From Methylobacterium aquaticum (GTDB lineage: Bacteria; Pseudomonadota; Alphaproteobacteria; Rhizobiales; Beijerinckiaceae), in NCBI RefSeq assembly GCF_016804325.1, contig NZ_CP043627.1, forward strand, positions 5,129,001-5,193,000: DNA of 64,000 nt, written 5' to 3'. Positions 1 through 64,000 of the stretch are shown piece after piece. Below the pieces are notes generated by a model. The model searched no databases. It was not told the DNA's origin and saw nothing but the letters and a program-made list of their open reading frames with translations. How positions within the stretch are numbered: the first letter of the stretch is position 1; each line of letters starts with the position of its first letter. The position numbers and the translations under genes were made by a program.

Positions 1-176
1 GGGAGGCCGCCGGCCGGGAACCGGCCGCCTTCGGCTATCGCCTGCTGCACCCGCTCTCCTGCGGGCGCCCGATGCACCTGAAGGCGCGGGAGGAGGCGGG
101 CGAAGAGCTGGGCACATGGCGGGTCTGGGCCGAGGACGAGGCCGGACGGGTCGCCCTCGAGGCCTCCTTCCGATGA
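1..176 (+). CDS. C-terminal end of a MaoC/FAS1-like acyl-CoA hydratase (partial)
   Basis: The first codon is outside the window; the visible frame starts at base 3 and ends with TGA at 174-176. The last 57 residues run through FGYRLLHPLSCGRP and end DEAGRVALEASFR. This pattern (a PL..GRP turn followed by paired strands of a hot-dog fold) recalls the C-terminal half of FAS1-like dehydratase or mesaconyl/itaconyl-CoA hydratase proteins, which hydrate enoyl-CoA thioesters. The stop overlaps the ATG of the next CoA-transferase gene (ATGA), so the two are translationally coupled. Family assignment rests on a short fragment and on context. Confidence 0.45.
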   Translation, partial: EAAGREPAAFGYRLLHPLSCGRPMHLKAREEAGEELGTWRVWAEDEAGRVALEASFR

Positions 177-1408
177 GCGCACCGGCCTCCTCTCCCGCCG
201 CCCGGCCGCTCGCCGGCATCCGGGTCGTCGACCTCACGAGCGTGGTGGTCGGTCCGGCCTGCACCCTGCGGCTGGTCGATTTCGGCGCGGAGGTGATCAA
301 GGTCGAGCCGCCCGCCGGCGACGTGCTGCGCTCACTCGGCGGTCCGTCGCCGGGCGGACGCCACGCCGGCTCCTACTTGCACCTGAACCGGGGCAAGCAG
401 GCGCTCGGCCTCGACCTCAAGACGCCCGCCGCGCGGGCGGTGCTGGAGCGGCTGGTCGCGTCGAGCGACGTCGTCGTCGCCAACATGCGCCCGGAGGCGC
501 TGGCCCGCCTCGGCCTCGATGCGGACAGCCTGCGGGACCGCTATCCGCGCCTCGTTCACTGCACGATCACGGGCTTCGGCCCCGGTGGGCCCTATCGGGG
601 CCGCCCGGCCTATGACAGCGTGGTGCAGGGCGTGTCCGGCATCGCCGGGCTGGCGGAGCGCCGCGACGGCCGCCCGCTCTACGTCCCGCTGCTCCTTGCC
701 GACCACGTCACCGGCGAGATCGCCGCCTCGGCGATCCTGGCCGCCCTCGTCGCGCGGGAACGCACCGGGCTCGGCGCGACGCTCGAGGTGCCGATGCACG
801 AGACCATGGCGGCCTTCGTGCTGCAGGAGCATCTCGGCCCCCGCAGCTTCGACCCGCCCCTCGGACCGGCGGGCGACGCCCGCGTGCTCAATCCCGACAA
901 CCGGCCCCTCGCCACGGCGGATGGCTGGATCAGCCTGACGGCCAACACCGACGCGCAGGTGCACGCCTTCCTGCGGGCGGTCGGGCGCCCGGAGCTGATC
1001 GACGATCCGCGGCTGCGCACCGTCGCCGACCGGTTCCGGCACGTCGACCTGTGGTTCCGGGTCCGCGCGGAGGCGCTGGCGAGCCGGACCACCGCGGACT
1101 GGCTCGCGGTCTTCGCCGCGGCGGATGTCCCGGCGATGCCCTGCCACACCCTCGAGACCCTGGAGCGGGACCCGCATCTCGCCGCCGTCGGGCTCATCGG
1201 CACGGATGAGCACCCGACCGAGGGCCGGGTCCGCACCATCCGGCCGACGATCCTGCAGGACGGCGCGCCGGCCCCCGTCGGACGCCCGGCCCCGCCGCCC
1301 GGCTTCGATACCCGGACCGTGCTGCGCGACCTCGGCCTCGGCGAGGCCGAGTGCGACGCGCTGATCGCGTCCGGCGCCGCCTTCGAGCCCGGCACCGACA
1401 CGGGCTGA
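173..1408 (+). CDS. CaiB/BaiF family CoA-transferase (class III)
   Basis: A 411-residue protein, normal length for class III CoA-transferases, which move CoA between a CoA thioester and a free carboxylic acid through an aspartyl intermediate. It opens with the family signature LAGIRVVDLTSVVVGPACT, then FGAEVIKVEPPAGD. The YD of AYDSVVQGVSG, at about residue 147, is at the position of the catalytic aspartate. The ATG at 173 is chosen because it overlaps the stop of the upstream hydratase fragment and sits just before the conserved N-terminus; an upstream in-frame ATG at 116 would add unconserved residues. Neighbours suggest it activates or exchanges the acid degraded by this cluster; the substrate cannot be told. 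Confidence 0.85.
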   Translation: MSAPASSPAARPLAGIRVVDLTSVVVGPACTLRLVDFGAEVIKVEPPAGDVLRSLGGPSPGGRHAGSYLHLNRGKQALGLDLKTPAARAVLERLVASSDVVVANMRPEALARLGLDADSLRDRYPRLVHCTITGFGPGGPYRGRPAYDSVVQGVSGIAGLAERRDGRPLYVPLLLADHVTGEIAASAILAALVARERTGLGATLEVPMHETMAAFVLQEHLGPRSFDPPLGPAGDARVLNPDNRPLATADGWISLTANTDAQVHAFLRAVGRPELIDDPRLRTVADRFRHVDLWFRVRAEALASRTTADWLAVFAAADVPAMPCHTLETLERDPHLAAVGLIGTDEHPTEGRVRTIRPTILQDGAPAPVGRPAPPPGFDTRTVLRDLGLGEAECDALIASGAAFEPGTDTG

Positions 1409-1473
1409 TCGACGCTCCGGCCCAACGGCGAAGACGCTGCGGGCCGCCATTGCGCACCAGGGAGGAGACGGAC

Positions 1474-2694
1474 ATGGCACGGCAGGGAACGAGGGCCCGG
1501 GGATGGTCCGGGCTGGTCGCGGCGTGGGTGGCGGCCTGTCTCGGCCTCTCGGCGGCGCAGGCCGCCGACGAGGGGCCGGTCCGCATCGGGGTCCTCGTCG
1601 ACCTCGAAGGCACCTACGCGGATATCGGCGGCCTCGGCGCCGTCGAGGCCGTGCGGATGGCGGTCGAGGATGCGGGCGGCAGCGTGCTCGGCCGGCCGAT
1701 CGAGGTCGTCTCGGCGGGCGGGCAGAACAAGGCCGACGTGGCCGCCAGCATCGCCCGGCAATGGTACGATTCGGGCGTCGACGTGATCACCGACCTGCCC
1801 TCCTCCGCGATGGCGCTCGCGGTCATCAACCTCGCCAACGAGAAGAAGAAGCTCGCCCTCGTCACCAGTGCCGGGTCGTCCGACATCACCGGCAAGTTCT
1901 GCTCGCCCTACGCGGCGCACTGGACCTGGGACACCTACGCCATGGCCAAGGGCACCGGCGCCGGCGTGGTCAAGCAGGGCGGCACCGACTGGTACTTCCT
2001 CACGGCCGACTACGTGTTCGGCCAGGCGCTCGAGCGGGACACCGCGGCGGTGGTCAAGGCGAGCGGCGGGCGCGTCCTCGGGGCGGTCCGCCATCCGCTC
2101 AACACGCAGGATTTCTCGTCCTTCCTGCTCCAGGCGCAGAGTTCGAAGGCGAAGATCCTCGGCCTCGCCAATGGCGGCACCGACACCATCAATGCGATCA
2201 AGCAGGCGCGGGAATTCGGCCTCACCGACAGCATGCAGCTCGTGGCGCTCATCGCCTTCCTCAGCGACGTCCACTCGCTCGGCCTGAAGGTGGCGCAGGG
2301 CCTGCTGCTGACGGAGGCCTTCTACTGGGACCAGAACGAGGAGACCCGGGCGTGGTCGCGCCGGTTCTTCGCGCGCATGAAGCGCATGCCGAGCATGACC
2401 CAGGCCGGCGCCTATAGCGGCACGCTCCATTACCTGAAGGCGGTGAAGGCGGTCGGCAGCAAGGATCCCGAGGCGGTGATGGCGCAGATGCGTCGCACGC
2501 CGATCAACGACTTCATGACCCATGACGGCGTGCTGCGGCCGGACGGGCGGGTGGTTCGCGACATGTACCTGTTCCAGGCCAAGACCCCGGCGGAATCGAC
2601 CGGCGAATGGGACCTCTACAAGCTCGTGCGCCGCATCCCGGGCAACGAGGCGTTCCGCCCGCTCGGCGAGGGCGGATGCCCGCTGGTGCGATGA
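1474..2694 (+). CDS. ABC transporter substrate-binding protein, branched-chain amino acid (LivK) type
   Basis: A 406-residue exported solute-binding protein. Residues 1-31 form a signal peptide (basic MARQGTRARGW, hydrophobic core, cleavage near AQA-AD). The mature part begins VRIGVLVDLEGTYADIGG, the usual start of Peripla_BP_6 proteins. It also has DVITDLPSSAMALAV and a second lobe around DWYFLTADYVFGQ. A strong ribosome site (GGAGGAG) lies just upstream of ATG 1474. No permease or ATPase genes follow, so it must work with components encoded elsewhere or act as an orphan binder. Within a CoA-thioester degradation cluster it probably captures the carboxylic acid or aromatic substrate; that is inference. 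Confidence 0.85.
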   Translation: MARQGTRARGWSGLVAAWVAACLGLSAAQAADEGPVRIGVLVDLEGTYADIGGLGAVEAVRMAVEDAGGSVLGRPIEVVSAGGQNKADVAASIARQWYDSGVDVITDLPSSAMALAVINLANEKKKLALVTSAGSSDITGKFCSPYAAHWTWDTYAMAKGTGAGVVKQGGTDWYFLTADYVFGQALERDTAAVVKASGGRVLGAVRHPLNTQDFSSFLLQAQSSKAKILGLANGGTDTINAIKQAREFGLTDSMQLVALIAFLSDVHSLGLKVAQGLLLTEAFYWDQNEETRAWSRRFFARMKRMPSMTQAGAYSGTLHYLKAVKAVGSKDPEAVMAQMRRTPINDFMTHDGVLRPDGRVVRDMYLFQAKTPAESTGEWDLYKLVRRIPGNEAFRPLGEGGCPLVR

Positions 2695-2752
2695 ACCACC
2701 CCGCCCTGCCATCGCCCGGTCCCGATCGTCCCCCTGCGCGAAAGCCCATCCC

Positions 2753-3814
2753 ATGAGACGCTACGCCGTCACCGAGTTCAGCCGCCCGCTCTGCACGCTG
2801 GTGGAGGACGATCCCGTCCCGCACGGCACCGAAGTGGTGCTCGACCTGCAGCGTTGCGGCGTCTGCCACACCGACCTCCACCTGCGGGAGGGCCATTACG
2901 ACCTCGGCGGCGGCAAGCGCCTGAGCCTCGCCGAGCGCGGGGTCGGGCTGCCGGTCACCCTTGGCCACGAGATCCTCGGGCGCATCGCGGCCGTGGGGCC
3001 GGAGGCGGGCGAGGCGGCCGGCGCCATCGGCCGCAGCGTGCTGGCCTATCCGTGGATCGGCTGCGGCGCCTGCCATCGCTGCCTGTCGGGCGAGGAGAAC
3101 CTCTGCGCGGCCGGGCGCTGCCTCGGCGTGCATCGGCCCGGCGGCTACGCCGAGAAGGTGGTCGTGCCCCATCCCCGCTACCTGATCGACGTGGAAGGCC
3201 TCGATCCCTCGGCCGCCGCGACGCTCGCCTGCTCGGGGCTCACCGCCTACTCGGCCCTGAGGAAGATCGGCGGCGACCCGGCCCGGGACTGGCTCCTGCT
3301 GATCGGGGCGGGCGGCCTCGGGCAGAGCGCGCTGCGCCTCGCGCGGGCGCTCGGCCACGCCCGCATCGTGGTCGCCGACACGGCGCCGGCCAAGCGCGAG
3401 CGGGCCCTGGCGCTCGGCGCCGACCGCGTGCTCGATCCGGCCGATCCGGGCGCCCGGGCGGAGCTCCTGGCCCTCGAGAGCGGGCTCGCGGCGGCGATCG
3501 ACTTCGTCGGCACCACCGAGACGGCGCGCTTCGCCCTCGACGGCCTGCGGCGCGGCGGCCGCTTCGTCGTGGTCGGCATGTTCGGCGGCGAGGTCACCCT
3601 CTCGCTGCCGCTCCTGCCGCTGCGCGCCCTCACGCTCTCGGGCTCGTATGTCGGCAATCTCGGCGAGTTGCGCGACCTCGTCGACCTCGTGCGCCGGCAC
3701 GGCCTGACCCTCGTCGAGACGGAGACGGTGCCCCTCGACCAGGCGGAGGCGGCGATGCAGCGGCTCGAAGCCGGCGCGGTCGCCGGCCGTCTGGTTCTGT
3801 CGCACCGGGCGTGA
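2753..3814 (+). CDS. Zinc-dependent alcohol dehydrogenase (MDR family)
   Basis: A 353-residue medium-chain dehydrogenase/reductase. CGVCHTDLHLREGHYDLGGG carries the catalytic zinc cysteine, and GHEILGRIAAVG supplies the second zinc ligand. Four structural-zinc cysteines lie in CGACHRCLSGEENLC, and GAGGLGQSALRLA is the Rossmann NAD(P)-binding loop. The protein would oxidise an alcohol to an aldehyde or ketone. The start at 2753 (MRRYAVTEF) is placed at the conserved N-terminus; the frame is open further upstream but codes for unconserved residues there. It lies 58 bases after the binding-protein gene in the same orientation. Physiological substrate unknown. Confidence 0.85.
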   Translation: MRRYAVTEFSRPLCTLVEDDPVPHGTEVVLDLQRCGVCHTDLHLREGHYDLGGGKRLSLAERGVGLPVTLGHEILGRIAAVGPEAGEAAGAIGRSVLAYPWIGCGACHRCLSGEENLCAAGRCLGVHRPGGYAEKVVVPHPRYLIDVEGLDPSAAATLACSGLTAYSALRKIGGDPARDWLLLIGAGGLGQSALRLARALGHARIVVADTAPAKRERALALGADRVLDPADPGARAELLALESGLAAAIDFVGTTETARFALDGLRRGGRFVVVGMFGGEVTLSLPLLPLRALTLSGSYVGNLGELRDLVDLVRRHGLTLVETETVPLDQAEAAMQRLEAGAVAGRLVLSHRA

Positions 3815-4261
3815 GCCCCAACCGGCGCATTTTTCCGACGGAGCGGATACCGGTTCGTCGGAGACATTATCCAGACAATCAATAATGTGGAGCGCTCAGC
3901 GATTGCACTATCATGGTACGCGACACTGGCACAAAGTCCGCGATCGTCAGGCTTTTCCTATCTGCAACCTCATCCTGAGGCGATTTGTGCGGTCGTGCCC
4001 ATCGATCTGCGCACAGGCTGCCATCTCACCTCGTCATCCTGGGGCTCGCCGAAGGCGAGAACCCGGGATCCATGACCGCTGACGCCGAAGACAAAGGCTG
4101 ATCGTTATCCGCCTCATCCTGCACCGTCAGCGGTCATGGATCCCGGGTTCCGCTTCGCGGCCCCAGGATGACGAGGTGAGGTGGCGATGTCTGCGCCGGA
4201 TCGACTGAAGCAGACCATCAAACAGGCTCTCAGAAAGACCATCAACGGGAGGAGCGCGGCT
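3815..4261. other. Intergenic region with repeat pair
   Basis: No gene is supported between the alcohol dehydrogenase and the second CoA-transferase. Apart from the family A repeat pair there is a fragment CCTCATCCTGAGGCG near 3970 that resembles the outer end of the other palindrome seen at 28239-28362. The short open frames here consist of repeat sequence and have no protein-like features. Confidence 0.6.
4025..4181. repeat. Dispersed palindromic repeat, inverted pair (family A, copies 1-2)
   Basis: Two arms in opposite orientation, at about 4025-4085 and 4121-4180, separated by about 35 bases. Each arm carries TCATCCTGGGGC, then a short GC-rich loop, then GAACCCGGGATCCATGA, or its reverse complement. 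The whole can fold into a long cruciform or hairpin. The same unit recurs at 19550-19702, 25128-25275, 28424-28475 and 30134-30279. The pair ends only about 80 bases before the chosen start of the next CoA-transferase gene and overlaps a weaker alternative start at 4181/4187. Confidence 0.85.
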
Positions 4262-5536
4262 GTGGCGGATGCGGAACGGACACGAGCGGAGGCGGAGCCT
4301 CCCGACGCCCTGCCGGGGCCGCTGCACGGGCTGACGGTCCTGGACCTCTCCCGCGTGCTCGCCGGCCCCTGGGCGTCGCAGATCCTCGGCGATCTCGGTG
4401 CCGAGGTCTGGAAGATCGAGCGGCCGGAGACGGGCGACGACACGCGGTCGTGGGGCCCGCCCTTCGTGCAGGGGCCGGACGGGCCGTCGGACGCCGCCTA
4501 CTATCTCTGCGCCAACCGCAACAAGCGCAGCGTCGCGATCGATTTCGGCACCCCCGAGGGCGCCGCCCTGGTGCGGCGGCTGGCCGAGCGGGCCGACATC
4601 GTGGTCGAGAACTTCAAGACCGGGGCGCTCGCCCGCCACGGCCTCGACTACGCCGCCCTGTCGGCGGTCAATCCCGGCCTGATCTACTGCTCGGTGACCG
4701 GGTTCGGCCAGACCGGGCCCTACGCCGCGCGGGGCGGATACGACTTCCTCATCCAGGGCATGAGCGGCCTGATGAGCGTCACCGGCCGCCCCGACGACGA
4801 GCCGGGCGCCGGTCCGATCAAGGTCGGGCTGCCGGTGAGCGACCTGTTCACCGGCCTCTACGCGGCGACCGCGATCCTCGCCGCGCTCCACCACCGCACC
4901 GCGACCGGCGAGGGCCAGCACATCGATTGCGCGCTTCTCGACAGCCAGGTCGCGGTCCTGGTCAACCAGGGCATGAACCACATCGTCGGCGGGCTGACGC
5001 CCGGCCGGCTCGGCAACTCGCATCCGAACGTGGTGCCCTACCGCGAGTTCCGGACGGCGGACGGCCACGTGCTCGTCGCCTGCGGCAATGACGGGCAGTT
5101 CCGCAGCCTGTGCGGGCTCCTGAACCTTCCCGAACTCGCCGCCGATCCGCGCTTTCGCGACAATGTCGGACGCCTGCGCGACCGCCGGGAACTCGAGGCG
5201 ACCCTGGGCGCGGCGATCCGGCAGTGGACCTCCGCCGATATCTTCGCGGCCATGGAGGCGGGCGGGGTGCCCGGCGGGCCGATCAACCGCATCGACCAGA
5301 TCCTCGCCGACCCGCAGGTGGCGGCCCGCGGCCTGCTCAAGCGCATGGAGCGCTCGGACGGCACCCCCGTCACGGTGATCGGCTATCCGAGCCGGCTGTC
5401 GCGCACCCCCGCCACCTACCGGATCGCCCCGCAGACCCTCGGCGAGGCCACGGCCGACGTGCTGGGCTTGCTCGGACTCGACGAGGCGGAGCGTGCGACG
5501 CTGCGGGAGAAGGGGATCATCCGTGACGGCCGCTGA
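4262..5536 (+). CDS. CaiB/BaiF family CoA-transferase (second copy)
   Basis: A class III CoA-transferase of 424 residues from GTG 4262. Signature LHGLTVLDLSRVLAGPWAS is followed by LGDLGAEVWKIERPETGDD, and the GGYDFLIQGMSG motif near residue 160 carries the expected catalytic aspartate. GTG 4262 is preferred because GGGAGGAG lies seven bases upstream. A longer frame from GTG 4181 or ATG 4187 would add about 27 residues coded next to and partly within the palindromic repeat, with no family similarity. It is a paralogue of the first gene, not a duplicate. Likely role: activation of a carboxylic acid for the beta-oxidation-type genes that follow. Confidence 0.85.
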   Translation: MADAERTRAEAEPPDALPGPLHGLTVLDLSRVLAGPWASQILGDLGAEVWKIERPETGDDTRSWGPPFVQGPDGPSDAAYYLCANRNKRSVAIDFGTPEGAALVRRLAERADIVVENFKTGALARHGLDYAALSAVNPGLIYCSVTGFGQTGPYAARGGYDFLIQGMSGLMSVTGRPDDEPGAGPIKVGLPVSDLFTGLYAATAILAALHHRTATGEGQHIDCALLDSQVAVLVNQGMNHIVGGLTPGRLGNSHPNVVPYREFRTADGHVLVACGNDGQFRSLCGLLNLPELAADPRFRDNVGRLRDRRELEATLGAAIRQWTSADIFAAMEAGGVPGGPINRIDQILADPQVAARGLLKRMERSDGTPVTVIGYPSRLSRTPATYRIAPQTLGEATADVLGLLGLDEAERATLREKGIIRDGR

Positions 5537-5639
5537 TCCCCTCCCCGGCGGCGGATCGGTGCCGCTCGCTGCAGGAGCCCGGCGTGACGGCGATCGACAC
5601 CAGGCGCGGCGTGTCCGCGGCGCTCGAGAACGGAGAACA

Positions 5640-6428
5640 ATGGTGAGCGAGACGACCCCTTCCGACGAGGCCGTGCTGCTGGAGCGCCGCGACGGCGCGG
5701 TCGCGATCCTGACGCTCAACGAGCCGGGGAAGCGCAACGCGCTGACGCCGGCGATCCGGGTGGCACTCGCCGCGGCGATCGACCGGATCGAGGGCGATCC
5801 CGCCATCCGGGCGGTCGTGATCACCGGCGGAACGCAGGTGTTCAGCGCCGGCGGCGACCTCACGGCGATGCGGGCCGATGGGCTGGCCGGGGGCCGCGAC
5901 CGGTTCCGGCTGCTCCACGGCATCGTCCGGGCGATCGTGAAGTCGGGCAAGCCCTACATCGCCGCCGTCGAGGGCTGGGCCGCCGGGGCCGGATTCAGCT
6001 TCGCGCTCCTGTGCGACACGATCGTGGCCGGCGAGGGCGCGCGCTTCGTAGCCTCGTTCCCGAAGGTCGGGCTCGTGGCCGATGCCGGCCTGCTCCACAC
6101 CCTGCCGGCCCGGGTCGGCCAGGGCCGCGCCCGCCGGATCCTGCTCCAGGCGGAGCCCGTCGGGGCCCGGGCCGGCCTCGAGATCGGCCTCGTCGACGAG
6201 GTCGTGCCGGACGGCACCGCCCTCGACCGGGCGGTCGCGCTCGCCCGCGCCTATGACGGGCTGGCGCCGCTCTCGACCGCGATGACCAAGGAATGGCTGG
6301 CCCGCGGGATCGACGAGGTGCTCGACTGGGAGCGCAGCGCCCAGGCCGCCCTGTTCCAGACCGCCGACCACCACGAGGGCAAGACCGCCTTCCTGGAGAA
6401 GCGCCGGCCCACCTTCAACGGACGCTGA
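5640..6428 (+). CDS. Enoyl-CoA hydratase/isomerase (crotonase family)
   Basis: A 262-residue crotonase-fold protein that would add water to, or isomerise, an enoyl-CoA. Family marks: VAILTLNEPGKRNAL near the N-terminus, FSAGGDLTAM (first oxyanion-hole strand), and GWAAGAGFSFALLCD (second oxyanion-hole loop). ATG 5640 follows a GGAGA ribosome site. The gene ends one base before the acyl-CoA dehydrogenase start, so these genes form one operon. Catalytic glutamates cannot be assigned confidently by eye, and members of this family vary widely in reaction. Confidence 0.85.
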   Translation: MVSETTPSDEAVLLERRDGAVAILTLNEPGKRNALTPAIRVALAAAIDRIEGDPAIRAVVITGGTQVFSAGGDLTAMRADGLAGGRDRFRLLHGIVRAIVKSGKPYIAAVEGWAAGAGFSFALLCDTIVAGEGARFVASFPKVGLVADAGLLHTLPARVGQGRARRILLQAEPVGARAGLEIGLVDEVVPDGTALDRAVALARAYDGLAPLSTAMTKEWLARGIDEVLDWERSAQAALFQTADHHEGKTAFLEKRRPTFNGR

Positions 6429-6429
6429 C

Positions 6430-7497
6430 ATGATGGAGCCTGTCCAGGCGGACGATGCCGGCGCGATGCTGCGCGAGACCGCCGACCGCCTGCTCGCCGC
6501 CCGCCTCACCCCGCAGGTCCGCGCCCGGGCGGCCGGGGGGGGGTGGCCCGACGACCTGTGGGCGGCCCTCGACGAGGCCGGCCTGCCGGCCGCGATCCTG
6601 CCGGAGGCGGCCGGCGGCTTCGGGGTGCCGGTCGCCGACGCCCTGTCGCTCCTGACGGTGGCGGGACGCCACGCCCTGCCGCTGCCGCTGGCCGACACGA
6701 TGCTGGCCGGCCTCGTCCTGGCGCGTGCCGGGATCGAGGTTCCGGCCGGGCCGCTCGCCGTGGCGCAAGGGTCGGAGGTCAGGCTCGATCACGCCGGGCG
6801 CGCGACCGGGCACGCCTGGGGCGTGCCCTGGGGCCGGCACGCCCGGTCCATCGTGGTCCTGGCGGACGCCCCCGGCGGGCCGGTCCTCCTCGCGCTGCCG
6901 CAGGCCGCCCTCACGATCGAGCCCGGCGCCGACATCGCGGGTGATCCGAGCGATGCCGTGCGGTTCGAGGCCGTGCCGTCGCAAGCCGCCCCGGCTCCCT
7001 TCGGGGCGGCCGAATTGCGGGCGGCGGGCGCGGCCACCCGCGCCCTGATGATCGCCGGCGCGCTCGGCGCCGTCAGCGCCATGACGGTGGAGTATGCCGG
7101 CGAGCGCCGGCAGTTCGGGCGCGCCATCGGCCAGTTCCAGGCGGTGCAGCAGAATCTCGCCGTGCTCGCCGGCCAGGCGGCCGCCGCGGCCGCCGCGGCC
7201 GATCTGGCGGCGGAAGCGGTGGCGGCGTGGGCGGCGTCGCCGGGGCCGGGGTTGCTGCCCGCGGTCGCCGCCGCCAAGGTGCGCACCGGCGAGGCGGCGG
7301 GCCTGGCGGCTTCCATCGCCCATCAGATCCACGGCGCGATCGGCTTCACGCAGGAGCACCCTCTGCACCACCATACCGGCCGGCTGCGGGCCTGGCGCGA
7401 CGCGTTCGGGCGCGAAGCCGAATGGGCGCAGGTGCTCGGCCGCCATCTGATCGCCGCCGGCCCCGAGGGGCTGTGGCCGGCGATCACGGCCGTCTGA
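6430..7497 (+). CDS. Acyl-CoA dehydrogenase family protein, small partner
   Basis: A 355-residue acyl-CoA dehydrogenase homologue, shorter than the usual 380-390. The C-terminal helical domain is clear: VEYAGERRQFGRAIGQFQAVQ followed by IHQIHGAIGFTQEHPLHHHT. The middle flavin-binding segment (typically MTEP.AGSD) is not recognisable; the corresponding region reads as a degenerate beta domain. Such a protein paired with a canonical dehydrogenase recalls the heteromeric acyl-CoA dehydrogenases known from steroid and pimeloyl-CoA pathways. ATG 6430 is followed directly by a second ATG at 6433. The next gene begins two bases after its stop. Confidence 0.8.
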   Translation: MMEPVQADDAGAMLRETADRLLAARLTPQVRARAAGGGWPDDLWAALDEAGLPAAILPEAAGGFGVPVADALSLLTVAGRHALPLPLADTMLAGLVLARAGIEVPAGPLAVAQGSEVRLDHAGRATGHAWGVPWGRHARSIVVLADAPGGPVLLALPQAALTIEPGADIAGDPSDAVRFEAVPSQAAPAPFGAAELRAAGAATRALMIAGALGAVSAMTVEYAGERRQFGRAIGQFQAVQQNLAVLAGQAAAAAAAADLAAEAVAAWAASPGPGLLPAVAAAKVRTGEAAGLAASIAHQIHGAIGFTQEHPLHHHTGRLRAWRDAFGREAEWAQVLGRHLIAAGPEGLWPAITAV

Positions 7498-7499
7498 GG

Positions 7500-8660
7500 A
7501 TGTTCGCCATGTCGCCATTCGCCTTCCCGTCGCCGCCGCCCTCACCCGGGGCGGACCTCCTCCGGGCCGAGATCCGGGCCTTCCTGGCGAGCGAGCTCGC
7601 GCATCGCGCGCCGCTCGACCGGGCGCAGAGCTGGAACGGGCTCGATCCCGCCTTCTCGCGCAAGCTCGGGCAGCGGGGCTGGCTCGGGCTCACCTGGCCG
7701 AAGGCGTATGGCGGGCAGGAGCGCTCGGGCCTCGAGCGCTACGTGCTGCTCGAGGAGCTGCTCGCCGCCGGCGCGCCGGTGGGCGCGCACTGGATCGCCG
7801 AGCGCCAGAGCGGCCCGAGCCTGCTCCGTTACGGCACCGAGGCGCAAAAGAGCGCGATCCTGCCCCGGATCGCCGCCGGCGCGTGCTTCTTCTGCATCGG
7901 CATGAGCGAGCCCGATTCCGGCTCCGACCTCGCCTCGGTCCGCACCAAGGCGGTGCGGGACGGCGATGGCTGGCGGGTCGACGGCACCAAGCTGTGGACC
8001 ACCAACGCCACCCACTGCCACTTCATGATCCTGTTCTGCCGCACCCGGCCGCTCGACCGCGAGCACCGGCATGCCGGCACGAGCCAGTTCATCGTCGACC
8101 TGAGCCTGCCCGGGATCACCATCCGGCCGGTCCGCAACCTCCTCGGCGAGCACCATTTCAACGAGGTGGTCTTCGAGGACGTGCGGCTCCCCGGGGACGC
8201 GCTCCTCGGGCGCGAGGGCGAGGGCTGGGCCCAGGTCACCGGCGAGCTCGCCTACGAGCGCAGCGGGCCGGAGCGCTTCCTGTCCTCGTTCCGGCTCCTC
8301 GTCGAGCTGGTCCGGGCCCTGCAGCCGGCGGCCGACGCGCGGGCCGAGATCGCGCTGGGCCGGCTGGGCGCACAGCTCGTCACGCTGCGGCGGATGTCGC
8401 GCTCGGTCGCGGGCCTGCTCCAGGCCGGCGCCGATCCGGCACTGGAGGCCGCGATGGTCAAGGATCTCGGTGCGCTGGTCGAGCAGGAGATCCCCGAGAT
8501 CGCCCGCGATCTCGTGGGCGACGGTCCGCCCACACCGCAGAGCCGGGCCTTCGCGCAGGTGCTGGCCTACACGGCGCTGCACGCGCCGTCCTTCTCGCTG
8601 CGCGGCGGCACCCGCGAGATCCTGCGCGGCATCATCGCCCGCGGCCTCGGACTCAGGTGA
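7500..8660 (+). CDS. Acyl-CoA dehydrogenase, large partner
   Basis: A 386-residue FAD-dependent acyl-CoA dehydrogenase. The flavin-binding signature MSEPDSGSDLASVRTKA is intact, followed by WRVDGTKLWTTNA. The C-terminus has FSLRGGTREILRGIIARGLG. In medium-chain dehydrogenases the catalytic glutamate lies just before the GT of this motif; here that residue is glycine, so the base may come from elsewhere or from the partner subunit. The start could be ATG 7500 or ATG 7509. The gene is tightly packed between the small partner and the second enoyl-CoA hydratase. Expected reaction: alpha,beta-dehydrogenation of the cluster's acyl-CoA. Confidence 0.87.
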   Translation: MFAMSPFAFPSPPPSPGADLLRAEIRAFLASELAHRAPLDRAQSWNGLDPAFSRKLGQRGWLGLTWPKAYGGQERSGLERYVLLEELLAAGAPVGAHWIAERQSGPSLLRYGTEAQKSAILPRIAAGACFFCIGMSEPDSGSDLASVRTKAVRDGDGWRVDGTKLWTTNATHCHFMILFCRTRPLDREHRHAGTSQFIVDLSLPGITIRPVRNLLGEHHFNEVVFEDVRLPGDALLGREGEGWAQVTGELAYERSGPERFLSSFRLLVELVRALQPAADARAEIALGRLGAQLVTLRRMSRSVAGLLQAGADPALEAAMVKDLGALVEQEIPEIARDLVGDGPPTPQSRAFAQVLAYTALHAPSFSLRGGTREILRGIIARGLGLR

Positions 8661-8673
8661 ACGGAGACCCATC

Positions 8674-9462
8674 ATGACCGACGCAGTGCTCTACGAGCAG
8701 GATGGCGGGATCGTCACCCTGACGCTCAACCGGCCGGAGAAGCGCAACCCGATCTCCGAGCGCGACGTGGTCGACGGCCTCGTCGCGGCCCTCGGCCGGC
8801 TCGGCGCCGATCCCTCCGTGCGGGTGGCGATCCTGACGGGGGCCGGCTCGGCCTTCTCGTCGGGCGGCGACCTGCGGGCGATGCAGGACGCCCTGGAGGA
8901 GCGCGCCCGGGACCCCGGCGCCACCATGGCCTACTACACCCAGGGCATCCAGCGCATCCCGCTCGCCTTCGAGGCCCTCGACGTGCCGGTGATCGCCGCC
9001 GTCAACGGGCCGGCGATCGGCGCGGGCACGGACCTCGCCTGCCTGTGCGACCTGCGCATCGCCGCCGATACGGCGCGCTTCGCCGAGAGCTTCGTCAAGA
9101 TCGGCATCATCCCGGGCGATGGCGGCGCCTGGCTGCTGCCGCGGGTCGTCGGCTGGTCGAAGGCCTGCGAGATGGCGCTCACCGGCGACGTCGTCTCGGC
9201 CGAGGAGGCGCTCGCCTGCGGGCTCGTCTCGCAGGTGGTGCCGGGAGCCGAGCTGATGGCGGCGAGCCGGCGGCTCGCCGAGCGCATCGCCGTCAATCCG
9301 CCCCAGGCGGTGCGGGCGACGAAGCGCCTGCTGCGCGAGGGACGGTTCGCGACCCTTCCCTCGCTCCTCCAGCTCTCGGCCCATGCCCAGGCGATCGCCC
9401 ATACCACCGCGGAGCACCGGGAGGCCCTCGCCCGGGCGCTCGCGCGGACGGCGAAGGGATAG
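8674..9462 (+). CDS. Enoyl-CoA hydratase/isomerase (second crotonase)
   Basis: A 262-residue crotonase. Visible motifs are IVTLTLNRPEKRNPIS, FSSGGDLRAMQDAL and NGPAIGAGTDLACLCDLRIA, the last two forming the oxyanion hole. FAESFVKIGIIPGDGG matches the segment that carries one catalytic acidic residue in hydratases. It begins 13 bases after the large acyl-CoA dehydrogenase and is the last gene of the catabolic operon. Together the two hydratases, two dehydrogenases and two CoA-transferases suggest oxidation of an unusual acid through more than one CoA-ester round; the identity of that acid is unknown. Confidence 0.87.
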   Translation: MTDAVLYEQDGGIVTLTLNRPEKRNPISERDVVDGLVAALGRLGADPSVRVAILTGAGSAFSSGGDLRAMQDALEERARDPGATMAYYTQGIQRIPLAFEALDVPVIAAVNGPAIGAGTDLACLCDLRIAADTARFAESFVKIGIIPGDGGAWLLPRVVGWSKACEMALTGDVVSAEEALACGLVSQVVPGAELMAASRRLAERIAVNPPQAVRATKRLLREGRFATLPSLLQLSAHAQAIAHTTAEHREALARALARTAKG

Positions 9463-9962
9463 AGCGTCGTCGGTCGCGCGCTTCGCTCCCGGTCCCGAGT
9501 CTTCATCCGGCATCGCTCCGGTCATCCGAGGGAGCGTGCGGCTGACGGGATTCCCGATCGTTCGCGTCGCGACGCGACAACTCGGCTTCGCTCAGGCGGG
9601 TGAAGCCTGCGGCGTCGCCGCGCGGGCTGGCGATACGACGTCCGGCAGCGATCTCCCGGACGGCGTATCGCCGTGGCACGTGATCGGCTCGCGGGCCCAA
9701 ACGCGGGAGGGCCACGATTCGTCCCGTTTGCCGGCGAGGGAGGCGATGAGCGACGAGGGGGCAGTTCACGGTTCAGCCGCGGGTTCCCGTCTGCACACCC
9801 GTCCCGATGGTCGAGGCTGGGAGGACAGGGAAGCCGGACGTTCACGACCCCATCATGCCCCAGGGGAACGGCCCGACGGATCGCAGCTCATCGGTCGGGC
9901 GCAAAGGCGCGGCTCATCCGCGCAAGCCACCACGATCGGGTATTGATGGAAAAAAAGAGAAG
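9463..9962. other. Gene-free stretch before the tRNA pair
   Basis: About 500 bases with no supported gene. Short open frames on both strands lack ribosome sites and have arginine-rich compositions typical of antisense reading of GC-rich DNA. No clear terminator or repeat was recognised. The tRNA genes are transcribed towards this region, so it is their 3-prime flank. Confidence 0.5.
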
Positions 9963-10039
9963 TGGCGCGCCCGAAAGGATTCGAACCTCTGACCCCCAGA
10001 TTCGTAGTCTGGTGCTCTATCCAGCTGAGCTACGGGCGC
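9963..10039 (-). tRNA. tRNA-Arg (anticodon ACG), copy 1
   Basis: On the minus strand the sequence starts GCGCCCGTAGCTCAGC, has an anticodon loop CTACGAA (anticodon ACG), a T arm containing GGTTCGAATCC, and ends CGGGCGCGCCA, so CCA is encoded. Acceptor stem GCGCCCG pairs fully with CGGGCGC; total length is 77. The adenosine at the wobble position is presumably converted to inosine by TadA, as for tRNA-Arg(ACG) in bacteria generally. It is the downstream member of a tandem pair; its twin lies 80 bases away. Confidence 0.97.
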
Positions 10040-10119
10040 CCGATCGAAGATCGTGTCTTCGACTATGTAACGATCCATACCGAACTGCATCGGTACCGAT
10101 CGTGATCGATAGAATAAAA

Positions 10120-10196
10120 TGGCGCGCCCGAAAGGATTCGAACCTCTGACCCCCAGATTCGTAGTCTGGTGCTCTATCCAGCTGAGCTACGGGCGC
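10120..10196 (-). tRNA. tRNA-Arg (anticodon ACG), copy 2
   Basis: Identical in all 77 positions, as far as can be read, to the copy at 9963-10039, including the encoded CCA and the ACG anticodon. It lies upstream of that copy on the minus strand, separated by an 80-base spacer, so both are probably cut from one transcript. The spacers around the two copies differ, so the identity reflects selection or gene conversion on the tRNA itself. Confidence 0.97.
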
Positions 10197-10339
10197 CTGA
10201 CCGGGGGGAGCGGTGCGCCCCGCCGGTGAGGAGCGATCTAAGGGGTCCGCCCTGGCTTGGCAACCCCTATTTCGCCGGCGGACAAAGGCGCCGCGACGGC
10301 GTCACGAGGAGGGGGCCGGCGCGCCGGCCCCCTCCCCGG

Positions 10340-11773
10340 TCAGAAGCCCGCCTGGGTGACGAACTTGGTGTTGAGGTAGGCCTCGATCGCCTCCGAGCCG
10401 CCCTCGCTGCCGTAGCCCGAATCCTTCACGCCGCCGAAGGGCGTCTCCGGCAGGGCGATGCCGTGGTGGTTGATCGACATCATGCCGCTCTCGACCTGCG
10501 TGGCGAGCCGGGTCGCGGTCTCGGCCGAGCGGGTATAGGCGTAGGCGGCCAGCCCGTAGGGCAGGCGGTTGGCTTCCGCGAAGGCCTCCTCGTCGTCGGA
10601 GAAGCGCTGGATCGCCGCGATCGGCCCGAAGGGCTCCTCGTTCATGATCCGGGCATTGAGCGGCACGTCGGTGAAGACCGTCGGCTCGAAGAAGTTGCCC
10701 TGGTTGCCGATGCGCTTGCCGCCGGTGCGCAGCTGCGCGCCCTTCTGCTCGGCATCGGCCACGAAGCCCTCCATCGCCTCGATGCGGCGGCCATGGGCGA
10801 GCGGGCCCATGGTCACGCCCTGCTCCAGGCCGTTGCCGACCTTGAGGTCGCGGGAGAAGCCGACGAAGCCGTCGACGAAGGCGTCGAACACCGAATCGTG
10901 GATGAGGAAGCGGGTCGGCGCGACGCAGACCTGGCCGGCATTGCGGAACTTGTTGGCGCCGAGCACCTTCACGGCCTTCTGCACGTCGGCATCGCGGAAG
11001 ACGATCGCCGGGGCGTGGCCGCCGAGCTCCATCGTGGCCCGCTTCATGTGCTTGCCGGCGAGCGCGGCGAGCTCCTTGCCGATCGCGGTCGAGCCCGTGA
11101 AGGTGATCTTGCGGATCACCGGATGCGGGATGAGATACGAGGAGATCTCCGCCGGGTCGCCATAGACGAGGCCGAGCACGTCGCCCGGCACGCCGGCATC
11201 CAGCAGGGCCTGGATCAGGGCGGTGCAGCTCGCAGGCGTATCCTCGGGGCCCTTCAGGATCACCGAGCAGCCGGTGCAGAGCGCGGCCGAGACCTTGCGC
11301 ACCGCCTGGTTGATCGGGAAGTTCCAGGGCGTGAAGGCCGCGACGGGCCCGACCGGCTCGCGGATCACGAGCTGCATCACGCCCTCGGCGCGGGGCGGGA
11401 TCACCCGGCCGTAGGCACGCCGGCCTTCTTCCGCGAACCAGTCCATGGTGTCGGCGCCGCCGAGCACCTCCATCTTGGCTTCCGCCACCGGCTTGCCCTG
11501 CTCGAGGGTCATGATCCGGGCGATCTCGTCGGCGCGCTCGCGCAGCAGGTTGGCGGCCTTGCGCAGGACCTTGCTGCGCTCGAAGGCCGAGACCTTGCGC
11601 CAGGCCTTGAAGCCGCGATCGGCCGCCTCGAGGGCCTGGTCGAGATCCTGGCGGGTCGCGACCGCGAGCTGGCTCAGGGTCTCGCCGGTGGCCGGGTTGA
11701 GGATCGGCATCGTCTGGCCGGAGGCGCCGTTGCGCCATTCGCCGGCGATGTGAAGCTTCACGTCGGGAAACAT
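10340..11773 (-). CDS. NAD(P)-dependent aldehyde dehydrogenase, succinate-semialdehyde dehydrogenase-like
   Basis: A 477-residue aldehyde dehydrogenase. [18 protein letters not shown] is the cofactor-binding segment, [11 protein letters not shown] the Rossmann glycine motif, [12 protein letters not shown] carries the general-base glutamate, and [11 protein letters not shown] the catalytic cysteine. [15 protein letters not shown] is the conserved C-terminal signature. Overall pattern is closest to NAD(P)-dependent succinate-semialdehyde dehydrogenases, which oxidise semialdehydes to dicarboxylic acids, but substrate specificity cannot be fixed by eye. It stands alone between the tRNA pair and a small membrane-protein gene; the downstream side carries no operon partner. 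Confidence 0.85.
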
Positions 11774-11933
11774 CGGGGCTCATCCTCGTTCCGGGGGACA
11801 GGCCCCATACCTAAGGCACTGCCGCCCGACGAGACAGGCTCCGTCGCGCAAACCGGCTCGTGCCCGGTGCGCCTTGTCTGTCAGGGCATGACCTGACAGA
11901 GTTCCCGACCTCTCAGGCCCGTAGGCCGCCGCC

Positions 11934-12293
11934 TCAATGCGCCCCGACGGCGCGGGCGAGGTCCTCGAACCGTTTCTGTGTCGCCCTGACCTGACCGTCG
12001 AGGGACTGGCGGGTGCAGGCCGCCACCGTCATGCCGTGGAAATACAGGCCGGACGCCTGCTGGTTGCGGCAATCGAGGTAGTTCGGCAGCACGAAGACGG
12101 CGAGGAACCCGAGGACCGGGAGCCCGAGCTTGAGGAACATCCGGACCGGCCAGGGCAGGTACGAGACGACCCGCTCCCGCTTGGGCGCGGCGGGCGGACC
12201 CGAGATGACGATGCGGATGTCGCCTCGTCCGTCGCCCGGGCGCGCACCGCCATCGAGCCGTTCGATCCCGCTGCGTCTCTGCTTGTCCCGCAT
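11934..12293 (-). CDS. Small single-pass membrane protein, unknown function
   Basis: A predicted 119-residue protein. The first 45 residues are polar and basic (MRDKQRRSGIERLDGG). Then comes one hydrophobic segment at about 48-70, RMFLKLGLPVLGFLAVFVLP, followed by a tail with two cysteines (YLDCRNQQ and VAACTRQSLDG). The frame has good GC3 and the hydrophobic segment is not seen in the opposite frames, which supports it as a gene. No family recognised. It lies 160 bases downstream of the aldehyde dehydrogenase start, on the same strand. Confidence 0.5.
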   Translation of the reverse strand: MRDKQRRSGIERLDGGARPGDGRGDIRIVISGPPAAPKRERVVSYLPWPVRMFLKLGLPVLGFLAVFVLPNYLDCRNQQASGLYFHGMTVAACTRQSLDGQVRATQKRFEDLARAVGAH

Positions 12294-12417
12294 CTCATCC
12301 CCCCAGCCGAATGCCGGTGCGGGGACCGCCGCGGCAGGATTTCGAGTATCCAGGCCGTTCGGCCGGCAGGGAGGCCGTGACGCGGCTTGCCCGGAGTGCC
12401 CCCGCCGTCGCCAACGG

Positions 12418-13191
12418 TCAGAGCGTGACGTGACGGCCGAAGGTCTCGGGGCGGAACGGCAGCCGGAAGGTCACGGCGAAACCGTTCTGGAGGTGGCGCA
12501 CCACGGTGGCGCGGCGCTTGCCGACCGTGACCAGTTCGCCCACCGACGGCACGTCGGTCGCCGCGACGGCGACGCCCGACATCGACAGATCGATGATGGT
12601 TCCCGGCACGACCCGGCCGTCGGCGTGACGCACCTCGACGCTGCGGATGTTCGGCACGATGCGCGGGTCGCTGCGCTGATCGGTCTTCCCGTTCGCCTGG
12701 CTGGCGAGCCACTCGAGCCGGGCGGCGAAGCGGGCGCGACGCTCGGGCCCGACCTCCACCGCGAGGGTGAACCCGTCCGCCGCGATCGTCTGGATCGCCC
12801 CCGTCACCGGGCCGACATCGTCGAGATAGAGCGTGACGGGATCGCCCAGCATGCCGCTGCGCGGCGCCAGCACCTCGATCGCCGCGAGGGAGAGGCTGCG
12901 GGTCTCGCAGACATGCTCGGTCCCACCCGGCAGCAGGTAGCGGCCGTTGACCCGGATCTGGATCGGCAGGGCGCCCGGTTCCGGCTGGGATGGGGAATGC
13001 AACTTCAAGGTGCCCGCCACGTCCTGTCCACACACGAAGGCAGTCTCGTGCGAGGCCGGGCCCGCCGCAAGGCCGCCCGCCGCATCCTCGCCACCATCCC
13101 TCACAAGGCTTAATGCACGGTGCATGGGATGGACGGGATCGATGGTTCCGGTGTCGGCGGCGGCCGTGCTCGACAGGTCGAGGCGTAGCAC
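12418..13191 (-). CDS. PilZ-domain protein, probably with two PilZ-like units
   Basis: A protein of up to 257 residues from GTG 13191; ATG 13125 is an alternative start. The C-terminal half has the PilZ c-di-GMP features: RSDPRIVPNIRSVEVRH followed by IIDLSMSGVAVAA, fitting D.S..G. A preceding segment (IRVNGRYLLPGG...TRSLSLAAIEV) has the same strand pattern with a degenerate motif, so a tandem arrangement with one active domain is likely. Such proteins relay c-di-GMP levels to motility or envelope functions. No operon partner indicates the target. An HD-GYP protein, a possible c-di-GMP hydrolase, lies at 19750-20799. Confidence 0.75.
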   Translation of the reverse strand: MLRLDLSSTAAADTGTIDPVHPMHRALSLVRDGGEDAAGGLAAGPASHETAFVCGQDVAGTLKLHSPSQPEPGALPIQIRVNGRYLLPGGTEHVCETRSLSLAAIEVLAPRSGMLGDPVTLYLDDVGPVTGAIQTIAADGFTLAVEVGPERRARFAARLEWLASQANGKTDQRSDPRIVPNIRSVEVRHADGRVVPGTIIDLSMSGVAVAATDVPSVGELVTVGKRRATVVRHLQNGFAVTFRLPFRPETFGRHVTL

Positions 13192-13648
13192 CGTTCGGGC
13201 CGCCGGCAGTCACGGCGGCCGTTGCGGACCGGCTCGATCGTCGATCGATCGAGACGTGAAGGCCGATGGCGGATGATGATCCTCCGGATCGCCCCGAAGA
13301 TCGATCGCCGTCGATGATCCAGGGCTCGCCGAACCCGCGCTCCGCCGGCCATTTCCGTTCCGGAATCTGGTCGTTCATCGAAGTCGCGCGGGCCGATGCG
13401 GGCCGGCCTGCCTTCCTTTGCGAAAGCCTGGATCCGATGGGGAACGAACCGGCGACGATCGAACGCCTCCGGGAGCTCCGCGTCGGCGCCTCGCCATGTC
13501 GGAACAGGGGCGCCCTGAGCCGGTCGCCGGCCGTTTCAGGATGAGGGCGCCGGCCGGGAAAAAACCGACCTTGCCGCTCGACGTGAAAAGGGCCGCGCTC
13601 CGTCCCGGGAGCGCGGCCCTTCTCGAAAATCCGGTGATGCGAGCGGGC
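13192..13648. other. Intergenic region downstream of irr
   Basis: About 450 bases between the PilZ gene and irr. A frame at 13266-13544 could code for 92 residues (MADDDPPDRPEDRSPS...), but it has no recognisable domain and no clear ribosome site, so it is not called. The terminator of irr lies at 13588-13621. Several GATCGATC-type palindromes occur near 13230-13310. Confidence 0.4.
13588..13621 (-). terminator. Rho-independent terminator of irr
   Basis: Perfect 14-base-pair stem: AAGGGCCGCGCTCC and its complement GGAGCGCGGCCCTT around a six-base loop. Read on the minus strand the stem ends in a run of T (CCCTTTTCACG). It lies 28 bases beyond the irr stop, as expected for an intrinsic terminator of irr. 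Confidence 0.8.
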
Positions 13649-14182
13649 TCAGGCCCGGCCGGTCCGCCGCCGCAGGCGCACGATCACCTCGACGCCGGCG
13701 ATCTCCATGCCTTCGGGGGCCTGGGGCAGCGAATCGACGGTGATGCCGCAATCGGGCATGTCGAGCACCTGGCCCTCCTCCTCGAGGAAGAAGTGGTGAT
13801 GCTCGCTCGGGTTGGTGTCGAAATAGGCCTTGGACCCGTCCAGCGCGAGCTGGCGCAGCAGGCCGGCCTCGGTGAACTGGTGCAGGGTGTTGTAGACGGT
13901 CGCGAGCGACACCGGAACCTTGGCCCGCATCGCCTCGTCGTAGAGCATTTCCGCGGTGAGGTGCCGGTCGCCCTTGCCGAACAGCAGCCAGCCGAGGGAG
14001 AGGCGCTGCCGGGTCGGGCGCAGGCCGGCGCGGCGCAGGCGGTCGCGAAGGTCCGAAAGCGGGCAACCGCGCCGCTGGCCGGCGGCGCCGGTCTCGAGGG
14101 CCGGGACGCGGGCGCCGAGGACGGCGCGCAGGGGCGACAGGTCGTTCATCAGCGGAACTATCGACTCGTTGGGCGGCGACAA
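13649..14182 (-). CDS. irr: Fur-family iron response regulator Irr
   Basis: A Fur-superfamily repressor of 177 residues (or 166 from the second ATG). The winged-helix region reads GLRPTRQRLSLGWLLFGKGDRHLTAEMLYDEA, then VSLATVYNTLHQFTEAGLL, the recognition helix. The triple histidine in PSEHHHFFLEEEG is the haem/metal-site mark of Irr that separates it from Fur. In alphaproteobacteria Irr controls haem synthesis and iron genes and is degraded or inactivated on haem binding. The divergent fabA gene directly upstream is the conserved arrangement in this class. Confidence 0.88.
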   Translation of the reverse strand: MSPPNESIVPLMNDLSPLRAVLGARVPALETGAAGQRRGCPLSDLRDRLRRAGLRPTRQRLSLGWLLFGKGDRHLTAEMLYDEAMRAKVPVSLATVYNTLHQFTEAGLLRQLALDGSKAYFDTNPSEHHHFFLEEEGQVLDMPDCGITVDSLPQAPEGMEIAGVEVIVRLRRRTGRA

Positions 14183-14407
14183 TGATACCGAACGTTATAG
14201 GCCGCCCAACCCCCCGCCGCAACCCGACCACGGCCGTGGCGGCGCAGATCAGAAGCGTTACAGACTAGGGCCTTCGACCGGCTTTGAACAGTCCCGGACC
14301 CTGTGTTAACGAGGCGCCACCCGCCGCGCCTCCGGCCTTTGCCCCGGCACCCTTGCCCCGGCCTTGCCGGAGCGTCAGCGGCCCCTGACGAGGAATTCGC
14401 CCCGCCC

Positions 14408-14965
14408 ATGTCCGCCGACCAGACCTCCGCTCCCGACGCCCCGAGCCGGCCCTCGCACTTCTCCTACGAGGACCTCCTGGCCTGCGGCCGCGGCGAGATG
14501 TTCGGCGTCGGCAACGCCCAGCTGCCGCTGCCGCCGATGCTGATGTTCGACCGCATCACCTCGATCGGCCGGGACGGCGGCGCCCACGGCAAGGGCCACG
14601 TGCTCGCCGAGCTCGACGTGCGGCCCGACCTCTGGTTCTTCCCCTGCCACTTCCAGGGCGACCCCGTCATGCCGGGCTGCCTGGGCCTCGACGCCCTGTG
14701 GCAGCTGGTGGGCTTCCACCTCGGCTGGCTCGGCTCGCCGGGCCGCGGCCGGGCGCTCGGCGTCGGCGAGGTCAAGTTCAGCGACCAGGTGCTGCCGACC
14801 GTCAAGAAGGTGGTCTACGGCGTCGACCTGAAGCGGGTCCGCCAGGGCCGCCTGGTGCTCGGCATCGCCGACGGCTGGCTCGAGGCCGACGGCCGCCGCA
14901 TCTACGAGGCGACGGACCTGCGCGTCGGCCTGTTCCAGGCCGCCGCCCCGGCCGCCGGCGGCTGA
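14408..14965 (+). CDS. fabA: 3-hydroxydecanoyl-ACP dehydratase/isomerase FabA
   Basis: A 185-residue FabA. The active-site histidine lies in [21 protein letters not shown] (about residue 82), with the aspartate of GLDALWQ about 14 residues later. The first residues [18 protein letters not shown] match the family. FabA dehydrates 3-hydroxydecanoyl-ACP and isomerises the trans-2 to the cis-3 double bond, starting unsaturated fatty acid synthesis in the cytoplasm. ATG 14408 gives the usual length. fabB and fabI follow, so the complete anaerobic unsaturated pathway branch is together. irr is divergently transcribed. Confidence 0.95.
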
Positions 14966-14977
14966 GCCATCGCACGA

Positions 14978-15002
14978 GGGCCCGCGCGAAAAGCGGGCCT
15001 CC
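14978..15002 (+). terminator. Possible hairpin after fabA
   Basis: GGCCCGC and GCGGGCC pair around a GCGAAAA loop, 13 bases after the fabA stop. No T run follows, so it may be an attenuating or mRNA-protecting hairpin rather than a full terminator. Confidence 0.35.
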
Positions 15003-15134
15003 CAATCGCGCCCGCCGGGACCCTTTCCCCGCGACGGGCGGTTGAGATTACGGCATCGGGCGCCTAGGTGACGTCCGCGGGGCGAAGACAGCCCGCGGGC
15101 GCGACCAGCGCCGCTCCGGAGGGTTCCGACGATC

Positions 15135-16361
15135 ATGAGGCGCGTGGCAATCACCGGGATGGGCATCGTCTCGTCCATCGGCAATTCCACCCAGGAGGTC
15201 CTGGCGTCCCTCCGCGAGGCGCGTTCGGGCATTTCCCGCGCCGAGGATTTCTCCGCCCACGGCTTCCGCAGCCAGGTCCAGGGCGCGCCGACCCTCGACG
15301 CCGAGGCGGTGGTCGACCGCCGCGCGATGCGTTTCCACGGCGGCGGCACCGCCTGGAACCACGTCGCGATGGAGCAGGCGATCCGCGACGCGGGCCTGGA
15401 GCAGGCCGAGGTCTCGCACGAGCGCACCGGCATCATCATGGGCTCCGGCGGTCCCTCGACCCGCGCCCTGGTGGAAGCCGCCGACATCGCCCGCGCCAAG
15501 GGGCCGAAGCGCGTCGGGCCCTTCGCGGTGCCGAAAGCCATGTCCTCGACGGCGTCGGCGACCCTCGCGACCTGGTTCAAGATCCGGGGCGTGAACTACT
15601 CGATCTCGTCGGCCTGCGCGACCTCGAACCACTGCATCGGCAACGCCGCCGAGATCATCCAGGGTGGTCGCCAGGACATCATCTTCGCCGGCGGCTGCGA
15701 GGAGCTGGACTGGACCCTCTCGGTCCTGTTCGACGCCATGGGGGCGATGTCCTCCAAGTACAACGACACTCCGTCCCGGGCCTCCCGCGCCTATGACAGG
15801 AACCGCGACGGCTTCGTCATCGCGGGCGGCGCCGGCGTGCTGGTGCTGGAGGAGTTGGAGCATGCCCGCGCCCGCGGCGCGCGCATCTACGGCGAGGTTG
15901 CGGGCTACGGCGCCACCTCGGACGGGCACGACATGGTCGCCCCGTCCGGCGAGGGCGCGGTGCGCTGCATGCGCCAGGCGATCGAGGGCCTGAAGGGCGC
16001 CAGAATCGACTACATCAACCCCCACGCCACCTCGACCCCCGTCGGCGACGACAAGGAGATCGAGGCGATCCGCGAGGTGTTCGGCACCGGCGACCAATGC
16101 CCGCCGATCTCCGCGACGAAGTCGCTGACCGGCCACTCGCTCGGCGCCACCGGCGTGCAGGAGGCGATCTACTCGCTCCTGATGATGAACAACGGCTTCA
16201 TCTGCGAGAGCGCCCATATCGACGAGATCGACCCGGCCTTCGCCGACATGCCGATCCTGCGCGCCCGCAAGGACGACGCGCAGCTCGGCCACGTGATCAG
16301 CAACTCCTTCGGCTTCGGCGGCACCAACGCCACCCTGGTCCTGAAGCACGTCGACGCCTGA
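15135..16361 (+). CDS. fabB: 3-oxoacyl-ACP synthase I FabB
   Basis: A 408-residue condensing enzyme. The nucleophilic cysteine is in [13 protein letters not shown] (about residue 161), and the two histidines are in [11 protein letters not shown] (about 297) and [11 protein letters not shown] (about 333), giving the Cys-His-His triad of KAS I/II. HCIG following the cysteine and neighbouring FabA indicate KAS I, which elongates cis-3-decenoyl-ACP in unsaturated fatty acid synthesis. It lies 170 bases after fabA and 73 bases before fabI, on the same strand. Confidence 0.95.
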
Positions 16362-16434
16362 TCTCCCGCACGGCGTGGACAGGAGCCCGCCCGCCGCGTA
16401 AGCCCGATCCATCTACAACAGCGGAGGATCGGGC

Positions 16435-17262
16435 GTGACGGGTTTGATGGCAGGCAAGCGCGGGCTCGTGATGGGCGTCGCGAACGACCACTCCATCGCC
16501 TGGGGCATCGCCCGGGCCCTCGGGGCCCAAGGCGCCGAACTGGCCTTCACCTACCAGGGCGAGGCCCTGGGCCGCCGGGTCGGCCCGCTGGCCGGGACGC
16601 TCGGCTCCTCCCTGGTCTTCCCCTGCGACGTCGAGGATCTGGGCACCGTCGATGCGACCTTCGCCGCCCTCGACGAGGCCTGGCCCGAGGGCTTCGACTT
16701 CGTCGTCCACGCCATCGGCTTCTCCGACAAGGCGCAGCTCAAGGGCCGCTACGTCGACGTCACCACCCGGGAGAACTTTTCCCGCACGATGGTGATCTCG
16801 TGCTTCTCTTTCACGGAAGTGGCCCAGCGGGCGGCGAAGCGCATGCGCCCCGGCGGCTCGCTCCTCACGCTCACCTATGGCGGCTCGACCCGGGTGATGC
16901 CGAACTACAACGTGATGGGCGTCGCCAAGGCGGCCCTGGAAGCGTCGGTACGCTATCTGGCCGCCGATCTCGGGCCGCAAGGCATCCGGGTCAACGCCCT
17001 CTCGGCCGGTCCGGTGCGGACCTTGGCCGGCGCCGGCATCGCCGATGCCCGCCTGATGTTCAACCACCAGGCGGCGCATGCTCCCCTGCGGCGCACCGCG
17101 ACGTTGGAGGATATCGGTGGGTCAGGGCTGTACCTGCTGTCGCCGCTCTCGGGCAGCGTCACCGGTGAGGTGCACTACGTCGATTCGGGCTACAACATCA
17201 TCTCGATGCCGCGGCCGGATGTGCTGAAGGCGCAGGATGCGGCGGGTGTGACGGACGCATGA
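16435..17262 (+). CDS. fabI: Enoyl-ACP reductase (NADH) FabI
   Basis: A 275-residue short-chain dehydrogenase of the FabI type. N-terminal VMGVANDHSIAWGIA is the cofactor-binding segment. The FabI catalytic spacing Tyr-x6-Lys is seen in YNVMGVAKAALEASVRYL, and SAGPVRTLAGAGI forms the substrate-binding loop. It reduces trans-2-enoyl-ACP in the last step of each elongation round. GTG 16435 is preferred over ATG 16447 because GGAGGA lies seven bases upstream. It is the last gene of the fab block; the AT-rich islet begins directly after it. Confidence 0.93.
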   Translation: MTGLMAGKRGLVMGVANDHSIAWGIARALGAQGAELAFTYQGEALGRRVGPLAGTLGSSLVFPCDVEDLGTVDATFAALDEAWPEGFDFVVHAIGFSDKAQLKGRYVDVTTRENFSRTMVISCFSFTEVAQRAAKRMRPGGSLLTLTYGGSTRVMPNYNVMGVAKAALEASVRYLAADLGPQGIRVNALSAGPVRTLAGAGIADARLMFNHQAAHAPLRRTATLEDIGGSGLYLLSPLSGSVTGEVHYVDSGYNIISMPRPDVLKAQDAAGVTDA

Positions 17263-17816
17263 AAGTTGCGTCAGGCCGGGGCCCCAGCGCCCCGGTCCTC
17301 ACGATTGCGGACCTTGGAAGGGTGATGGCCCAATGGTCGTCGGACTATGTGGTGGCCAGCAAATGACAGCCTCTCTCAGGCTGCCGGTCGCAAAACATCT
17401 GTCGCAATCGGGAATGTAAAATTAAACTAAATTCATATTTCGACAATTAGTATTTTAATTTATTGTGATATTATTCTCATATGAAATTTTACTCATATAA
17501 AAACGAAATGATCTATATTTAGTGTTGATCTATGCATATTTTTATTTGACGTTATACACGAGGCCGTCAGGCTAAATCGGCACCTGATCGACGCGATCTG
17601 CTGAAACCGAACGTCGGATGAGTTGTGGAGCATTCGGCCATTATGCCGCTGGAAAGCGGCGCTACTATCAGTGATGATCTCCCAGATCAAACTGTCGGCA
17701 TCGGCAGCGCTGTCGATCCGGCCATACCGTCATGGCTCCGCTCCGAAGAATTGTCGTCACACATCCTTGCCTTTCTGCATCTTCGTTCCACCACTTAAGG
17801 CAATATGGAGTAATAG
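17263..17816. other. AT-rich gene-free leader of the FRG/pYEATS islet
   Basis: About 550 bases without a gene. From about 17410 to 17560 the composition falls to mostly A and T, in sharp contrast to the surrounding GC-rich chromosome. This marks the left edge of foreign DNA and probably holds the promoter for the FRG gene. A 65-codon minus-strand frame here is not protein-like. No att site, IS end or tRNA was recognised at the junction. Confidence 0.6.
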
Positions 17817-18596
17817 ATGTTAACCAAAGGCGAAGAAGACATACCTATTTGGCCTAGAGTCCGGGTCGAGAAGTGGTCTGAGTTGCAGAACGCAATAGAG
17901 ATGCATCTTGACGGCGCTTGGTTGTTTCGAGGCGTAACCTCGGCGCGCTACGGGCTCGTGCCGACAATCGGCCGAACCCGCAGCGGTACCAGCTTCTTGC
18001 CCCAGGAGCGAGAGATCTTCGCGCAGTTCAGGCGAGAGTCGATCCCACTCCTGTCGAGCAGGCCTGTCGATACTTGGGAATGGCTGGCTCTGGCGCAGCA
18101 TTATGGGATACCTACAAGATTATTAGACTGGTCAGAGTCTCCTTATGTTTCATTATTTTTCGCCGTTTGGGGCAACGATGATGAAGATGCAGGAATCTAT
18201 ATCGCCCCGAGGCCGCTTGAGGTTCACGACCTTGGCACAGATCCATTTGCGGTCACTGACGTTGCGTTCTTTTATCCGGGATATGTGACACCCCGCCTCG
18301 TTTCGCAACGCGGACTCTTCACCATTCATCCCAATCCGGAAGCTATTTATCGCCCCGACGGAATCAAGCAAATTATTATTGATAAAAAAATAAAATTCGA
18401 CTTTCGTCAAAAGCTTGACACCTTGGGATTTCACCACGCTGCCATTTTTCCTGATCTTGACGGTTTGTCCCGTCGCCTCGTTGCCGTACAGGGCTTTCGG
18501 CTGTTGACGCGTCCGCAAATCTCGGCCCCGCTAGAGGGGGCGGGGCGCCTCCCTCGGGACAGCGTGCGCAGGCTGTACAAGAACTGCCCAAGTTGA
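17817..18596 (+). CDS. FRG-domain protein
   Basis: A 259-residue protein with a near-complete FRG domain. WLFRGVTSARYGLVPTIGR at about 35-53 holds the F-R-G motif that names the family. LALAQHYGIPTRLLDWSESP and VSLFFAVWG at about 90-118 form the conserved core. The biochemical activity of FRG domains is not established; they are common in accessory, phage-conflict-type loci. Typical FRG proteins end near FPDLDGLSR; this one carries about 34 extra unconserved residues after that point. ATG 17817 has GGAG ten bases upstream. Lower GC than its neighbours and rarer codons (ATA, TTA) indicate transfer. Its stop overlaps the next start. Confidence 0.8.
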   Translation: MLTKGEEDIPIWPRVRVEKWSELQNAIEMHLDGAWLFRGVTSARYGLVPTIGRTRSGTSFLPQEREIFAQFRRESIPLLSSRPVDTWEWLALAQHYGIPTRLLDWSESPYVSLFFAVWGNDDEDAGIYIAPRPLEVHDLGTDPFAVTDVAFFYPGYVTPRLVSQRGLFTIHPNPEAIYRPDGIKQIIIDKKIKFDFRQKLDTLGFHHAAIFPDLDGLSRRLVAVQGFRLLTRPQISAPLEGAGRLPRDSVRRLYKNCPS

Positions 18597-18943
18597 AGAT
18601 AAACCCTCGTGATCCCCAGAAGGGCCAATGGGGCCTGCTGTCGCGCCGCAACGGATGGTGGCTAACTGCGAAGGTCAAACAAATCGAATCAGACTGGTAC
18701 CAGACCAATCTCCTGCTCACATCGGAACCGGAGAAAGAACTGAGCGGCAAAGTGCTCTTCTATCTTCATGACAGTTTCAAAAATCCTATTAGGAAAATAT
18801 CGCCGAGAAATCGGAAAGCTGAACTGAAAACCTGGTCATACGGAGCTTTCACCGTAGGGGCGGTAGTCGAACAAGATGGAACGACCCTGGAACTCGATCT
18901 AGCCGAACTCGAAGATGCGCCCAAGCGGTTCCGGGAGCAGTAA
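18593..18943 (+). CDS. Prokaryotic YEATS (pYEATS) domain protein
   Basis: A protein of 116 residues from TTG 18593. Visible pYEATS pattern: NPRDPQKGQWGLLSRRNGWWL, then KVLFYLHDSFKNPIRK (the LH..F..P strand), WSYGAFTVGAVVEQDG and LELDLAELEDAPKRFRE at the end. These immunoglobulin-like domains were described in bacterial conflict and signalling systems and are usually fused to, or next to, effector domains. The TTG overlaps the FRG stop (TTGA), and the frame is also open upstream through QRAQAVQELPK. So the gene may be translationally coupled to the FRG gene, or one indel may have split an FRG-pYEATS fusion. Confidence 0.7.
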   Translation: MKINPRDPQKGQWGLLSRRNGWWLTAKVKQIESDWYQTNLLLTSEPEKELSGKVLFYLHDSFKNPIRKISPRNRKAELKTWSYGAFTVGAVVEQDGTTLELDLAELEDAPKRFREQ

Positions 18944-18992
18944 AGCCGCGGCCACGCGGCGGCGATCGATACAACACGCGAGGAAAATCCAA

Positions 18993-19496
18993 ATGCGGCG
19001 CGGCCATCCCGATCCCGATCCACTCGGCCCGGACCAGGAAAGCGTCTGGAACTACCCCCGCCCACCCCGCCTGGAACCCGTGCCCGAGCGCCTGCGCGTG
19101 ATCTTCGACGGCACCACCATCGCCGACACCCTGCGCGGCTGGCGGGTGCTGGAGACCTCCCACCCGCCGACCTACTACCTGCATCCCGACGACATCCGCC
19201 CAGGCGCACTGGTCCCGGCCGGGGGCGGCTCCGTCTGCGAGTGGAAGGGCCGAGCCCTGTATTTCGACGTGGTCGGCCCGCACAGGCGGGCGGAGCGCGT
19301 GGCCTGGGCCTACCCGAACCCGACCGCGGCCTTCGCGGCGCTCGCCGGGCACGTCGCGTTCTATGCCGGGCCGATGGACGGGTGCTTCGTCGGCGACGAG
19401 CGGGTCACGCCGCAACCGGGCGGGTTCTACGGCGGGTGGATCACCCAGAAGATCGTCGGTCCGTTCAAGGGCGAGCCCGGCACGATGGGGTGGTGA
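18993..19496 (+). CDS. DUF427 domain protein
   Basis: A 167-residue cytoplasmic protein of the DUF427 family. Features: VIFDGTTIADTLRGWRVLETSHPPTYYL near residues 30-57, CEWKGRALYFDV, and WAYPNPTAAF..LAGHVAFYAGPMD, all typical of this small beta-rich fold. Function unknown in the family. ATG 18993 follows AGGAAA; the frame is open further upstream but unconserved. GC content returns to the chromosomal level, so the foreign islet probably ends between 18943 and 18993. Confidence 0.8.
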   Translation: MRRGHPDPDPLGPDQESVWNYPRPPRLEPVPERLRVIFDGTTIADTLRGWRVLETSHPPTYYLHPDDIRPGALVPAGGGSVCEWKGRALYFDVVGPHRRAERVAWAYPNPTAAFAALAGHVAFYAGPMDGCFVGDERVTPQPGGFYGGWITQKIVGPFKGEPGTMGW

Positions 19497-19549
19497 GCGC
19501 CCCCCTCCCCTCAGTGCCTGTTTGCGTGAGCTGACCGAACTGAAACCCT

Positions 19550-19702
19550 CTTCGTCATCCTGGGGCCGCGCAGCGGAACCCGGGATCCAGAACCGCCGGC
19601 GCTTCAGGATAGGGCGACCGGCGTCCCGCTTCGTCCGGCATCGTCGGCGGTGATGGATCCCGGGTTCTCGCCTGCGGCAAGCCCCAGGATGACGGGGAGA
19701 GA
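19550..19702. repeat. Dispersed palindromic repeat, inverted pair (family A, copies 3-4)
   Basis: Arms at about 19550-19600 (TCATCCTGGGGCCGCG ... GAACCCGGGATCCAG) and 19641-19702 (reverse complement type, GGATCCCGGGTTCTCG ... GCCCCAGGATGACGG). Same layout as the pairs at 4025, 25128 and 30134, including the spacer of about 40 bases. It lies between two convergent genes (DUF427 and HD-GYP) and may act as a bidirectional terminator. Confidence 0.85.
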
Positions 19703-19749
19703 CGGCAGCGTCTGCATCAGACCTTCGGCCTGACGGTTCACACCGGGTC

Positions 19750-20799
19750 TCACGCCGCCCGATCCGCCGGCCGCTCCTCGACCAACGCCACCACGTCCTC
19801 CCACCGCGACAGGAAGGCCGCGACGCAATCCGGATCGAAATGCGCGCCCGACTGCTCCTCGAGGAAGCGCCGCGCCCGCTCCAGCGGCCAGCCGGGCTTG
19901 TAGACCCGGGCCGAGATCAGGGCGTCGAACACGTCGGCCACCGCGGTGATGCGGCCGGGCAGCGGGATCTCGGTGCCCTTGAGGCCCTGCGGGTAGCCGG
20001 CGCCGTCCCAGCGCTCGTGGTGGGTGAGCGCGATCTCGGCGGCGAGGCGCAGGAGGCGGGACGGGCTGTCGTGCAGCATGCGGTAGCCGCGCAGGGCATG
20101 CTGCATCATCTCGCAGCGCTCCGGCTCGGTCAGCGGGCCAGGCTTGCGCAGGATCGAATCGGCGACGCCGATCTTGCCGATGTCGTGCATGGTGGAGGCC
20201 AGCGCGATGTCGTTGCCCTCCTCCTCCGACAGGCCGAGCCCGTCGGCGATGGCGAGCACGCAGCCGGCGACGCGGGTCAGGTGGTCGCCGGCCTGGTCGT
20301 CGCGGAACTCGGCGGCGAGCATCAGGCGGCGGATGATCTCGCGCTCGCGCTCCTGGCTCTCGGCCGCCGCCCGCTCGACCTCGCGGGAGAGCGCGATGGC
20401 CTGGCTCTCGACCGCGCCCTGCGCGCGGGCGAGCGCGATCAGGTTGCGGCCGCGGAGCGCCAGGTCCGAGGCGTCGAGGGGCGGCAGCACCACGTCGGTG
20501 GCGCCGGCCTCCAGGCCGCGGCGGCGGGTCTCGGCCGGGTCCCCCTCGGCGATGAGCAGGATCGAGGTATGGGCGAGATGCGGCTTCAGGCGCAGACCGC
20601 GAATCAGGCCGAGGGCGTCGAATGCGGGCGAGGCCTCGACCAGCACGAGGTCGGCGGTCCCGGTCGCCAGCGCGGCGAGGGCCGCGCCGGGCTCGGGAAC
20701 CACGAGGGTCGGGACGCCCGCCGCGAACAGCCGTGTCAGCCCACCGGGATCGGGCCGGGCCGTGACGATCACGACGGCGGGATCGGCTGCGTTGGTCAT
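19750..20799 (-). CDS. HD-GYP domain protein with degenerate receiver domain
   Basis: A 349-residue protein. Residues about 1-115 have a response-regulator receiver pattern (VVIVTARPDPGGLTRLF, then LVLVEASPAFDALGLI). The usual phospho-acceptor aspartate after LVL is replaced by a glutamate-containing VEA. The C-terminal HD-GYP domain is intact: HLTRVAGCVLAIADGLG, STMHDIGKIGVAD, THHERWDGAGYPQGLKG, GRITAVADVFDAL. HD-GYP domains hydrolyse c-di-GMP to pGpG or GMP. The changed receiver suggests phosphorylation-independent control. The start is placed at MTNAADPAVV; longer frames upstream are unconserved. Confidence 0.85.
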   Translation of the reverse strand: MTNAADPAVVIVTARPDPGGLTRLFAAGVPTLVVPEPGAALAALATGTADLVLVEASPAFDALGLIRGLRLKPHLAHTSILLIAEGDPAETRRRGLEAGATDVVLPPLDASDLALRGRNLIALARAQGAVESQAIALSREVERAAAESQEREREIIRRLMLAAEFRDDQAGDHLTRVAGCVLAIADGLGLSEEEGNDIALASTMHDIGKIGVADSILRKPGPLTEPERCEMMQHALRGYRMLHDSPSRLLRLAAEIALTHHERWDGAGYPQGLKGTEIPLPGRITAVADVFDALISARVYKPGWPLERARRFLEEQSGAHFDPDCVAAFLSRWEDVVALVEERPADRAA

Positions 20800-20971
20800 G
20801 GCCCCGGAGAATCCTTTCCGCACCGGATGAGCGCTCAAACTGGCACGACTTGATAAAGCGTTCTTTAAGCTTCCGCATCCCGCCGGCATGAGGAAGGCCG
20901 GGGCCGAACTGACGCAAGACCTTGATCCGGCATCGCTTCCCCGTCGTCATCTCGGGCGGGGCGAAAACTGC

Positions 20972-21454
20972 TTAGATGGTGAAATCCGCCCCCGCCCGCG
21001 GGCCGGCGACCTTGGCGGCCTCGGCCCGGCCACAGAGATCCTCCACGGTCACCGAATCGAGTACCGCAAGGTACGCCCCGGCCGCCTCCGCCACCAGGGG
21101 GGCGACGACGAGGCCGGTCACGTCGCGGCCTCCCGGCGACGGGTCCGCGGCCTCCGGACCGAGCACCGCCCGGGCGATGTCGCCGGCGCTGATGCGGCGG
21201 CGTTCGCGGGCGAGCTCGTAGCCGCCATGCGGCCCGCGCAGGCCCTTGAGCAGACCATGATGCACCAGGGCCTGCAGCACCGCCTCCAGGTGCCGGGGCG
21301 GCAGGGCGTGGCGCGCCGCCAGCGCCTTGGCGCTCACCGGCTGCGGCCGGGCATGGAGCGCGATGTCGACCATCGCGGCGAGCGCCAGGCCGAGGCGCGG
21401 CGGCGCCAGGGCCGCGCCCGTGACCGGCCGGGACGAGGGGACGACCGCGTCCAA
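20972..21454 (-). CDS. Rrf2-family transcriptional regulator
   Basis: About 160 residues from TTG 21454, which lies nine bases after the dut stop with GAGG between. The frame is open much further upstream, but that part overlaps dut and is arginine-rich shadow sequence. The Rrf2 winged helix is clear: LGLALAAMVDIALH, PVSAKALAARHALPPRHLEAVLQALVHHGLL, then GPHGGYELARERRRISAGDIARAV. Only one cysteine (VEDLCGR) is present in the C-terminal part, so a three-cysteine Fe-S cluster of the IscR type is not expected. Target unknown. Confidence 0.75.
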   Translation of the reverse strand: MDAVVPSSRPVTGAALAPPRLGLALAAMVDIALHARPQPVSAKALAARHALPPRHLEAVLQALVHHGLLKGLRGPHGGYELARERRRISAGDIARAVLGPEAADPSPGGRDVTGLVVAPLVAEAAGAYLAVLDSVTVEDLCGRAEAAKVAGPRAGADFTI

Positions 21455-21462
21455 GAACGGCC

Positions 21463-21942
21463 TCAGCCGCGGCCGGTGGAGCCGAAGCCCCCGGCGCCGC
21501 GGGCGCCGGCCTCGGTCTCCGGAAAAACCTCGACCACCGTCAGGGTGGGCCGCACCACCCGGGTGAAGACGAGTTGCGCGATGCGCTCGCCCGGCTGCAC
21601 CGTGAGGGGGGCGCCGCCCGGCGGGTTGCGGTTCCAGGCCGAGATCATCAGCGGGCCCTCGTAATCGGCGTCGATCACCCCGACGGTGTTGCCGAGGACC
21701 AGCCCGTCGCGATGGCCGAGGCCGGAGCGCGGATGGATCATCGCGCACCAGTCGGGATCGCGGATCGCCAGGGCGAAGCCGGCCGGGATCAGGGCGGGAG
21801 GCGCCTGCGGCTCCAGGGCGACGGGGGCGTCGAGGCAGGCATGGAGGTCGAGCCCGGCGGCGAGCGCCGAGCCCCATCGCGGAAACCCCCAGCCGGGCAG
21901 GCGCGGATCGAGGATCCGGACCGCGACGTCGAGGCCGCTCAT
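21463..21942 (-). CDS. dut: dUTP diphosphatase (dUTPase)
   Basis: A 159-residue trimeric dUTPase. The five family motifs are visible: AGLDLHACLD (1), IHPRSGLGHRDGLVLGNTVG (2 and 3, with the PRSG and NxVG cores), GVIDADYEGPLMISAWN (the YEG segment), ERIAQLVFTRV (4) and RGAGGFGSTGRG (5, the P-loop-like tail). It cleaves dUTP to dUMP, limiting uracil in DNA. Start ATG 21942 overlaps the stop of the upstream CitE-like gene. The Rrf2 gene follows, so all three may be cotranscribed. Confidence 0.95.
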   Translation of the reverse strand: MSGLDVAVRILDPRLPGWGFPRWGSALAAGLDLHACLDAPVALEPQAPPALIPAGFALAIRDPDWCAMIHPRSGLGHRDGLVLGNTVGVIDADYEGPLMISAWNRNPPGGAPLTVQPGERIAQLVFTRVVRPTLTVVEVFPETEAGARGAGGFGSTGRG

Positions 21943-22814
21943 GCCTTGCCGGTCCCGCGGGCCGCCACCGCCTCGGCGAGGGCGACGAGCCGGCGCGCCT
22001 CGTCCGCCTCGCGCCGCAGCACCGTGCGGCCGAGATGGGCGATTCCCGCCTGTCCCCGCGCCTCCGGCGCGTCGAAGGCGGCGACCAGCGCCCTTGCCGC
22101 GGCGAGCGCCTCCGGGTCGGGGGCGAAGGCCGATTCGGCCCGGCGGGCGCCGGCGGGCGCCGTCACCACCGCCCCGTCGAAGCCGAGGCCGCGGGCGCGG
22201 CCGATATCGAGGCGGTCGGCGGGGTCGAGCAGCACGTCGAGGTCGTGGGCGCGGGCGGCGGCGAGCACCGTCGCGAGCCAGTTGAGCAGCGGACCGGCCT
22301 CCGGCGCGCCCGGCGGCAGCCGGCCCTCGCGGGCGAGCGCGCCGGCATCGACGACGAGGCAGGCGAGCCGCGCATCGACGTCGCGCACCGCGCTCGCCAC
22401 CGCTTCCGCCGCCAGGATGCCGAGGGGCGTGTCGAGGCAGGCCCAGAGCCGCACCCGCTCCGGGGCGTGGAGCCGGCGCAGGCGGCTGCCGATCCCGGCC
22501 AGATCCTCCGGCTCCTCGACCCGCGGCACCAGCACCGCGTCGGGCCCGGCCCCCGCCACCGCCACCGCCGCGAGGTCGGCCTCGCCCCAGGGCGTGTCGA
22601 GGCCGTTGACCCGCACCACCAGCTCGGCGGCGGCGAAGCCACCCTCGCGCAACGACGCGGCGAGGTGGTGCCGCCCGGCCTCCTTGTCGGCGGGGGGCAG
22701 GGAATCGGCGAGGTCGAGGATCAGCGCGTCGGCGGGCTCGGACCGAGCCGCCGCCAGGGCGGTCGCGGTGGCCGGCACCAGGAGGGCGCTGCGGCGGGGG
22801 CGGATGTCGGTCAT
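21939..22814 (-). CDS. CitE/HpcH-like aldolase family protein, divergent
   Basis: A 291-residue TIM-barrel protein of the citrate lyase beta-subunit / malyl-CoA lyase type. Family pattern is seen in RSALLVPATATALAAA, ADALILDLADSLPPADKEAGR, AVLVPRVEEPEDL and LDTPLGILAAEAVA. Several normally conserved residues differ: the usual LDLED motif is LDLAD, and the IHP segment after GFDG is VTAPAGARR. Reaction is therefore uncertain; it may cleave another beta-hydroxyacyl compound or have lost activity. It overlaps dut by four bases. Confidence 0.7.
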   Translation of the reverse strand: MTDIRPRRSALLVPATATALAAARSEPADALILDLADSLPPADKEAGRHHLAASLREGGFAAAELVVRVNGLDTPWGEADLAAVAVAGAGPDAVLVPRVEEPEDLAGIGSRLRRLHAPERVRLWACLDTPLGILAAEAVASAVRDVDARLACLVVDAGALAREGRLPPGAPEAGPLLNWLATVLAAARAHDLDVLLDPADRLDIGRARGLGFDGAVVTAPAGARRAESAFAPDPEALAAARALVAAFDAPEARGQAGIAHLGRTVLRREADEARRLVALAEAVAARGTGKA

Positions 22815-22869
22815 CGGTCGCGTGACTCCCCGGATGGCGGCGCATCTATGCCCCGCCGCGGCCCGTCCG

Positions 22870-23523
22870 TCACCCCAGCCGCGACGCCAGGGTGCGGGCG
22901 AAGGAATCGATGTGGGCGGTCATCGCCGCCGCTGCGTCCTCCGGGTCGCGCCGGCGCAGGGCATCCAGGATCGCGGCGTGCTCCTGCGCCACCTCGACGA
23001 GGTGGTGGCCGGTGGCGAGCGACAGGGCCCAGAACCGGACCGAGCGCCCGTGCAGCCCGGCCAGCACCTCGGCCAGCACCCGGTTGCCCGAGGCCTCGGC
23101 GATGACGGCGTGGAAGCGCCGGTCCGAGTCGAGGATCGCGTCGAGGTCGTCGGGTTGCGCCGCCAGGATGGCGTCGAGCTGCGCCAAGTCCGCCTCGCCG
23201 ATCCGCCCGGCGGCCAAGGCCGCGCAAGGAGGCTCGGTCAGGCGGCGCACCTCGATCAGGTGGGCGAACTCGTCCATCGAGAGCGGCTGCACCAGCACGC
23301 CCTTGCGGGGCAGGATCCGCACCAGCCCCTCGTGCATCAGCCGGTGCAGGGCCTGGTTCACCGGCGTGCGGCCGAGACCCAGCTCGGCGCAGAGCCCCGC
23401 CTCGTTCAGCGCATCGCCGGGCTTCAGCCGCAGGGACACGATGTCGTCCTTCAGCCGCCGGTAGGCGCGCTCGTTCTGCGACAATGTTGGGCACGAACCT
23501 GCACGCGCTTTGGCCACCGACAC
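22870..23523 (-). CDS. GntR-family transcriptional regulator (FCD type)
   Basis: A 217-residue regulator from GTG 23523. The N-terminal winged helix reads AYRRLKDDIVSLRLKPGDALNEAGLCAELGLGRTPVNQALHRLMHEGLV. The C-terminal all-helical FCD domain carries IEVRRLTEPPCAALA, LDSDRRFHAVIAEASGNRVL and EHAAILDALRRRDPE, with the histidine and aspartate metal/effector positions. It is divergent from the MFS transporter gene and presumably represses it until its carboxylate ligand binds. The intergenic palindrome at 23580-23593 is the candidate operator. Confidence 0.85.
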   Translation of the reverse strand: MSVAKARAGSCPTLSQNERAYRRLKDDIVSLRLKPGDALNEAGLCAELGLGRTPVNQALHRLMHEGLVRILPRKGVLVQPLSMDEFAHLIEVRRLTEPPCAALAAGRIGEADLAQLDAILAAQPDDLDAILDSDRRFHAVIAEASGNRVLAEVLAGLHGRSVRFWALSLATGHHLVEVAQEHAAILDALRRRDPEDAAAAMTAHIDSFARTLASRLG

Positions 23524-23579
23524 CGCTCCGCTCGAGTCGTCCGCCCCTTACCACGGGGTATCGTCCGCTTGGACCTGCT

Positions 23580-23593
23580 TGTGAAATATCACA
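23580..23593. promoter_or_regulatory. Candidate GntR operator between regulator and MFS gene
   Basis: TGTGA-AATA-TCACA, perfect five-base arms around a four-base centre, about midway in the 131-base divergent gap (57 bases from the regulator start, 62 from the transporter start). Position and symmetry fit an operator for the divergent GntR protein; the sequence also resembles a CRP/FNR-type half-site arrangement, so another regulator is possible. Confidence 0.5.
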
Positions 23594-23654
23594 GGCATGG
23601 TACTTGCTGAACCACACGCCGGGCGGCCGGTTCGCGGACCGCGGGAGAAGAGCG

Positions 23655-24989
23655 ATGTCGAGGGTGGATGCGGTGAGCGCGCACGAATTGCAGAAGGGGG
23701 AACTGGAGGAGGGCTATCGCCGGGCCACGCTCCGGCTGATCCCGTTCCTGGTCTTCCTGTTCATCCTGGCCTGGATCGACCGGGTGAACGTCGGGTTCGC
23801 CAAGCTCCAGATGCTGTCGGACCTGAAGTTCAGCGAGGCGGTCTACGGCTTCGGCGCCGGCATCTTCTTCATCGGCTACTTCCTGTTCGAGGTGCCGAGC
23901 AACCTGCTCCTGGAGCGCATCGGCGCCCGCAAGACGCTGGCGCGGATCACCATCCTGTGGGGGCTCGCCTCGATGAGCCTCGCCTTCGTGCAGTCGGAAT
24001 GGACGTTCTACGCCATCCGCTTCCTGCTCGGGGTGTTCGAGGCCGGGTTCTTCCCGGGCGTGGTGCTCTACCTGACCTATTGGTTCCCGAGCGCGAAGCG
24101 CTCGCGCATCAACGGCCTGTTCATGACCTCGTTCGCCATCGCGGGCGTGGTCGGCGGTCCGCTCGCCGGGCTGATCATGGGCACGATGGGCGGGGTCTCG
24201 GGGCTCGCCAACTGGCAGTGGCTGTTCATCCTCGAGGGCATCCCGTCGCTGATCGCGGGTGCCGCGGTGCTGGCCTTCCTGCCCGACCGGCCGAAGGACG
24301 CGCGCTGGCTGTCCCCGAAGGTCGCCGCCGCGATGACGACAATCGTCGAGGACGAGGGCCGCGCCGCCGGCAAGGAGGCGAGCTTCAAGGTGGCCTTGCG
24401 CGACGGCCGGGTCTGGCTCTGCGCGCTGATCTATTTCTGCATCGTCAGCGGCAACGCCACGATCGCGTTCTGGACCCCGTCGATCATCAAGGAGATCGGC
24501 GTCTCCGGCGCCATCGCCATCGGCTTCCTCGCGGCGGTGCCGTTCATCGCCGGCACGATCGCGATGGTCTGGACCGGGGCGCATTCCGACCGCACCGGCG
24601 AGCGCCGGCTGCACTGCGCGATCGCCAGCCTGATCGCCGCGGCGGGGCTTGCCGCCACCGGCGCGCTCATCGGCCACGCGGTGCTCGCCTTCGTGGCGCT
24701 GACGGTGGCGGCGATCGGCATCCTCGCCGCCTTCCCGGTCTTCTGGTCGCTGCCGCAGACCTTCCTCGCCGGCACCGCGGCGGCGGGCGGCATCGCGGCG
24801 ATCAACTCGATCGGCAACCTCGCGGGCTTCGTCGCCCCCTACGTGGTCGGCCTGTCGAACACGCTCACCGGAACGTCGAGCAACGGGCTCTACGTCGTCG
24901 CCGGGTTCGAGCTGCTGGCGGGTCTCCTGGTGCTGGGCTTCGCCCGCTGGCGCGAGGGCACGTCCGCCGATCTGGCGCCGGCGGAGTGA
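23655..24989 (+). CDS. MFS transporter, anion:cation symporter type
   Basis: A 444-residue, 12-segment transporter. First helix LIPFLVFLFILAWIDRVNVGFAKLQM is the hallmark of the ACS family (tartrate, phthalate, galactonate carriers), followed by YGFGAGIFFIGYFLFEVPSNLLLERIGAR. A conserved cytoplasmic loop lies between helices 6 and 7. It would import an organic anion with protons. ATG 23655 follows GGGAGAAG. Control by the divergent GntR gene is likely; the substrate may be linked to the CitE-like gene beyond it, but this is inference. Confidence 0.87.
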   Translation: MSRVDAVSAHELQKGELEEGYRRATLRLIPFLVFLFILAWIDRVNVGFAKLQMLSDLKFSEAVYGFGAGIFFIGYFLFEVPSNLLLERIGARKTLARITILWGLASMSLAFVQSEWTFYAIRFLLGVFEAGFFPGVVLYLTYWFPSAKRSRINGLFMTSFAIAGVVGGPLAGLIMGTMGGVSGLANWQWLFILEGIPSLIAGAAVLAFLPDRPKDARWLSPKVAAAMTTIVEDEGRAAGKEASFKVALRDGRVWLCALIYFCIVSGNATIAFWTPSIIKEIGVSGAIAIGFLAAVPFIAGTIAMVWTGAHSDRTGERRLHCAIASLIAAAGLAATGALIGHAVLAFVALTVAAIGILAAFPVFWSLPQTFLAGTAAAGGIAAINSIGNLAGFVAPYVVGLSNTLTGTSSNGLYVVAGFELLAGLLVLGFARWREGTSADLAPAE

Positions 24990-25341
24990 AGCGGTTTCCG
25001 CCCGATTCGGTCGAAGGGAAGTAAAACGATTCCGCCTTCTCCCTTACGGGATGGCGGATCGCAGGATTTGCCGACTCAGGAACAGATCAGAGCGCTTTTG
25101 ACTGCCCTCTACAGACCTCGCATCCACCGCGTCATTCCGGGGCCGCGCAGCGGAGCCCGGAATCCAGAACCGCGGTCGGAATAGAACCAAGCGGAACGCG
25201 ATCCGCCTTTTTCTGAACCATCAGCGGTTCTGGATCCCGGGCTCCGCTCTCGCGGCCCCGGGATGACGCGGAGGGTGCCAGGACTGTCGGATGGGTCAGA
25301 TAGGCTCACAGGCAAAGATTGCATACGAGGATTCCACAACC
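24990..25341. other. Intergenic region with repeat pair
   Basis: No gene is supported. The stretch contains the family A repeat pair at 25128-25275 and nothing else recognised. Confidence 0.55.
25128..25275. repeat. Dispersed palindromic repeat, inverted pair (family A, copies 5-6)
   Basis: Arms at about 25128-25175 (GTCATTCCGGGGCCGCG ... GCCCGGAATCCAG) and 25215-25275 (GGATCCCGGGCTCCGC ... GGCCCCGGGATGACG). The spacer contains GCGGAACGCGATCCGC, a further small palindrome. Same architecture as the other pairs. Confidence 0.85.
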
Positions 25342-26021
25342 ATGCTGACCTTCCATCGCGAGGCCGCCGGCCGCCGGGATACGATCGCACTTCACCCCGA
25401 CTCCCTGGTGATCGCCGGCTGGGCCGGGCGGGACGAGGCGGCGATCCGCCACCACATCGACGAGCTGGCGGCGATCGGCGTGCCGCCGCCCTCCGCGGTC
25501 CCGGTCTATTACCGGGCCGCCGCCGCGACCCTGACGCAGGCCCCCCGCCTCGAGGTGCTGGGCCCGGATTCCTCCGGCGAGGCCGAGCCGGTGATCGTGT
25601 CGCTCGCCGACGGGCTCTGGCTCGGGCTCGGCTCCGACCACACCGACCGCAAGGCCGAGACCGTCGGCATCGCGCTGTCCAAGCAGATGTGCGGCAAGCC
25701 GGTCGGCACCGGCCTGTGGCGCCTCGACGAGGTCGAGCCGCATTGGGACGCGCTGGTGCTGCGCGCCTACGCCACCATCGGCGGCGAGCGGGTGCTGTAC
25801 CAGGAGGGCCGCTTGACGGCGCTCCGCACCCCGGGCGATCTCATGGCGCGCCGTCCCGGCGGTCCGGAGCTTCCCCCGGCACGGTGATGTTCGGCGGGAC
25901 CCTCGGGGCGATCGGCGGCATCCGCCCGGCCGACCGGTTCGAGATGGAGCTGGAGGATCCGGTGCTCGCGCGCACGCTGACCCACGCCTACGACATCGCC
26001 GTCCTGCCCGTGGTGGCCTGA
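25342..26021 (+). pseudogene. DUF2848 family protein, frameshifted near 25873-25877
   Basis: Residues 1 to about 178 read MLTFHREAAGRRDTIAL ... WLGLGSDHTDRKAETVGIALSKQMC ... DLMARRPGG, matching the DUF2848 family. The frame then ends at 25887. The missing C-terminus is in the next frame: GTVMFGGTLGAIGGIRPADRF ... HAYDIAVLPVVA, ending at 26021. The two parts join if the run of five C at 25873-25877 had six. Reconstructed length is about 226 residues, normal for the family, whose function is unknown. Either a real frameshift or a homopolymer sequencing error; an in-frame product of 181 residues would result as written. Confidence 0.8.
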
Positions 26022-26028
26022 CCCCGCG

Positions 26029-26874
26029 ATGGAGGCCGTGACGACGCTCGCGGGAACCCTTGGCGGGATCGGTGCCGCCTTCTGGGCGGCGCTGCTGGCC
26101 AAGATGCTGGCGAGCGCCGCGATCGTGGTGCTCGCCTCGCTCGCGGTCGAGCGGACCGGCCCCCTCGTCGGCGCGATGATCGCGACCCTGCCGGTCTCGG
26201 CCGGGCCGGCCTACGTCTTCCTGGCGCTTGACCACGATGCCGGGTTCCTGCGCGACAGCGCAGTGGCGAGCCTGCCGGCCATCGCCGCCACGGCCCTGTT
26301 CATCGCCGCCTATGCGGGCCTCGCCCGCCGGCACGGCGTCGCGGTCTCGCTCGCGGCGGCCCTGGCGATCTGGCTCGCCGCGGTGCTGCTGCTCCCCCGC
26401 CTCATGGGCGATGGCCTGGCGAGCGGCGGCCTCGCCACCATCCTGGTGATCCTAGCTTGCGTCGGCGCCTGCTACCCCTGGCGCAAGGGAGGCCCGCCGT
26501 CGGCGCGCCCGAGGCGAGCCAGCGACGTGCTGGTGCGGGCCGGCATCGTCATGGCGCTGGTCGTCGCCGTGGTGCTGGCCGGGCGGCTCGCCGGCCCGGG
26601 GGCCGCGGGCATCCTCGCCTTCGCGCCCGTGGTGATGGTGAGCCTGGCGGTGATCCTGCATCCGCGCATCGGCGGGGCGGCGGTGGCGACGGTGCTGGTG
26701 CTGAGCCTGCCGGGGCTCCTCGGCTTCGTGGCGGCCCTGTTCGCCCTCGCCCTCACGGTCGAACGGCTGGGGCCGGCCCTGGCCCTGTCGCTCGCCCTGC
26801 TGACGACCCTGATCTGGAACGGCGGGATCCTGCTGGCGAGCCGCCGGCGCCCCACGCCCTCCCTGGAGACCTAA
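26029..26874 (+). CDS. Multi-pass membrane protein, unknown function
   Basis: A 281-residue, very hydrophobic protein with about eight to ten predicted membrane segments, for example AFWAALLAKMLASAAIVVLA, PAIAATALFIAAYAGLA and VRAGIVMALVVAVVLAGRLA. A loop with basic residues (YPWRKGGPPSARPRRAS) divides it into two halves of similar layout, suggesting a duplicated-fold carrier. No family could be named. It starts seven bases after the DUF2848 stop, and the amidase starts three bases after its own stop, so the three genes form an operon. Confidence 0.75.
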   Translation: MEAVTTLAGTLGGIGAAFWAALLAKMLASAAIVVLASLAVERTGPLVGAMIATLPVSAGPAYVFLALDHDAGFLRDSAVASLPAIAATALFIAAYAGLARRHGVAVSLAAALAIWLAAVLLLPRLMGDGLASGGLATILVILACVGACYPWRKGGPPSARPRRASDVLVRAGIVMALVVAVVLAGRLAGPGAAGILAFAPVVMVSLAVILHPRIGGAAVATVLVLSLPGLLGFVAALFALALTVERLGPALALSLALLTTLIWNGGILLASRRRPTPSLET

Positions 26875-26877
26875 GCG

Positions 26878-28167
26878 ATGAGCACGATCCGCGACGACCT
26901 CGAACGCCGCCTCGCCCTGATCGAGGCGCCGGCGAGCCGGCACGTCTTCACCAAGCTCTACCCGGAGGCGGCGCGCGCCGCCGCCGACGCGGCGGATGCC
27001 CGGCGCAAGGCCGGCCTGTCGCTCGGCGCCCTCGACGGCACCATCGTGTCGATCAAGGACCTGTTCGACGTGCAGGGCGAGGCGACCACCGCCGGCTCCT
27101 CGCTGCGACGCAAGGCGCAAGCCGCGCTCGAGGACGCGCCCGTCGTCGCCCGCCTGCGCCGGGCCGGCGCGGTGATCGTCGGCAAGACCAACATGTCCGA
27201 GTTCGCCTTCTCGGGCCTCGGCCTCAACCCGCATTGGGGCAATCCGGGCAACGCCGCCGATCCGAGCTTGGTGCCGGGCGGCTCGTCGTCGGGGGCCGGC
27301 GTCTCGGCGGCGCTCGGCACCTCCGACATCGCCGTCGGCACCGATACCGGCGGCTCGGTGCGCATCCCGGCGGCGCTCAACGGCGTGGTCGGGTTCAAGC
27401 CGACGGCCCGCCGGGTGCCGCTCGCCGGCGCCTTCCCGCTCTCACCCTCGCTCGATTCGATCGGCCCGCTCGCCCGCTCGGTCGAGGCCTGCGCGGCGGC
27501 CGACGCCGTGATGGCCGGCGAGGAGTACCACCCCTTGCGGGCCGCGCCGCTGCGCGACCTGCGGATCGGCGTGCCCCGCGGCCTGCTGTTCACCGAGACC
27601 GAGCCGGTGGTGGCGCAGGCCTTCGAGGCCGCCCTGTCGGCCTTGAGCGCGGCCGGCGCCCGGATCCACGACACGGACTTCGACGATCTCCTCGCCCGCA
27701 TGGCCGAGGCGACGGCGGCGGGTCCGATCGCCGCGGTGGAGGCGGCGGAGATCCACGCCGACTGGCTCGACGCGGAGGAAGCCGCCTTCGATCCCCGGGT
27801 CCATGCCCGCATCACCCGCGGCCGCACGGTGACGGCCGCTTCCTATATCCGGATGATGCGGAACCGCGCCGCGCTGATCGCGGCCGGCGACGAGCGGCTG
27901 ACGCCCCTCGACGTGCTGGCCCTGCCGGCGACCGCGATCACCGCGCCCGCCATCGCCGCGGTGGCGGAGGACGACGCGGCATTCTCGCGGCTCAACCTCC
28001 TGATGCTGCGCAACACGATGGTGGGGAACCTGTTCGATCTCACCGGCATCTCGCTGCCGTTGCCGGGCCAGGCAAAGCCCGTCGGCCTGATGCTGCTCGC
28101 CCGCCATGGCCAGGACCGGCGGCTCCTGGAGATCGCGGCGGGGGTCGAGGCAGCGTTGCGGGAGTAA
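26878..28167 (+). CDS. Amidase (amidase-signature family)
   Basis: A 429-residue amidase-signature hydrolase. The Ser-cisSer-Lys triad can be placed: the lysine in VSIKDLFDV (about residue 60), the cis-serine in GGSSSGAGVSAAL (about 136-138) and the nucleophilic serine in TDTGGSVRIPAALNGVVG (about 160). It hydrolyses an amide to a carboxylate and ammonia. The C-terminus (LPLPGQAKPVGLMLLARHGQDRRLL) is standard. Operon with a membrane protein and DUF2848 suggests uptake and hydrolysis of an amide-containing compound; identity unknown. Confidence 0.9.
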   Translation: MSTIRDDLERRLALIEAPASRHVFTKLYPEAARAAADAADARRKAGLSLGALDGTIVSIKDLFDVQGEATTAGSSLRRKAQAALEDAPVVARLRRAGAVIVGKTNMSEFAFSGLGLNPHWGNPGNAADPSLVPGGSSSGAGVSAALGTSDIAVGTDTGGSVRIPAALNGVVGFKPTARRVPLAGAFPLSPSLDSIGPLARSVEACAAADAVMAGEEYHPLRAAPLRDLRIGVPRGLLFTETEPVVAQAFEAALSALSAAGARIHDTDFDDLLARMAEATAAGPIAAVEAAEIHADWLDAEEAAFDPRVHARITRGRTVTAASYIRMMRNRAALIAAGDERLTPLDVLALPATAITAPAIAAVAEDDAAFSRLNLLMLRNTMVGNLFDLTGISLPLPGQAKPVGLMLLARHGQDRRLLEIAAGVEAALRE

Positions 28168-28238
28168 GGCTTGGTTTACACGCTCGACGATTCTCTCAGA
28201 GTCTGTTGGATTGGCTCGAGCACTTACTCCCACACACG

Positions 28239-28362
28239 ACCTCATCCTGAGGTGTCAGTCGATTGAAAATCGACTGACCTCGAAGGAGGGCTCCAGGGAT
28301 CGCGAAGACCTCTGGAGCCCTCCTTCGAGGCTCCTTTCATTCGCACCTCAGGATGAGGTCGC
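28239..28362. repeat. Large palindromic repeat (family B)
   Basis: Outer ends CGACCTCATCCTGAGGTG and CACCTCAGGATGAGGTCG are inverted, with an inner inverted pair TCGAAGGAGGGCTCCAG / CTGGAGCCCTCCTTCGA. An additional small palindrome TCAGTCGATT/AATCGACTGA lies inside the left arm. The unit can fold into one long cruciform. It differs in sequence from family A; a fragment of the outer end is also present near 3970. Confidence 0.8.
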
Positions 28363-28423
28363 GAGAGGGATAGGACAGGTCCTCGCAGCTAGATTTTCGC
28401 AAGTCAAACAGACTCTCACCCTC

Positions 28424-28475
28424 ATTGTCATCCCGGGGCCGCGAAAGCGGAGCCCGGAATGACAAGGAGGGTATG
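28424..28475. repeat. Dispersed palindromic repeat, single compact copy (family A, copy 7)
   Basis: CCCTCATTGTCATCCCGGGG, a GAAA loop, and CGGAGCCCGGAATGACAAGG form a self-complementary hairpin. It is a shortened version in which the two family A arms are collapsed into one unit without the spacer. Confidence 0.75.
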
Positions 28476-28610
28476 AAAACCGTGAGAAAACCCCTGGAAT
28501 GGATCGCCTCGAAAATCCGTCGAGGCAATCACGGGCCGGATGATTCAGACAAAATCCAATAAAAAACGCCGCGGACCGATCACGACCCGCAGCGCCCAAC
28601 TTCCGACAGA

Positions 28611-30100
<1,490 letters not shown>

Positions 30101-30133
30101 GGGCCTGCTTGATCGGGGTCACCGGACTGGAAC

Positions 30134-30279
30134 CCTCCACCGTCATCCCGGGGCCGCGAAAGCGGAACCCGGGATCCATAAACGCTGACGTTGGAGAAAG
30201 AATCGGAGCGGGTTCCGCCTAGTCCTCAAATGCCGGCGGTTATGGATCCCGGGTTCTCGCCTTCGGCGAGCCCCGGGAT
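30134..30279. repeat. Dispersed palindromic repeat, inverted pair, interrupted by IS110 (family A, copies 8-9)
   Basis: Left arm about 30134-30192 (GTCATCCCGGGGCCGCG ... GAACCCGGGATCCAT). Right arm about 30231-30279 (GGATCCCGGGTTCTCG ... GCCCCGGGAT). In the other copies the right arm continues GGATGACG; here it breaks after GGGAT at 30279 and the missing GAC reappears at 31490, on the far side of the IS110 element. Confidence 0.85.
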
Positions 30280-30299
30280 TGTCTGTTGGTTCGGTTGTA

Positions 30300-30495
30300 G
30301 AGTGATCCCGTTCCGCCTCGGCGGGATGCCCGGTCCGGATGGCCATCCGGACCGGGCGCGGATCGGTCGAGCGTCCCGGGATGGGGCTCGCGCCCGTCGT
30401 CATCTGGCTCGCCGGTCCGCATTCCTCGCCACGCTTGATGAGTTGCCTGGGCCTCTCCTCGACGCCCGCAGACAATCCCAAGCGGCCTCAGGATA
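30300..30495 (+). ncRNA. Candidate IS110 bridge RNA
   Basis: The 5-prime part has a perfect 30-base palindrome (30328-30357, GCCCGGTCCGGATGG plus complement), able to form a stable stem. Downstream, four segments match the element's junctions in the order expected for target and donor loops. CCCGGGAT (30375-30382) equals the left target. CGTCATC (30398-30404) is complementary to GATGACG of the right target. TTGATGA (30435-30441) equals the right IS end plus flank. CAGACAATCCC (30469-30479) is complementary to GGGATTGTCTG at the left IS end. Exact RNA ends are not known; assignment is by comparison with the known IS110 mechanism. Confidence 0.6.
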
Positions 30496-30502
30496 GACCC
30501 GG

Positions 30503-31483
30503 ATGACCCAACCCGCCACCTCACCCACCCGCTTCATCGGAGCCGATGTCGGCAAAGCCGAGATCGTCCTCCACGACAGCCGCGGCAACGCTCGTCACAC
30601 CATCCCCAACAAGCCCAAGGACCTCGCCGCCTTCGCCGCCAAAGCGGACCTCGATGCGACCTGCCTCGTCATCTGCGAAGCCACCGGCGGCTACGAGGAT
30701 GCTCTGCTGGCCGCTCTCCTCGCCGTCGGATGCCCCGCCCACCGCGCCGACGCCCGCAAGGTCAAGGCGTTCATCCACTCCTACGGCACCCTCGCCAAGA
30801 CCGACGCCCTCGACGCCAAGGCCCTGGCGGCTTACGGCCGGGAGCGCCACACCTCCCTGGCCCGCTGGCAAGCCCCTGATCCCGATCAGGAAAACCTCCA
30901 GAGCCTGGTGCTCACCCGCGCCGACTTCGTGGCTCAGCGCACCGCCAACCGCAATCGTCTGGCCGCGCCGGGATCTGGACCCGTCCAGGCTTATCTGGAA
31001 ACCCTCATCACCGCCCTGTCCGAGCAGATCGAGGCGATCGAGGAGGCGATGGCCGAGACCCTGCGCAAGGCCGCCGCGCTCAGCCGGGCCAAGAAGGCGC
31101 TGACCTCGATCAAGGGCATCGGCGACACCTCTGCCATCATCCTGCTCGCCCTGATGCCCGAGCTCGGCCGTATCGACCGGCGCCAGGCGACGTCCCTGGC
31201 CGGACTCGCCCCGCATCCCAACCAGAGCGGGACCACCGAGCGCTACCGACGCACAAAGGGCGGACGGCCCGAGATCAAGCAGGCTCTGTTCCTCCCCGCC
31301 CTGACCGCTACCCGCTTCAACCCCGTGCTCAAAGACACCTACCAGCGCCTCATCGCAGCGGGCAAAAAGCCCATCGTGGCGATCGTCGCCATCATGCGAC
31401 GCCTCCTCGTCATCGCCAACGCACGCCTGCGCGATGCCTACGCCGAGGAGCAAAAAATCGCGCTCGCAACCGAAGCCAACTGA
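30503..31483 (+). CDS. IS110-family transposase (DEDD recombinase)
   Basis: A 326-residue recombinase. The RuvC-like DEDD domain shows FIGADVGKAEIVLHD (first D), LVICEATGGYEDAL (E) and LAKTDALDAKALAAYG (DD). The C-terminal Transposase_20 domain has LTSIKGIGDTSAIILLA and LAGLAPHPNQSGTTERYR, with the catalytic serine in QSG, then ALFLPALTATRFNP. All residues needed for activity appear present, so the element may still be active. It fills the element after the non-coding left end. Confidence 0.93.
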   Translation: MTQPATSPTRFIGADVGKAEIVLHDSRGNARHTIPNKPKDLAAFAAKADLDATCLVICEATGGYEDALLAALLAVGCPAHRADARKVKAFIHSYGTLAKTDALDAKALAAYGRERHTSLARWQAPDPDQENLQSLVLTRADFVAQRTANRNRLAAPGSGPVQAYLETLITALSEQIEAIEEAMAETLRKAAALSRAKKALTSIKGIGDTSAIILLALMPELGRIDRRQATSLAGLAPHPNQSGTTERYRRTKGGRPEIKQALFLPALTATRFNPVLKDTYQRLIAAGKKPIVAIVAIMRRLLVIANARLRDAYAEEQKIALATEAN

Positions 31484-31932
31484 GTTGATGACCGTCCGGG
31501 CGGGCATTGGTTCAGCGCGAAGGCGAACCGATCCCGCATCCCGAGCCGCATCAGGGTCTCAATGGTCGGCATCGTGGCCTGTAGGTCGAGGCGCGAGGGA
31601 CGAGCCGGCACGAGGGCGAGATCCGCAGCCTGCATCGCGAGGTTGCCACCAGTCGAGGATACGCCTGCGGTGTCGAGGATCGCGACGGTGTAGCCCTCTG
31701 CCTTCAGAGCCTTGAGGATGGCAGGCAGCTCGCCGAGCCGGTCGGCGGGCAGCCGATCAACAGCAGGCGCATCCGCTGTGCGGGTGTCGCCCCAGGCGCC
31801 AAGCGATCCCTGCGGGTCAAGGTCAAGGGCGACGACCTTCTCGCCAGCCTGTGCGGCAGCAACGGCGAGGGAGGCTGCCAGCGTCGTTTTCCCGACGCCT
31901 CCCTTCTGCGTGACGAGTGTCCGAGTCCGCAT
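31438..31932 (-). pseudogene. ParA-family ATPase, 3-prime truncated at the IS110 end
   Basis: The first 147 residues are ParA-like: VTQKGGVGKTTLAASLAVAAA (deviant Walker A), VVALDLDPQGSLGAWGDTR, AILDTAGVSS and FAFALNQCPPGR. Intact relatives continue for about 60 residues more. Here the reading frame enters the IS110 element at 31489 and ends with 17 unrelated residues. Partner ParB/ParG is not present. It is the plasmid-type ParA without an N-terminal DNA-binding domain, so this DNA probably came from a plasmid or integrative element. The truncated product is unlikely to work. Confidence 0.8.
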
Positions 31933-31945
31933 GTCTCACCTGTGA

Positions 31946-32050
31946 TGCTGTAGCGCTGTAGCAGGTAAATGCCACAGTATGAAAGCACTTCGAACGCATG
32001 ATGTTACCGTGCTAAGGCACCGTAGCGCTACAGTGCTACCCTGCCACAGC
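31946..32050. promoter_or_regulatory. Repeat cluster upstream of parA, possible operator or centromere site
   Basis: Motifs GCTGTAGCGCTGTAGCAGG (31947-31965) and CGTAGCGCTACAGTGCTACC (32021-32040) share GTAGCGCT and GTAGC/GCTAC half-sites. GCCACAG occurs at 31971-31977 and 32043-32049. Such clusters of short repeats before a plasmid-type parA are commonly the binding sites of the partner protein. The remaining bases up to 32236 show nothing recognisable. Confidence 0.4.
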
Positions 32051-32236
32051 ATGGTGCTCCATATCGATGCGCCCCGGAACGAGCGTGAAGCTGCTCCTCG
32101 CGCTACCGGTCGGAGCTGACGGCACTCCTTCCGCGCGGTCTCGGCTCGATCGTCGATCCATCGCCGAACTTCGTCATCATATCTTCCGCTTCAGTGACGC
32201 CAGCCTCGTCCGGCGATAGCCATCGGAGGCTGGCGA

Positions 32237-32533
32237 TCAGGCCACCTGGCCAAGGATCTCCCGCACCACCTGCGGCCGCTTCTGGACCATTGCTAGGAGC
32301 ACGCGGGCAGGCCCCTCCGGGCGGCGGCGCTTCTGCTCCCAGTTCCGGAGGGTATGCAGCGAAACGCCGATGGTCGCCGCAAAGGCCGGCTGAGCGAGGC
32401 CGGTCCTAGTCCGGATCTCGGCCACGTCTAGATCGTCCGGAACGTGGACAATGGTCCCCTCGGGAGGATTGCCCTCCATGTAGGCCAAGGCGCTCTCGGC
32501 GCCGCTCAGGATGCGGGTGAAGCTATCGGTCAT
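32237..32533 (-). CDS. HigA/NadS-type antitoxin, XRE helix-turn-helix
   Basis: A 98-residue antitoxin. After an N-terminal part (MTDSFTRILSGAESALAYMEG) comes VAEIRTRTGLAQPAFAATIGVSLHTLRNWEQKRRRPEGPARVLL, a typical helix-turn-helix. This NadS/HigA pattern is found in two-gene toxin-antitoxin loci where the toxin gene comes first. ATG 32533 is chosen because the longer frame upstream overlaps the toxin and is unconserved. The protein should bind both its own promoter and the toxin encoded 31 bases upstream. Confidence 0.82.
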   Translation of the reverse strand: MTDSFTRILSGAESALAYMEGNPPEGTIVHVPDDLDVAEIRTRTGLAQPAFAATIGVSLHTLRNWEQKRRRPEGPARVLLAMVQKRPQVVREILGQVA

Positions 32534-32564
32534 CGGAGACACCACGTGGAGGGTTGCAGGTTCA

Positions 32565-32924
32565 TCAGCGCTCCTTGCTGCGCCGGCGAGCCGATTTGAT
32601 TGCGGTGGCCACCTTCTTGAACTCGGCAACCTCCGCATCGGTGAAATTTTCGCGGTCCCCCTTGCTGAGGACGGCAACGAGGAACACCGGGATCGTCTCG
32701 TCAAGGTAGATCGAGACCACCCGGTAACCGCCCGACTTGCCCTTGCCGCGGCCAGCGACCCGACCTTTGCGAAAGCCGCCGGAGCCCTGGATTTCGTCGC
32801 CGTAGTCCGGCGTCTTGGCGTAAGTGTTGACCGAGCGTTGGCGCTCCACCTCGGTCATGCCCGCCCGCTTCGCGTCGGCGAGGTAGTTGGGGGTCTCGAC
32901 GACGGTGTGAAGCGGCTTGGACAT
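32565..32924 (-). CDS. RelE/HigB-family toxin
   Basis: A 119-residue RelE-superfamily toxin, presumably a ribosome-dependent or free mRNA endonuclease. Typical pattern: VETPNYLADAKRAGMTEVER, GDEIQGSGGFRKGRVAGRGKGKSGGYRVV (the basic active-site strand) and IPVFLVAVLSKGDRENFTDAE. It lies directly upstream of the antitoxin gene on the minus strand, the HigBA order. It is a stand-alone type II toxin-antitoxin locus in the accessory region, probably a stability remnant of the plasmid-like DNA that also supplied parA. Confidence 0.82.
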   Translation of the reverse strand: MSKPLHTVVETPNYLADAKRAGMTEVERQRSVNTYAKTPDYGDEIQGSGGFRKGRVAGRGKGKSGGYRVVSIYLDETIPVFLVAVLSKGDRENFTDAEVAEFKKVATAIKSARRRSKER

Positions 32925-33145
32925 GAGCAGGCGTAAGTCAATGGACGATGTAAGTCAATGGCTTATGATGTGCTGTGGACAGTTTGGCCCGCTCGTTGCA
33001 GATCAGGGTCGTAGCGCGCCGTCTGCGTCTGACCCTTAGCAGTCTTCTACGAGCGGCGGCCACTGAACATGATATCTTCAACTAAATGCGGTATACTCCA
33101 AAGTGCGATGCCAATGGCAACCGCCTGTGATGCCGTTAATTCAAA

Positions 33146-33448
33146 TTAGCCCCCGAACACAACTACGCCTATACCAAAAAATATCAGAATAGCGGTTGCG
33201 AGAGGACGCCACGGGTAGCGAAGGCGGAATGCCGAAACCTCGTGCTCTATAATCGCTTCATGTTTCTTCACATCCTCATGGCGCCTGAGGAACCAGAATA
33301 AGCCGAGGCAGATCGTTCCCGCAGCATAAAATTCATATTCCAACGATGCTGGCAATTTCTCGAAAGAAGATATTAGCACCGGTAAATATATAATCTGGCC
33401 GCCAATGGCAGCCAGCATCCTAGTCCGCCGAACTCGTGACATGCACAT
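33146..33448 (-). CDS. Small membrane protein, unknown function
   Basis: A predicted 100-residue protein with three hydrophobic stretches: MLAAIGGQIIYLPVLIS, YEFYAAGTICLGLFWFL and ATAILIFFGIGVVVFGG, separated by a charged loop (RRHEDVKKHEAIIEHEV). The base composition is richer in A and T than the core chromosome. No family recognised. The distribution of hydrophobic and charged residues supports a real gene, but it stands alone. Confidence 0.5.
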   Translation of the reverse strand: MCMSRVRRTRMLAAIGGQIIYLPVLISSFEKLPASLEYEFYAAGTICLGLFWFLRRHEDVKKHEAIIEHEVSAFRLRYPWRPLATAILIFFGIGVVVFGG

Positions 33449-33549
33449 TCTGCCTATAATTTGCCTGCGCAGACCTTGCCCTTAACGGGTTGACCTGCTG
33501 GTAACGGCAGCTTTCCACCCGAGCAGTCATCCGGCATGTCAGGTTAGGC

Positions 33550-33577
33550 TGTACGGCAAACAAGTGTTTTCCGTACA
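33550..33577. promoter_or_regulatory. 28-bp palindrome, candidate resolvase crossover site 1
   Basis: TGTACGG at the left end and CCGTACA at the right end are perfect inverted arms. The centre AAACAAGTGTTT is nearly symmetric. The length equals subsite I of serine-resolvase res sites. A related 28-bp palindrome lies exactly 2,100 bases further on, at 35650, and both are preceded 38 bases upstream by GCTTTCCACCC. Confidence 0.5.
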
Positions 33578-33690
33578 GCCGAGATGGCCGGTGAGGCATG
33601 CGGGCTTTGACCCTGCCAGGCGTTTCAGAGGCTGTTTTCGGTCTCTAGCTCACTGCCGCTGAGTTCGATAGCTTCGCCATACGAGCGGAG

Positions 33691-34089
33691 ATGGCAATGA
33701 GCCTCGGCGGCATTACTAACCTCGACTACACCGTGATCCTGTGCAGCAGGATGCAGTAGACCCGTGCGTTCTACGAGACCGTCATGGGCTTCACAGTGGC
33801 CGAGGACATCGAGAATTGGGTGAGCTTCAGGATCGGCTCGACACTTCTGACGCTGCGCCCACGCGGGCCGTGGTCGGTCTGCGACGATGGGCCGAGGCCA
33901 TCAGGATCGGTAGCAGTTCAACTTGCCTTTCGCGTCCCTCTCGACGCCGTTGATCGGTGCCACAAGGAATTGGTCGCCAAGGGCGTTCCGATCCTGCGAG
34001 AGCCCACCGATCTGCCGAAGTGGCGGCACCGAACGCTGTTTTTCCGCGATCCGGAAGACAACGTCATCGAGCTATACGCTGAGTTCTAA
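33691..34089 (+). pseudogene. VOC-family (glyoxalase-like) protein with a nonsense codon
   Basis: The full frame begins MAMSLGGITNLDYTVILC, then has TAG at 33757-33759, and continues TRAFYETVMGFTVAEDIENWVSF ... DLPKWRHRTLFFRDPEDNVIELYAEF to 34089. This is one beta-alpha-beta-beta-beta VOC unit pair of about 132 residues, the class of glyoxalases, dioxygenases and antibiotic-resistance proteins. Translation from ATG 33784 would give only a 101-residue fragment lacking the first metal-binding strand. Probably inactive. It is the first gene of the cassette between the two resolvase-like sites. Confidence 0.75.
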
Positions 34090-34228
34090 GCAAGGCCGCT
34101 TTCCACCCCTGACGGCCCTCCAGGGGCTCCCGCTGGGTTCTCGAAAGCTACCCTTAGCAACGATCGCTTCCTTGGCCGACATGTACGTGCTCAGTTAGCC
34201 GAGACAAACGCCGCTATATCAGAGGAGC

Positions 34229-34747
34229 GTGGAGGTGGATGTATTGATCCGGAAGGGCGAACTCTCCGATGCGTCGAGTTTGGCCGCTCTGTCTATCGAG
34301 GTATGGCTTGGGACTTACATTCGTGAAGGCATCAGCGGCTTCTTTGCTGACCATGCCTTCCGCGAGTTCGCAACCGAGCGGCTTCGTAGTCGCATCGCGG
34401 ACCGGCAGCGCACAATCCTGGTTTCACAGAATGTCGTAGGGATCGACGGCATGATCGAACTGGTTGCGAGTGCCGTGGCGCCGGTTGCCGATTGCTCGGA
34501 CGTCGAGATCGCGACCCTCTACGTTCAGCCGCGCCATCAGGGGACCGGCAGGGGTCTTGCGCTTCCGAACGCAGGTCTGGACTCCGCACGATCCAGCGGA
34601 CATTCCCGTGTCTGGCTTGCTGTCAATGCCAAAAATACAGATGCTATCGCCTTCTACCAGCGGCAGTCATTCCAGAAGGCGGGGGAAACCCACTACGAGA
34701 TAGAGGACCAGCGCTATCTGAACTACGTCATGCGTCGAGATCTCTAG
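34229..34747 (+). CDS. GNAT-family N-acetyltransferase
   Basis: A protein of up to 172 residues. Motif A, the acetyl-CoA site, is VEIATLYVQPRHQGTGRGLAL; the C-terminal WLAVNAKNTDAIAFYQRQSFQKAG is the motif B region. Substrate unknown. GTG 34229 gives the longest product, but GTG 34235 has better spacing from the AGAGGAG ribosome site and may be the true start. No inactivating change is visible, unlike the genes on either side. It is the second gene of the cassette. Confidence 0.8.
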   Translation: MEVDVLIRKGELSDASSLAALSIEVWLGTYIREGISGFFADHAFREFATERLRSRIADRQRTILVSQNVVGIDGMIELVASAVAPVADCSDVEIATLYVQPRHQGTGRGLALPNAGLDSARSSGHSRVWLAVNAKNTDAIAFYQRQSFQKAGETHYEIEDQRYLNYVMRRDL

Positions 34748-34778
34748 CTTGCCACTACCACAAGATACGGAGCCGGCC

Positions 34779-35576
34779 ATGCTCCTACCGTTCGAAAAGA
34801 TGCACGCCAACGGCGATGATTTTGTCATAGTTGATATGCGCGGTCGCAAAAACATCATCGACCGTCGATTGATCGAACAAATGGGTGATCGCAATCGTGG
34901 GATTGGCTTCAATCAGCTTGCTGTAATCGTCGATTGCGAGGATGCGGATGCGCGCCTCACCTTTTGGAACCCTGACGGCACAACACTAGATGCCTGCGGA
35001 AGTGCGACGCGAGGTGTTGCATGGAAGCTGTTTCGGGAGACCGATCGCTTAAAGATTATAGTCAGGACCAACCATGGACTTCTCACGTGCACCAAGGAAG
35101 CAGATGGGCTGATCACGGTCGATATGGGGCGGCCACTCTTCTTGTGGCACGAAATCCCGATCGATCGTAAGCTGGACACGCTGAGACTACCAATCCTGGG
35201 GGAGCCTGCCGCCTGTAGCATGGGAAATCCGCATTGTAGCCTCTTCCTCGACGATTTCGAGAACGCTGACGTAATTGGAGTTGGACAAAGGATCGAAAGC
35301 GATCCACTGTTTCCCCAAAAGACTAACGTCCACTTCGTGCAGATCTTGAGCCCGTCTGGCATCCGCTTGCGCATCTGGGAGCGCGGTGGCGGCATTCCGT
35401 TGTGATCGGGCTCATGTGCGTGCGGCGCGGTCGTGAACGGGATCCGGCGAGGCCACCTGAACGATCAAGTTTTGGTCGAATGTGATGGTGGCCAGTTCGA
35501 AGTGAGATGGGACGGGATCGGGGGAGTGTTTCTAAAGGGGCCAGTCGAGCAAGTATTTAGCGGCACATGGTCTTAA
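34779..35576 (+). pseudogene. Diaminopimelate epimerase-like protein with an internal TGA
   Basis: A DapF-fold protein: MLLPFEKMHANGDDFVIVD, NPDGTTLDACGSATRG (first catalytic cysteine), GNPHCSLFLDD and IRLRIWERGGGIPL. TGA at 35403-35405 interrupts the second active-site loop. The same frame then continues SGSCACGAVVNGIRRG ... GVFLKGPVEQVFSGTWS to TAA 35576, with family features. Reconstructed length about 265 residues. The loop differs from housekeeping DapF (ERG.GET.ACGTGA), so it may act on another amino acid. It is the third cassette gene, presumably inactivated. Confidence 0.75.
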
Positions 35577-35921
35577 TCTCGTGGTCGTTCACCCGACAGT
35601 TGACGATCTGCTTTCCACCCAGGGCAGTCTTCGGCATACTAGGCCCGGTTGTACGGAAAACATGTGTTTTCCCGGCATGGTCGCGCGGGTAGTGAGACGC
35701 CGGCAGCTCCACACAGGAAGCCTGACTGTGAAGGTTACGCGACAAACCCTGTCTGATCGATAGAAGGTGCGAAAACGCGGCCTGAGGGGTTTCCCGCACA
35801 TGTTCGCTGGGTACAACCCTGCGAGGCAACTTCGGTGAGACGCCTGCGGCCTGCCTCAAAGGGTTGTCGGATGGCTTGCGAGACAGCTACAAGGGCTCAT
35901 CTAGAGCCTACGAGACATTCC
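35577..35921. other. Gene-free stretch with resolvase-type site
   Basis: About 345 bases without a supported gene. It holds the second 28-bp palindrome at 35650-35677, preceded by GCTTTCCACCC at 35610-35620. The remaining part up to the recombinase start has weak inverted repeats only. It is probably the control and recombination region of the serine recombinase. Confidence 0.5.
35650..35677. promoter_or_regulatory. 28-bp palindrome, candidate resolvase crossover site 2
   Basis: Starts TGTACGGAAAACA and ends TGTTTTCCCGGCA around a central GT-type step. Arms are less perfect than in the copy at 33550, but GTACGG, AAACA and GTGTTTTCC are shared in the same order and orientation. It lies 245 bases before the serine recombinase gene. 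Confidence 0.5.
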
Positions 35922-36467
35922 ATGGCCCGGATCGGCTACGCCCGCGTCTCCACCCTCGACCAGGACCTCACCGTGCAGCTCGCCGCCCTCAAGGCGGCTG
36001 GTTGCGACATCATCCGGTCCGAGAAGGTGTCCGGCTCCTCGACCATCGGCCGTGACGAGCTGCGTACCGTGCTGGCCTTCGTGCGCGCGGGTGACACACT
36101 GGTGGTCACCCGCGTCGACCGCTTGGCGCGCTCGATCGGCGACCTCCAGGACATCGTGCGTGAGTTGAGAGGGAAGGGGGCCGGGCTGCTCGCCACCGAG
36201 CAGCCAATCGACACCTCGACCGCCGCCGGTAAGGCCTTCCTCGACATGCTCGGGGTCTTTGCCGAGTTCGAGACAAACCTCAGGCGCGAGCGCCAGGCTG
36301 AGGGGATCGCAAAGGCGAAAGCAGCCGGCGTCTACAAGCGGGCGCGCACGGTCGATCTGGAAGCCGTGCGCCGTCTGGCGGAAGAGGGAGTTGGCGCCTC
36401 GGCGATCGCCCGGCGATTGGGGATCGGTCGGGCGAGCGTCTACCGGGTGCTCAAGGCCGCGCCGTAG
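35922..36467 (+). CDS. Serine recombinase (resolvase/invertase family)
   Basis: A 181-residue small serine recombinase. The N-terminal MARIGYARVSTLDQDLTVQLAAL carries the nucleophilic serine at residue 10. VVTRVDRLARSIGDLQDIV holds the catalytic arginines, and MLGVFAEFETNLRRERQAEGI starts the long E helix. The C-terminal helix-turn-helix reads VGASAIARRLGIGRASVYRVL. Length and order are those of Tn3-type resolvases and Pin-type invertases. ATG 35922 is the conserved start. The two upstream palindromes are its likely recombination sites; no Tn3 transposase is present. Confidence 0.9.
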   Translation: MARIGYARVSTLDQDLTVQLAALKAAGCDIIRSEKVSGSSTIGRDELRTVLAFVRAGDTLVVTRVDRLARSIGDLQDIVRELRGKGAGLLATEQPIDTSTAAGKAFLDMLGVFAEFETNLRRERQAEGIAKAKAAGVYKRARTVDLEAVRRLAEEGVGASAIARRLGIGRASVYRVLKAAP

Positions 36468-36489
36468 CCAGAACTCCTCTCGTTGCAGG

Positions 36490-37026
36490 CTATCTAAGCC
36501 GGAATACGAGCCCGGTCCCGCCATCCCCATTGAGATCCGTCTCCCTGCGAACGGCGGCGACCCACCGCTTGGCAGCGGCGATCGCCTTTTCACGGGACGC
36601 GAACCGCTTATCTAAGTGCTTCGCTTCAAACGCCGCCCATTTAGTGCGGTCCAGACCGCAACTGAGATGATGCCCGCGATATACGCCGTCCGGATCGAAG
36701 CCCATCTGCCAATTTTTCAGCAAGATGCACCAGCCACCAGGCTGTACCGGCTCAAGAGGGTTGTGATTACCGTCCGTTACATAAACATCGACACTGCCAC
36801 CAGCATGTAAGCCAGAGCCTACATAATAACGGATCCGCAATGAAAGCTTGATAATAACGATTTCGTCTATTGTGCTATTGCAAGCTTCTTCAAGCTCTTC
36901 TAAAGAAGCAAGAGATGTGAGGTTGCCGATCCCCTCTTCATCAAGATATTTCAAGGCTGCCGCATTTTTGAACGGAGCATCTACAAAAATATAACCAGTT
37001 GCGGTATGAATTCTGAAATGTCTCAT
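36490..37026 (-). CDS. Hypothetical protein, accessory
   Basis: A 178-residue protein with no recognised domain. The N-terminal half is acidic (ALKYLDEEGIGNLTSLASLEELEEACN). The middle has YYVGSGLHAGGSVDVYVTDGNHNP and GGWCILLKNWQMGFDPDG. A basic tail follows (FASREKAIAAAKRWVAAVRRETD), which could bind nucleic acid. Codon use and a lower GC content differ from the core genome, indicating a transferred gene. It is convergent with the serine recombinase, whose stop is 22 bases away. Confidence 0.6.
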   Translation of the reverse strand: MRHFRIHTATGYIFVDAPFKNAAALKYLDEEGIGNLTSLASLEELEEACNSTIDEIVIIKLSLRIRYYVGSGLHAGGSVDVYVTDGNHNPLEPVQPGGWCILLKNWQMGFDPDGVYRGHHLSCGLDRTKWAAFEAKHLDKRFASREKAIAAAKRWVAAVRRETDLNGDGGTGLVFRLR

Positions 37027-37072
37027 TGATAAATCTCCGATCGCGGTTAGGGCTCGAATAATCGGGACGGTC

Positions 37073-37269
37073 TCAAGCTGGGATGGTAGCCGTGAGCGCG
37101 GCCTCGATCAGGCCGGAGCGTGTTACGCCCCGCGCCTCTGCGACCTCGTCGGCTTGCCGCAAGAGCCCCTTGTCTATCGTGATGTTGATCCGTACCCGCT
37201 CGCCCGTCCGCGCCCGCGGGGTGATGAGCTGCAACGTCGCCCCCTGCCGTTCCTCGGCCAATTCAGGAT
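37073..37269 (-). pseudogene. HicB-type antitoxin remnant, 5-prime truncated by IS21
   Basis: The C-terminal ribbon-helix-helix part of a HicB-like antitoxin: ERVRINITIDKGLLRQADEVAEARGVTRSGLIEAAL, ending at 37073. The normal N-terminal HicB domain is missing because the frame runs directly into the IS21 end at 37270. A 62-residue product from TTG 37261 is possible but would be DNA-binding only. No HicA toxin is present on either side. Confidence 0.65.
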
Positions 37270-37384
37270 TGTGATTAGGCGTGGAATAAGGACCCCGTTT
37301 CCGGGGTGATCGGCGTCCAAACGGGACCCCCAGGATACTTCATCCAGACTGCCTCCCGCATTCGGAACGGGAGGCTCGCGGAGG

Positions 37385-38884
37385 ATGTTGGTCGTGGAGA
37401 CGGTCGCGAAGATCCGCCGCGCGTACTTCGTGCAGCATAAGCCGATCAAGCAGATCTGCCGGGAGCTGAAGCTCTCCCGCAAGGTCGTCAGGAAGGTGAT
37501 CCGCTCGGAGGCAACTGCCTTCCGCTACACCCGCAGCGTCCAGCCTGCACCCAAGCTCTGGCCCTGGCGCGACGAGCTCGACCGGATGCTGGCGGCCAAT
37601 ACGGGGAAGCCGGCGCGGGAGCGGCTGACGCTGACCCGTATCTTCGAGGCGCTGCGGGGGCTCGGCTACGAGGGCGGCTATGATGCCGTCCGCCGCTACG
37701 CCAAGACGTGGAAGCGCCAGCAGGCCAGCGTGACGGCTCCCGCCTTCGTGCCACTCGCCTTCGCCCCGGGTGAGGCCTACCAGTTCGACTGGAGCCACGA
37801 GATCGTGCTGATCGCCGGCGTCACCACGACGGTCAAGGTCGCCCACGTCCGGCTCTGCCACTCGCGCATGCTGTTCGTGCGGGCCTATCCGCGCGAGAGC
37901 CAGGAGATGGTCTTCGACGCCCACGACCGGGCGTTCGCCTTCTTCCGCGGCACCTGCCAGCGGGGCATCTACGACAACATGAAGACCGCGGTCGAGACGA
38001 TCTTCGTCGGGCGCGAGCGCGCCTACAACCGCCGCTTCCTGCAGATGTGCTCGCACTACCTCGTCGAGCCCGTGGCCTGCACGCCCGCGTCAGGCTGGGA
38101 GAAGGGGCAGGTCGAGAACCAGGTCGGGCTGGTGCGCGAGCGCCTGTTCACCCCGCGCGTCCGGGTGAGAAGCTACGACGAGCTCAACGCCCTGCTGCTC
38201 GACGGGGTCGTCGCCTACGCCAAGGCCCACCCGCATCCCGAGCAGCGCGAACTGACGATCTGGCAGGCCTTCGAAGCCGAACGGGGAGCCCTGGTCCCCT
38301 ACGCCGGACGCTTCGACGGCTTCCACGCCGTCCCGGCGGCCGTGTCCTCGACCTGCCTGGTGCGCTTCGACAACAACAAGTACTCGGTCATGGCCTCGGC
38401 CATCGGTCGCCCGGTCGAGGTGCGCGCCTATGCCGAGCGCATCGAGATCCGCCAGGACGGACGCGTCGTCGCCGAGCACCCGCGGGCCTTCGGACGCGGC
38501 CAGACGGTGTTCGACCCCTGGCACTACGTCCCCGTGCTCGCCCGCAAGCCCGGCGCGCTGCGCAACGGCGCACCGTTCAAGGACTGGGTCCTGCCCGCCG
38601 CCCTCGAACGGATCCGCCGCAAGCTCGCCGGCAGCGCCGACGGCGACCGCCAGATGGTCGAGATCCTCACCGCCGTGCTCGGCGACGGCCTCTCCGCGGT
38701 CGAAGCGGCCAGCGCCGAGGCGCTGCGCGAGGGCGTGCACTCGGCCGACGTGGTGCTCAACATCCTGGCCCGCCAGCGGGAGCCGCCCGCGCCCGTCTCG
38801 CTGCTGACGCCCGAGAGCCTGCGGCTGCGCCACGAGCCGGTCGCCGACTGTGCCCGCTACGACAGCCTGAGGAGAGCCCCATGA
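37385..38884 (+). CDS. istA: IS21 transposase IstA
   Basis: A 499-residue DDE transposase. N-terminal helix-turn-helix: [24 protein letters not shown]. Catalytic core: D in [14 protein letters not shown] in [13 protein letters not shown] in [16 protein letters not shown] beta-barrel Mu-type C-domain follows ([26 protein letters not shown]). It overlaps istB by four bases (ATGA), the usual coupled arrangement. Appears intact. Confidence 0.93.
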
Positions 38885-39615
38885 TGGAACGTCAGCAGAT
38901 CCTCGCCACCATGGGCGAGCTGAAGCTGTTCGGGATGAAGGCGGCCTACGACGAGATCATCAAGGTCGCCCTCAAGCGCAGCCACGAACCGCAGCAGATC
39001 GTCGGCGACCTGTTGCAGGCCGAGATCAGCGAGAAGCAGACGCGCTCGATCCGCTACCAGATGACGATTGCCAAGCTGCCCCTGGCCAAGGACCTCGCCG
39101 AGTTCGCCTTTGCCGGGACGCCGATCAACGAAGGTCTGGTGCGCGACCTCTGCGGCGGCGAGTTCCTGGCCCACCAGCGCAACGTCGTGCTGGTGGGCGG
39201 CACCGGCACGGGCAAGACGCACCTGGCCATCGCGGTCGCCCGGTCGTGCATCCGGGACGGGGCGCGGGCCCGGTTCTACAACGTGGTCGACCTCGTCAAC
39301 CGGCTCGAGGCCGAGGCGCGAGCCGGCCGGCAGGGCCGCATCGCCGACCACCTCGCCCGGCCCGACCTGGTGGTGCTGGACGAACTCGGCTACCTGCCGT
39401 TCGCGCAGTCGGGCGGTCAGCTGCTGTTCCACCTGATCAGCCGGCTCTACGAGACCACCTCGATCGTGGTGACGACCAACCTGGCGTTCGGGGAGTGGCC
39501 GAGCGTGTTTGCCGGCGACGCCAAGATGACGACGGCACTGCTCGATCGGCTGACCCACCACTGCGAGATCGTCGAGACCGGCAACGAGAGCTGGCGCTTC
39601 AAGAACCGGGCGTGA
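38881..39615 (+). CDS. istB: IS21 helper ATPase IstB
   Basis: A 244-residue AAA+ ATPase that selects target DNA and stimulates IstA. N-terminal [20 protein letters not shown] is the IstB leader domain. Walker A is [16 protein letters not shown] (about residues 102-117), Walker B is [13 protein letters not shown], and sensor motif is [20 protein letters not shown] 38881 overlaps the istA stop. Full length and apparently intact, so the element can be active. Confidence 0.95.
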
Positions 39616-39768
39616 GGGCGGCCTGTGCGCGGCTCATCCTGGCCCCCTGCTCAGCCCGGCTGCGCCACCCCGACCCGCTTCGCCGGGCTGAGCAGGGGCG
39701 TCGCGCATGCTCAACAAGGGGGCCCGATTGGACGCCGATCAGGGGTCCCGTTCCGATGCCGTTTGACA

Positions 39769-39985
39769 GGAACGCCAGATCGCCCTGGTGAAGCTCCATG
39801 TGGAGCGCGGGACTGCGACGGTTGCTGCGGCACGCGCCGCAGCAGGTGTTGCTCCGACTGGCGAGGGCGACCCGCAGGAAGAGCTGTTCCGCCGCATCGT
39901 CTCGAACTGGGGCAAGCTCGACGCCAAGGGGCGCCGCCGCTTCCTCGACCATGCCGGCCTCATGCAGAAGCAGGACCGCGCATGA
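39769..39985 (+). pseudogene. Phage gene fragment before the Mu-type transposase, 5-prime cut by IS21
   Basis: The frame is open from the IS21 edge: ERQIALVKLHVERGTATVAAARAAAGV ... QEELFRRIVSNWGKLDAKGRRRFLDHAGLMQKQDRA. It ends in TGA overlapping the ATG of the transposase gene (ATGA), so it was translationally coupled to it. Its upstream part has been removed by the IS21 junction. A product from GTG 39788 would have 65 residues. Family not recognised; small regulator-like proteins often precede muA. Confidence 0.5.
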
Positions 39986-41108
39986 AGCTCTGGCTCAGCG
40001 CGGCGGAGATTGCAGATCTCGGTCTGCCGGGCCTCCCGGCGACCAAGCGCAACATCAATGCCCTGGCCGAGAGCCAGGACTGGAGCGCCCGCACGGGCCT
40101 CTGCCGCCGCCGGGCCAGCGCCGGAGGCGGCGTGAAATACCACCTCGATCTCCTGCCGCCAGAAGCGCGATAGGCCTATATCAGCCGCTTCGTCGCCGAG
40201 GTCGTTCCTTTGTTGGCGCAGCGGGCGGCCGAAGCCGAGCCCCAGGCTGCAGCCCTGCGGGCAGACGCGGCTGAGGCGCGGGATGCCCGCCTGGCTATCC
40301 TGGCCGCTGCCGACCAATTCCAGCGTCAAGCTTCTCTGCCACGACGCCATGCCGATCTGCGCTTCGTGGAGGAAGTGCTGGCCGGGCGGGCCGACCTGCC
40401 CGAGTGGATGCGCCAATCCGCATCGCGGCTCTCCCTGCGTACGCTTCAGCGCTGGGGGGCAGAAGCCAAGGCGGGCCGGACAGCGAGCCTCGCCGTCGAT
40501 CAGGGCGCCCGCCGCCGCGGTACCGGCATCATGGACAGCGCCGAGAGCGGTCAGGTGCGCGTGTTCACTCTCGCGCTCATCGCTCATCAACCACACCTTT
40601 CCGCCGATCACATCCGCGGCCTTCTGCTGGCCCGTTTCGGCGAAACGGTCGAGGTGATGCGGGCCGGCGGCGTGGTCGAGCGGGTGCCGCTCCCGCCCAT
40701 GCGTACCGTTCAAGAGGCCTTGAAGCGCTGGAAGGAGACCGAGAAGGTCCACCTCACCGCCATCACCAACCCGGATGGGTTCAAGAGCCGGTTCCGCGCT
40801 TCGGGCTCCAACACCGATCACGGCATCGTCCGTCCGAACCAGCTCTGGCAGATCGACGCCAGCCCGATGGATGCGCTCTGCGTCGACGGTCGCCATTCGG
40901 TCTACCTGGCGCTCGACATCTACACCCGGCGCATCGTCGTCTACGTCTCGCGCATCCCGCAGGCCGAGGCGGTCGGCCTGATGCTGCGCCGGGCGATCCT
41001 CGCCTGGGGCGTGCCGGAGCGGACCAAGACCGACAACGCTAGCGACTTCACGCCGAAGTCATTCCAGCGCCTTCTTGCCCATCTCGCCATCGAGCGCGAG
41101 CTGTCAAA
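39982..41108 (+). pseudogene. Mu-type phage transposase (MuA-like), nonsense codon and 3-prime deletion
   Basis: The N-terminal winged-helix part reads MKLWLSAAEIADLGLPGLPATKRNINALAE, then TAG at 40171-40173 after LLPPEAR, and the same frame resumes AYISRFVAEVVPLL. The catalytic core keeps the first two acidic residues (LWQIDASPMDALCVDG and RTKTDNASDFTPKSF). The sequence leaves family similarity after LAIERELS at about 41106, before the third acidic residue (E) would appear, and passes into phage tail sequence. MuA normally has about 660 residues. The gene is dead. Confidence 0.8.
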
Positions 41109-41720
41109 GGCAACGGGCAGGTCCAGGTCCATCCCGACATCGCGAAGCGGGCGGTCCCGGGCGGATACCTGCTGCGCTGGAACCAGAGCGTCATCGACTT
41201 CGCGACCCAGCTCGCCGAGGAGAACGGCGGCGTGGTCAAGCCGCTCGACGGCCGTATCCTGATCCTCAAGCGCGGCTCGGGCGAGAGTGCGAGCGGTCAG
41301 GCGCTGCCCACGATCCAGATGCCCTTCGAAGAGAATTACTCGTTCGACTACGAGCTGGAGCCGCGGTTCGAGTACCAGAAGGTCTCGGCGAGCTACCTCG
41401 ATAACGACAAGGGTACCCTCGAGCGCGAGGAAAAGAGCGGCGGCAGCGGCAAGGCGGGCGATGCGTTGCCGCATCCCGCGCAGTCGAAGGATGCCGCCAA
41501 GGCCCTGGCCGATGCGGCGGCGCAGGAGTGGAGTTCAGCGAATGAGCAAGGCTTGTTCACCAAGGCGGGCGACCCAACTGCGGTGTCGGGGGCGCCCGTC
41601 CAATGCACCGGGTTCGGCACGCCGATCGACGAGGCCAAATTGGAGGCTGTCGTGGTCACCCACGACATCGTGCCGAACGTTGGCTGCACCACCTCCGTCG
41701 AGACGGAGGCGATGGCATGA
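41109..41720 (+). pseudogene. Phage late control protein D (tail hub), 5-prime deleted
   Basis: From about 41109 the frame reads GNGQVQVHPDIAKRAVPGG, then WNQSVIDFATQLAEENGGVV, KPLDGRILILKRGSGESASG and an end AVVVTHDIVPNVGCTTSVETEAMA. The order fits the C-terminal half of P2-type gpD, a tail-spike-hub protein. The N-terminal half is missing because of the deletion that joins it to muA. An initiation codon in place (ATG/GTG 41232) would give only 162 residues. Confidence 0.7.
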
Positions 41721-42117
41721 AGACCCTGTGCGCGATCGGTCGAGCGCAGCTCGTCGTCTCGGCCTCAACCCGCAGCGGATCGGCACCGAGAGCGAGGCGC
41801 GCGTTCCCGGCACGCCGACCTGGGTCGATATGGACTACCAGGCGACCGGTCTGGGCGAGGCGCGGACCCGGCTCGAGGCCGTGACGTTCCCGCACGTGAT
41901 CGGGGGGCTCGACGCCGTCGAGTGGCTCCAGCGCCATCACGAGAGCGAGGAGGCGGTGAACTATTACCGCCTGCGCGGCAACTACCTCGGCCGCATGCAG
42001 GGCCTCGTGCGCATCCGGCACCTCTACATCGACGAAACGCACCTCCACCCCTTCGACGGCGTCGGCCGCCGCGTCGGCGTCGAGATGGACCTGGTCTACG
42101 TGGGAGGCCGGCGGTGA
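41717..42117 (+). pseudogene. Phage tail protein gpU-like, frameshifted near 41757-41762
   Basis: Starts MKTLCAIGRAQLVVS at ATG 41717, then needs a one-base shift (around GTCGTCTCGGCC) into the frame LNPQRIGTESEARVPGTPTWVDMDYQATGLGEARTRL ... VIGGLDAVEWLQRHHE ... GVGRRVGVEMDLVYVGGRR. The rebuilt protein of about 133 residues has the pattern of the P2 gpU tail-completion family. The start overlaps the gpD stop (ATGA). As written the ATG frame ends after about 55 residues. Confidence 0.65.
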
Positions 42118-42329
42118 TGGTCTACGAGGTCCAGACCGATCGGGAGCGCATCGATCGGATTGCAGGCCGGCTCTACGGCACGGCCACCGGCGGCACGGTC
42201 GAGGCGCTGCTTGCTGCCAACCCAGGGCTCGCCGCGGAAGGGGCCTATCTCGTGCGCGGTCGCAAGATCCGCGTCCCTGCGAAGCCTGCCACCACGCCGG
42301 ATCCGGCGCTGACCCGTCCCTGGGAGTAG
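42117..42329 (+). CDS. Phage tail protein X (LysM-like)
   Basis: A 70-residue protein: MVYEVQTDRERIDRIAGRLYGTATGGTVEALLAANPGLAAEG followed by LVRGRKIRVP. This is the P2 gpX pattern, a small LysM-type tail protein. ATG 42117 overlaps the gpU stop (TGATG). It is intact, unlike the two genes before it. Confidence 0.8.
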   Translation: MVYEVQTDRERIDRIAGRLYGTATGGTVEALLAANPGLAAEGAYLVRGRKIRVPAKPATTPDPALTRPWE

Positions 42330-42331
42330 TC

Positions 42332-42988
42332 ATGGCCGACGCGCTGCAAACCTACACCGTGACGGCGCTCGCGGGCGATCGCGTCGCCGGCATCCTTCAC
42401 GCCGGGGTCGGCTCGACGGTCGAACTCACGCCCTTCGCGGCTGCCTACGAGCTGATCCAGGGCAACTTGGTCCCTGACGGCACGGCCCTCCCGACGCCGC
42501 AGGTGCCTGCGCTCGTCAGCGCGACCGATCTCGTCAGCGCCTTGCGCGGCGGCGGGGCCTACGATTTCCAGGTCGCGGAACTCACGCAGTACCTGCTCGC
42601 CGTGATGGTCGCCCCGATCGTGGAGGCGGCGCGCCAGCAGATCCTCGGGACCGTCGCGGCAGGCACCGTCGGCGAACGCCTGGCGAGCCTGGATTACGGC
42701 CTCGGCGCGGCCGAGGAGACCTTGCGTGGCTTGGCGCAGGCCGTCGTGCGCCTGCGGACGCAGGATATTTCCGGCCTCTCGGCCGATCTCACCGGTCTCG
42801 GCGACCGATTGGATCAGGTCGAGGCCAGTACGCTCGCCGCTGCCGCCCCGAGTTACGCGACCCAGGCGGCGGCGCTGGCCGCGCTGACCACCGCCCGTTG
42901 GGGGGTCGCCCGGATCGAGGGCCGCTTGTCGCTGTGGGCCAACGACGGCGGCGCGCTCGTCGACCTGCTCCAGCCTGGATCCTATTGA
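42332..42988 (+). CDS. Phage-associated hypothetical protein
   Basis: A 218-residue protein, two bases after gpX. Rich in alanine and leucine with long amphipathic stretches (AEETLRGLAQAVVRLRTQDISGLSADLTGLGDRLDQVEA), suggesting a helical, possibly coiled-coil structure. It ends WGVARIEGRLSLWANDGGALVDLLQPG. Position between tail protein X and a tailspike-like gene suggests a tail-fibre adaptor or structural role. No family recognised. Confidence 0.65.
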   Translation: MADALQTYTVTALAGDRVAGILHAGVGSTVELTPFAAAYELIQGNLVPDGTALPTPQVPALVSATDLVSALRGGGAYDFQVAELTQYLLAVMVAPIVEAARQQILGTVAAGTVGERLASLDYGLGAAEETLRGLAQAVVRLRTQDISGLSADLTGLGDRLDQVEASTLAAAAPSYATQAAALAALTTARWGVARIEGRLSLWANDGGALVDLLQPGSY

Positions 42989-42997
42989 GGCCCGCCC

Positions 42998-44638
42998 ATG
43001 CTTCGCTCCCGCACCTCTCTCGTTCTGGCTGCCCTGGTTGCTCCCGGTCCGGCCTGGGCCCTGGATGCGATCCAGTCCACGACTGTGTCGGGCCGCAACC
43101 CGCCGAGCGCGTTTTGCGCTGGAGCGTCGGCCGGCGGACTGTCGATCAACCGGGCCGACCGCACCATCACGCTGTGCAATCCCGATGGATCCCAGAATGT
43201 CACCACGCTCCTCAAGGCGCTGCCTTCCGGTCGGCGCGCGGTTGAGCAAGGTTACGGCGACGACCTGCTCGTGCGTGCGCGGGGCGGTTCCTCCACGCGG
43301 ACGCTGGACGCGATCCTGCACGATCAGCCTCTCTACCTGACCGCCTACGACGTGGTGTCGGGACAGCTCGCCGACGACGCGCTTCAGAGGGCGCTTGTCG
43401 ACTGCGGTACGACCGGGCGGCCCGTGCGTATCCCCGCCGGCGATTGGCGCTTCGTCAAGACGTCGGACTTTCCGACCGGCGTGGGCTCGAAGTGCCCTGG
43501 CGTCGAGGGCGAGGGCGCGGCAACCGTCTTGTCGATCCTCGATTACAACGGGCCCATCATTCGCGCGACGATCCAAGCTGGCGTCAGCATCAGCAATCGG
43601 ATCATCCGCGGCCTCAACACGCAAGGCCAATGGTCGAGCGCCTCGCCGGCCTACGATCAGACGGCCTTGATCGAGGTCGTGGGCGCGTCCGCCGGATGGT
43701 CTTACGGCCTGTTCCAGGACCTCGGCGGCTTCGCGATCAAGAATATCGTTCGGATCGCGACCGATGTCGCCGTCGACAAAGGCGACGGGCTCGAAAGCCA
43801 TAGCGGCTGGAACAGCTTTACCGGGCTTTACGGCGGCGTCGGATCTCAGGGTATCAGGCCGACTGATTTCGTGTCGTTCACGAAGGGGTCGAGTACCGGC
43901 AACACCTTCGCCGACCTGCGCGGCGGCGGTACGCGGTCGTTCTTCCGCTGCGAGGGCGTTGGCTACGCGTGCGGTGACATCGTCATGTCGGGTTATCAGT
44001 CGGGCGAGGGGCGCGTCCTCTCGATCGGCCCGGGCACCACATACAACCGCAACATCAGTCTCGACGGCCAGGTGGACGCGGGCTCTATCGAAGCTATGCA
44101 ATGGGATGGCGGCGCAACTCCGCCGTCGCGTCTCAAGGTCAAGGGCTCGATCGGCGGCTCTGCCCCGTGGGCGGGCCTGCCCCCAGTCAAGCATAGCGAG
44201 ATCCAGGACCTCGGTGGGTCTAGCTGGACGGCCGGGGGTCGGGTCGTCGGGTACGCCGGCACCGGCGCGCACACGGTCGAGCTGTGGACGATCATTCTCG
44301 CGCCGAACACGATGACGCGGTTCGAAGTCTCCCTGACCGGCCTGATCGGCGGGGTCGACGGCGGCGGCACCATTGCGACGATGGACGCGGCCTGCTCCTA
44401 CAACGCCATGGGCCGGGTCGTCGTATCATCCCCGGCAATCAAGATCGCTCCGAACAACTCGTCCACGCCTCCCGGGTGGCCGGCCTTTTCGACCGTCGTC
44501 GCCGCAGTGTCCGGGCGCTGCCAAGTCACCGTATCGGCGACGTGGACTGACGGCAACGCAGACACGACGCTCGATACAAACATCAACGCTCGCCATGGCG
44601 CCTTCAAAGTGGTCCGCGGCGCTAACGTCCCGCTCTGA
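42998..44638 (+). CDS. Tailspike-like beta-helix protein with signal-peptide-like N-terminus
   Basis: A 546-residue protein. Residues 1-22 (MLRSRTSLVLAALVAPGPAWA) look like a signal peptide. The rest is rich in G, S, T and N with short repeating strands (GVEGEGAATVLSILDYNGPIIRATIQAGVSISNRIIRG), the pattern of a pectate-lyase-type right-handed beta-helix. The C-terminal 120 residues (VELWTIILAPNTMTRFEVSLTGL) may be a trimerisation or receptor-binding part. In a prophage tail block it is most likely a tailspike; a signal peptide is unusual for that role. Confidence 0.6.
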   Translation: MLRSRTSLVLAALVAPGPAWALDAIQSTTVSGRNPPSAFCAGASAGGLSINRADRTITLCNPDGSQNVTTLLKALPSGRRAVEQGYGDDLLVRARGGSSTRTLDAILHDQPLYLTAYDVVSGQLADDALQRALVDCGTTGRPVRIPAGDWRFVKTSDFPTGVGSKCPGVEGEGAATVLSILDYNGPIIRATIQAGVSISNRIIRGLNTQGQWSSASPAYDQTALIEVVGASAGWSYGLFQDLGGFAIKNIVRIATDVAVDKGDGLESHSGWNSFTGLYGGVGSQGIRPTDFVSFTKGSSTGNTFADLRGGGTRSFFRCEGVGYACGDIVMSGYQSGEGRVLSIGPGTTYNRNISLDGQVDAGSIEAMQWDGGATPPSRLKVKGSIGGSAPWAGLPPVKHSEIQDLGGSSWTAGGRVVGYAGTGAHTVELWTIILAPNTMTRFEVSLTGLIGGVDGGGTIATMDAACSYNAMGRVVVSSPAIKIAPNNSSTPPGWPAFSTVVAAVSGRCQVTVSATWTDGNADTTLDTNINARHGAFKVVRGANVPL

Positions 44639-44661
44639 TCGATACTCGGAAAGGTTCAGTC

Positions 44662-45783
44662 ATGGGCGTAGTTCTACCCTTCGTCGTTGGCCCCAACGGG
44701 GAGCCCCGCCCACTCGGGTCGGGCGACATGCTCCCGGTAGGTGCGACGGCGCTTCCATCGCAGCCGCTCGCCCCGGCGGGAGGCGCCTATACGACCACAA
44801 CGAACGACACGACGGGAGTGCTCACGGTCGCGACAGGTGCCTCGAACGCGACCGTTACTCTCGTCGTCGCCTCGACAGCCGGCGACGGCGCAACGCAGGT
44901 CATCACCAAGGCCGATGCGGGGGCGGGGATCGTTATCGTTGTTGGAACCGGCGGCGTGCCGCTCGTGTGGCTGCCGCAGCAAGGCGACGTTGTGCGGCTG
45001 CGCTCGAACGGCTCGGCGTGGCAGGTCGTTCAAGCCCAGATTGCTTCATGGCTTCAGGTTGTCACGTCGTCGGGTCCGATTATTGCGCCGCCGTTTCTTA
45101 AGAGCCTGGACGTGACCGTATTTAAGGGTGGGACCGGCGGAAATAGCGGCGGGCGTCAGGCGACAACGGCGAGTAGGGCGGCCGTAAACGGAGGCGCCGG
45201 GGGGCTCGTGAAGCAACAGCGGATCACCGCCGCCCATTTCTATGCGCGCTATGCCCCCGGAGCCTCGATCCCATGCACCATTGATGCGGGCGGCGCAGGC
45301 GGCGCCAGCGTCACGACCGACAGCACGGCCGGCGCGGCTGGCGTCGGCGGCAGCGGCACGAGCTTTGGCAGTATCCTCTCCCTTTGGCGAACCGGAACAA
45401 CCGGCGTATCCACGACGATGACCGGCACCGGGGGCGCGTCCGGAGGGGCCGCCGCCAATTCGACCGCCACCGCCAACGGCGGGAATGGCGATATCCCGAT
45501 CGACCTCTACGACGTCAATCCCGGCCCGGTTGCCAGGAAGAATGGGACCGGCGACACCGCCAGCGCTCTCCCGACTGCTGGCGGACTGAACACGGCCGCA
45601 CCGCATCTTGGCGGTTCGGGCGGGGGCGGTGGCGCCTACATCTCCGGACAGGCCGGGGCGGATGGCGGTATTCCCGGCGGCGGCGGTGGTGCGGGCGCCC
45701 CCTCAGACACTGGCTACCCCTCCGGGAAGGGGGGCAATGGTGGGCGGGGCGAAATTCGTATCGCATGGAATTTCGCGTCGTGA
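44662..45783 (+). CDS. Glycine-rich phage tail-tip/fibre protein
   Basis: A 373-residue protein. Residues 1-130 form a beta-type head (GAYTTTTNDTTGVLTVATG ... GDVVRLRSNGSAWQVVQA). From about 160 on it is dominated by glycine runs (VFKGGTGGNSGG, GGAGGLVKQQ, GGSGGGGGAYISGQAG, GGGGGAGAP), ending with GRGEIRIAWNFAS. Long polyglycine tail-tip domains of this kind occur in phage adhesins. It begins 23 bases after the tailspike-like gene. Confidence 0.65.
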   Translation: MGVVLPFVVGPNGEPRPLGSGDMLPVGATALPSQPLAPAGGAYTTTTNDTTGVLTVATGASNATVTLVVASTAGDGATQVITKADAGAGIVIVVGTGGVPLVWLPQQGDVVRLRSNGSAWQVVQAQIASWLQVVTSSGPIIAPPFLKSLDVTVFKGGTGGNSGGRQATTASRAAVNGGAGGLVKQQRITAAHFYARYAPGASIPCTIDAGGAGGASVTTDSTAGAAGVGGSGTSFGSILSLWRTGTTGVSTTMTGTGGASGGAAANSTATANGGNGDIPIDLYDVNPGPVARKNGTGDTASALPTAGGLNTAAPHLGGSGGGGGAYISGQAGADGGIPGGGGGAGAPSDTGYPSGKGGNGGRGEIRIAWNFAS

Positions 45784-45800
45784 GCCCTGGGAGTTCCGCT

Positions 45801-46247
45801 ATGACCGACCGCTACCAAATCCGCGACCCGCAGGGCCGCAAGATCCAGGTCATTATCTGGGATGGCGCGGCCGATCTCGGCGACCAGTTTGCCGGCCAGC
45901 GCGGCGAGCCGGACGACGGGTCGCCGTTGTGGGAGCCGCCGGCCGTCGTCGCGATGCCGGACATATCGGACCGCCAGTTTGCCCGCGGGCTATGGGGAGA
46001 CGGACTCATCGGTTACGGCAACTTCCTCGGGTTCGTCGGCCCCGGCGTGATCCCGGCCGCCATTCAGGCGGTCGTGAGCCCCCTGCCGGACGACGACACC
46101 GGACGGCCGACCCCGCGCAAGGAAGCGGTCGGGTTCCTCACGGGGGCGAAGTCCTACAGCTTCACGCATCCCCTCGTGGAGGCGTTCCGTGCCGCCATGG
46201 CGGCCAGCGATCCGCGCTGGACGCTCGAGTACCTGCGGGCGCGGTAG
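45801..46247 (+). CDS. Phage-associated hypothetical protein, possible tail-fibre assembly factor
   Basis: A 148-residue protein: MTDRYQIRDPQGRKIQVIIWDGAADLG, then MPDISDRQFARGLWGDGLIGY and TRKEAVGFLTG-like segments. The MPDISDRQFA...L element recalls phage proteins with a short tail-fibre assembly or chaperone region, but the family is not certain. It is the last gene of the prophage block; beyond it 160 bases lead to the core gene for a wall hydrolase. Confidence 0.55.
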   Translation: MTDRYQIRDPQGRKIQVIIWDGAADLGDQFAGQRGEPDDGSPLWEPPAVVAMPDISDRQFARGLWGDGLIGYGNFLGFVGPGVIPAAIQAVVSPLPDDDTGRPTPRKEAVGFLTGAKSYSFTHPLVEAFRAAMAASDPRWTLEYLRAR

Positions 46248-46407
46248 CTGTCTTGGGCGGTTCTGTAGGTGTGCCCCTGGCCCCTAGCCTGCGCGGCGGA
46301 CCGCCGCGCCGAGCGGCAGGGCTTCGCGACTTGCGGGTTCCCGGCCCGCAAACTGGTGACATCCGAACCTGCGCGCCGTGCCATCTGATTTTGCGCGCTA
46401 CACCTGG

Positions 46408-47733
46408 TCAGGTCTGGCCCGGCCGCAGCTGGTAGAAGATGTGGCGGCCGATCACGTCCATCTTGCGCAGGCGGCGCGACCAGCGCGGCTTGACGTAGTC
46501 GGCATGGTAATGCGTCGCCCCGCCGACATCGGCGAGGTAGGTGCGGCCTTCCACCACCGCGTGGGCGACGCGGGTGGCGGTCTGCCAGGAGGCGTCGTCG
46601 GTGATGCGCAGCGACTTGCCCTCGCAGGCGAAGGAGAACTGGCAGCCCATGTAGCGGTGGCGGTTCTGGTAGACGACGCCGCAGATGTTGGCAGGATACA
46701 GGCCGCTCTTGGCGCGGTTGAGCACCACCTGGGCGACTGCGGCCTGGCCCTGTTCGGGCTCGCCGCGGGCCTCGAAATACACCGCTTCGGCGAGGCAGCG
46801 CTGCTCCTTCTCGGCATTCTCCGGGGTGATCAGGTCGGCGTAGCGGCGCCGGTCGTCCTCGCTCGGCGGGACCTCCGGATTGATGCGGGCGGCGGTCGTG
46901 ACGGCGGATTTCGGGTCGCGGTCGAGGCGGGGCGAGATCTGGCCGCCGGCGGCGATCTCGACCGGCGTCGCATCGGCAGGCGCCGGGGTGGTCGAGGACA
47001 GGGCGACGGCGCGGGGCACCGCCGGGGTGCTGCCGCCCCGGCTCGCCTCACGCGCATCGGGATCGCGGGGCTTGCCCATGGCGGTCTGCCCGCCGGCCGC
47101 GGCGCCGCGGGTCGGCGCCGAGGCGCCGGCTGCAGGCGAACTGGCGCCCGCCTCGCCGGCATCGGGTTCGGGCAGGGGCACGAAGCCGTCCTGCGGCTCG
47201 AGCTCCGGGTTCCAGGTCGCGGAGCCCGGCGTGAAGGTCGAGGCGACGCTCGGCCGGTCGCTGCCGAGCCAGCCGGCCGCCAGGGAGGCCGGGCGGACGG
47301 CGCCGGTCACCCGGGCCGGCACCAGGGCGTCGCCCTTGTGCGTGCGCTCCGCCAGGGGCCGGGTGCGGGCATCCGCCTTCAGGTCCGGGCGCAGGGACTC
47401 GGAATCGAGGACGAGGCGCAACGGCCCGGTCAGGCTCATGGACGAGAGAGCGACCGGCGTGATCAGGCCGCGCTCCGGCAGCGGCGGCGTGGCGCGGGGC
47501 ACGAGGCGGGCGACCGCGCTCGATCCCAGCGAGGCTTCGTAACCCGCGGACGCCGTGAACGAGACCAGGACGCCGAGGCCGACGGCCCAGGGCGCGACGG
47601 CCGCGGCGAGCCAGCGCATCCCCTTCGCCCGTCGCACCTGCCGTCTGCGCAGGTCGCGCCTGCGCAAGTACCGCCTGCCCACAGTCCCGTCCCCGCTCCA
47701 CCACCGGCCCGCGCGGGACCGACATCTCGACAC
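46408..47733 (-). CDS. SleB/CwlJ-type cell wall hydrolase
   Basis: A protein of up to 441 residues. Near the N-terminus, after a very basic stretch (RRYLRRRDLRRRQVRRAKG), one membrane segment follows (MRWLAAAVAPWAVGLGVLVSF). A proline-, alanine- and serine-rich linker runs to about residue 305. The C-terminal Hydrolase_2 domain is clear: CLAEAVYFEARGEPEQGQAAVAQVVLNRAKSG, with the conserved glutamate in AEAVYFEARGE, then CQFSFACEG and ATHYHADYVKPRW. It would cut peptidoglycan in the periplasm, anchored to the inner membrane. Alternative starts lie at the GTG near VGRRYLRRR and at ATG 47619. Confidence 0.85.
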   Translation of the reverse strand: MSRCRSRAGRWWSGDGTVGRRYLRRRDLRRRQVRRAKGMRWLAAAVAPWAVGLGVLVSFTASAGYEASLGSSAVARLVPRATPPLPERGLITPVALSSMSLTGPLRLVLDSESLRPDLKADARTRPLAERTHKGDALVPARVTGAVRPASLAAGWLGSDRPSVASTFTPGSATWNPELEPQDGFVPLPEPDAGEAGASSPAAGASAPTRGAAAGGQTAMGKPRDPDAREASRGGSTPAVPRAVALSSTTPAPADATPVEIAAGGQISPRLDRDPKSAVTTAARINPEVPPSEDDRRRYADLITPENAEKEQRCLAEAVYFEARGEPEQGQAAVAQVVLNRAKSGLYPANICGVVYQNRHRYMGCQFSFACEGKSLRITDDASWQTATRVAHAVVEGRTYLADVGGATHYHADYVKPRWSRRLRKMDVIGRHIFYQLRPGQT

Positions 47734-47763
47734 GGAGTGTTACGGGGTATGGTTGAGCGTTGG

Positions 47764-49500
47764 TTAAGCCGATGCCGGAGAACGCAACCGCCCGGCGAGG
47801 TCGGCGGCCCGTGGCGCGTAGATCACGGGCAGTTCCGCCCGCACGCCCCGCACCGCCACGGTCTCGACCCGCAACCCGTCGAGGGCGAGCCCTGCGCGCT
47901 CCGCGGCTTCCGCCGAGGCGACGAGCTGCACGTCGGCGGCCTTGGCGAGGGATTCGAGCCGGCTCGCCAGGTTCACCGCCGGGCCGATCACCGACATGCC
48001 GCGGCTCTCGCCGTAGCCGAGGCGGCCGAGCACCAGGGGGCCGGCATGCAGGCCCATCGCCATCCGCAAGGCCGCAGGAAGCTCCGCGGCGAGACGCCGG
48101 TTGAGGTCGGTCACCGCCCGGTCGACGGTGCCGGCGGCGGTGAAGGCGGCCCGGCAGGCGGGGCCGATCCCGTCCGGATGGGTGAACAGGGCGAGCAGCC
48201 CGTCGCCGGCATAGCCGCCGATCCAGCCCCCCGCCGCCTCGATCTCGCGGCCGGCCGCCTCGAAGAAGTGATTGAGGATGAACACCACGTCGAAGGGCAG
48301 CTTGCGCTCGGCGAGCGGGGTGAAGCCGCGGATGTCGATGAACAGGATCGCCACCTCGCGCTCGATCCCGGCGACGTCCGTATTCGCGAGGTGCTGGTCC
48401 GCGCTCTCGCGGCGCGGGTCGAGGATGCGCACCAGCGCCACGTCGCCGCCGGGCCTGGCCTGGCAGGCGAGGCGCACGTTGCCGGGGGCGCCGATCGCCC
48501 TGAGCGCCGCGGCCTCCTGGGGCCCGGGCGCCGACAGGCGGTCCTCCCCGGCGACCACCAGCACCCGGCAGGTCGAGCAGCGCCCGCGCCCGCCGCAGAC
48601 CGAGACGTGCGGCACCCGGTTCGCCCGGCTGATCTCGAGGAGCGTCGGCCCCTCCAGGCTCCTCACGGTCGGCCCGTCGACATAGGTGACGCTGAAGCGT
48701 CTCGCCCGCAGGGTCGCGGCGGCCCGCACCAGCACGATCCCGAGGGCCAGGGCGACGGCGGCGTAGATCGCACCGGTGACGGCGTCGCCCCAGGCCCCGA
48801 CCGCGGAATCGACGGGCGGCACCTGCCAGCGGGCGCCGAGATCCGGCGCATCGAAGCGGCGCGCCAGCGCCAGGTCGCGGTCCATCAGCCGGCCTTCCGT
48901 GACGATGCCGGCGAGCGCCGCGGCGGGCAGGCCGAAGGCCGGAACGGCGAGCAGCGGCGCCACCCGCCGGTAGAGCGGCGACAGGCGCAGCCAGGCATGC
49001 AGGCCCAGGCAGCCATGCAGCCAGACCACCACCAGCAGCGCGGTCTGGAAGCCCATGCCGTCGGGCCAGATGCGGGCGATCACGTAGGCGTAGGTGGTGC
49101 GCGTGCCGTCCACCAGGTTGGCGATCCGCGTGCCCATGACGTGCGGCACCAGCAGGAACGGGATCGCGAAGCCGAGCAGCGTCTGCATCGCCTCCCAGGG
49201 CGGCATCCGGAGCGTCCGGCGCTCGGCGAGCCGCACCAGGGAAAAGGCGACGTGGGCCAGCAGCGCGAGGCCGAGGATCAGGCTGCCGGGCAGCGAGCGC
49301 GTGACCGCGACCCGCCAGCGCGCCGCCTCCATCATCGTCTCGAGGCCGATCAGGCCGAGGGCGTGGTTGGCGAAATGGGTGGCCGCGAAGGCGAACAGGA
49401 CGAGGCCCGAGACCAGCCGCAGGCGCTGCGCGAGCGAGCCGCGCCACAGGCGGGCGCCGGCCTGCGGATCGGGACGGCCGGCGGGCGGCGGCTCGCGCAT
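47764..49500 (-). CDS. Membrane-anchored class III nucleotide cyclase with 2Fe-2S ferredoxin domain
   Basis: A 578-residue fusion. Residues about 25-265 contain six hydrophobic segments, with histidines in ATHFANHALG and LLAHVAFSL reminiscent of a cytochrome b-type membrane anchor. Residues about 275-365 form a plant-type ferredoxin domain: cysteines in SVCGGRGRCSTCRV (C-x5-C-x2-C) and a fourth in RLACQARPG. Residues about 385-560 form a class III cyclase: VAILFIDIRGFTPL and GGYAGDGLLALF keep both metal aspartates, and IGPAVNLASRLE keeps the transition-state Asn/Arg pair. It probably makes cAMP under redox control. No partner genes adjoin. Confidence 0.85.
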   Translation of the reverse strand: MREPPPAGRPDPQAGARLWRGSLAQRLRLVSGLVLFAFAATHFANHALGLIGLETMMEAARWRVAVTRSLPGSLILGLALLAHVAFSLVRLAERRTLRMPPWEAMQTLLGFAIPFLLVPHVMGTRIANLVDGTRTTYAYVIARIWPDGMGFQTALLVVVWLHGCLGLHAWLRLSPLYRRVAPLLAVPAFGLPAAALAGIVTEGRLMDRDLALARRFDAPDLGARWQVPPVDSAVGAWGDAVTGAIYAAVALALGIVLVRAAATLRARRFSVTYVDGPTVRSLEGPTLLEISRANRVPHVSVCGGRGRCSTCRVLVVAGEDRLSAPGPQEAAALRAIGAPGNVRLACQARPGGDVALVRILDPRRESADQHLANTDVAGIEREVAILFIDIRGFTPLAERKLPFDVVFILNHFFEAAGREIEAAGGWIGGYAGDGLLALFTHPDGIGPACRAAFTAAGTVDRAVTDLNRRLAAELPAALRMAMGLHAGPLVLGRLGYGESRGMSVIGPAVNLASRLESLAKAADVQLVASAEAAERAGLALDGLRVETVAVRGVRAELPVIYAPRAADLAGRLRSPASA

Positions 49501-49570
49501 GGGGTCCTCTCTTGGGACAGCCGGCGCTTACGACGCTATCCGCTTACGCCTGCGCATAAATTGGGGCGCC

Positions 49571-49675
49571 TCCCCTCCCCCTTGTGGGGAGGGGTAAGGG
49601 GGTGGGGGTGGTGCCGCGTAGAGCGCGAGACCTCTCCGGCACCCCCCTAGCCCCTCCCCACAAGGGGGAGGGGAA
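49571..49675. repeat. G/C-rich inverted repeat
   Basis: CCCCTCCCCCTTGTGGGGAGG at the left is mirrored by CCTCCCCACAAGGGGGAGGGG at the right, with GGGGGTGGGGG / CACCCCCC inside. It lies between the cyclase start and the ppdK stop. It is unrelated in sequence to families A and B; a similar pyrimidine-rich palindrome lies at 57499-57687. Confidence 0.8.
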
Positions 49676-49705
49676 AGTGCTCTTATGAGGAGGCGCAGCG
49701 CTGGC

Positions 49706-52384
<2,679 letters not shown>

Positions 52385-52596
52385 GTCACTTCCGGCCATG
52401 TCACTTGTCCGTTCGTAGCGGCTGCCGCCTGACGTTCCCGCCGGGTTGGACCATTCCCCGGCCCAACGCAAGCTGAACGGCAGGGTCATCCAAAAGTCTT
52501 AGGTGCGGGCCGTACCGGACGGGGAGGACTTGCGTGCCTCGCCCGGCCGGGCCCGATCCCGATACCAGATCTAGCGCCCGGCGAGCCGGCGGCGGG

Positions 52597-53298
<702 letters not shown>

Positions 53299-53538
53299 CG
53301 GCGTCAGGCGCCCCTCGCTCTGGGGCGCGGGGCGGGGATCGGGGAATCGACGGGTCGCGGCATCCGGTGGGTACTCGGGAACAGGATCGGGGGGCGCGGG
53401 CCGGAAAGGCTCATACGACGTCCGATTGATTGCTCGGCGATTGCTGCGCAATCGCTTTCGCAAGGCGGAAGTCGGCTTCGCTCAAGCGCCGCGCAGTCTG
53501 CTGATGCGAATTCCGGAAGCAAGCGTCCGGCATTCGCA
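53299..53538. other. Gap between lolC and lolD
   Basis: The two genes are usually adjacent or overlapping. Here 240 bases separate them, containing short palindromes such as GCGATTGCTGCGCAATCGC (near 53439) and the hairpin at 53501-53542. No gene is supported. Confidence 0.5.
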
Positions 53539-53542
53539 TCAG
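53501..53542 (-). terminator. Hairpin overlapping the lolC stop
   Basis: CTGATGCGAAT (53501-53511) pairs with ATTCGCATCAG (53532-53542), 11 base pairs, with an inner TCCGG/CCGGA extension. No T run follows, so it is more likely an RNA-stability or attenuating hairpin than an intrinsic terminator. Confidence 0.5.
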
Positions 53543-54843
53543 CCGTAGCGCAGGGCCTGCACCGGGTCGAGCCGGGCGGCGCGCCAGGACGGGTACAGCG
53601 TGGCGAGCAGGGACAGCACCATCGACATCGCCACCACCGCCACGACCTCGCTGGCATTGGTCTCGGACGGGATCTCGGACAGGAACCGCACCGTCGGGTC
53701 CCAGGCGCCGGGGAAGAGCGTGCGCTGGATCACCGTGAGGTTGGCCGAGAAGACGAGGCCGAGCACGAAGCCGGCCAGCGTGCCGAGGATGCCGATCGAG
53801 GCGCCGGTGATGAGGAACACCCGCATGATCGCGCCCCGCGTCGCCCCCATGGTGCGCAGGATCGCGATGTCGCTCGACTTGTCCTTCACCAGCATGATGA
53901 GGCCCGAGACGATGTTGAGCGCCGCCACCAGCACGATCAGCGTGAGGATGATGAACATCACGTTGCGCTCCACCTCGAGGGCGGAGAAGAAGGTGCGGTT
54001 GCGCTGGCGCCAGTCGGTGATCAGCACTGGCCGCTCGGCGGCGAGCTCCAGTTCGCTCCGCGCCTCGCCGACCGAATCGGCGTTGTCGAGGAAGACCTCG
54101 ATCACCGAGACGTCGCCGTCGCGGTTGAAGAAGGCCTGGGCCTCGGTGAGCGGCATGTACACGAAGGTGCCGTCGAACTCGGACATGCCGACCTCGAACA
54201 CCGCCGCGACGTTGTAGCTCTTGATCCGCGGCGCGGTCCCGAACGGCGTCGTAGCCCCCTTCGGAGTCGCCAGGGTGATGGTGTCGCCGGCTTGCAGCCC
54301 GAGGGATTCGGCGAGCCTCTTGCCGATGGCGACGCCGCCGCCGGCGTCGAAATTCTCCAGCGTCCCGCCCCGGATGGTGCCCGCGACGGAGGGGATCTTC
54401 TTCAGGTCGTCGGCCCGCACCCCGCGCACCAGCACGCCCGAGCCGCCGAATTGCGACGAGGCGAAGGCCTGGCCCTCGACCATCGGCAGGGCGAGATGGA
54501 CGCCCGCCACCTTGCCGAGCCGGTCCGACAGGTCGGCGAAGTCGGTCAGCGGCCGGTCGATCGGCGCCACGAAGATGTGGCCGTTGATGCCGACGATCTT
54601 GCTCAACAGCTCCTTGCGGAAGCCGTTCATCACCGAGAGCACGATGATGAGGGTGGCCACGCCCAGCATGATCCCGAGGAACGAGAACAGGGCGATGACC
54701 GAGACGAAGCCTTCTTTCCGCCGGGTGCGCAGGTAGCGCCCGGCGATCGTCCATTCGAACGGCGCGAACGGCAGGGTGCCGCCCCCGCTCGGGCGTAGCC
54801 CGCCGAATTTCGGCAGGCGCGCGCGGATGGCGGCGAGAGGCAT
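53539..54843 (-). CDS. lolC: Lipoprotein-releasing ABC transporter permease LolC/LolE
   Basis: A 434-residue permease of the LolC/E family. N-terminal PFEWTIAGRYLRTRRKEGFVSVIALFSFLGIMLGVATLIIVLSVMNGF is the family signature and first membrane helix. A large periplasmic domain follows, then three C-terminal helices (NVMFIILTLIVLVAALNIVSGL, SIGILGTLAGFVLGLVF, AMSMVLSLLATLYPSWRAARLDPVQALRYG). Alphaproteobacteria often carry one permease forming a homodimer in place of LolC plus LolE; only one is seen here. It begins four bases after the proS stop, so the two genes are cotranscribed. Confidence 0.92.
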   Translation of the reverse strand: MPLAAIRARLPKFGGLRPSGGGTLPFAPFEWTIAGRYLRTRRKEGFVSVIALFSFLGIMLGVATLIIVLSVMNGFRKELLSKIVGINGHIFVAPIDRPLTDFADLSDRLGKVAGVHLALPMVEGQAFASSQFGGSGVLVRGVRADDLKKIPSVAGTIRGGTLENFDAGGGVAIGKRLAESLGLQAGDTITLATPKGATTPFGTAPRIKSYNVAAVFEVGMSEFDGTFVYMPLTEAQAFFNRDGDVSVIEVFLDNADSVGEARSELELAAERPVLITDWRQRNRTFFSALEVERNVMFIILTLIVLVAALNIVSGLIMLVKDKSSDIAILRTMGATRGAIMRVFLITGASIGILGTLAGFVLGLVFSANLTVIQRTLFPGAWDPTVRFLSEIPSETNASEVVAVVAMSMVLSLLATLYPSWRAARLDPVQALRYG

Positions 54844-54847
54844 CGGG

Positions 54848-56182
54848 TCAGACCGTCCGGTTCTGGCGCAGGAAGGCCGGCACGGCGTCGGGGGCCACGG
54901 TCTCGCGGGCGCCGGTGGCGCGACGCTTCACCTCGACCTTGCCCTCGGCCAGCCCCTTCGGTCCGACGATGACCTGCCAGGGCAGGCCGATCAGGTCGGC
55001 GGTGGCGAACTTTCCGCCCGGGCGCTCGTCGCGGTCGTCGTAGAGCACGGTGAGGCCGGCGGCCTCCAGCTCGCCCTGGAGCTTAGCGCAGGCGGCATCC
55101 GTGCCGGCATCCCCGACCTTGAGGTTGAGCAGCGCGACGTCGAACGGCGCCACGGCATCCGGCCACACGATGCCGGATTCGTCGTGACCCGCCTCGATGA
55201 TCGCCGCCACCAGCCGGCTCGGGCCGATGCCGTAGGAGCCCATATGGACCGGACGCTCCTGCCCGTCCGGACCGGTCACCTTGGCGCCCATCGGCTCCGA
55301 GTACTTGGTGCCGAAATAGAAGATGTGGCCGACCTCGATGCCGCGGGCAGCCATCTGCTCGGGCGCCGGCACCTGTGCGAAGGCGTCGGCATCGTGCATC
55401 TCGGAGGTCGCGGCGTAGCGCGAGGTCCAGTGGTCGACGGTGGCCTGGAGCCCGGCGACGTCGTCGAAGTCGATCGTCGCGTCGGGGGTCGGGAAGTCGA
55501 GATAGGCGCGGTCGCAGAAGACCTCGCTCTCGCCGGTCTGAGCCAGGATGATGAATTCGTGGGACAGGTCGCCGCCGATCGGCCCGGTCTCGGCCCGCAT
55601 CGGGATCGCCTTGAGGCCGAGCCGCGCGAAGGTGCGCAGGTAGGCGACGAACATCTTGTTGTACGAGTGCCGCGCGCTCGCCTGGTCGAGGTCGAACGAG
55701 TAGGCGTCCTTCATCAGGAACTCGCGCGAGCGCATCGTGCCGAAGCGCGGCCGCACCTCGTCGCGGAACTTCCACTGGATGTGGTAGAGGTTCTTCGGCA
55801 GGTCCTTGTAGGAGCGCACCGCCGAGCGGAAGATCGCGGTGATCATCTCCTCGTTGGTCGGCCCGAACAGCATGTCGCGCTCGTGCCGGTCCTTGATCCG
55901 CAGCATCTCCTTGCCGTACGCATCGTAACGGCCCGACTCGCGCCACAGATCGGCCGACTGGATCACCGGCATCAGCAGCTCGACCGCGCCGGAGCGGTCC
56001 TGCTCGGCCCGGATGATGTCGGCGACGCGGTTGAGTACCCGCAGGCCCAGCGGCAGCCAGGCATAGATGCCGGCCGATTCCTGGCGGATCATGCCGGCGC
56101 GCAGCATCAGCCGGTGCGAGACGATCTCCGCTTCCTTGGGCGTCTCGCGCAGGATGGGCAGGAAGTAGCGGCTGAGACGCAT
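54848..56182 (-). CDS. proS: Prolyl-tRNA synthetase
   Basis: A 444-residue class II synthetase. [30 protein letters not shown] opens the conserved core. [24 protein letters not shown] is motif 1, [27 protein letters not shown] motif 2, and [16 protein letters not shown] motif 3. Length is about 130 below the E. coli enzyme because the editing insertion is absent or vestigial, typical of alphaproteobacteria. It joins proline to tRNA-Pro. ATG 56182 is the conserved start; upstream residues are spurious. It leads the proS-lolC operon. Confidence 0.95.
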
Positions 56183-56415
56183 GTCGGACCTTGGCGTGGC
56201 AGGCGGGTGGCGTGTCGCGGGGCAAAGCCCCGCCCGGGAGTCTCTCCCCGGGGCACGCCCTTTTGCACGCTTCCGGCGCCGTTCGCAAAACATGAAACGC
56301 GGTCCCGGGCGCCCTCGTCACTCTGCTTGGCCCCGGGCGGTACGCGTCCGGCGCGGGGCGGAGGAGAAAAATGCGCAGCCCATGCAAAAAAACGCATCAA
56401 CCTGCTGCGGGGTAG
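56183..56415. other. Upstream region of proS
   Basis: About 230 bases between proS and the candidate small RNA promoter. It must contain the proS promoter on the minus strand; no clear box was recognised. Short open frames here are arginine-rich shadows. Confidence 0.4.
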
Positions 56416-56444
56416 GTGACAATGCGAATTCTTCTTCCTATAAG
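56416..56444 (+). promoter_or_regulatory. Sigma70-type promoter of candidate small RNA
   Basis: Minus-35 GTGACA (56416-56421) and minus-10 TATAAG (56439-56444), each one base off consensus, with an ideal 17-base spacer. Transcription would start near 56451, towards the intrinsic terminator at 56578. It is divergent from proS. Confidence 0.55.
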
Positions 56445-56450
56445 CGGCCT

Positions 56451-56610
56451 CGCGATGATGCGCAGGCAGGCCGAACGGCGCCGCGCAAGGTCCGAGTCTC
56501 GGGAGGAAAAGCCAGCCTCAACGCCCATCGGGGTGAATAACAGAAATCAGGCTGGCAAAAACATTCAGAAAGCTTACAAGCAAGGCTTCCGAGCCTTGCT
56601 TTTTTATTTT
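56451..56610 (+). ncRNA. Candidate small RNA between proS and the DUF1467 gene
   Basis: A stretch of about 160 bases framed by a good promoter and a clear intrinsic terminator. Inside, GCCAGCCT (about 56510-56517) pairs with AGGCTGGC (about 56549-56556), enclosing CGCCCATCGGGGTG, which can form a further short hairpin; an upstream purine-rich GGGAGGAAAAG is single-stranded. A 72-codon frame overlaps (MTMRILLPISGLAMMRRQAERR), but its composition is not protein-like. No known RNA family was recognised (not SRP RNA, 6S or tmRNA by motif). Confidence 0.5.
56578..56610 (+). terminator. Intrinsic terminator of the candidate small RNA
   Basis: AAGCAAGGCT and AGCCTTGCTT pair over 10 bases around TCCG, followed by a T-rich tail (TTTTATTTT). 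Read on the other strand there is no T run, so it serves a plus-strand transcript, yet no plus-strand protein gene lies before it. Confidence 0.85.
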
Positions 56611-56675
56611 GGGCCCTGGCGATACGGGTTTTGATAGCACGGGGGTCGATCGCGACCGTGAAAGGTCGCGACCGG

Positions 56676-57014
56676 TTACAATCCGGCGAGCGGGAAGGCC
56701 GCGACGGCCAGGATGAACACCACGTCCGACACCAGCGTGGTCCACACCGCCTTGCGGCGCATCTGCGGCTTGTGCGGCGCGCCGAGATCCTGACCCGGCA
56801 CGACCACCTCGGTGCCGTCGGGTGCGGTCCGGAACGGCAGCACCCCGAACAGCGCGATCCACCACACCACGAAATAGAGGGCGCCCGCCCCGAAGCCGCT
56901 GAGGCGAAAGCCCCAGACCGCCAGCGCCAGCACCGGCAGCATCAGCCCGATGCAGACCGCGAGGGTGCGGGGGATGGTGGCGGTGGCACGGTCGAGGAGG
57001 GCGTCCACGCTCAC
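56676..57014 (-). CDS. DUF1467 small membrane protein
   Basis: A 112-residue protein from GTG 57014, which overlaps the stop of mce (GTGA). Three hydrophobic segments: TLAVCIGLMLPVLALAVWGF, ALYFVVWWIALFGVLPF and VWTTLVSDVVFILAVAAFPL. The WWIALFGVLPF core with DLGAPHKPQMRRKAVWTT matches the DUF1467 family, nearly always found next to mce and proS in alphaproteobacteria. Function unknown. The N-terminal 30 residues extend beyond the usual family length. Confidence 0.8.
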   Translation of the reverse strand: MSVDALLDRATATIPRTLAVCIGLMLPVLALAVWGFRLSGFGAGALYFVVWWIALFGVLPFRTAPDGTEVVVPGQDLGAPHKPQMRRKAVWTTLVSDVVFILAVAAFPLAGL

Positions 57015-57415
57015 GCCTGCTCCAGCTCGACCAGGGTGCCGAGGAAATCCTTCGGGTGCAGGAACAGCACCGGCTTGCCGTGGGCGCCGATCTTCGGCTC
57101 GCCGGTGCCGAGGATGCGCGCACCCTGCGCCTTCATCTTGTCGCGGGCCGCCAGGATGTCGTCGACCTCGTAGCAGACGTGATGGATGCCGCCGCCCGGG
57201 TTGCGCTCCAGGAAGGCGTTGATCGGCGAATCCGCGCCCAGCGGCTCGAGCAGCTCGATCTTGCTGTTGGGCAATTCGACGAAGATCACCGTCACGCCGT
57301 GCTCCGGCTGCGGCAGCGGCGCCGACAGCGTCGCGCCGAGGGTATCGCGATAAACCTTCGCCGCGGCGTCGAGATCCTTCACCGCGATGGCGACGTGGTT
57401 GAGCCGGCCGATCAT
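57011..57415 (-). CDS. mce: Methylmalonyl-CoA epimerase
   Basis: A 134-residue VOC-fold protein. MIGRLNHVAIAVKDLDAAAKVY carries the first metal histidine, GGGIHHVCYEVDDI the second, and GTLVELEQA the metal glutamate; VIFVELPNSKIELLEPLG is the conserved middle strand. It interconverts the (R) and (S) forms of methylmalonyl-CoA, used in propionyl-CoA and ethylmalonyl-CoA metabolism of methylotrophs. ATG 57415 is the conserved start. Overlaps the DUF1467 gene by four bases. Confidence 0.93.
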   Translation of the reverse strand: MIGRLNHVAIAVKDLDAAAKVYRDTLGATLSAPLPQPEHGVTVIFVELPNSKIELLEPLGADSPINAFLERNPGGGIHHVCYEVDDILAARDKMKAQGARILGTGEPKIGAHGKPVLFLHPKDFLGTLVELEQA

Positions 57416-57498
57416 GGGGGTGTTCCTCCGGTGGGTCGTTGAGGGATATTCGTTGTGACGAGGTCCGCATCCAAGAAGATACTTCAGGATCCGCACTC

Positions 57499-57687
57499 AA
57501 CCCTCCCCCCTCTGCGGGGGAGGGTGGCCTGCGGAGCAGGCCGGGAGAGGGGAACCACGCTTCCGGATTGGGCGGAACCGTTCTGACGGGCGCCACCTGG
57601 AGCAGCGTCGCGCTGCCCCTCTCGGCGGGACTTCGTCCCGCTGCCCCGGCTCCGCCGGGCACCCTCCCCCGCAGAGGGGGGAGGGTT
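57499..57687. repeat. Large pyrimidine/purine inverted repeat
   Basis: Outer arms AACCCTCCCCCCTCTGCGGG and CCCGCAGAGGGGGGAGGGTT are perfect inverts. Inner pairs include GAGAGGGG/CCCCTCTC and GCGGGACTTCGTCCCGC. The unit lies between rnj and mce, both transcribed leftwards, and fills nearly the whole 321-base gap. Confidence 0.85.
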
Positions 57688-57736
57688 TCTCGCGCCATCC
57701 TGGAAGAACGTCGGCTTCCGCCGACGCCCCCTGCCC

Positions 57737-59410
57737 TCAGACCTCCACCACCATCACGTGGCAGGCCGGCTTCTTGCCCCACACCTCGTTGACGGCGGAG
57801 CGGATCGCCCGGTCGACGGCGTTCTCGACGGCTTCCGAATCCCGCCGCTTCACCCGCGACAGCCCGTTGACCGTCCGCTCGACCGCATCGCCGATGATGT
57901 CGATGATGACCTCGCCCTTGCGGCCGTAGCTCGGCAGGCCCATCAGGTCGATCGAGGGCTCGCCCTTGACCTCGCCGTTCTTGTCGAGGGCGATCGCCAC
58001 CGAGACGATGCCCGTGAAGGCGAGCTTGCGCCGCTCCGGGATCGCGCGGTCGTTGGAATCGACGAGCACGTTGCCGTCCTTGTAGATCCGCCCGCTCTTG
58101 ACGTGGGTGACGATCTCGGGCTCGCCGGGAGCGAGGCGGATCAGGGTGCCGTTGCGGGCCTTGACCACCTGCTCGACGCCCTGCTTGCGGGCGAAGGTGG
58201 CATGCTCGGCGAGATGCAGCGCCTCGCCGTGGACCGGTACCGCGATGCGGGGCTTGGTCCAGCGATACATCGCCGCCATCTCGTCGCGGCGCGGGTGGCC
58301 CGAGACGTGGACGAGCTCGGTGCGGTCGGTGATGACCTGGATGCCGGCCTCGATCAGGTCGTTGATGATCGCGCCGACCGCCCGCTCGTTGCCGGGGATG
58401 GCGCGCGAGGAGAAGATCACCCGGTCGCCGGGGGCCAGCGAGATCTCGGGATGCTCCTCGCGCGAGACGCGGGCCAAGGCCGCCCGCGCTTCGCCCTGGG
58501 AGCCGGTGAGCAGCGCCACCACCTTCTCGCGCGGCAGGTAGCCATAGGCCTCGGCGCCGCGGATCTCGGGCAGCCCGTCGAGGTAGCCGCATTCGCGGGC
58601 GACGTCGATCACCCGGTCCATGGCACGGCCCACCGCCACCACGTCGCGCCCGCAGGCCTGCGCGGCCAGGCACACGGCACGCATGCGGGCGACGTTCGAC
58701 GCGAAGGTCGTGACAGCGACGCGATGCGGCGAGTTGCGGATCAGCTCGGCGAGATGGTCGGCGACCTCGGACTCACTCGGCGAGCGGCCCTCGCGGGTGA
58801 CGTTGGTCGAATCGCAGACCAGCGCCAGCACGCCCTCTTCGCCGAGACGGGTGAAGGTCTCCTCGGAGGTCGAGTTGCCGGCCACCGGCGTGTCGTCGAG
58901 CTTCCAGTCGCCGGTATGCAGCACCATGCCGAGCGGCGTGCGGATGGCGAGCGCGTTGGCCTCCGGGATCGAGTGGGCCACCGGCACGTACTCGATCGAG
59001 AACGGCCCGAGCTGGAGGCGACCGTCGTCCGGGACCTGGCGCATGTCGACCTTGGGCGCGCCCGGCTCGCCGAGGCGCCGGGCCTCGATCAGGTTCTTGG
59101 TGAAGCGGGTGGCGTAGATCGGCACCTTGAGCTTGGGCCACAGCTCGCCGATCGCCCCGATATGGTCCTCGTGGCCGTGGGTGATCAGGATGCCGAGCAG
59201 GTTCTCGCGGTTCTCCTCGGCGAAGCTGAGATCCGGGTACATCAGGTCGACGCCCGGCATGTGCTCCTCGCTGGCAAAGCCCATGCCGAGATCGACCATG
59301 ATCCACTTGCGGTGCTTCGGAGGCCCGAAGCCGTAGAGCGCGGCATTCATGCCGATCTCGCCCACCCCGCCGAGGGGCACGAAGATCAGCTCATCTCCCT
59401 TGTTCGACAT
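57737..59410 (-). CDS. rnj: Ribonuclease J
   Basis: A 557-residue metallo-beta-lactamase/beta-CASP nuclease. LITHGHEDHIGA at about residues 76-87 is the zinc motif; VLHTGDWKLDDTPV, VCDSTNVTREGRSPSE and ELVHVSGHPRRDEMAAMYRW are the later metal and CASP motifs. The C-terminal domain is present. It degrades and matures RNA from the 5-prime end in the cytoplasm. The start is MSNKGDELIF (ATG 59410); a TTG two codons earlier is also possible. Position after birA is conserved, but the pantothenate kinase gene (coaX) usually found between them is missing. Confidence 0.93.
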   Translation of the reverse strand: MSNKGDELIFVPLGGVGEIGMNAALYGFGPPKHRKWIMVDLGMGFASEEHMPGVDLMYPDLSFAEENRENLLGILITHGHEDHIGAIGELWPKLKVPIYATRFTKNLIEARRLGEPGAPKVDMRQVPDDGRLQLGPFSIEYVPVAHSIPEANALAIRTPLGMVLHTGDWKLDDTPVAGNSTSEETFTRLGEEGVLALVCDSTNVTREGRSPSESEVADHLAELIRNSPHRVAVTTFASNVARMRAVCLAAQACGRDVVAVGRAMDRVIDVARECGYLDGLPEIRGAEAYGYLPREKVVALLTGSQGEARAALARVSREEHPEISLAPGDRVIFSSRAIPGNERAVGAIINDLIEAGIQVITDRTELVHVSGHPRRDEMAAMYRWTKPRIAVPVHGEALHLAEHATFARKQGVEQVVKARNGTLIRLAPGEPEIVTHVKSGRIYKDGNVLVDSNDRAIPERRKLAFTGIVSVAIALDKNGEVKGEPSIDLMGLPSYGRKGEVIIDIIGDAVERTVNGLSRVKRRDSEAVENAVDRAIRSAVNEVWGKKPACHVMVVEV

Positions 59411-59614
59411 GTCCAACCTACCACTGAACGAACCGCCGTCGCGGTCCCACTCGAGGAACGGCCTCGTCTGCCGTCACGGTCACGGCGCCGTCATGTTGCG
59501 TGTGCGGCCTGGAACGGCCGCGCGGCGGCGGCGCCGTAAGGCGCCCCGCCGAAAAGACTTCGAACGTATCGGGGGAGAGCGTCGTCGCCGCGCGGGCGCC
59601 GGGCCGCCTCCCCG

Positions 59615-60414
59615 TCAGGCCGCGCTGGCGGCCGCTCCGAAATGCACCTCGCCGGCGGAGACCGGGACGCGCGTCCCGCCCGCCTGCCGCACGATCAGCC
59701 GGCCGCTCTCGTCGATGGTCTCGAAGGTCCCGGACACCGCGCCCCCGCCGACCTGTGCGGTCACGGGGCCGCCGAGTCCCATCGCGAGGCCGAGCCACTG
59801 GTCGCGGATGCGCGAGAAGCCCCGGCCCTCGTCCCACAGCCGCGCGACCTCGATCCAGGCGCCGCTGAGCAGGCGAAACAAGCCCGGCGCATCGACGGCG
59901 CAACCGGCCTGGGCCAGGGATGTCGCCGCGTAGGGCAATCCCTCGGGCGCGCCGGTCACGTTGATGCCGATGCCGATCGTCACGACGGCACCGCGCTCGG
60001 GCAGGGTTTCCATCTCGAGCAGGATGCCGACGAGCTTGGCGCCGTCGAGGAGAACGTCGTTCGGCCATTTCAGCCGGAAATCGGGGGTTCGCCGGTCCGG
60101 CCCCGGCCGCAGGCCCGGCGCAAGGCCCGCTCCACGGCGAGGCCGGCGACGAAGCCGAGGGTCGCGACCCGGTCGGGGGCTAGCCCTGCGGGCACCGGCC
60201 AGAGCAGGCTCGCGGCGTGGTTGCCGTCGATCCAGCCCCAGCCCTTGCCGCGCCGGCCGCGGCCGCCGGTCTGCTCGCGGGCGACGACCCAGAGCGGTCC
60301 CGTCTCGCCGGCCCGCGCCATCTCCATGGCCTGCGTGCTCGTCGAGCCGAGGCTGTCATGGACCTCGAGACGGTATCCCGCGGCCTTGGCCGCGGGGTCG
60401 AGCACGAAGGTCAT
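59615..60414 (-). pseudogene. birA: Biotin-[acetyl-CoA-carboxylase] ligase BirA, frameshifted near 60083-60087
   Basis: The N-terminal half from ATG 60414 reads MTFVLDPAAKAAGYRLEVHD, STSTQAMEMARAG, then REQTGGRGRRGKGW (biotinyl-AMP loop) and ends GRTGEPPISG. The C-terminal half is in another frame: DFRLKWPNDVLLDGAKLVGILLEME ... IGIGINVTGAPEG ... GGTRVPVSAGEVHFG. Adding one C to the run of five (five G on the plus strand, 60083-60087) joins them to about 266 residues. birA is normally essential, so a sequencing or assembly error is more likely than gene loss. It starts four bases after nuoN. Confidence 0.85.
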
Positions 60415-60418
60415 GCGG

Positions 60419-61864
60419 CTAGAACAGCGACTTCGCGGCAGCCCCGGCAATGCCGACCAGCGGGGCCGGCATGAGCCAGAACAGCAGCACCACCACGCTC
60501 GACAGGCCGAGCACGATACGGAGCCCTGGGCCCATCGGCTCGTAGGCCTCGGCCGGCTCGTCGAAATACATCACCTTGACGAGGCGCAGGTAGTAATAGG
60601 CGCCGACCACGCTGGTCACCACGCCGATCACCGCCAGGGTCACGAGGTTCGCCTTGATGGCGGCGGCGAAGACGTAGAACTTGGCGAAGAACCCGGCGAG
60701 CGGCGGGATGCCGGCAAGCGAGAACATCATCATGGCGAGCAGGAACGCCACCAGGGGATGGGTGCGCGACAGGCCCGACAGGTCGTCGATGGTCTCGTAC
60801 ATCTTGCGGCCGCGGCGCAGCGACAGGATCACCGCGAAGGCGCCCAGCGTCATGGCGAGGTAGATCGCCATGTAGATCACGACGCCGCGCACCCCCTCCT
60901 GCGTGCCGGCGGCGAGCCCGATGAGCGCGTAGCCGACATTCGCGATCGAGGAATAGGCCATCAGGCGCTTGAGGCTGCGCTGGCCGATCGCCGCGAAGGA
61001 GCCGAGCGCCATCGAGGCGATCGACACGAAGACGATGATCTGCTGCCATTCCGGCGTGATGACCGGGAAGGCGCCGATGAAGACGCGCACGGCCATCGCC
61101 ATCGCGGCCATCTTGGGAGCCGACGCGAAGAAGGCGGTGACCGGGGTCGGGGCGCCCTCGTAGACGTCCGGCGTCCACATGTGGAACGGCACGGCGGCGA
61201 GCTTGAACGACACGCCGGCGGCGACGAACACCACGCCCAGCACGACGCCGAGGCCCGAGCCCTCGCGGAGCGCGGTGACGATGTGCGGGAACGACACGGT
61301 GCCGGTGAAGCCGTAGACCAGCGAGGCGCCGTAGAGCAGCATGCCCGAGGAGAGCGCGCCGAGCACGAAGTACTTCAGGCCGGCCTCGGTCGAGCGCACG
61401 TCGTCGCGGTGGAACGAGGCGATGACGTAGGCCGCCAGGCTCTGCAGCTCCAGGCCCATGTAGAGCGCGATCAGATCGTTGGCCGAGGCCATGATCATCA
61501 TGCCGATCGTCGCGAGGACGACCAGGATCGGGTACTCGAAGCGGGCGATGCGCTCGCGCTCGAAATGCTCCTTGGCGAGCAGGATGGCGGCGGCCGACCC
61601 GATCAGGGTCAGGGCCTTCATCACCCGGGCGAACCCGTCGACGATGAAGGAGCCGTTGAAGGTGGTGACCTTGGTGCCGAAGGGCTGGCTGACCACCGCG
61701 AACAGGGCGAGGATCAGCAGCATGAGGGCGCCGACGCTGACGCCCTCGGTGGAGCGCTCGCCCTTGAAGGCGCCGTAGAGGATGAGCACCAGGACGCCGA
61801 CCGAGAGGATCAGCTCCGGCAAGGCGGGCCCGATGGCGGGCATGACGATCTGAGCGGCGTTCAT
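60419..61864 (-). CDS. nuoN: NADH-quinone oxidoreductase subunit N
   Basis: A 481-residue antiporter-like subunit of complex I with about 14 membrane helices. LYMGLELQSLAAYVIASFHRDD, GLKYFVLGALSSGMLLYGASLVYG and FKLAAVPFHMWTPDVYEGAPTPVTAFFAS contain the conserved glutamate and lysines of the proton channel. YSSIANVGYALIGLAAGTQEG is family-typical. It is a proton-pumping membrane subunit in the inner membrane. It lies ten bases after nuoM and four before birA. Confidence 0.95.
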   Translation of the reverse strand: MNAAQIVMPAIGPALPELILSVGVLVLILYGAFKGERSTEGVSVGALMLLILALFAVVSQPFGTKVTTFNGSFIVDGFARVMKALTLIGSAAAILLAKEHFERERIARFEYPILVVLATIGMMIMASANDLIALYMGLELQSLAAYVIASFHRDDVRSTEAGLKYFVLGALSSGMLLYGASLVYGFTGTVSFPHIVTALREGSGLGVVLGVVFVAAGVSFKLAAVPFHMWTPDVYEGAPTPVTAFFASAPKMAAMAMAVRVFIGAFPVITPEWQQIIVFVSIASMALGSFAAIGQRSLKRLMAYSSIANVGYALIGLAAGTQEGVRGVVIYMAIYLAMTLGAFAVILSLRRGRKMYETIDDLSGLSRTHPLVAFLLAMMMFSLAGIPPLAGFFAKFYVFAAAIKANLVTLAVIGVVTSVVGAYYYLRLVKVMYFDEPAEAYEPMGPGLRIVLGLSSVVVLLFWLMPAPLVGIAGAAAKSLF

Positions 61865-61874
61865 CGCGAAGAAC

Positions 61875-63395
61875 TCAGTGCGGGACCGGCAGCGCCGCGG
61901 CAGCGGTCTGGGTCGTGGAGAGGGCGGCGCGCATGCCTTGCATCAGCGCGTCGGTCGAGGGCGCGAAGACGTCGAGGATCGGGCCGGGATGGACGCCGTA
62001 ATAGATCGTCAGCACCACGAGCGGGGCGAGGATCAGCATCTCGCGGCGGTCGAGGTCGGTGATCCCCTGCAGGCTCGGCTTCTCGAGCTTGCCGTAGACC
62101 ACCCGGGCGAACAGCCACAGGGCGTAGGCCGCCGACAGGATGATACCGAAGACCGAGAAGAACGACACCATCGGGTTGGCCCGGAAGGCGCCCATCATCG
62201 CCAGGAACTCGCCGACGAAGCCCGAGGTGCCCGGCAGGCCGACATTGGCCATGGTGAACACCATCATGGCGACGGCGTAGAGCGGCATCCGCTTCACCAG
62301 GCCGCCATAGGCCGAGATCTCGCGGGTATGCATCCGGTCGTAGATCACCCCGACGCAGAGGAAGAGCGCGCCCGACACGATGCCGTGCGAGATCATCAGG
62401 AACAGGGCGCCCTGGATGCCCTGCTCGTTGAGCGTGAACAGGCCGAGCGTCACGAAGCCCATATGGGCCACCGACGAATAGGCGATCAGCTTCTTGATGT
62501 CGGTCTGCACCAACGCGACCAGCGACGTGTAGATGATCGCCACCACCGACAGCGTGTAGACCATCGGGGCGAAGTAGTGGGACGCGTCCGGGAACATCGG
62601 CAGCGAGACCCGAATGAAGCCGTAGCCGCCCATCTTCAGCAGGATGCCCGCCAGGATGACCGAGCCGGCGGTCGGCGCCTCGACGTGGGCGTCGGGGAGC
62701 CAGGTATGGACCGGCCACATCGGCATCTTCACCGCGAAGGAGGCGAAGAAGGCGAGCCAGAGCCAGATCTGCATGTTCGCCGGGAAGCGGGTCTGCAGCA
62801 GGGTCGGGATGTCGGTCGTGCCGGCCTGCCAGTACATCGCCATGATGGCGAGCAGCATCAGCACCGAGCCGAGCAGGGTGTAGAGGAAGAACTTGAACGA
62901 CGCATAGATCCGGCGCTTGCCGCCCCAGATGCCGATGATGAGGAACATCGGGATCAGGCCGGCCTCGAAGAACAGGTAGAAGAGCACCAGGTCGAGGGCG
63001 CAGAACACGCCGATCATCGTGGCCTCGAGGACCAGGAACGCGACGAAGTACTCCTTCACCCGGTGCTCGATCGACAGCCAGGAGGCGCCGACGCAGAACG
63101 GCATCAGGAAGGTGGTGAGCAGGACGAGCGGCATCGAGAAGCCGTCGACGCCGAGCTTGAACCGGATCGTCTCCGTCAGCCAGGCATGGCTCTCGACGAG
63201 CTGGAACTGCGCCGTCGAGGTGTCGTAGCGGCCCCAGGCGACCAGGGACAGCAGGAAGGTGGCGAGCGTCGCGATGAGCGCCGCCCAGCGGGCGTTGCGC
63301 CGGACCGATTCGTCGTCGCCGCGGAGCGTGAGGATGAACGCGGCGCCGACGAGCGGCAGGATGATGAGGCCGGAGAGGATCCCGAGGCCGAGCAT
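61875..63395 (-). CDS. nuoM: NADH-quinone oxidoreductase subunit M
   Basis: A 506-residue antiporter-like complex I subunit. Markers: [40 protein letters not shown] (with the conserved glutamate), [43 protein letters not shown] (lysine, histidine), and [21 protein letters not shown]. Proton translocation in the inner membrane. It follows nuoL after 22 bases in the standard nuo order L-M-N. Confidence 0.96.
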
Positions 63396-63417
63396 GATTC
63401 TCTGTTCTCCGGTCAGG

Positions 63418-64000
63418 TCAGTGGGTGGCCGCGGAGACGCCGGTGATCAGGTACCAGCTCACCAGGGCCGCGACGCCGACCAGCATCACGAAGGCGTAAT
63501 GGTAGACGTAGCCGGTCTGGAAACGGACCACGCCGCGGGTGATGTCGACGACGCGGGCGGCGATGCCGTTGGGGCCCATGCCATCGATGATGCGGCCGTC
63601 GCCGACCTTCCACAGGAACTCGCCGAAGCCCTTGGCCGGGCGGACGAAGACCCGGTCGTAGATCTCGTCGACGTACCACTTGTTGAGCAGGAAGCGGTAC
63701 AGCAGCGGCTGGCTCTCGGCGAGCCGGTGGGCCGTGCCGGGCCGGCGGATATACATCCAGTAGGCGAGCAGGAAGCCGAGTACCAGCATCACGAAGGGCG
63801 AGTGCTGCACCCAGGCCGGCGAATTGTGGATGTCGTGCATGATGTGGTTGTCGGGGCCGTGCGCGAGCGCGCCCTTCCAGAACTCGTCCATGCCCTCGCC
63901 GATGAAGCGGTTCTTGAACACCAGGCCGGCGAAGAGCGCGCCGAGCGCCAGGACCGCGAGCGGGATCGTCATCACCCGCGGGCTCTCGTGCGGGGTATGG
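63418..64000 (-). CDS. nuoL: NADH-quinone oxidoreductase subunit L, C-terminal part (partial)
   Basis: About 193 codons at the window edge; the 5-prime part lies beyond 64000. It begins [25 protein letters not shown] and contains [42 protein letters not shown], the long lateral helix and end region of NuoL, which runs along the membrane arm of complex I. It ends with a last membrane helix ([19 protein letters not shown]). nuoM follows immediately. Confidence 0.95.

Follow-up and report, generated by a model that had tools for sequence, protein, structure and literature searches.

The window, that is, the whole stretch of 64,000 nt of Methylobacterium aquaticum DNA analysed here, contains an insertion sequence with one transposase gene, which lies next to a host palindromic repeat on its left and a truncated parA gene on its right. 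The features at this locus are listed below; a slash within a sequence marks a junction or insertion point, or separates the two strands of a stem.

30280..31489, + strand: IS110-group element of 1210 bp, present in five near-identical copies in the Methylobacterium aquaticum genome
30503..31483, + strand: IS110 family RNA-guided transposase of 326 aa (DEDD and Transposase_20), assigned by Pfam, NCBIfam and PDB relatives
30490..30495, + strand: AGGATA, the likely ribosome-binding site of the transposase gene, assigned by eye and present in most alignment rows
30141..30279, no strand assigned: palindromic repeat pair (REP-like, 'family A') with the outer end CCCCGGGAT/GACG as the insertion target; only the portion left of the element remains
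30278..30279, + strand: left copy of the AT core common to target and donor, from the junctions of five copies
31482..31489, + strand: right end GAGTTGAT, comprising left donor GAGTTG and core AT and overlapping the stop codon
~31490..31932 (wider span 31438-31932), - strand: N-terminal part of parA, interrupted at CGCCCGGGAT/GACC

The transposase has an N-terminal DEDD domain (PF01548) and a C-terminal Transposase_20 domain (PF02371) and scores 184.9 bits (cutoff 140) against NF033542, the NCBIfam equivalog for RNA-guided transposases. Homologues of known structure are the transposases of ISCro4 (PDB 9t56, 96.8 bits over residues 9-310), an element compared here by its transposase only, and of IS621 (PDB 8wt6, 90.4 bits), a distant relative with an alignment that spans both domains. 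Members of the IS110 group have a long non-coding left end and a short right end, and this arrangement is reversed in the IS1111 group. In the window element the left end measures 223 nt (30280-30502) and only 6 nt lie 3' of the stop codon on the right. Domains, end layout and scarless insertion all fit, and the element was assigned to the IS110 family, IS110 group.

A search of the element's own genome yielded 13 matches, which comprise five full copies, five palindrome hits and three short pieces. The copies differ by a single SNP (G30325T, in two of five). The left junction is CCCGGGAT/TGTCTG in every one of the five copies, and the right junction is GAGTTGAT/GAC, followed by G in four copies and by C in one. 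The first element base is found directly 3' of the AT core at 30278-30279 and the last bases are the AT at 31488-31489. Insertion is scarless, without duplication beyond the short core, as the joined flanks of the five copies equal clean sites, provided that copies 1 and 5 are assumed to have swapped flanks. The left flanks are palindromic-repeat ends in copies 1-4 and coding sequence in copy 5. A DNA search of 99 genomes, the own genome included and mostly of the same genus or order, listed no full copy beyond the own genome, and the best match elsewhere was partial and 74% identical (G016). Plasmids gave no match by protein (E<=1e-60) or megablast, and none of 12 matched phage records reached 80% query coverage. 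Two short stretches of the own genome (L006 and L012; G000:C1:2214559-2214643 and 3756162-3756201) are 85-88% like the element's right part and probably are relics of older copies.

The first-pass annotation had described four guide segments within the left end, in the order target-left, target-right, donor-left, donor-right and preceded by a perfect 30-base palindrome. All four strings were found in this order, and the palindrome lies at 30328-30357. The guides as assigned after the present analysis are as follows.

30375..30382, + strand: left target guide (LTG) CCCGGGAT, CCCGGG plus core AT, covarying with the left flank in relatives
30398..30404, + strand: right target guide (RTG) CGTCATC, complementary to GATGACG
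30440..30445, + strand: left donor guide (LDG) GAGTTG, which recurs at the element's right end
30469..30476, + strand: right donor guide (RDG) CAGACAAT, with its complement ATTGTCTG in the left end

LTG, RTG and RDG were retained, whereas the donor-left string TTGATGA (30435-30441) was replaced by GAGTTG. The TTGATGA match borrows two bases (GA) from the target flank, outside the element; the string equals the own right-end 7-mer in 8 of 25 rows, whereas the GAGTTG-type segment agrees with the own right end in 24 of them. Bases 30435-30436 of TTGATGA, moreover, sit in the GCTT/AAGC stem of the donor loop. The string CAGACAATCCC (30469-30479) had been read as complementary to the left IS end. 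This is correct for the part complementary to GATTGTCTG and not for the last CC, as only the former fits the circular donor GAGTTGAT/TGTCTG and the CC has its match solely in the left junction after integration. Core AT pairs in LTG, RTG and RDG of the window element; the core slot of LDG reads CC here and AT in 12 of 30 left ends.

Dinucleotide shuffles of the left end (5000) contained the left-target 8-mer in 132 cases, the right-target 7-mer complement in 294, TTGATGA in 38, the 8-nt RDG complement in one and its 11-nt form in none. Since the target-guide strings are fairly frequent by chance in this GC-rich left end, they are not decisive alone. No shuffle contained the full ordered set of 8-nt LTG, 6-nt RTG, corrected 6-nt LDG and 8-nt RDG. 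The observation in a single copy is suggestive, not decisive, and the weight is carried by the order, RDG and the relatives.

Relatives were collected by tblastn (best 80 of 135 kept) and by further protein searches at E<=1e-60, which matched 4 of 385 and 8 of 397 genomes with the own genome counted in both. The resulting 30 usable left ends, window included, were aligned as A2. Among the 80 kept loci 23 were parsed (L014-L034, L070, L074), with L082 and L088 outside this set; L029, L033, L070 and L074 had no usable left end by the patterns applied, L132 and L136 duplicate L025 and L028, and extra copies in G000, G583 and G740 stand outside the 30. The 8-nt left flank is missing for L025 and L030 (2/30) and the right end for L015, L026, L031, L032 and L034 (5/30). 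Manual anchoring was applied to L025 and L133, the latter being absent from alignment A3 (29 rows). The nearest named relative among the best 80 of 135 is L014 (87% protein identity). All evidence is comparative sequence and several relatives are metagenome bins. The rows are kin and hence not independent, an effect that collapsing, the tree and neighbour pairs lessen but do not remove.

LTG states, among them CCCGGG, CTCGCA, CTCGCG, CTCAGG, CACGGG, ACAGGA, CGGAGG, CGTAGG and GCGGGG, follow the left flank across lineages. In 28 elements LTG agreed with the element's left flank at 156 of 168 positions, and in 21 of them the agreement was perfect; the shuffled mean was 86.9, with 0/20000 shuffles as high. 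The same held after collapsing to 17 unique pairs (90/102) or 13 guide states (74/78), each 0/20000. The match comprises the six bases upstream of the core; position -7 agrees in only 5/27. RDG matched its own end over six bases at 162/180 positions in 30 rows (12 perfect; 0/20000, and 14/20000 for unique pairs). The covariation of guides with flanks, which the first-pass annotation had proposed as a check, is thus found among the relatives for LTG, and RDG likewise varies with its end. RTG agreed with four bases of the right flank at 88/100 positions in 25 rows (1/20000), and the two bases beyond GACG were no better than shuffles (12/44 matches). LDG equals the right end of its element at 149/150 positions over 25 rows, with 24 rows perfect (24/20000 shuffles as high). 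Collapsed to unique pairs, RTG (29/40; 1984/20000 as high) and LDG (23/24; 1753/20000) lose significance because their variation is confined to few lineages. Guide and flank have both changed to GATGAGG in L024 and both read GATGACA in L142, L143, L145, L146 and L147. LDG departs in two lineages only, as GACTTG in L134 and GGGTTG in L133, each in step with the right end. Covariation of RTG and LDG provides weaker support than that of LTG and RDG.

Mismatching relatives are L133 (left flank), L014 and L016 (right flanks) and the pair L143/L148, which is crossed by one base. The right flanks at odds with RTG read TTGA/CCGGGGG in L014 and TTGAT/TGTGACGG in L016, where a rearranged flank, an unusual target or a mutation are alternatives. 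The left flank ends in AT in 30/30 rows; at this place L020, L024 and L030 have guide bases other than AT. By eye, LTG mismatches amount to 0-1 of six bases in the extra G740 copies (L144, L149, L151, L153) and to 1-2 of six in those of G583 (L150, L152, L154), with L152 also mismatching in the core. On the 30-row transposase tree, LTG requires 17 changes for 15 states (minimum 14; shuffled mean 20.5), and CTCAGG occupies three separate places. Nine disjoint, hand-picked pairs of near neighbours show 16 target differences; the guide follows at 11 of these and differs once without a target difference.

The target CCCGGG-AT-GACG forms the outer end of an abundant host palindromic repeat, and the uninterrupted 12-mer CCCGGGATGACG occurs 72 times in the own genome (reversed control pattern: 0). 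It had been predicted that this lineage is programmed to enter many-copy family A repeats. Four of the five left flanks and the 72 sites bear this out; the fifth insertion site, CCCGGGATGACC, lies inside a parA gene. The C-terminal part of parA flanks the copy at 4.42 Mb (G000:C1 near 4422116-4424136; L098, L138). Joining the right flank of the window copy to the left flank of the 4.42-Mb copy restores the frame of a 214-aa ParA, which covers positions 3-203 of 203 of NF041546 with 135 bits (below the cutoff of 180), compared to positions 3-149 and 104.3 bits for the truncated protein. One original target was therefore most likely the non-repeat site CGCCCGGGATGACC, and its fit suggests that a short match, rather than a palindrome, sets the target.

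A strict test for a 7-nt inverted copy identified 9 of 35 left flanks (0.16 expected), with six more too short and bulged repeats missed by the test. Exact 12- and 13-mers were counted in 13 genomes. Besides the own genome, CCCGGGATGACG was found 32 times in M. platani, which has the guide of the window element, 22 times in a Methylobacterium with guide CTCGCGAT, eight times in Inquilinus and 0-2 times in the remaining genomes. CTCGCAATGACG occurs 524 times in Inquilinus (guide CTCGCAAT), 19 times in a Novosphingobium MAG and once in an Asaia MAG, both with guide CTCGCAAT, and 0-3 times elsewhere. For ACAGGAATGACG, 36 and 33 sites were counted in two hosts with that guide, none in the third (L032), in which LTG is one base off its flank and RTG reads ATGAGG, and 0-2 elsewhere. 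GCGNAGGATGACA occurs six times in G740 and 0-3 times elsewhere. Among the nine host-guide pairs counted, six have at least 19 sites, G740 has six sites, and the remaining two have none or one. The guides of L016, L024, L027 and G583 stand outside this set.

The predicted transcript of the left end was folded from the relatives, with the following result.

30309..30485, + strand: predicted bridge RNA of ~177 nt, with both ends placed from the fold, the promoter-like sequence pattern and the RNA length published for IS621
30328..30357, + strand: 5' stem-loop (the perfect 30-base palindrome); all 6 alignable pairs have compensatory changes and 82.0% of cells are paired
30358..30420, + strand: target-binding loop with outer stem GCGGATCGG.CGAG/CTCGCCGGTCCGC and apical stem GGGC/GCCC
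30433..30483, + strand: donor-binding loop with outer stem GCTT/AAGC and apical stem GGGC/GCCC; pairs mostly conserved, little covariation

RNAalifold analysis of the transcript part of A3 (29 rows) yielded a 5' stem-loop followed by two hairpins, with LTG/RTG in the internal loop of the first and LDG/RDG in that of the second. Covariance folding of related left ends had been suggested beforehand as a check, and the structure proved conserved, with compensatory changes in 14 of 23 pairs (shuffled mean 10.0; 1/500 shuffles). Cells were paired in 92.0% versus 77.7% in shuffled alignments, and 98 versus 33.7 cells were changed on both sides. The covariation score was 0.366 versus 0.129 shuffled (0/500) and 0.065-0.117 with slid partners, a control that is biased toward the fold because the consensus was derived from the same alignment. 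Two-sided changes are absent from helix 5, the donor apical stem, and confined to a single pair in helix 4, so that the donor loop is supported chiefly by conservation. The single sequence folds with a z of -2.30, and a search of Rfam (E up to 1) assigned no family to the left end. The tip of the 5' stem-loop reads TGGCCA or a near variant in many main-clade rows of A3, beyond what pairing requires, and may be a protein contact.

A candidate promoter was recognised upstream of the predicted transcript.

30298..30303, + strand: predicted -10 box TAGAGT (4/6), with a -35-like TTGATT formed across the joined ends

The -35-like TTGATT (4/6) exists only when the right end, whose TTGAT is its source, is joined to the left end, and is then spaced 17 from TAGAGT. 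Across the 30 left ends, with a common right end assumed throughout, the mean match to TATAAT peaks at this spacing (2.97/6); other spacings from 10 to 25 give 0.63-2.40, the runner-up being 2.40 at 15. The predicted circle promoter of the window element is weak (8/12 consensus bases). A scan of the integrated form detected no promoter at a threshold of 9/12 and is uninformative either way, because this threshold would also miss the predicted circle promoter. The junction promoter is a prediction from a sequence pattern.

Taken together, the left end almost certainly codes for an IS110-group bridge RNA that guides the transposase to CCCGGG-AT-GACG. By sequence comparison, this reading is supported by the anatomy, the five sites, guide covariation with targets and donor ends, the conserved fold and the promoter-like pattern at the junction; excision, transcription, binding and catalysis are inferred from published work on IS621. 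By analogy, scarless excision would join the right and left ends and create the promoter TTGATT-N17-TAGAGT, from which the ~177-nt RNA with its 5' hairpin, target-binding loop and donor-binding loop would be transcribed. The target-binding loop would present LTG CCCGGGAT and RTG CGTCATC, and the donor-binding loop LDG GAGTTG and RDG CAGACAAT. Transposase and bridge RNA would then hold circle and target together, and the two would be recombined at their common AT core.

For IS621 of E. coli, the sections of Durrant 2024 (PMC11208160) drawn on here describe an RNA encoded in the left end with a 5' stem-loop and target and donor loops, the guide order and strand logic, a circle-junction promoter, REP targets, core pairs in all four guides and guide-target covariation over 5,511 target pairs. 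The first-pass annotation had claimed a match to this published logic, and the agreement extends to RNA layout, LTG/RTG/LDG/RDG order, strand logic, a REP target, a promoter-like pattern where a predicted circle-junction promoter would lie, and guides that covary, within a conserved structure, among relatives. The window element differs from IS621, as described there, in having the core AT instead of CT, a 5'-side guide of six bases plus core instead of eight or nine bases, and an LDG core slot that is often unpaired, whereas in IS621 the core takes part in all four guides; it also targets another REP family. REP-specific IS110 elements (ISPpu9, ISPpu10, ISPa11 and ISRm19, the last from Sinorhizobium) are reported in the part of Tobes and Pareja 2006 (PMC1525189) consulted. 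Their likeness is one of description, and that description predates the discovery of bridge RNAs. Guidance by a bridge RNA is already in print for IS110/IS621, and the window element is a further example.

Could the transposase instead read the palindromic repeat itself, as a structure or protein-read motif, with the left-end matches as a by-product? The insertion sequences of other families that also enter REPs are not known to use guide RNAs. Four of the five left flanks here are palindromic repeats, and REP insertions by other families are on record in the same part of Tobes and Pareja 2006 (PMC1525189). However, the parA insertion has CCCGGGATGAC in common with the others but no palindrome in its flank, and the guides change with their targets among relatives and sit in the loops of a conserved fold, which makes recognition of the palindrome very improbable.

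Still less credit is given to two further explanations. Matches between left end and flank might be due to chance or shared ancestry, with repeat pieces captured at the element's birth and both inherited; the left-target 8-mer does arise in shuffles and the related rows are not independent. Yet the 17 LTG state changes on the transposase tree, with the guide mostly tracking the flank, the collapsed LTG pairs at 0/20000 and the sharp end of the match past six bases and core leave this account a negligible probability. An equally slight chance is given to the idea that the left end chiefly serves the transposase gene, either as its structured leader or as a regulatory RNA of the attenuator or antisense kind. 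It does lie directly upstream of the coding sequence, and small RNAs are thought to modulate ISPpu9, as cited in the sections used of Durrant 2024 (PMC11208160), but the joint variation of the guides with both their targets and the donor ends would go unexplained. Regulation may be a second role of the left end.

With the left end read as a bridge RNA, this alphaproteobacterial IS110 clade, on balance, probably tracks host palindromic repeats, RTG being near-fixed on the common ATGACG end and LTG being quickly rewritten to the repeat stem. If so, a switch of repeat family would take about six changed RNA bases. The 15 LTG states in 30 elements provide a natural, independently derived guide-target series for a programmable recombinase family. 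Some neighbouring elements have guides 1-3 bases apart, in step with their targets, and natural retargeting of such elements becomes directly testable. The parA site represents a natural off-repeat insertion consistent with the guide.

The parA gene is split between two copies (1 and 5) that lie 737 kb apart in inverted orientation. This suggested a one-step 737-kb inversion between them, for which an asparaginase gene is expected beside the gene right of copy 5. Among 79 genomes of the genus, 61 with a match and the own included, none was listed with the asparaginase and copy-5 fragments adjacent on one contig; the fragments are 1.9 Mb apart in G024 and on different contigs in many draft genomes. 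The inversion was left uncorroborated, and the split may stem from misassembly through the repeat.

Upstream of the left end, at 28226-28373, a strong inverted repeat with CCTCATCCTGAGG-type ends was noted, and the site type CTCAGGATGAGG is the one entered by the element in L024. Four Rfam hits to this region, weak microRNA matches below the gathering score, are probably spurious. An open frame of ~104 codons adjoins the C-terminal half of parA and looks, from the frame itself, like a ribbon-helix-helix partition partner; together with the split gene it suggests a broken partition operon. Visual inspection of 31958-32060, immediately upstream of the truncated parA, showed short recurring words, GTAGCGCT among them, that could be a centromere-like site.
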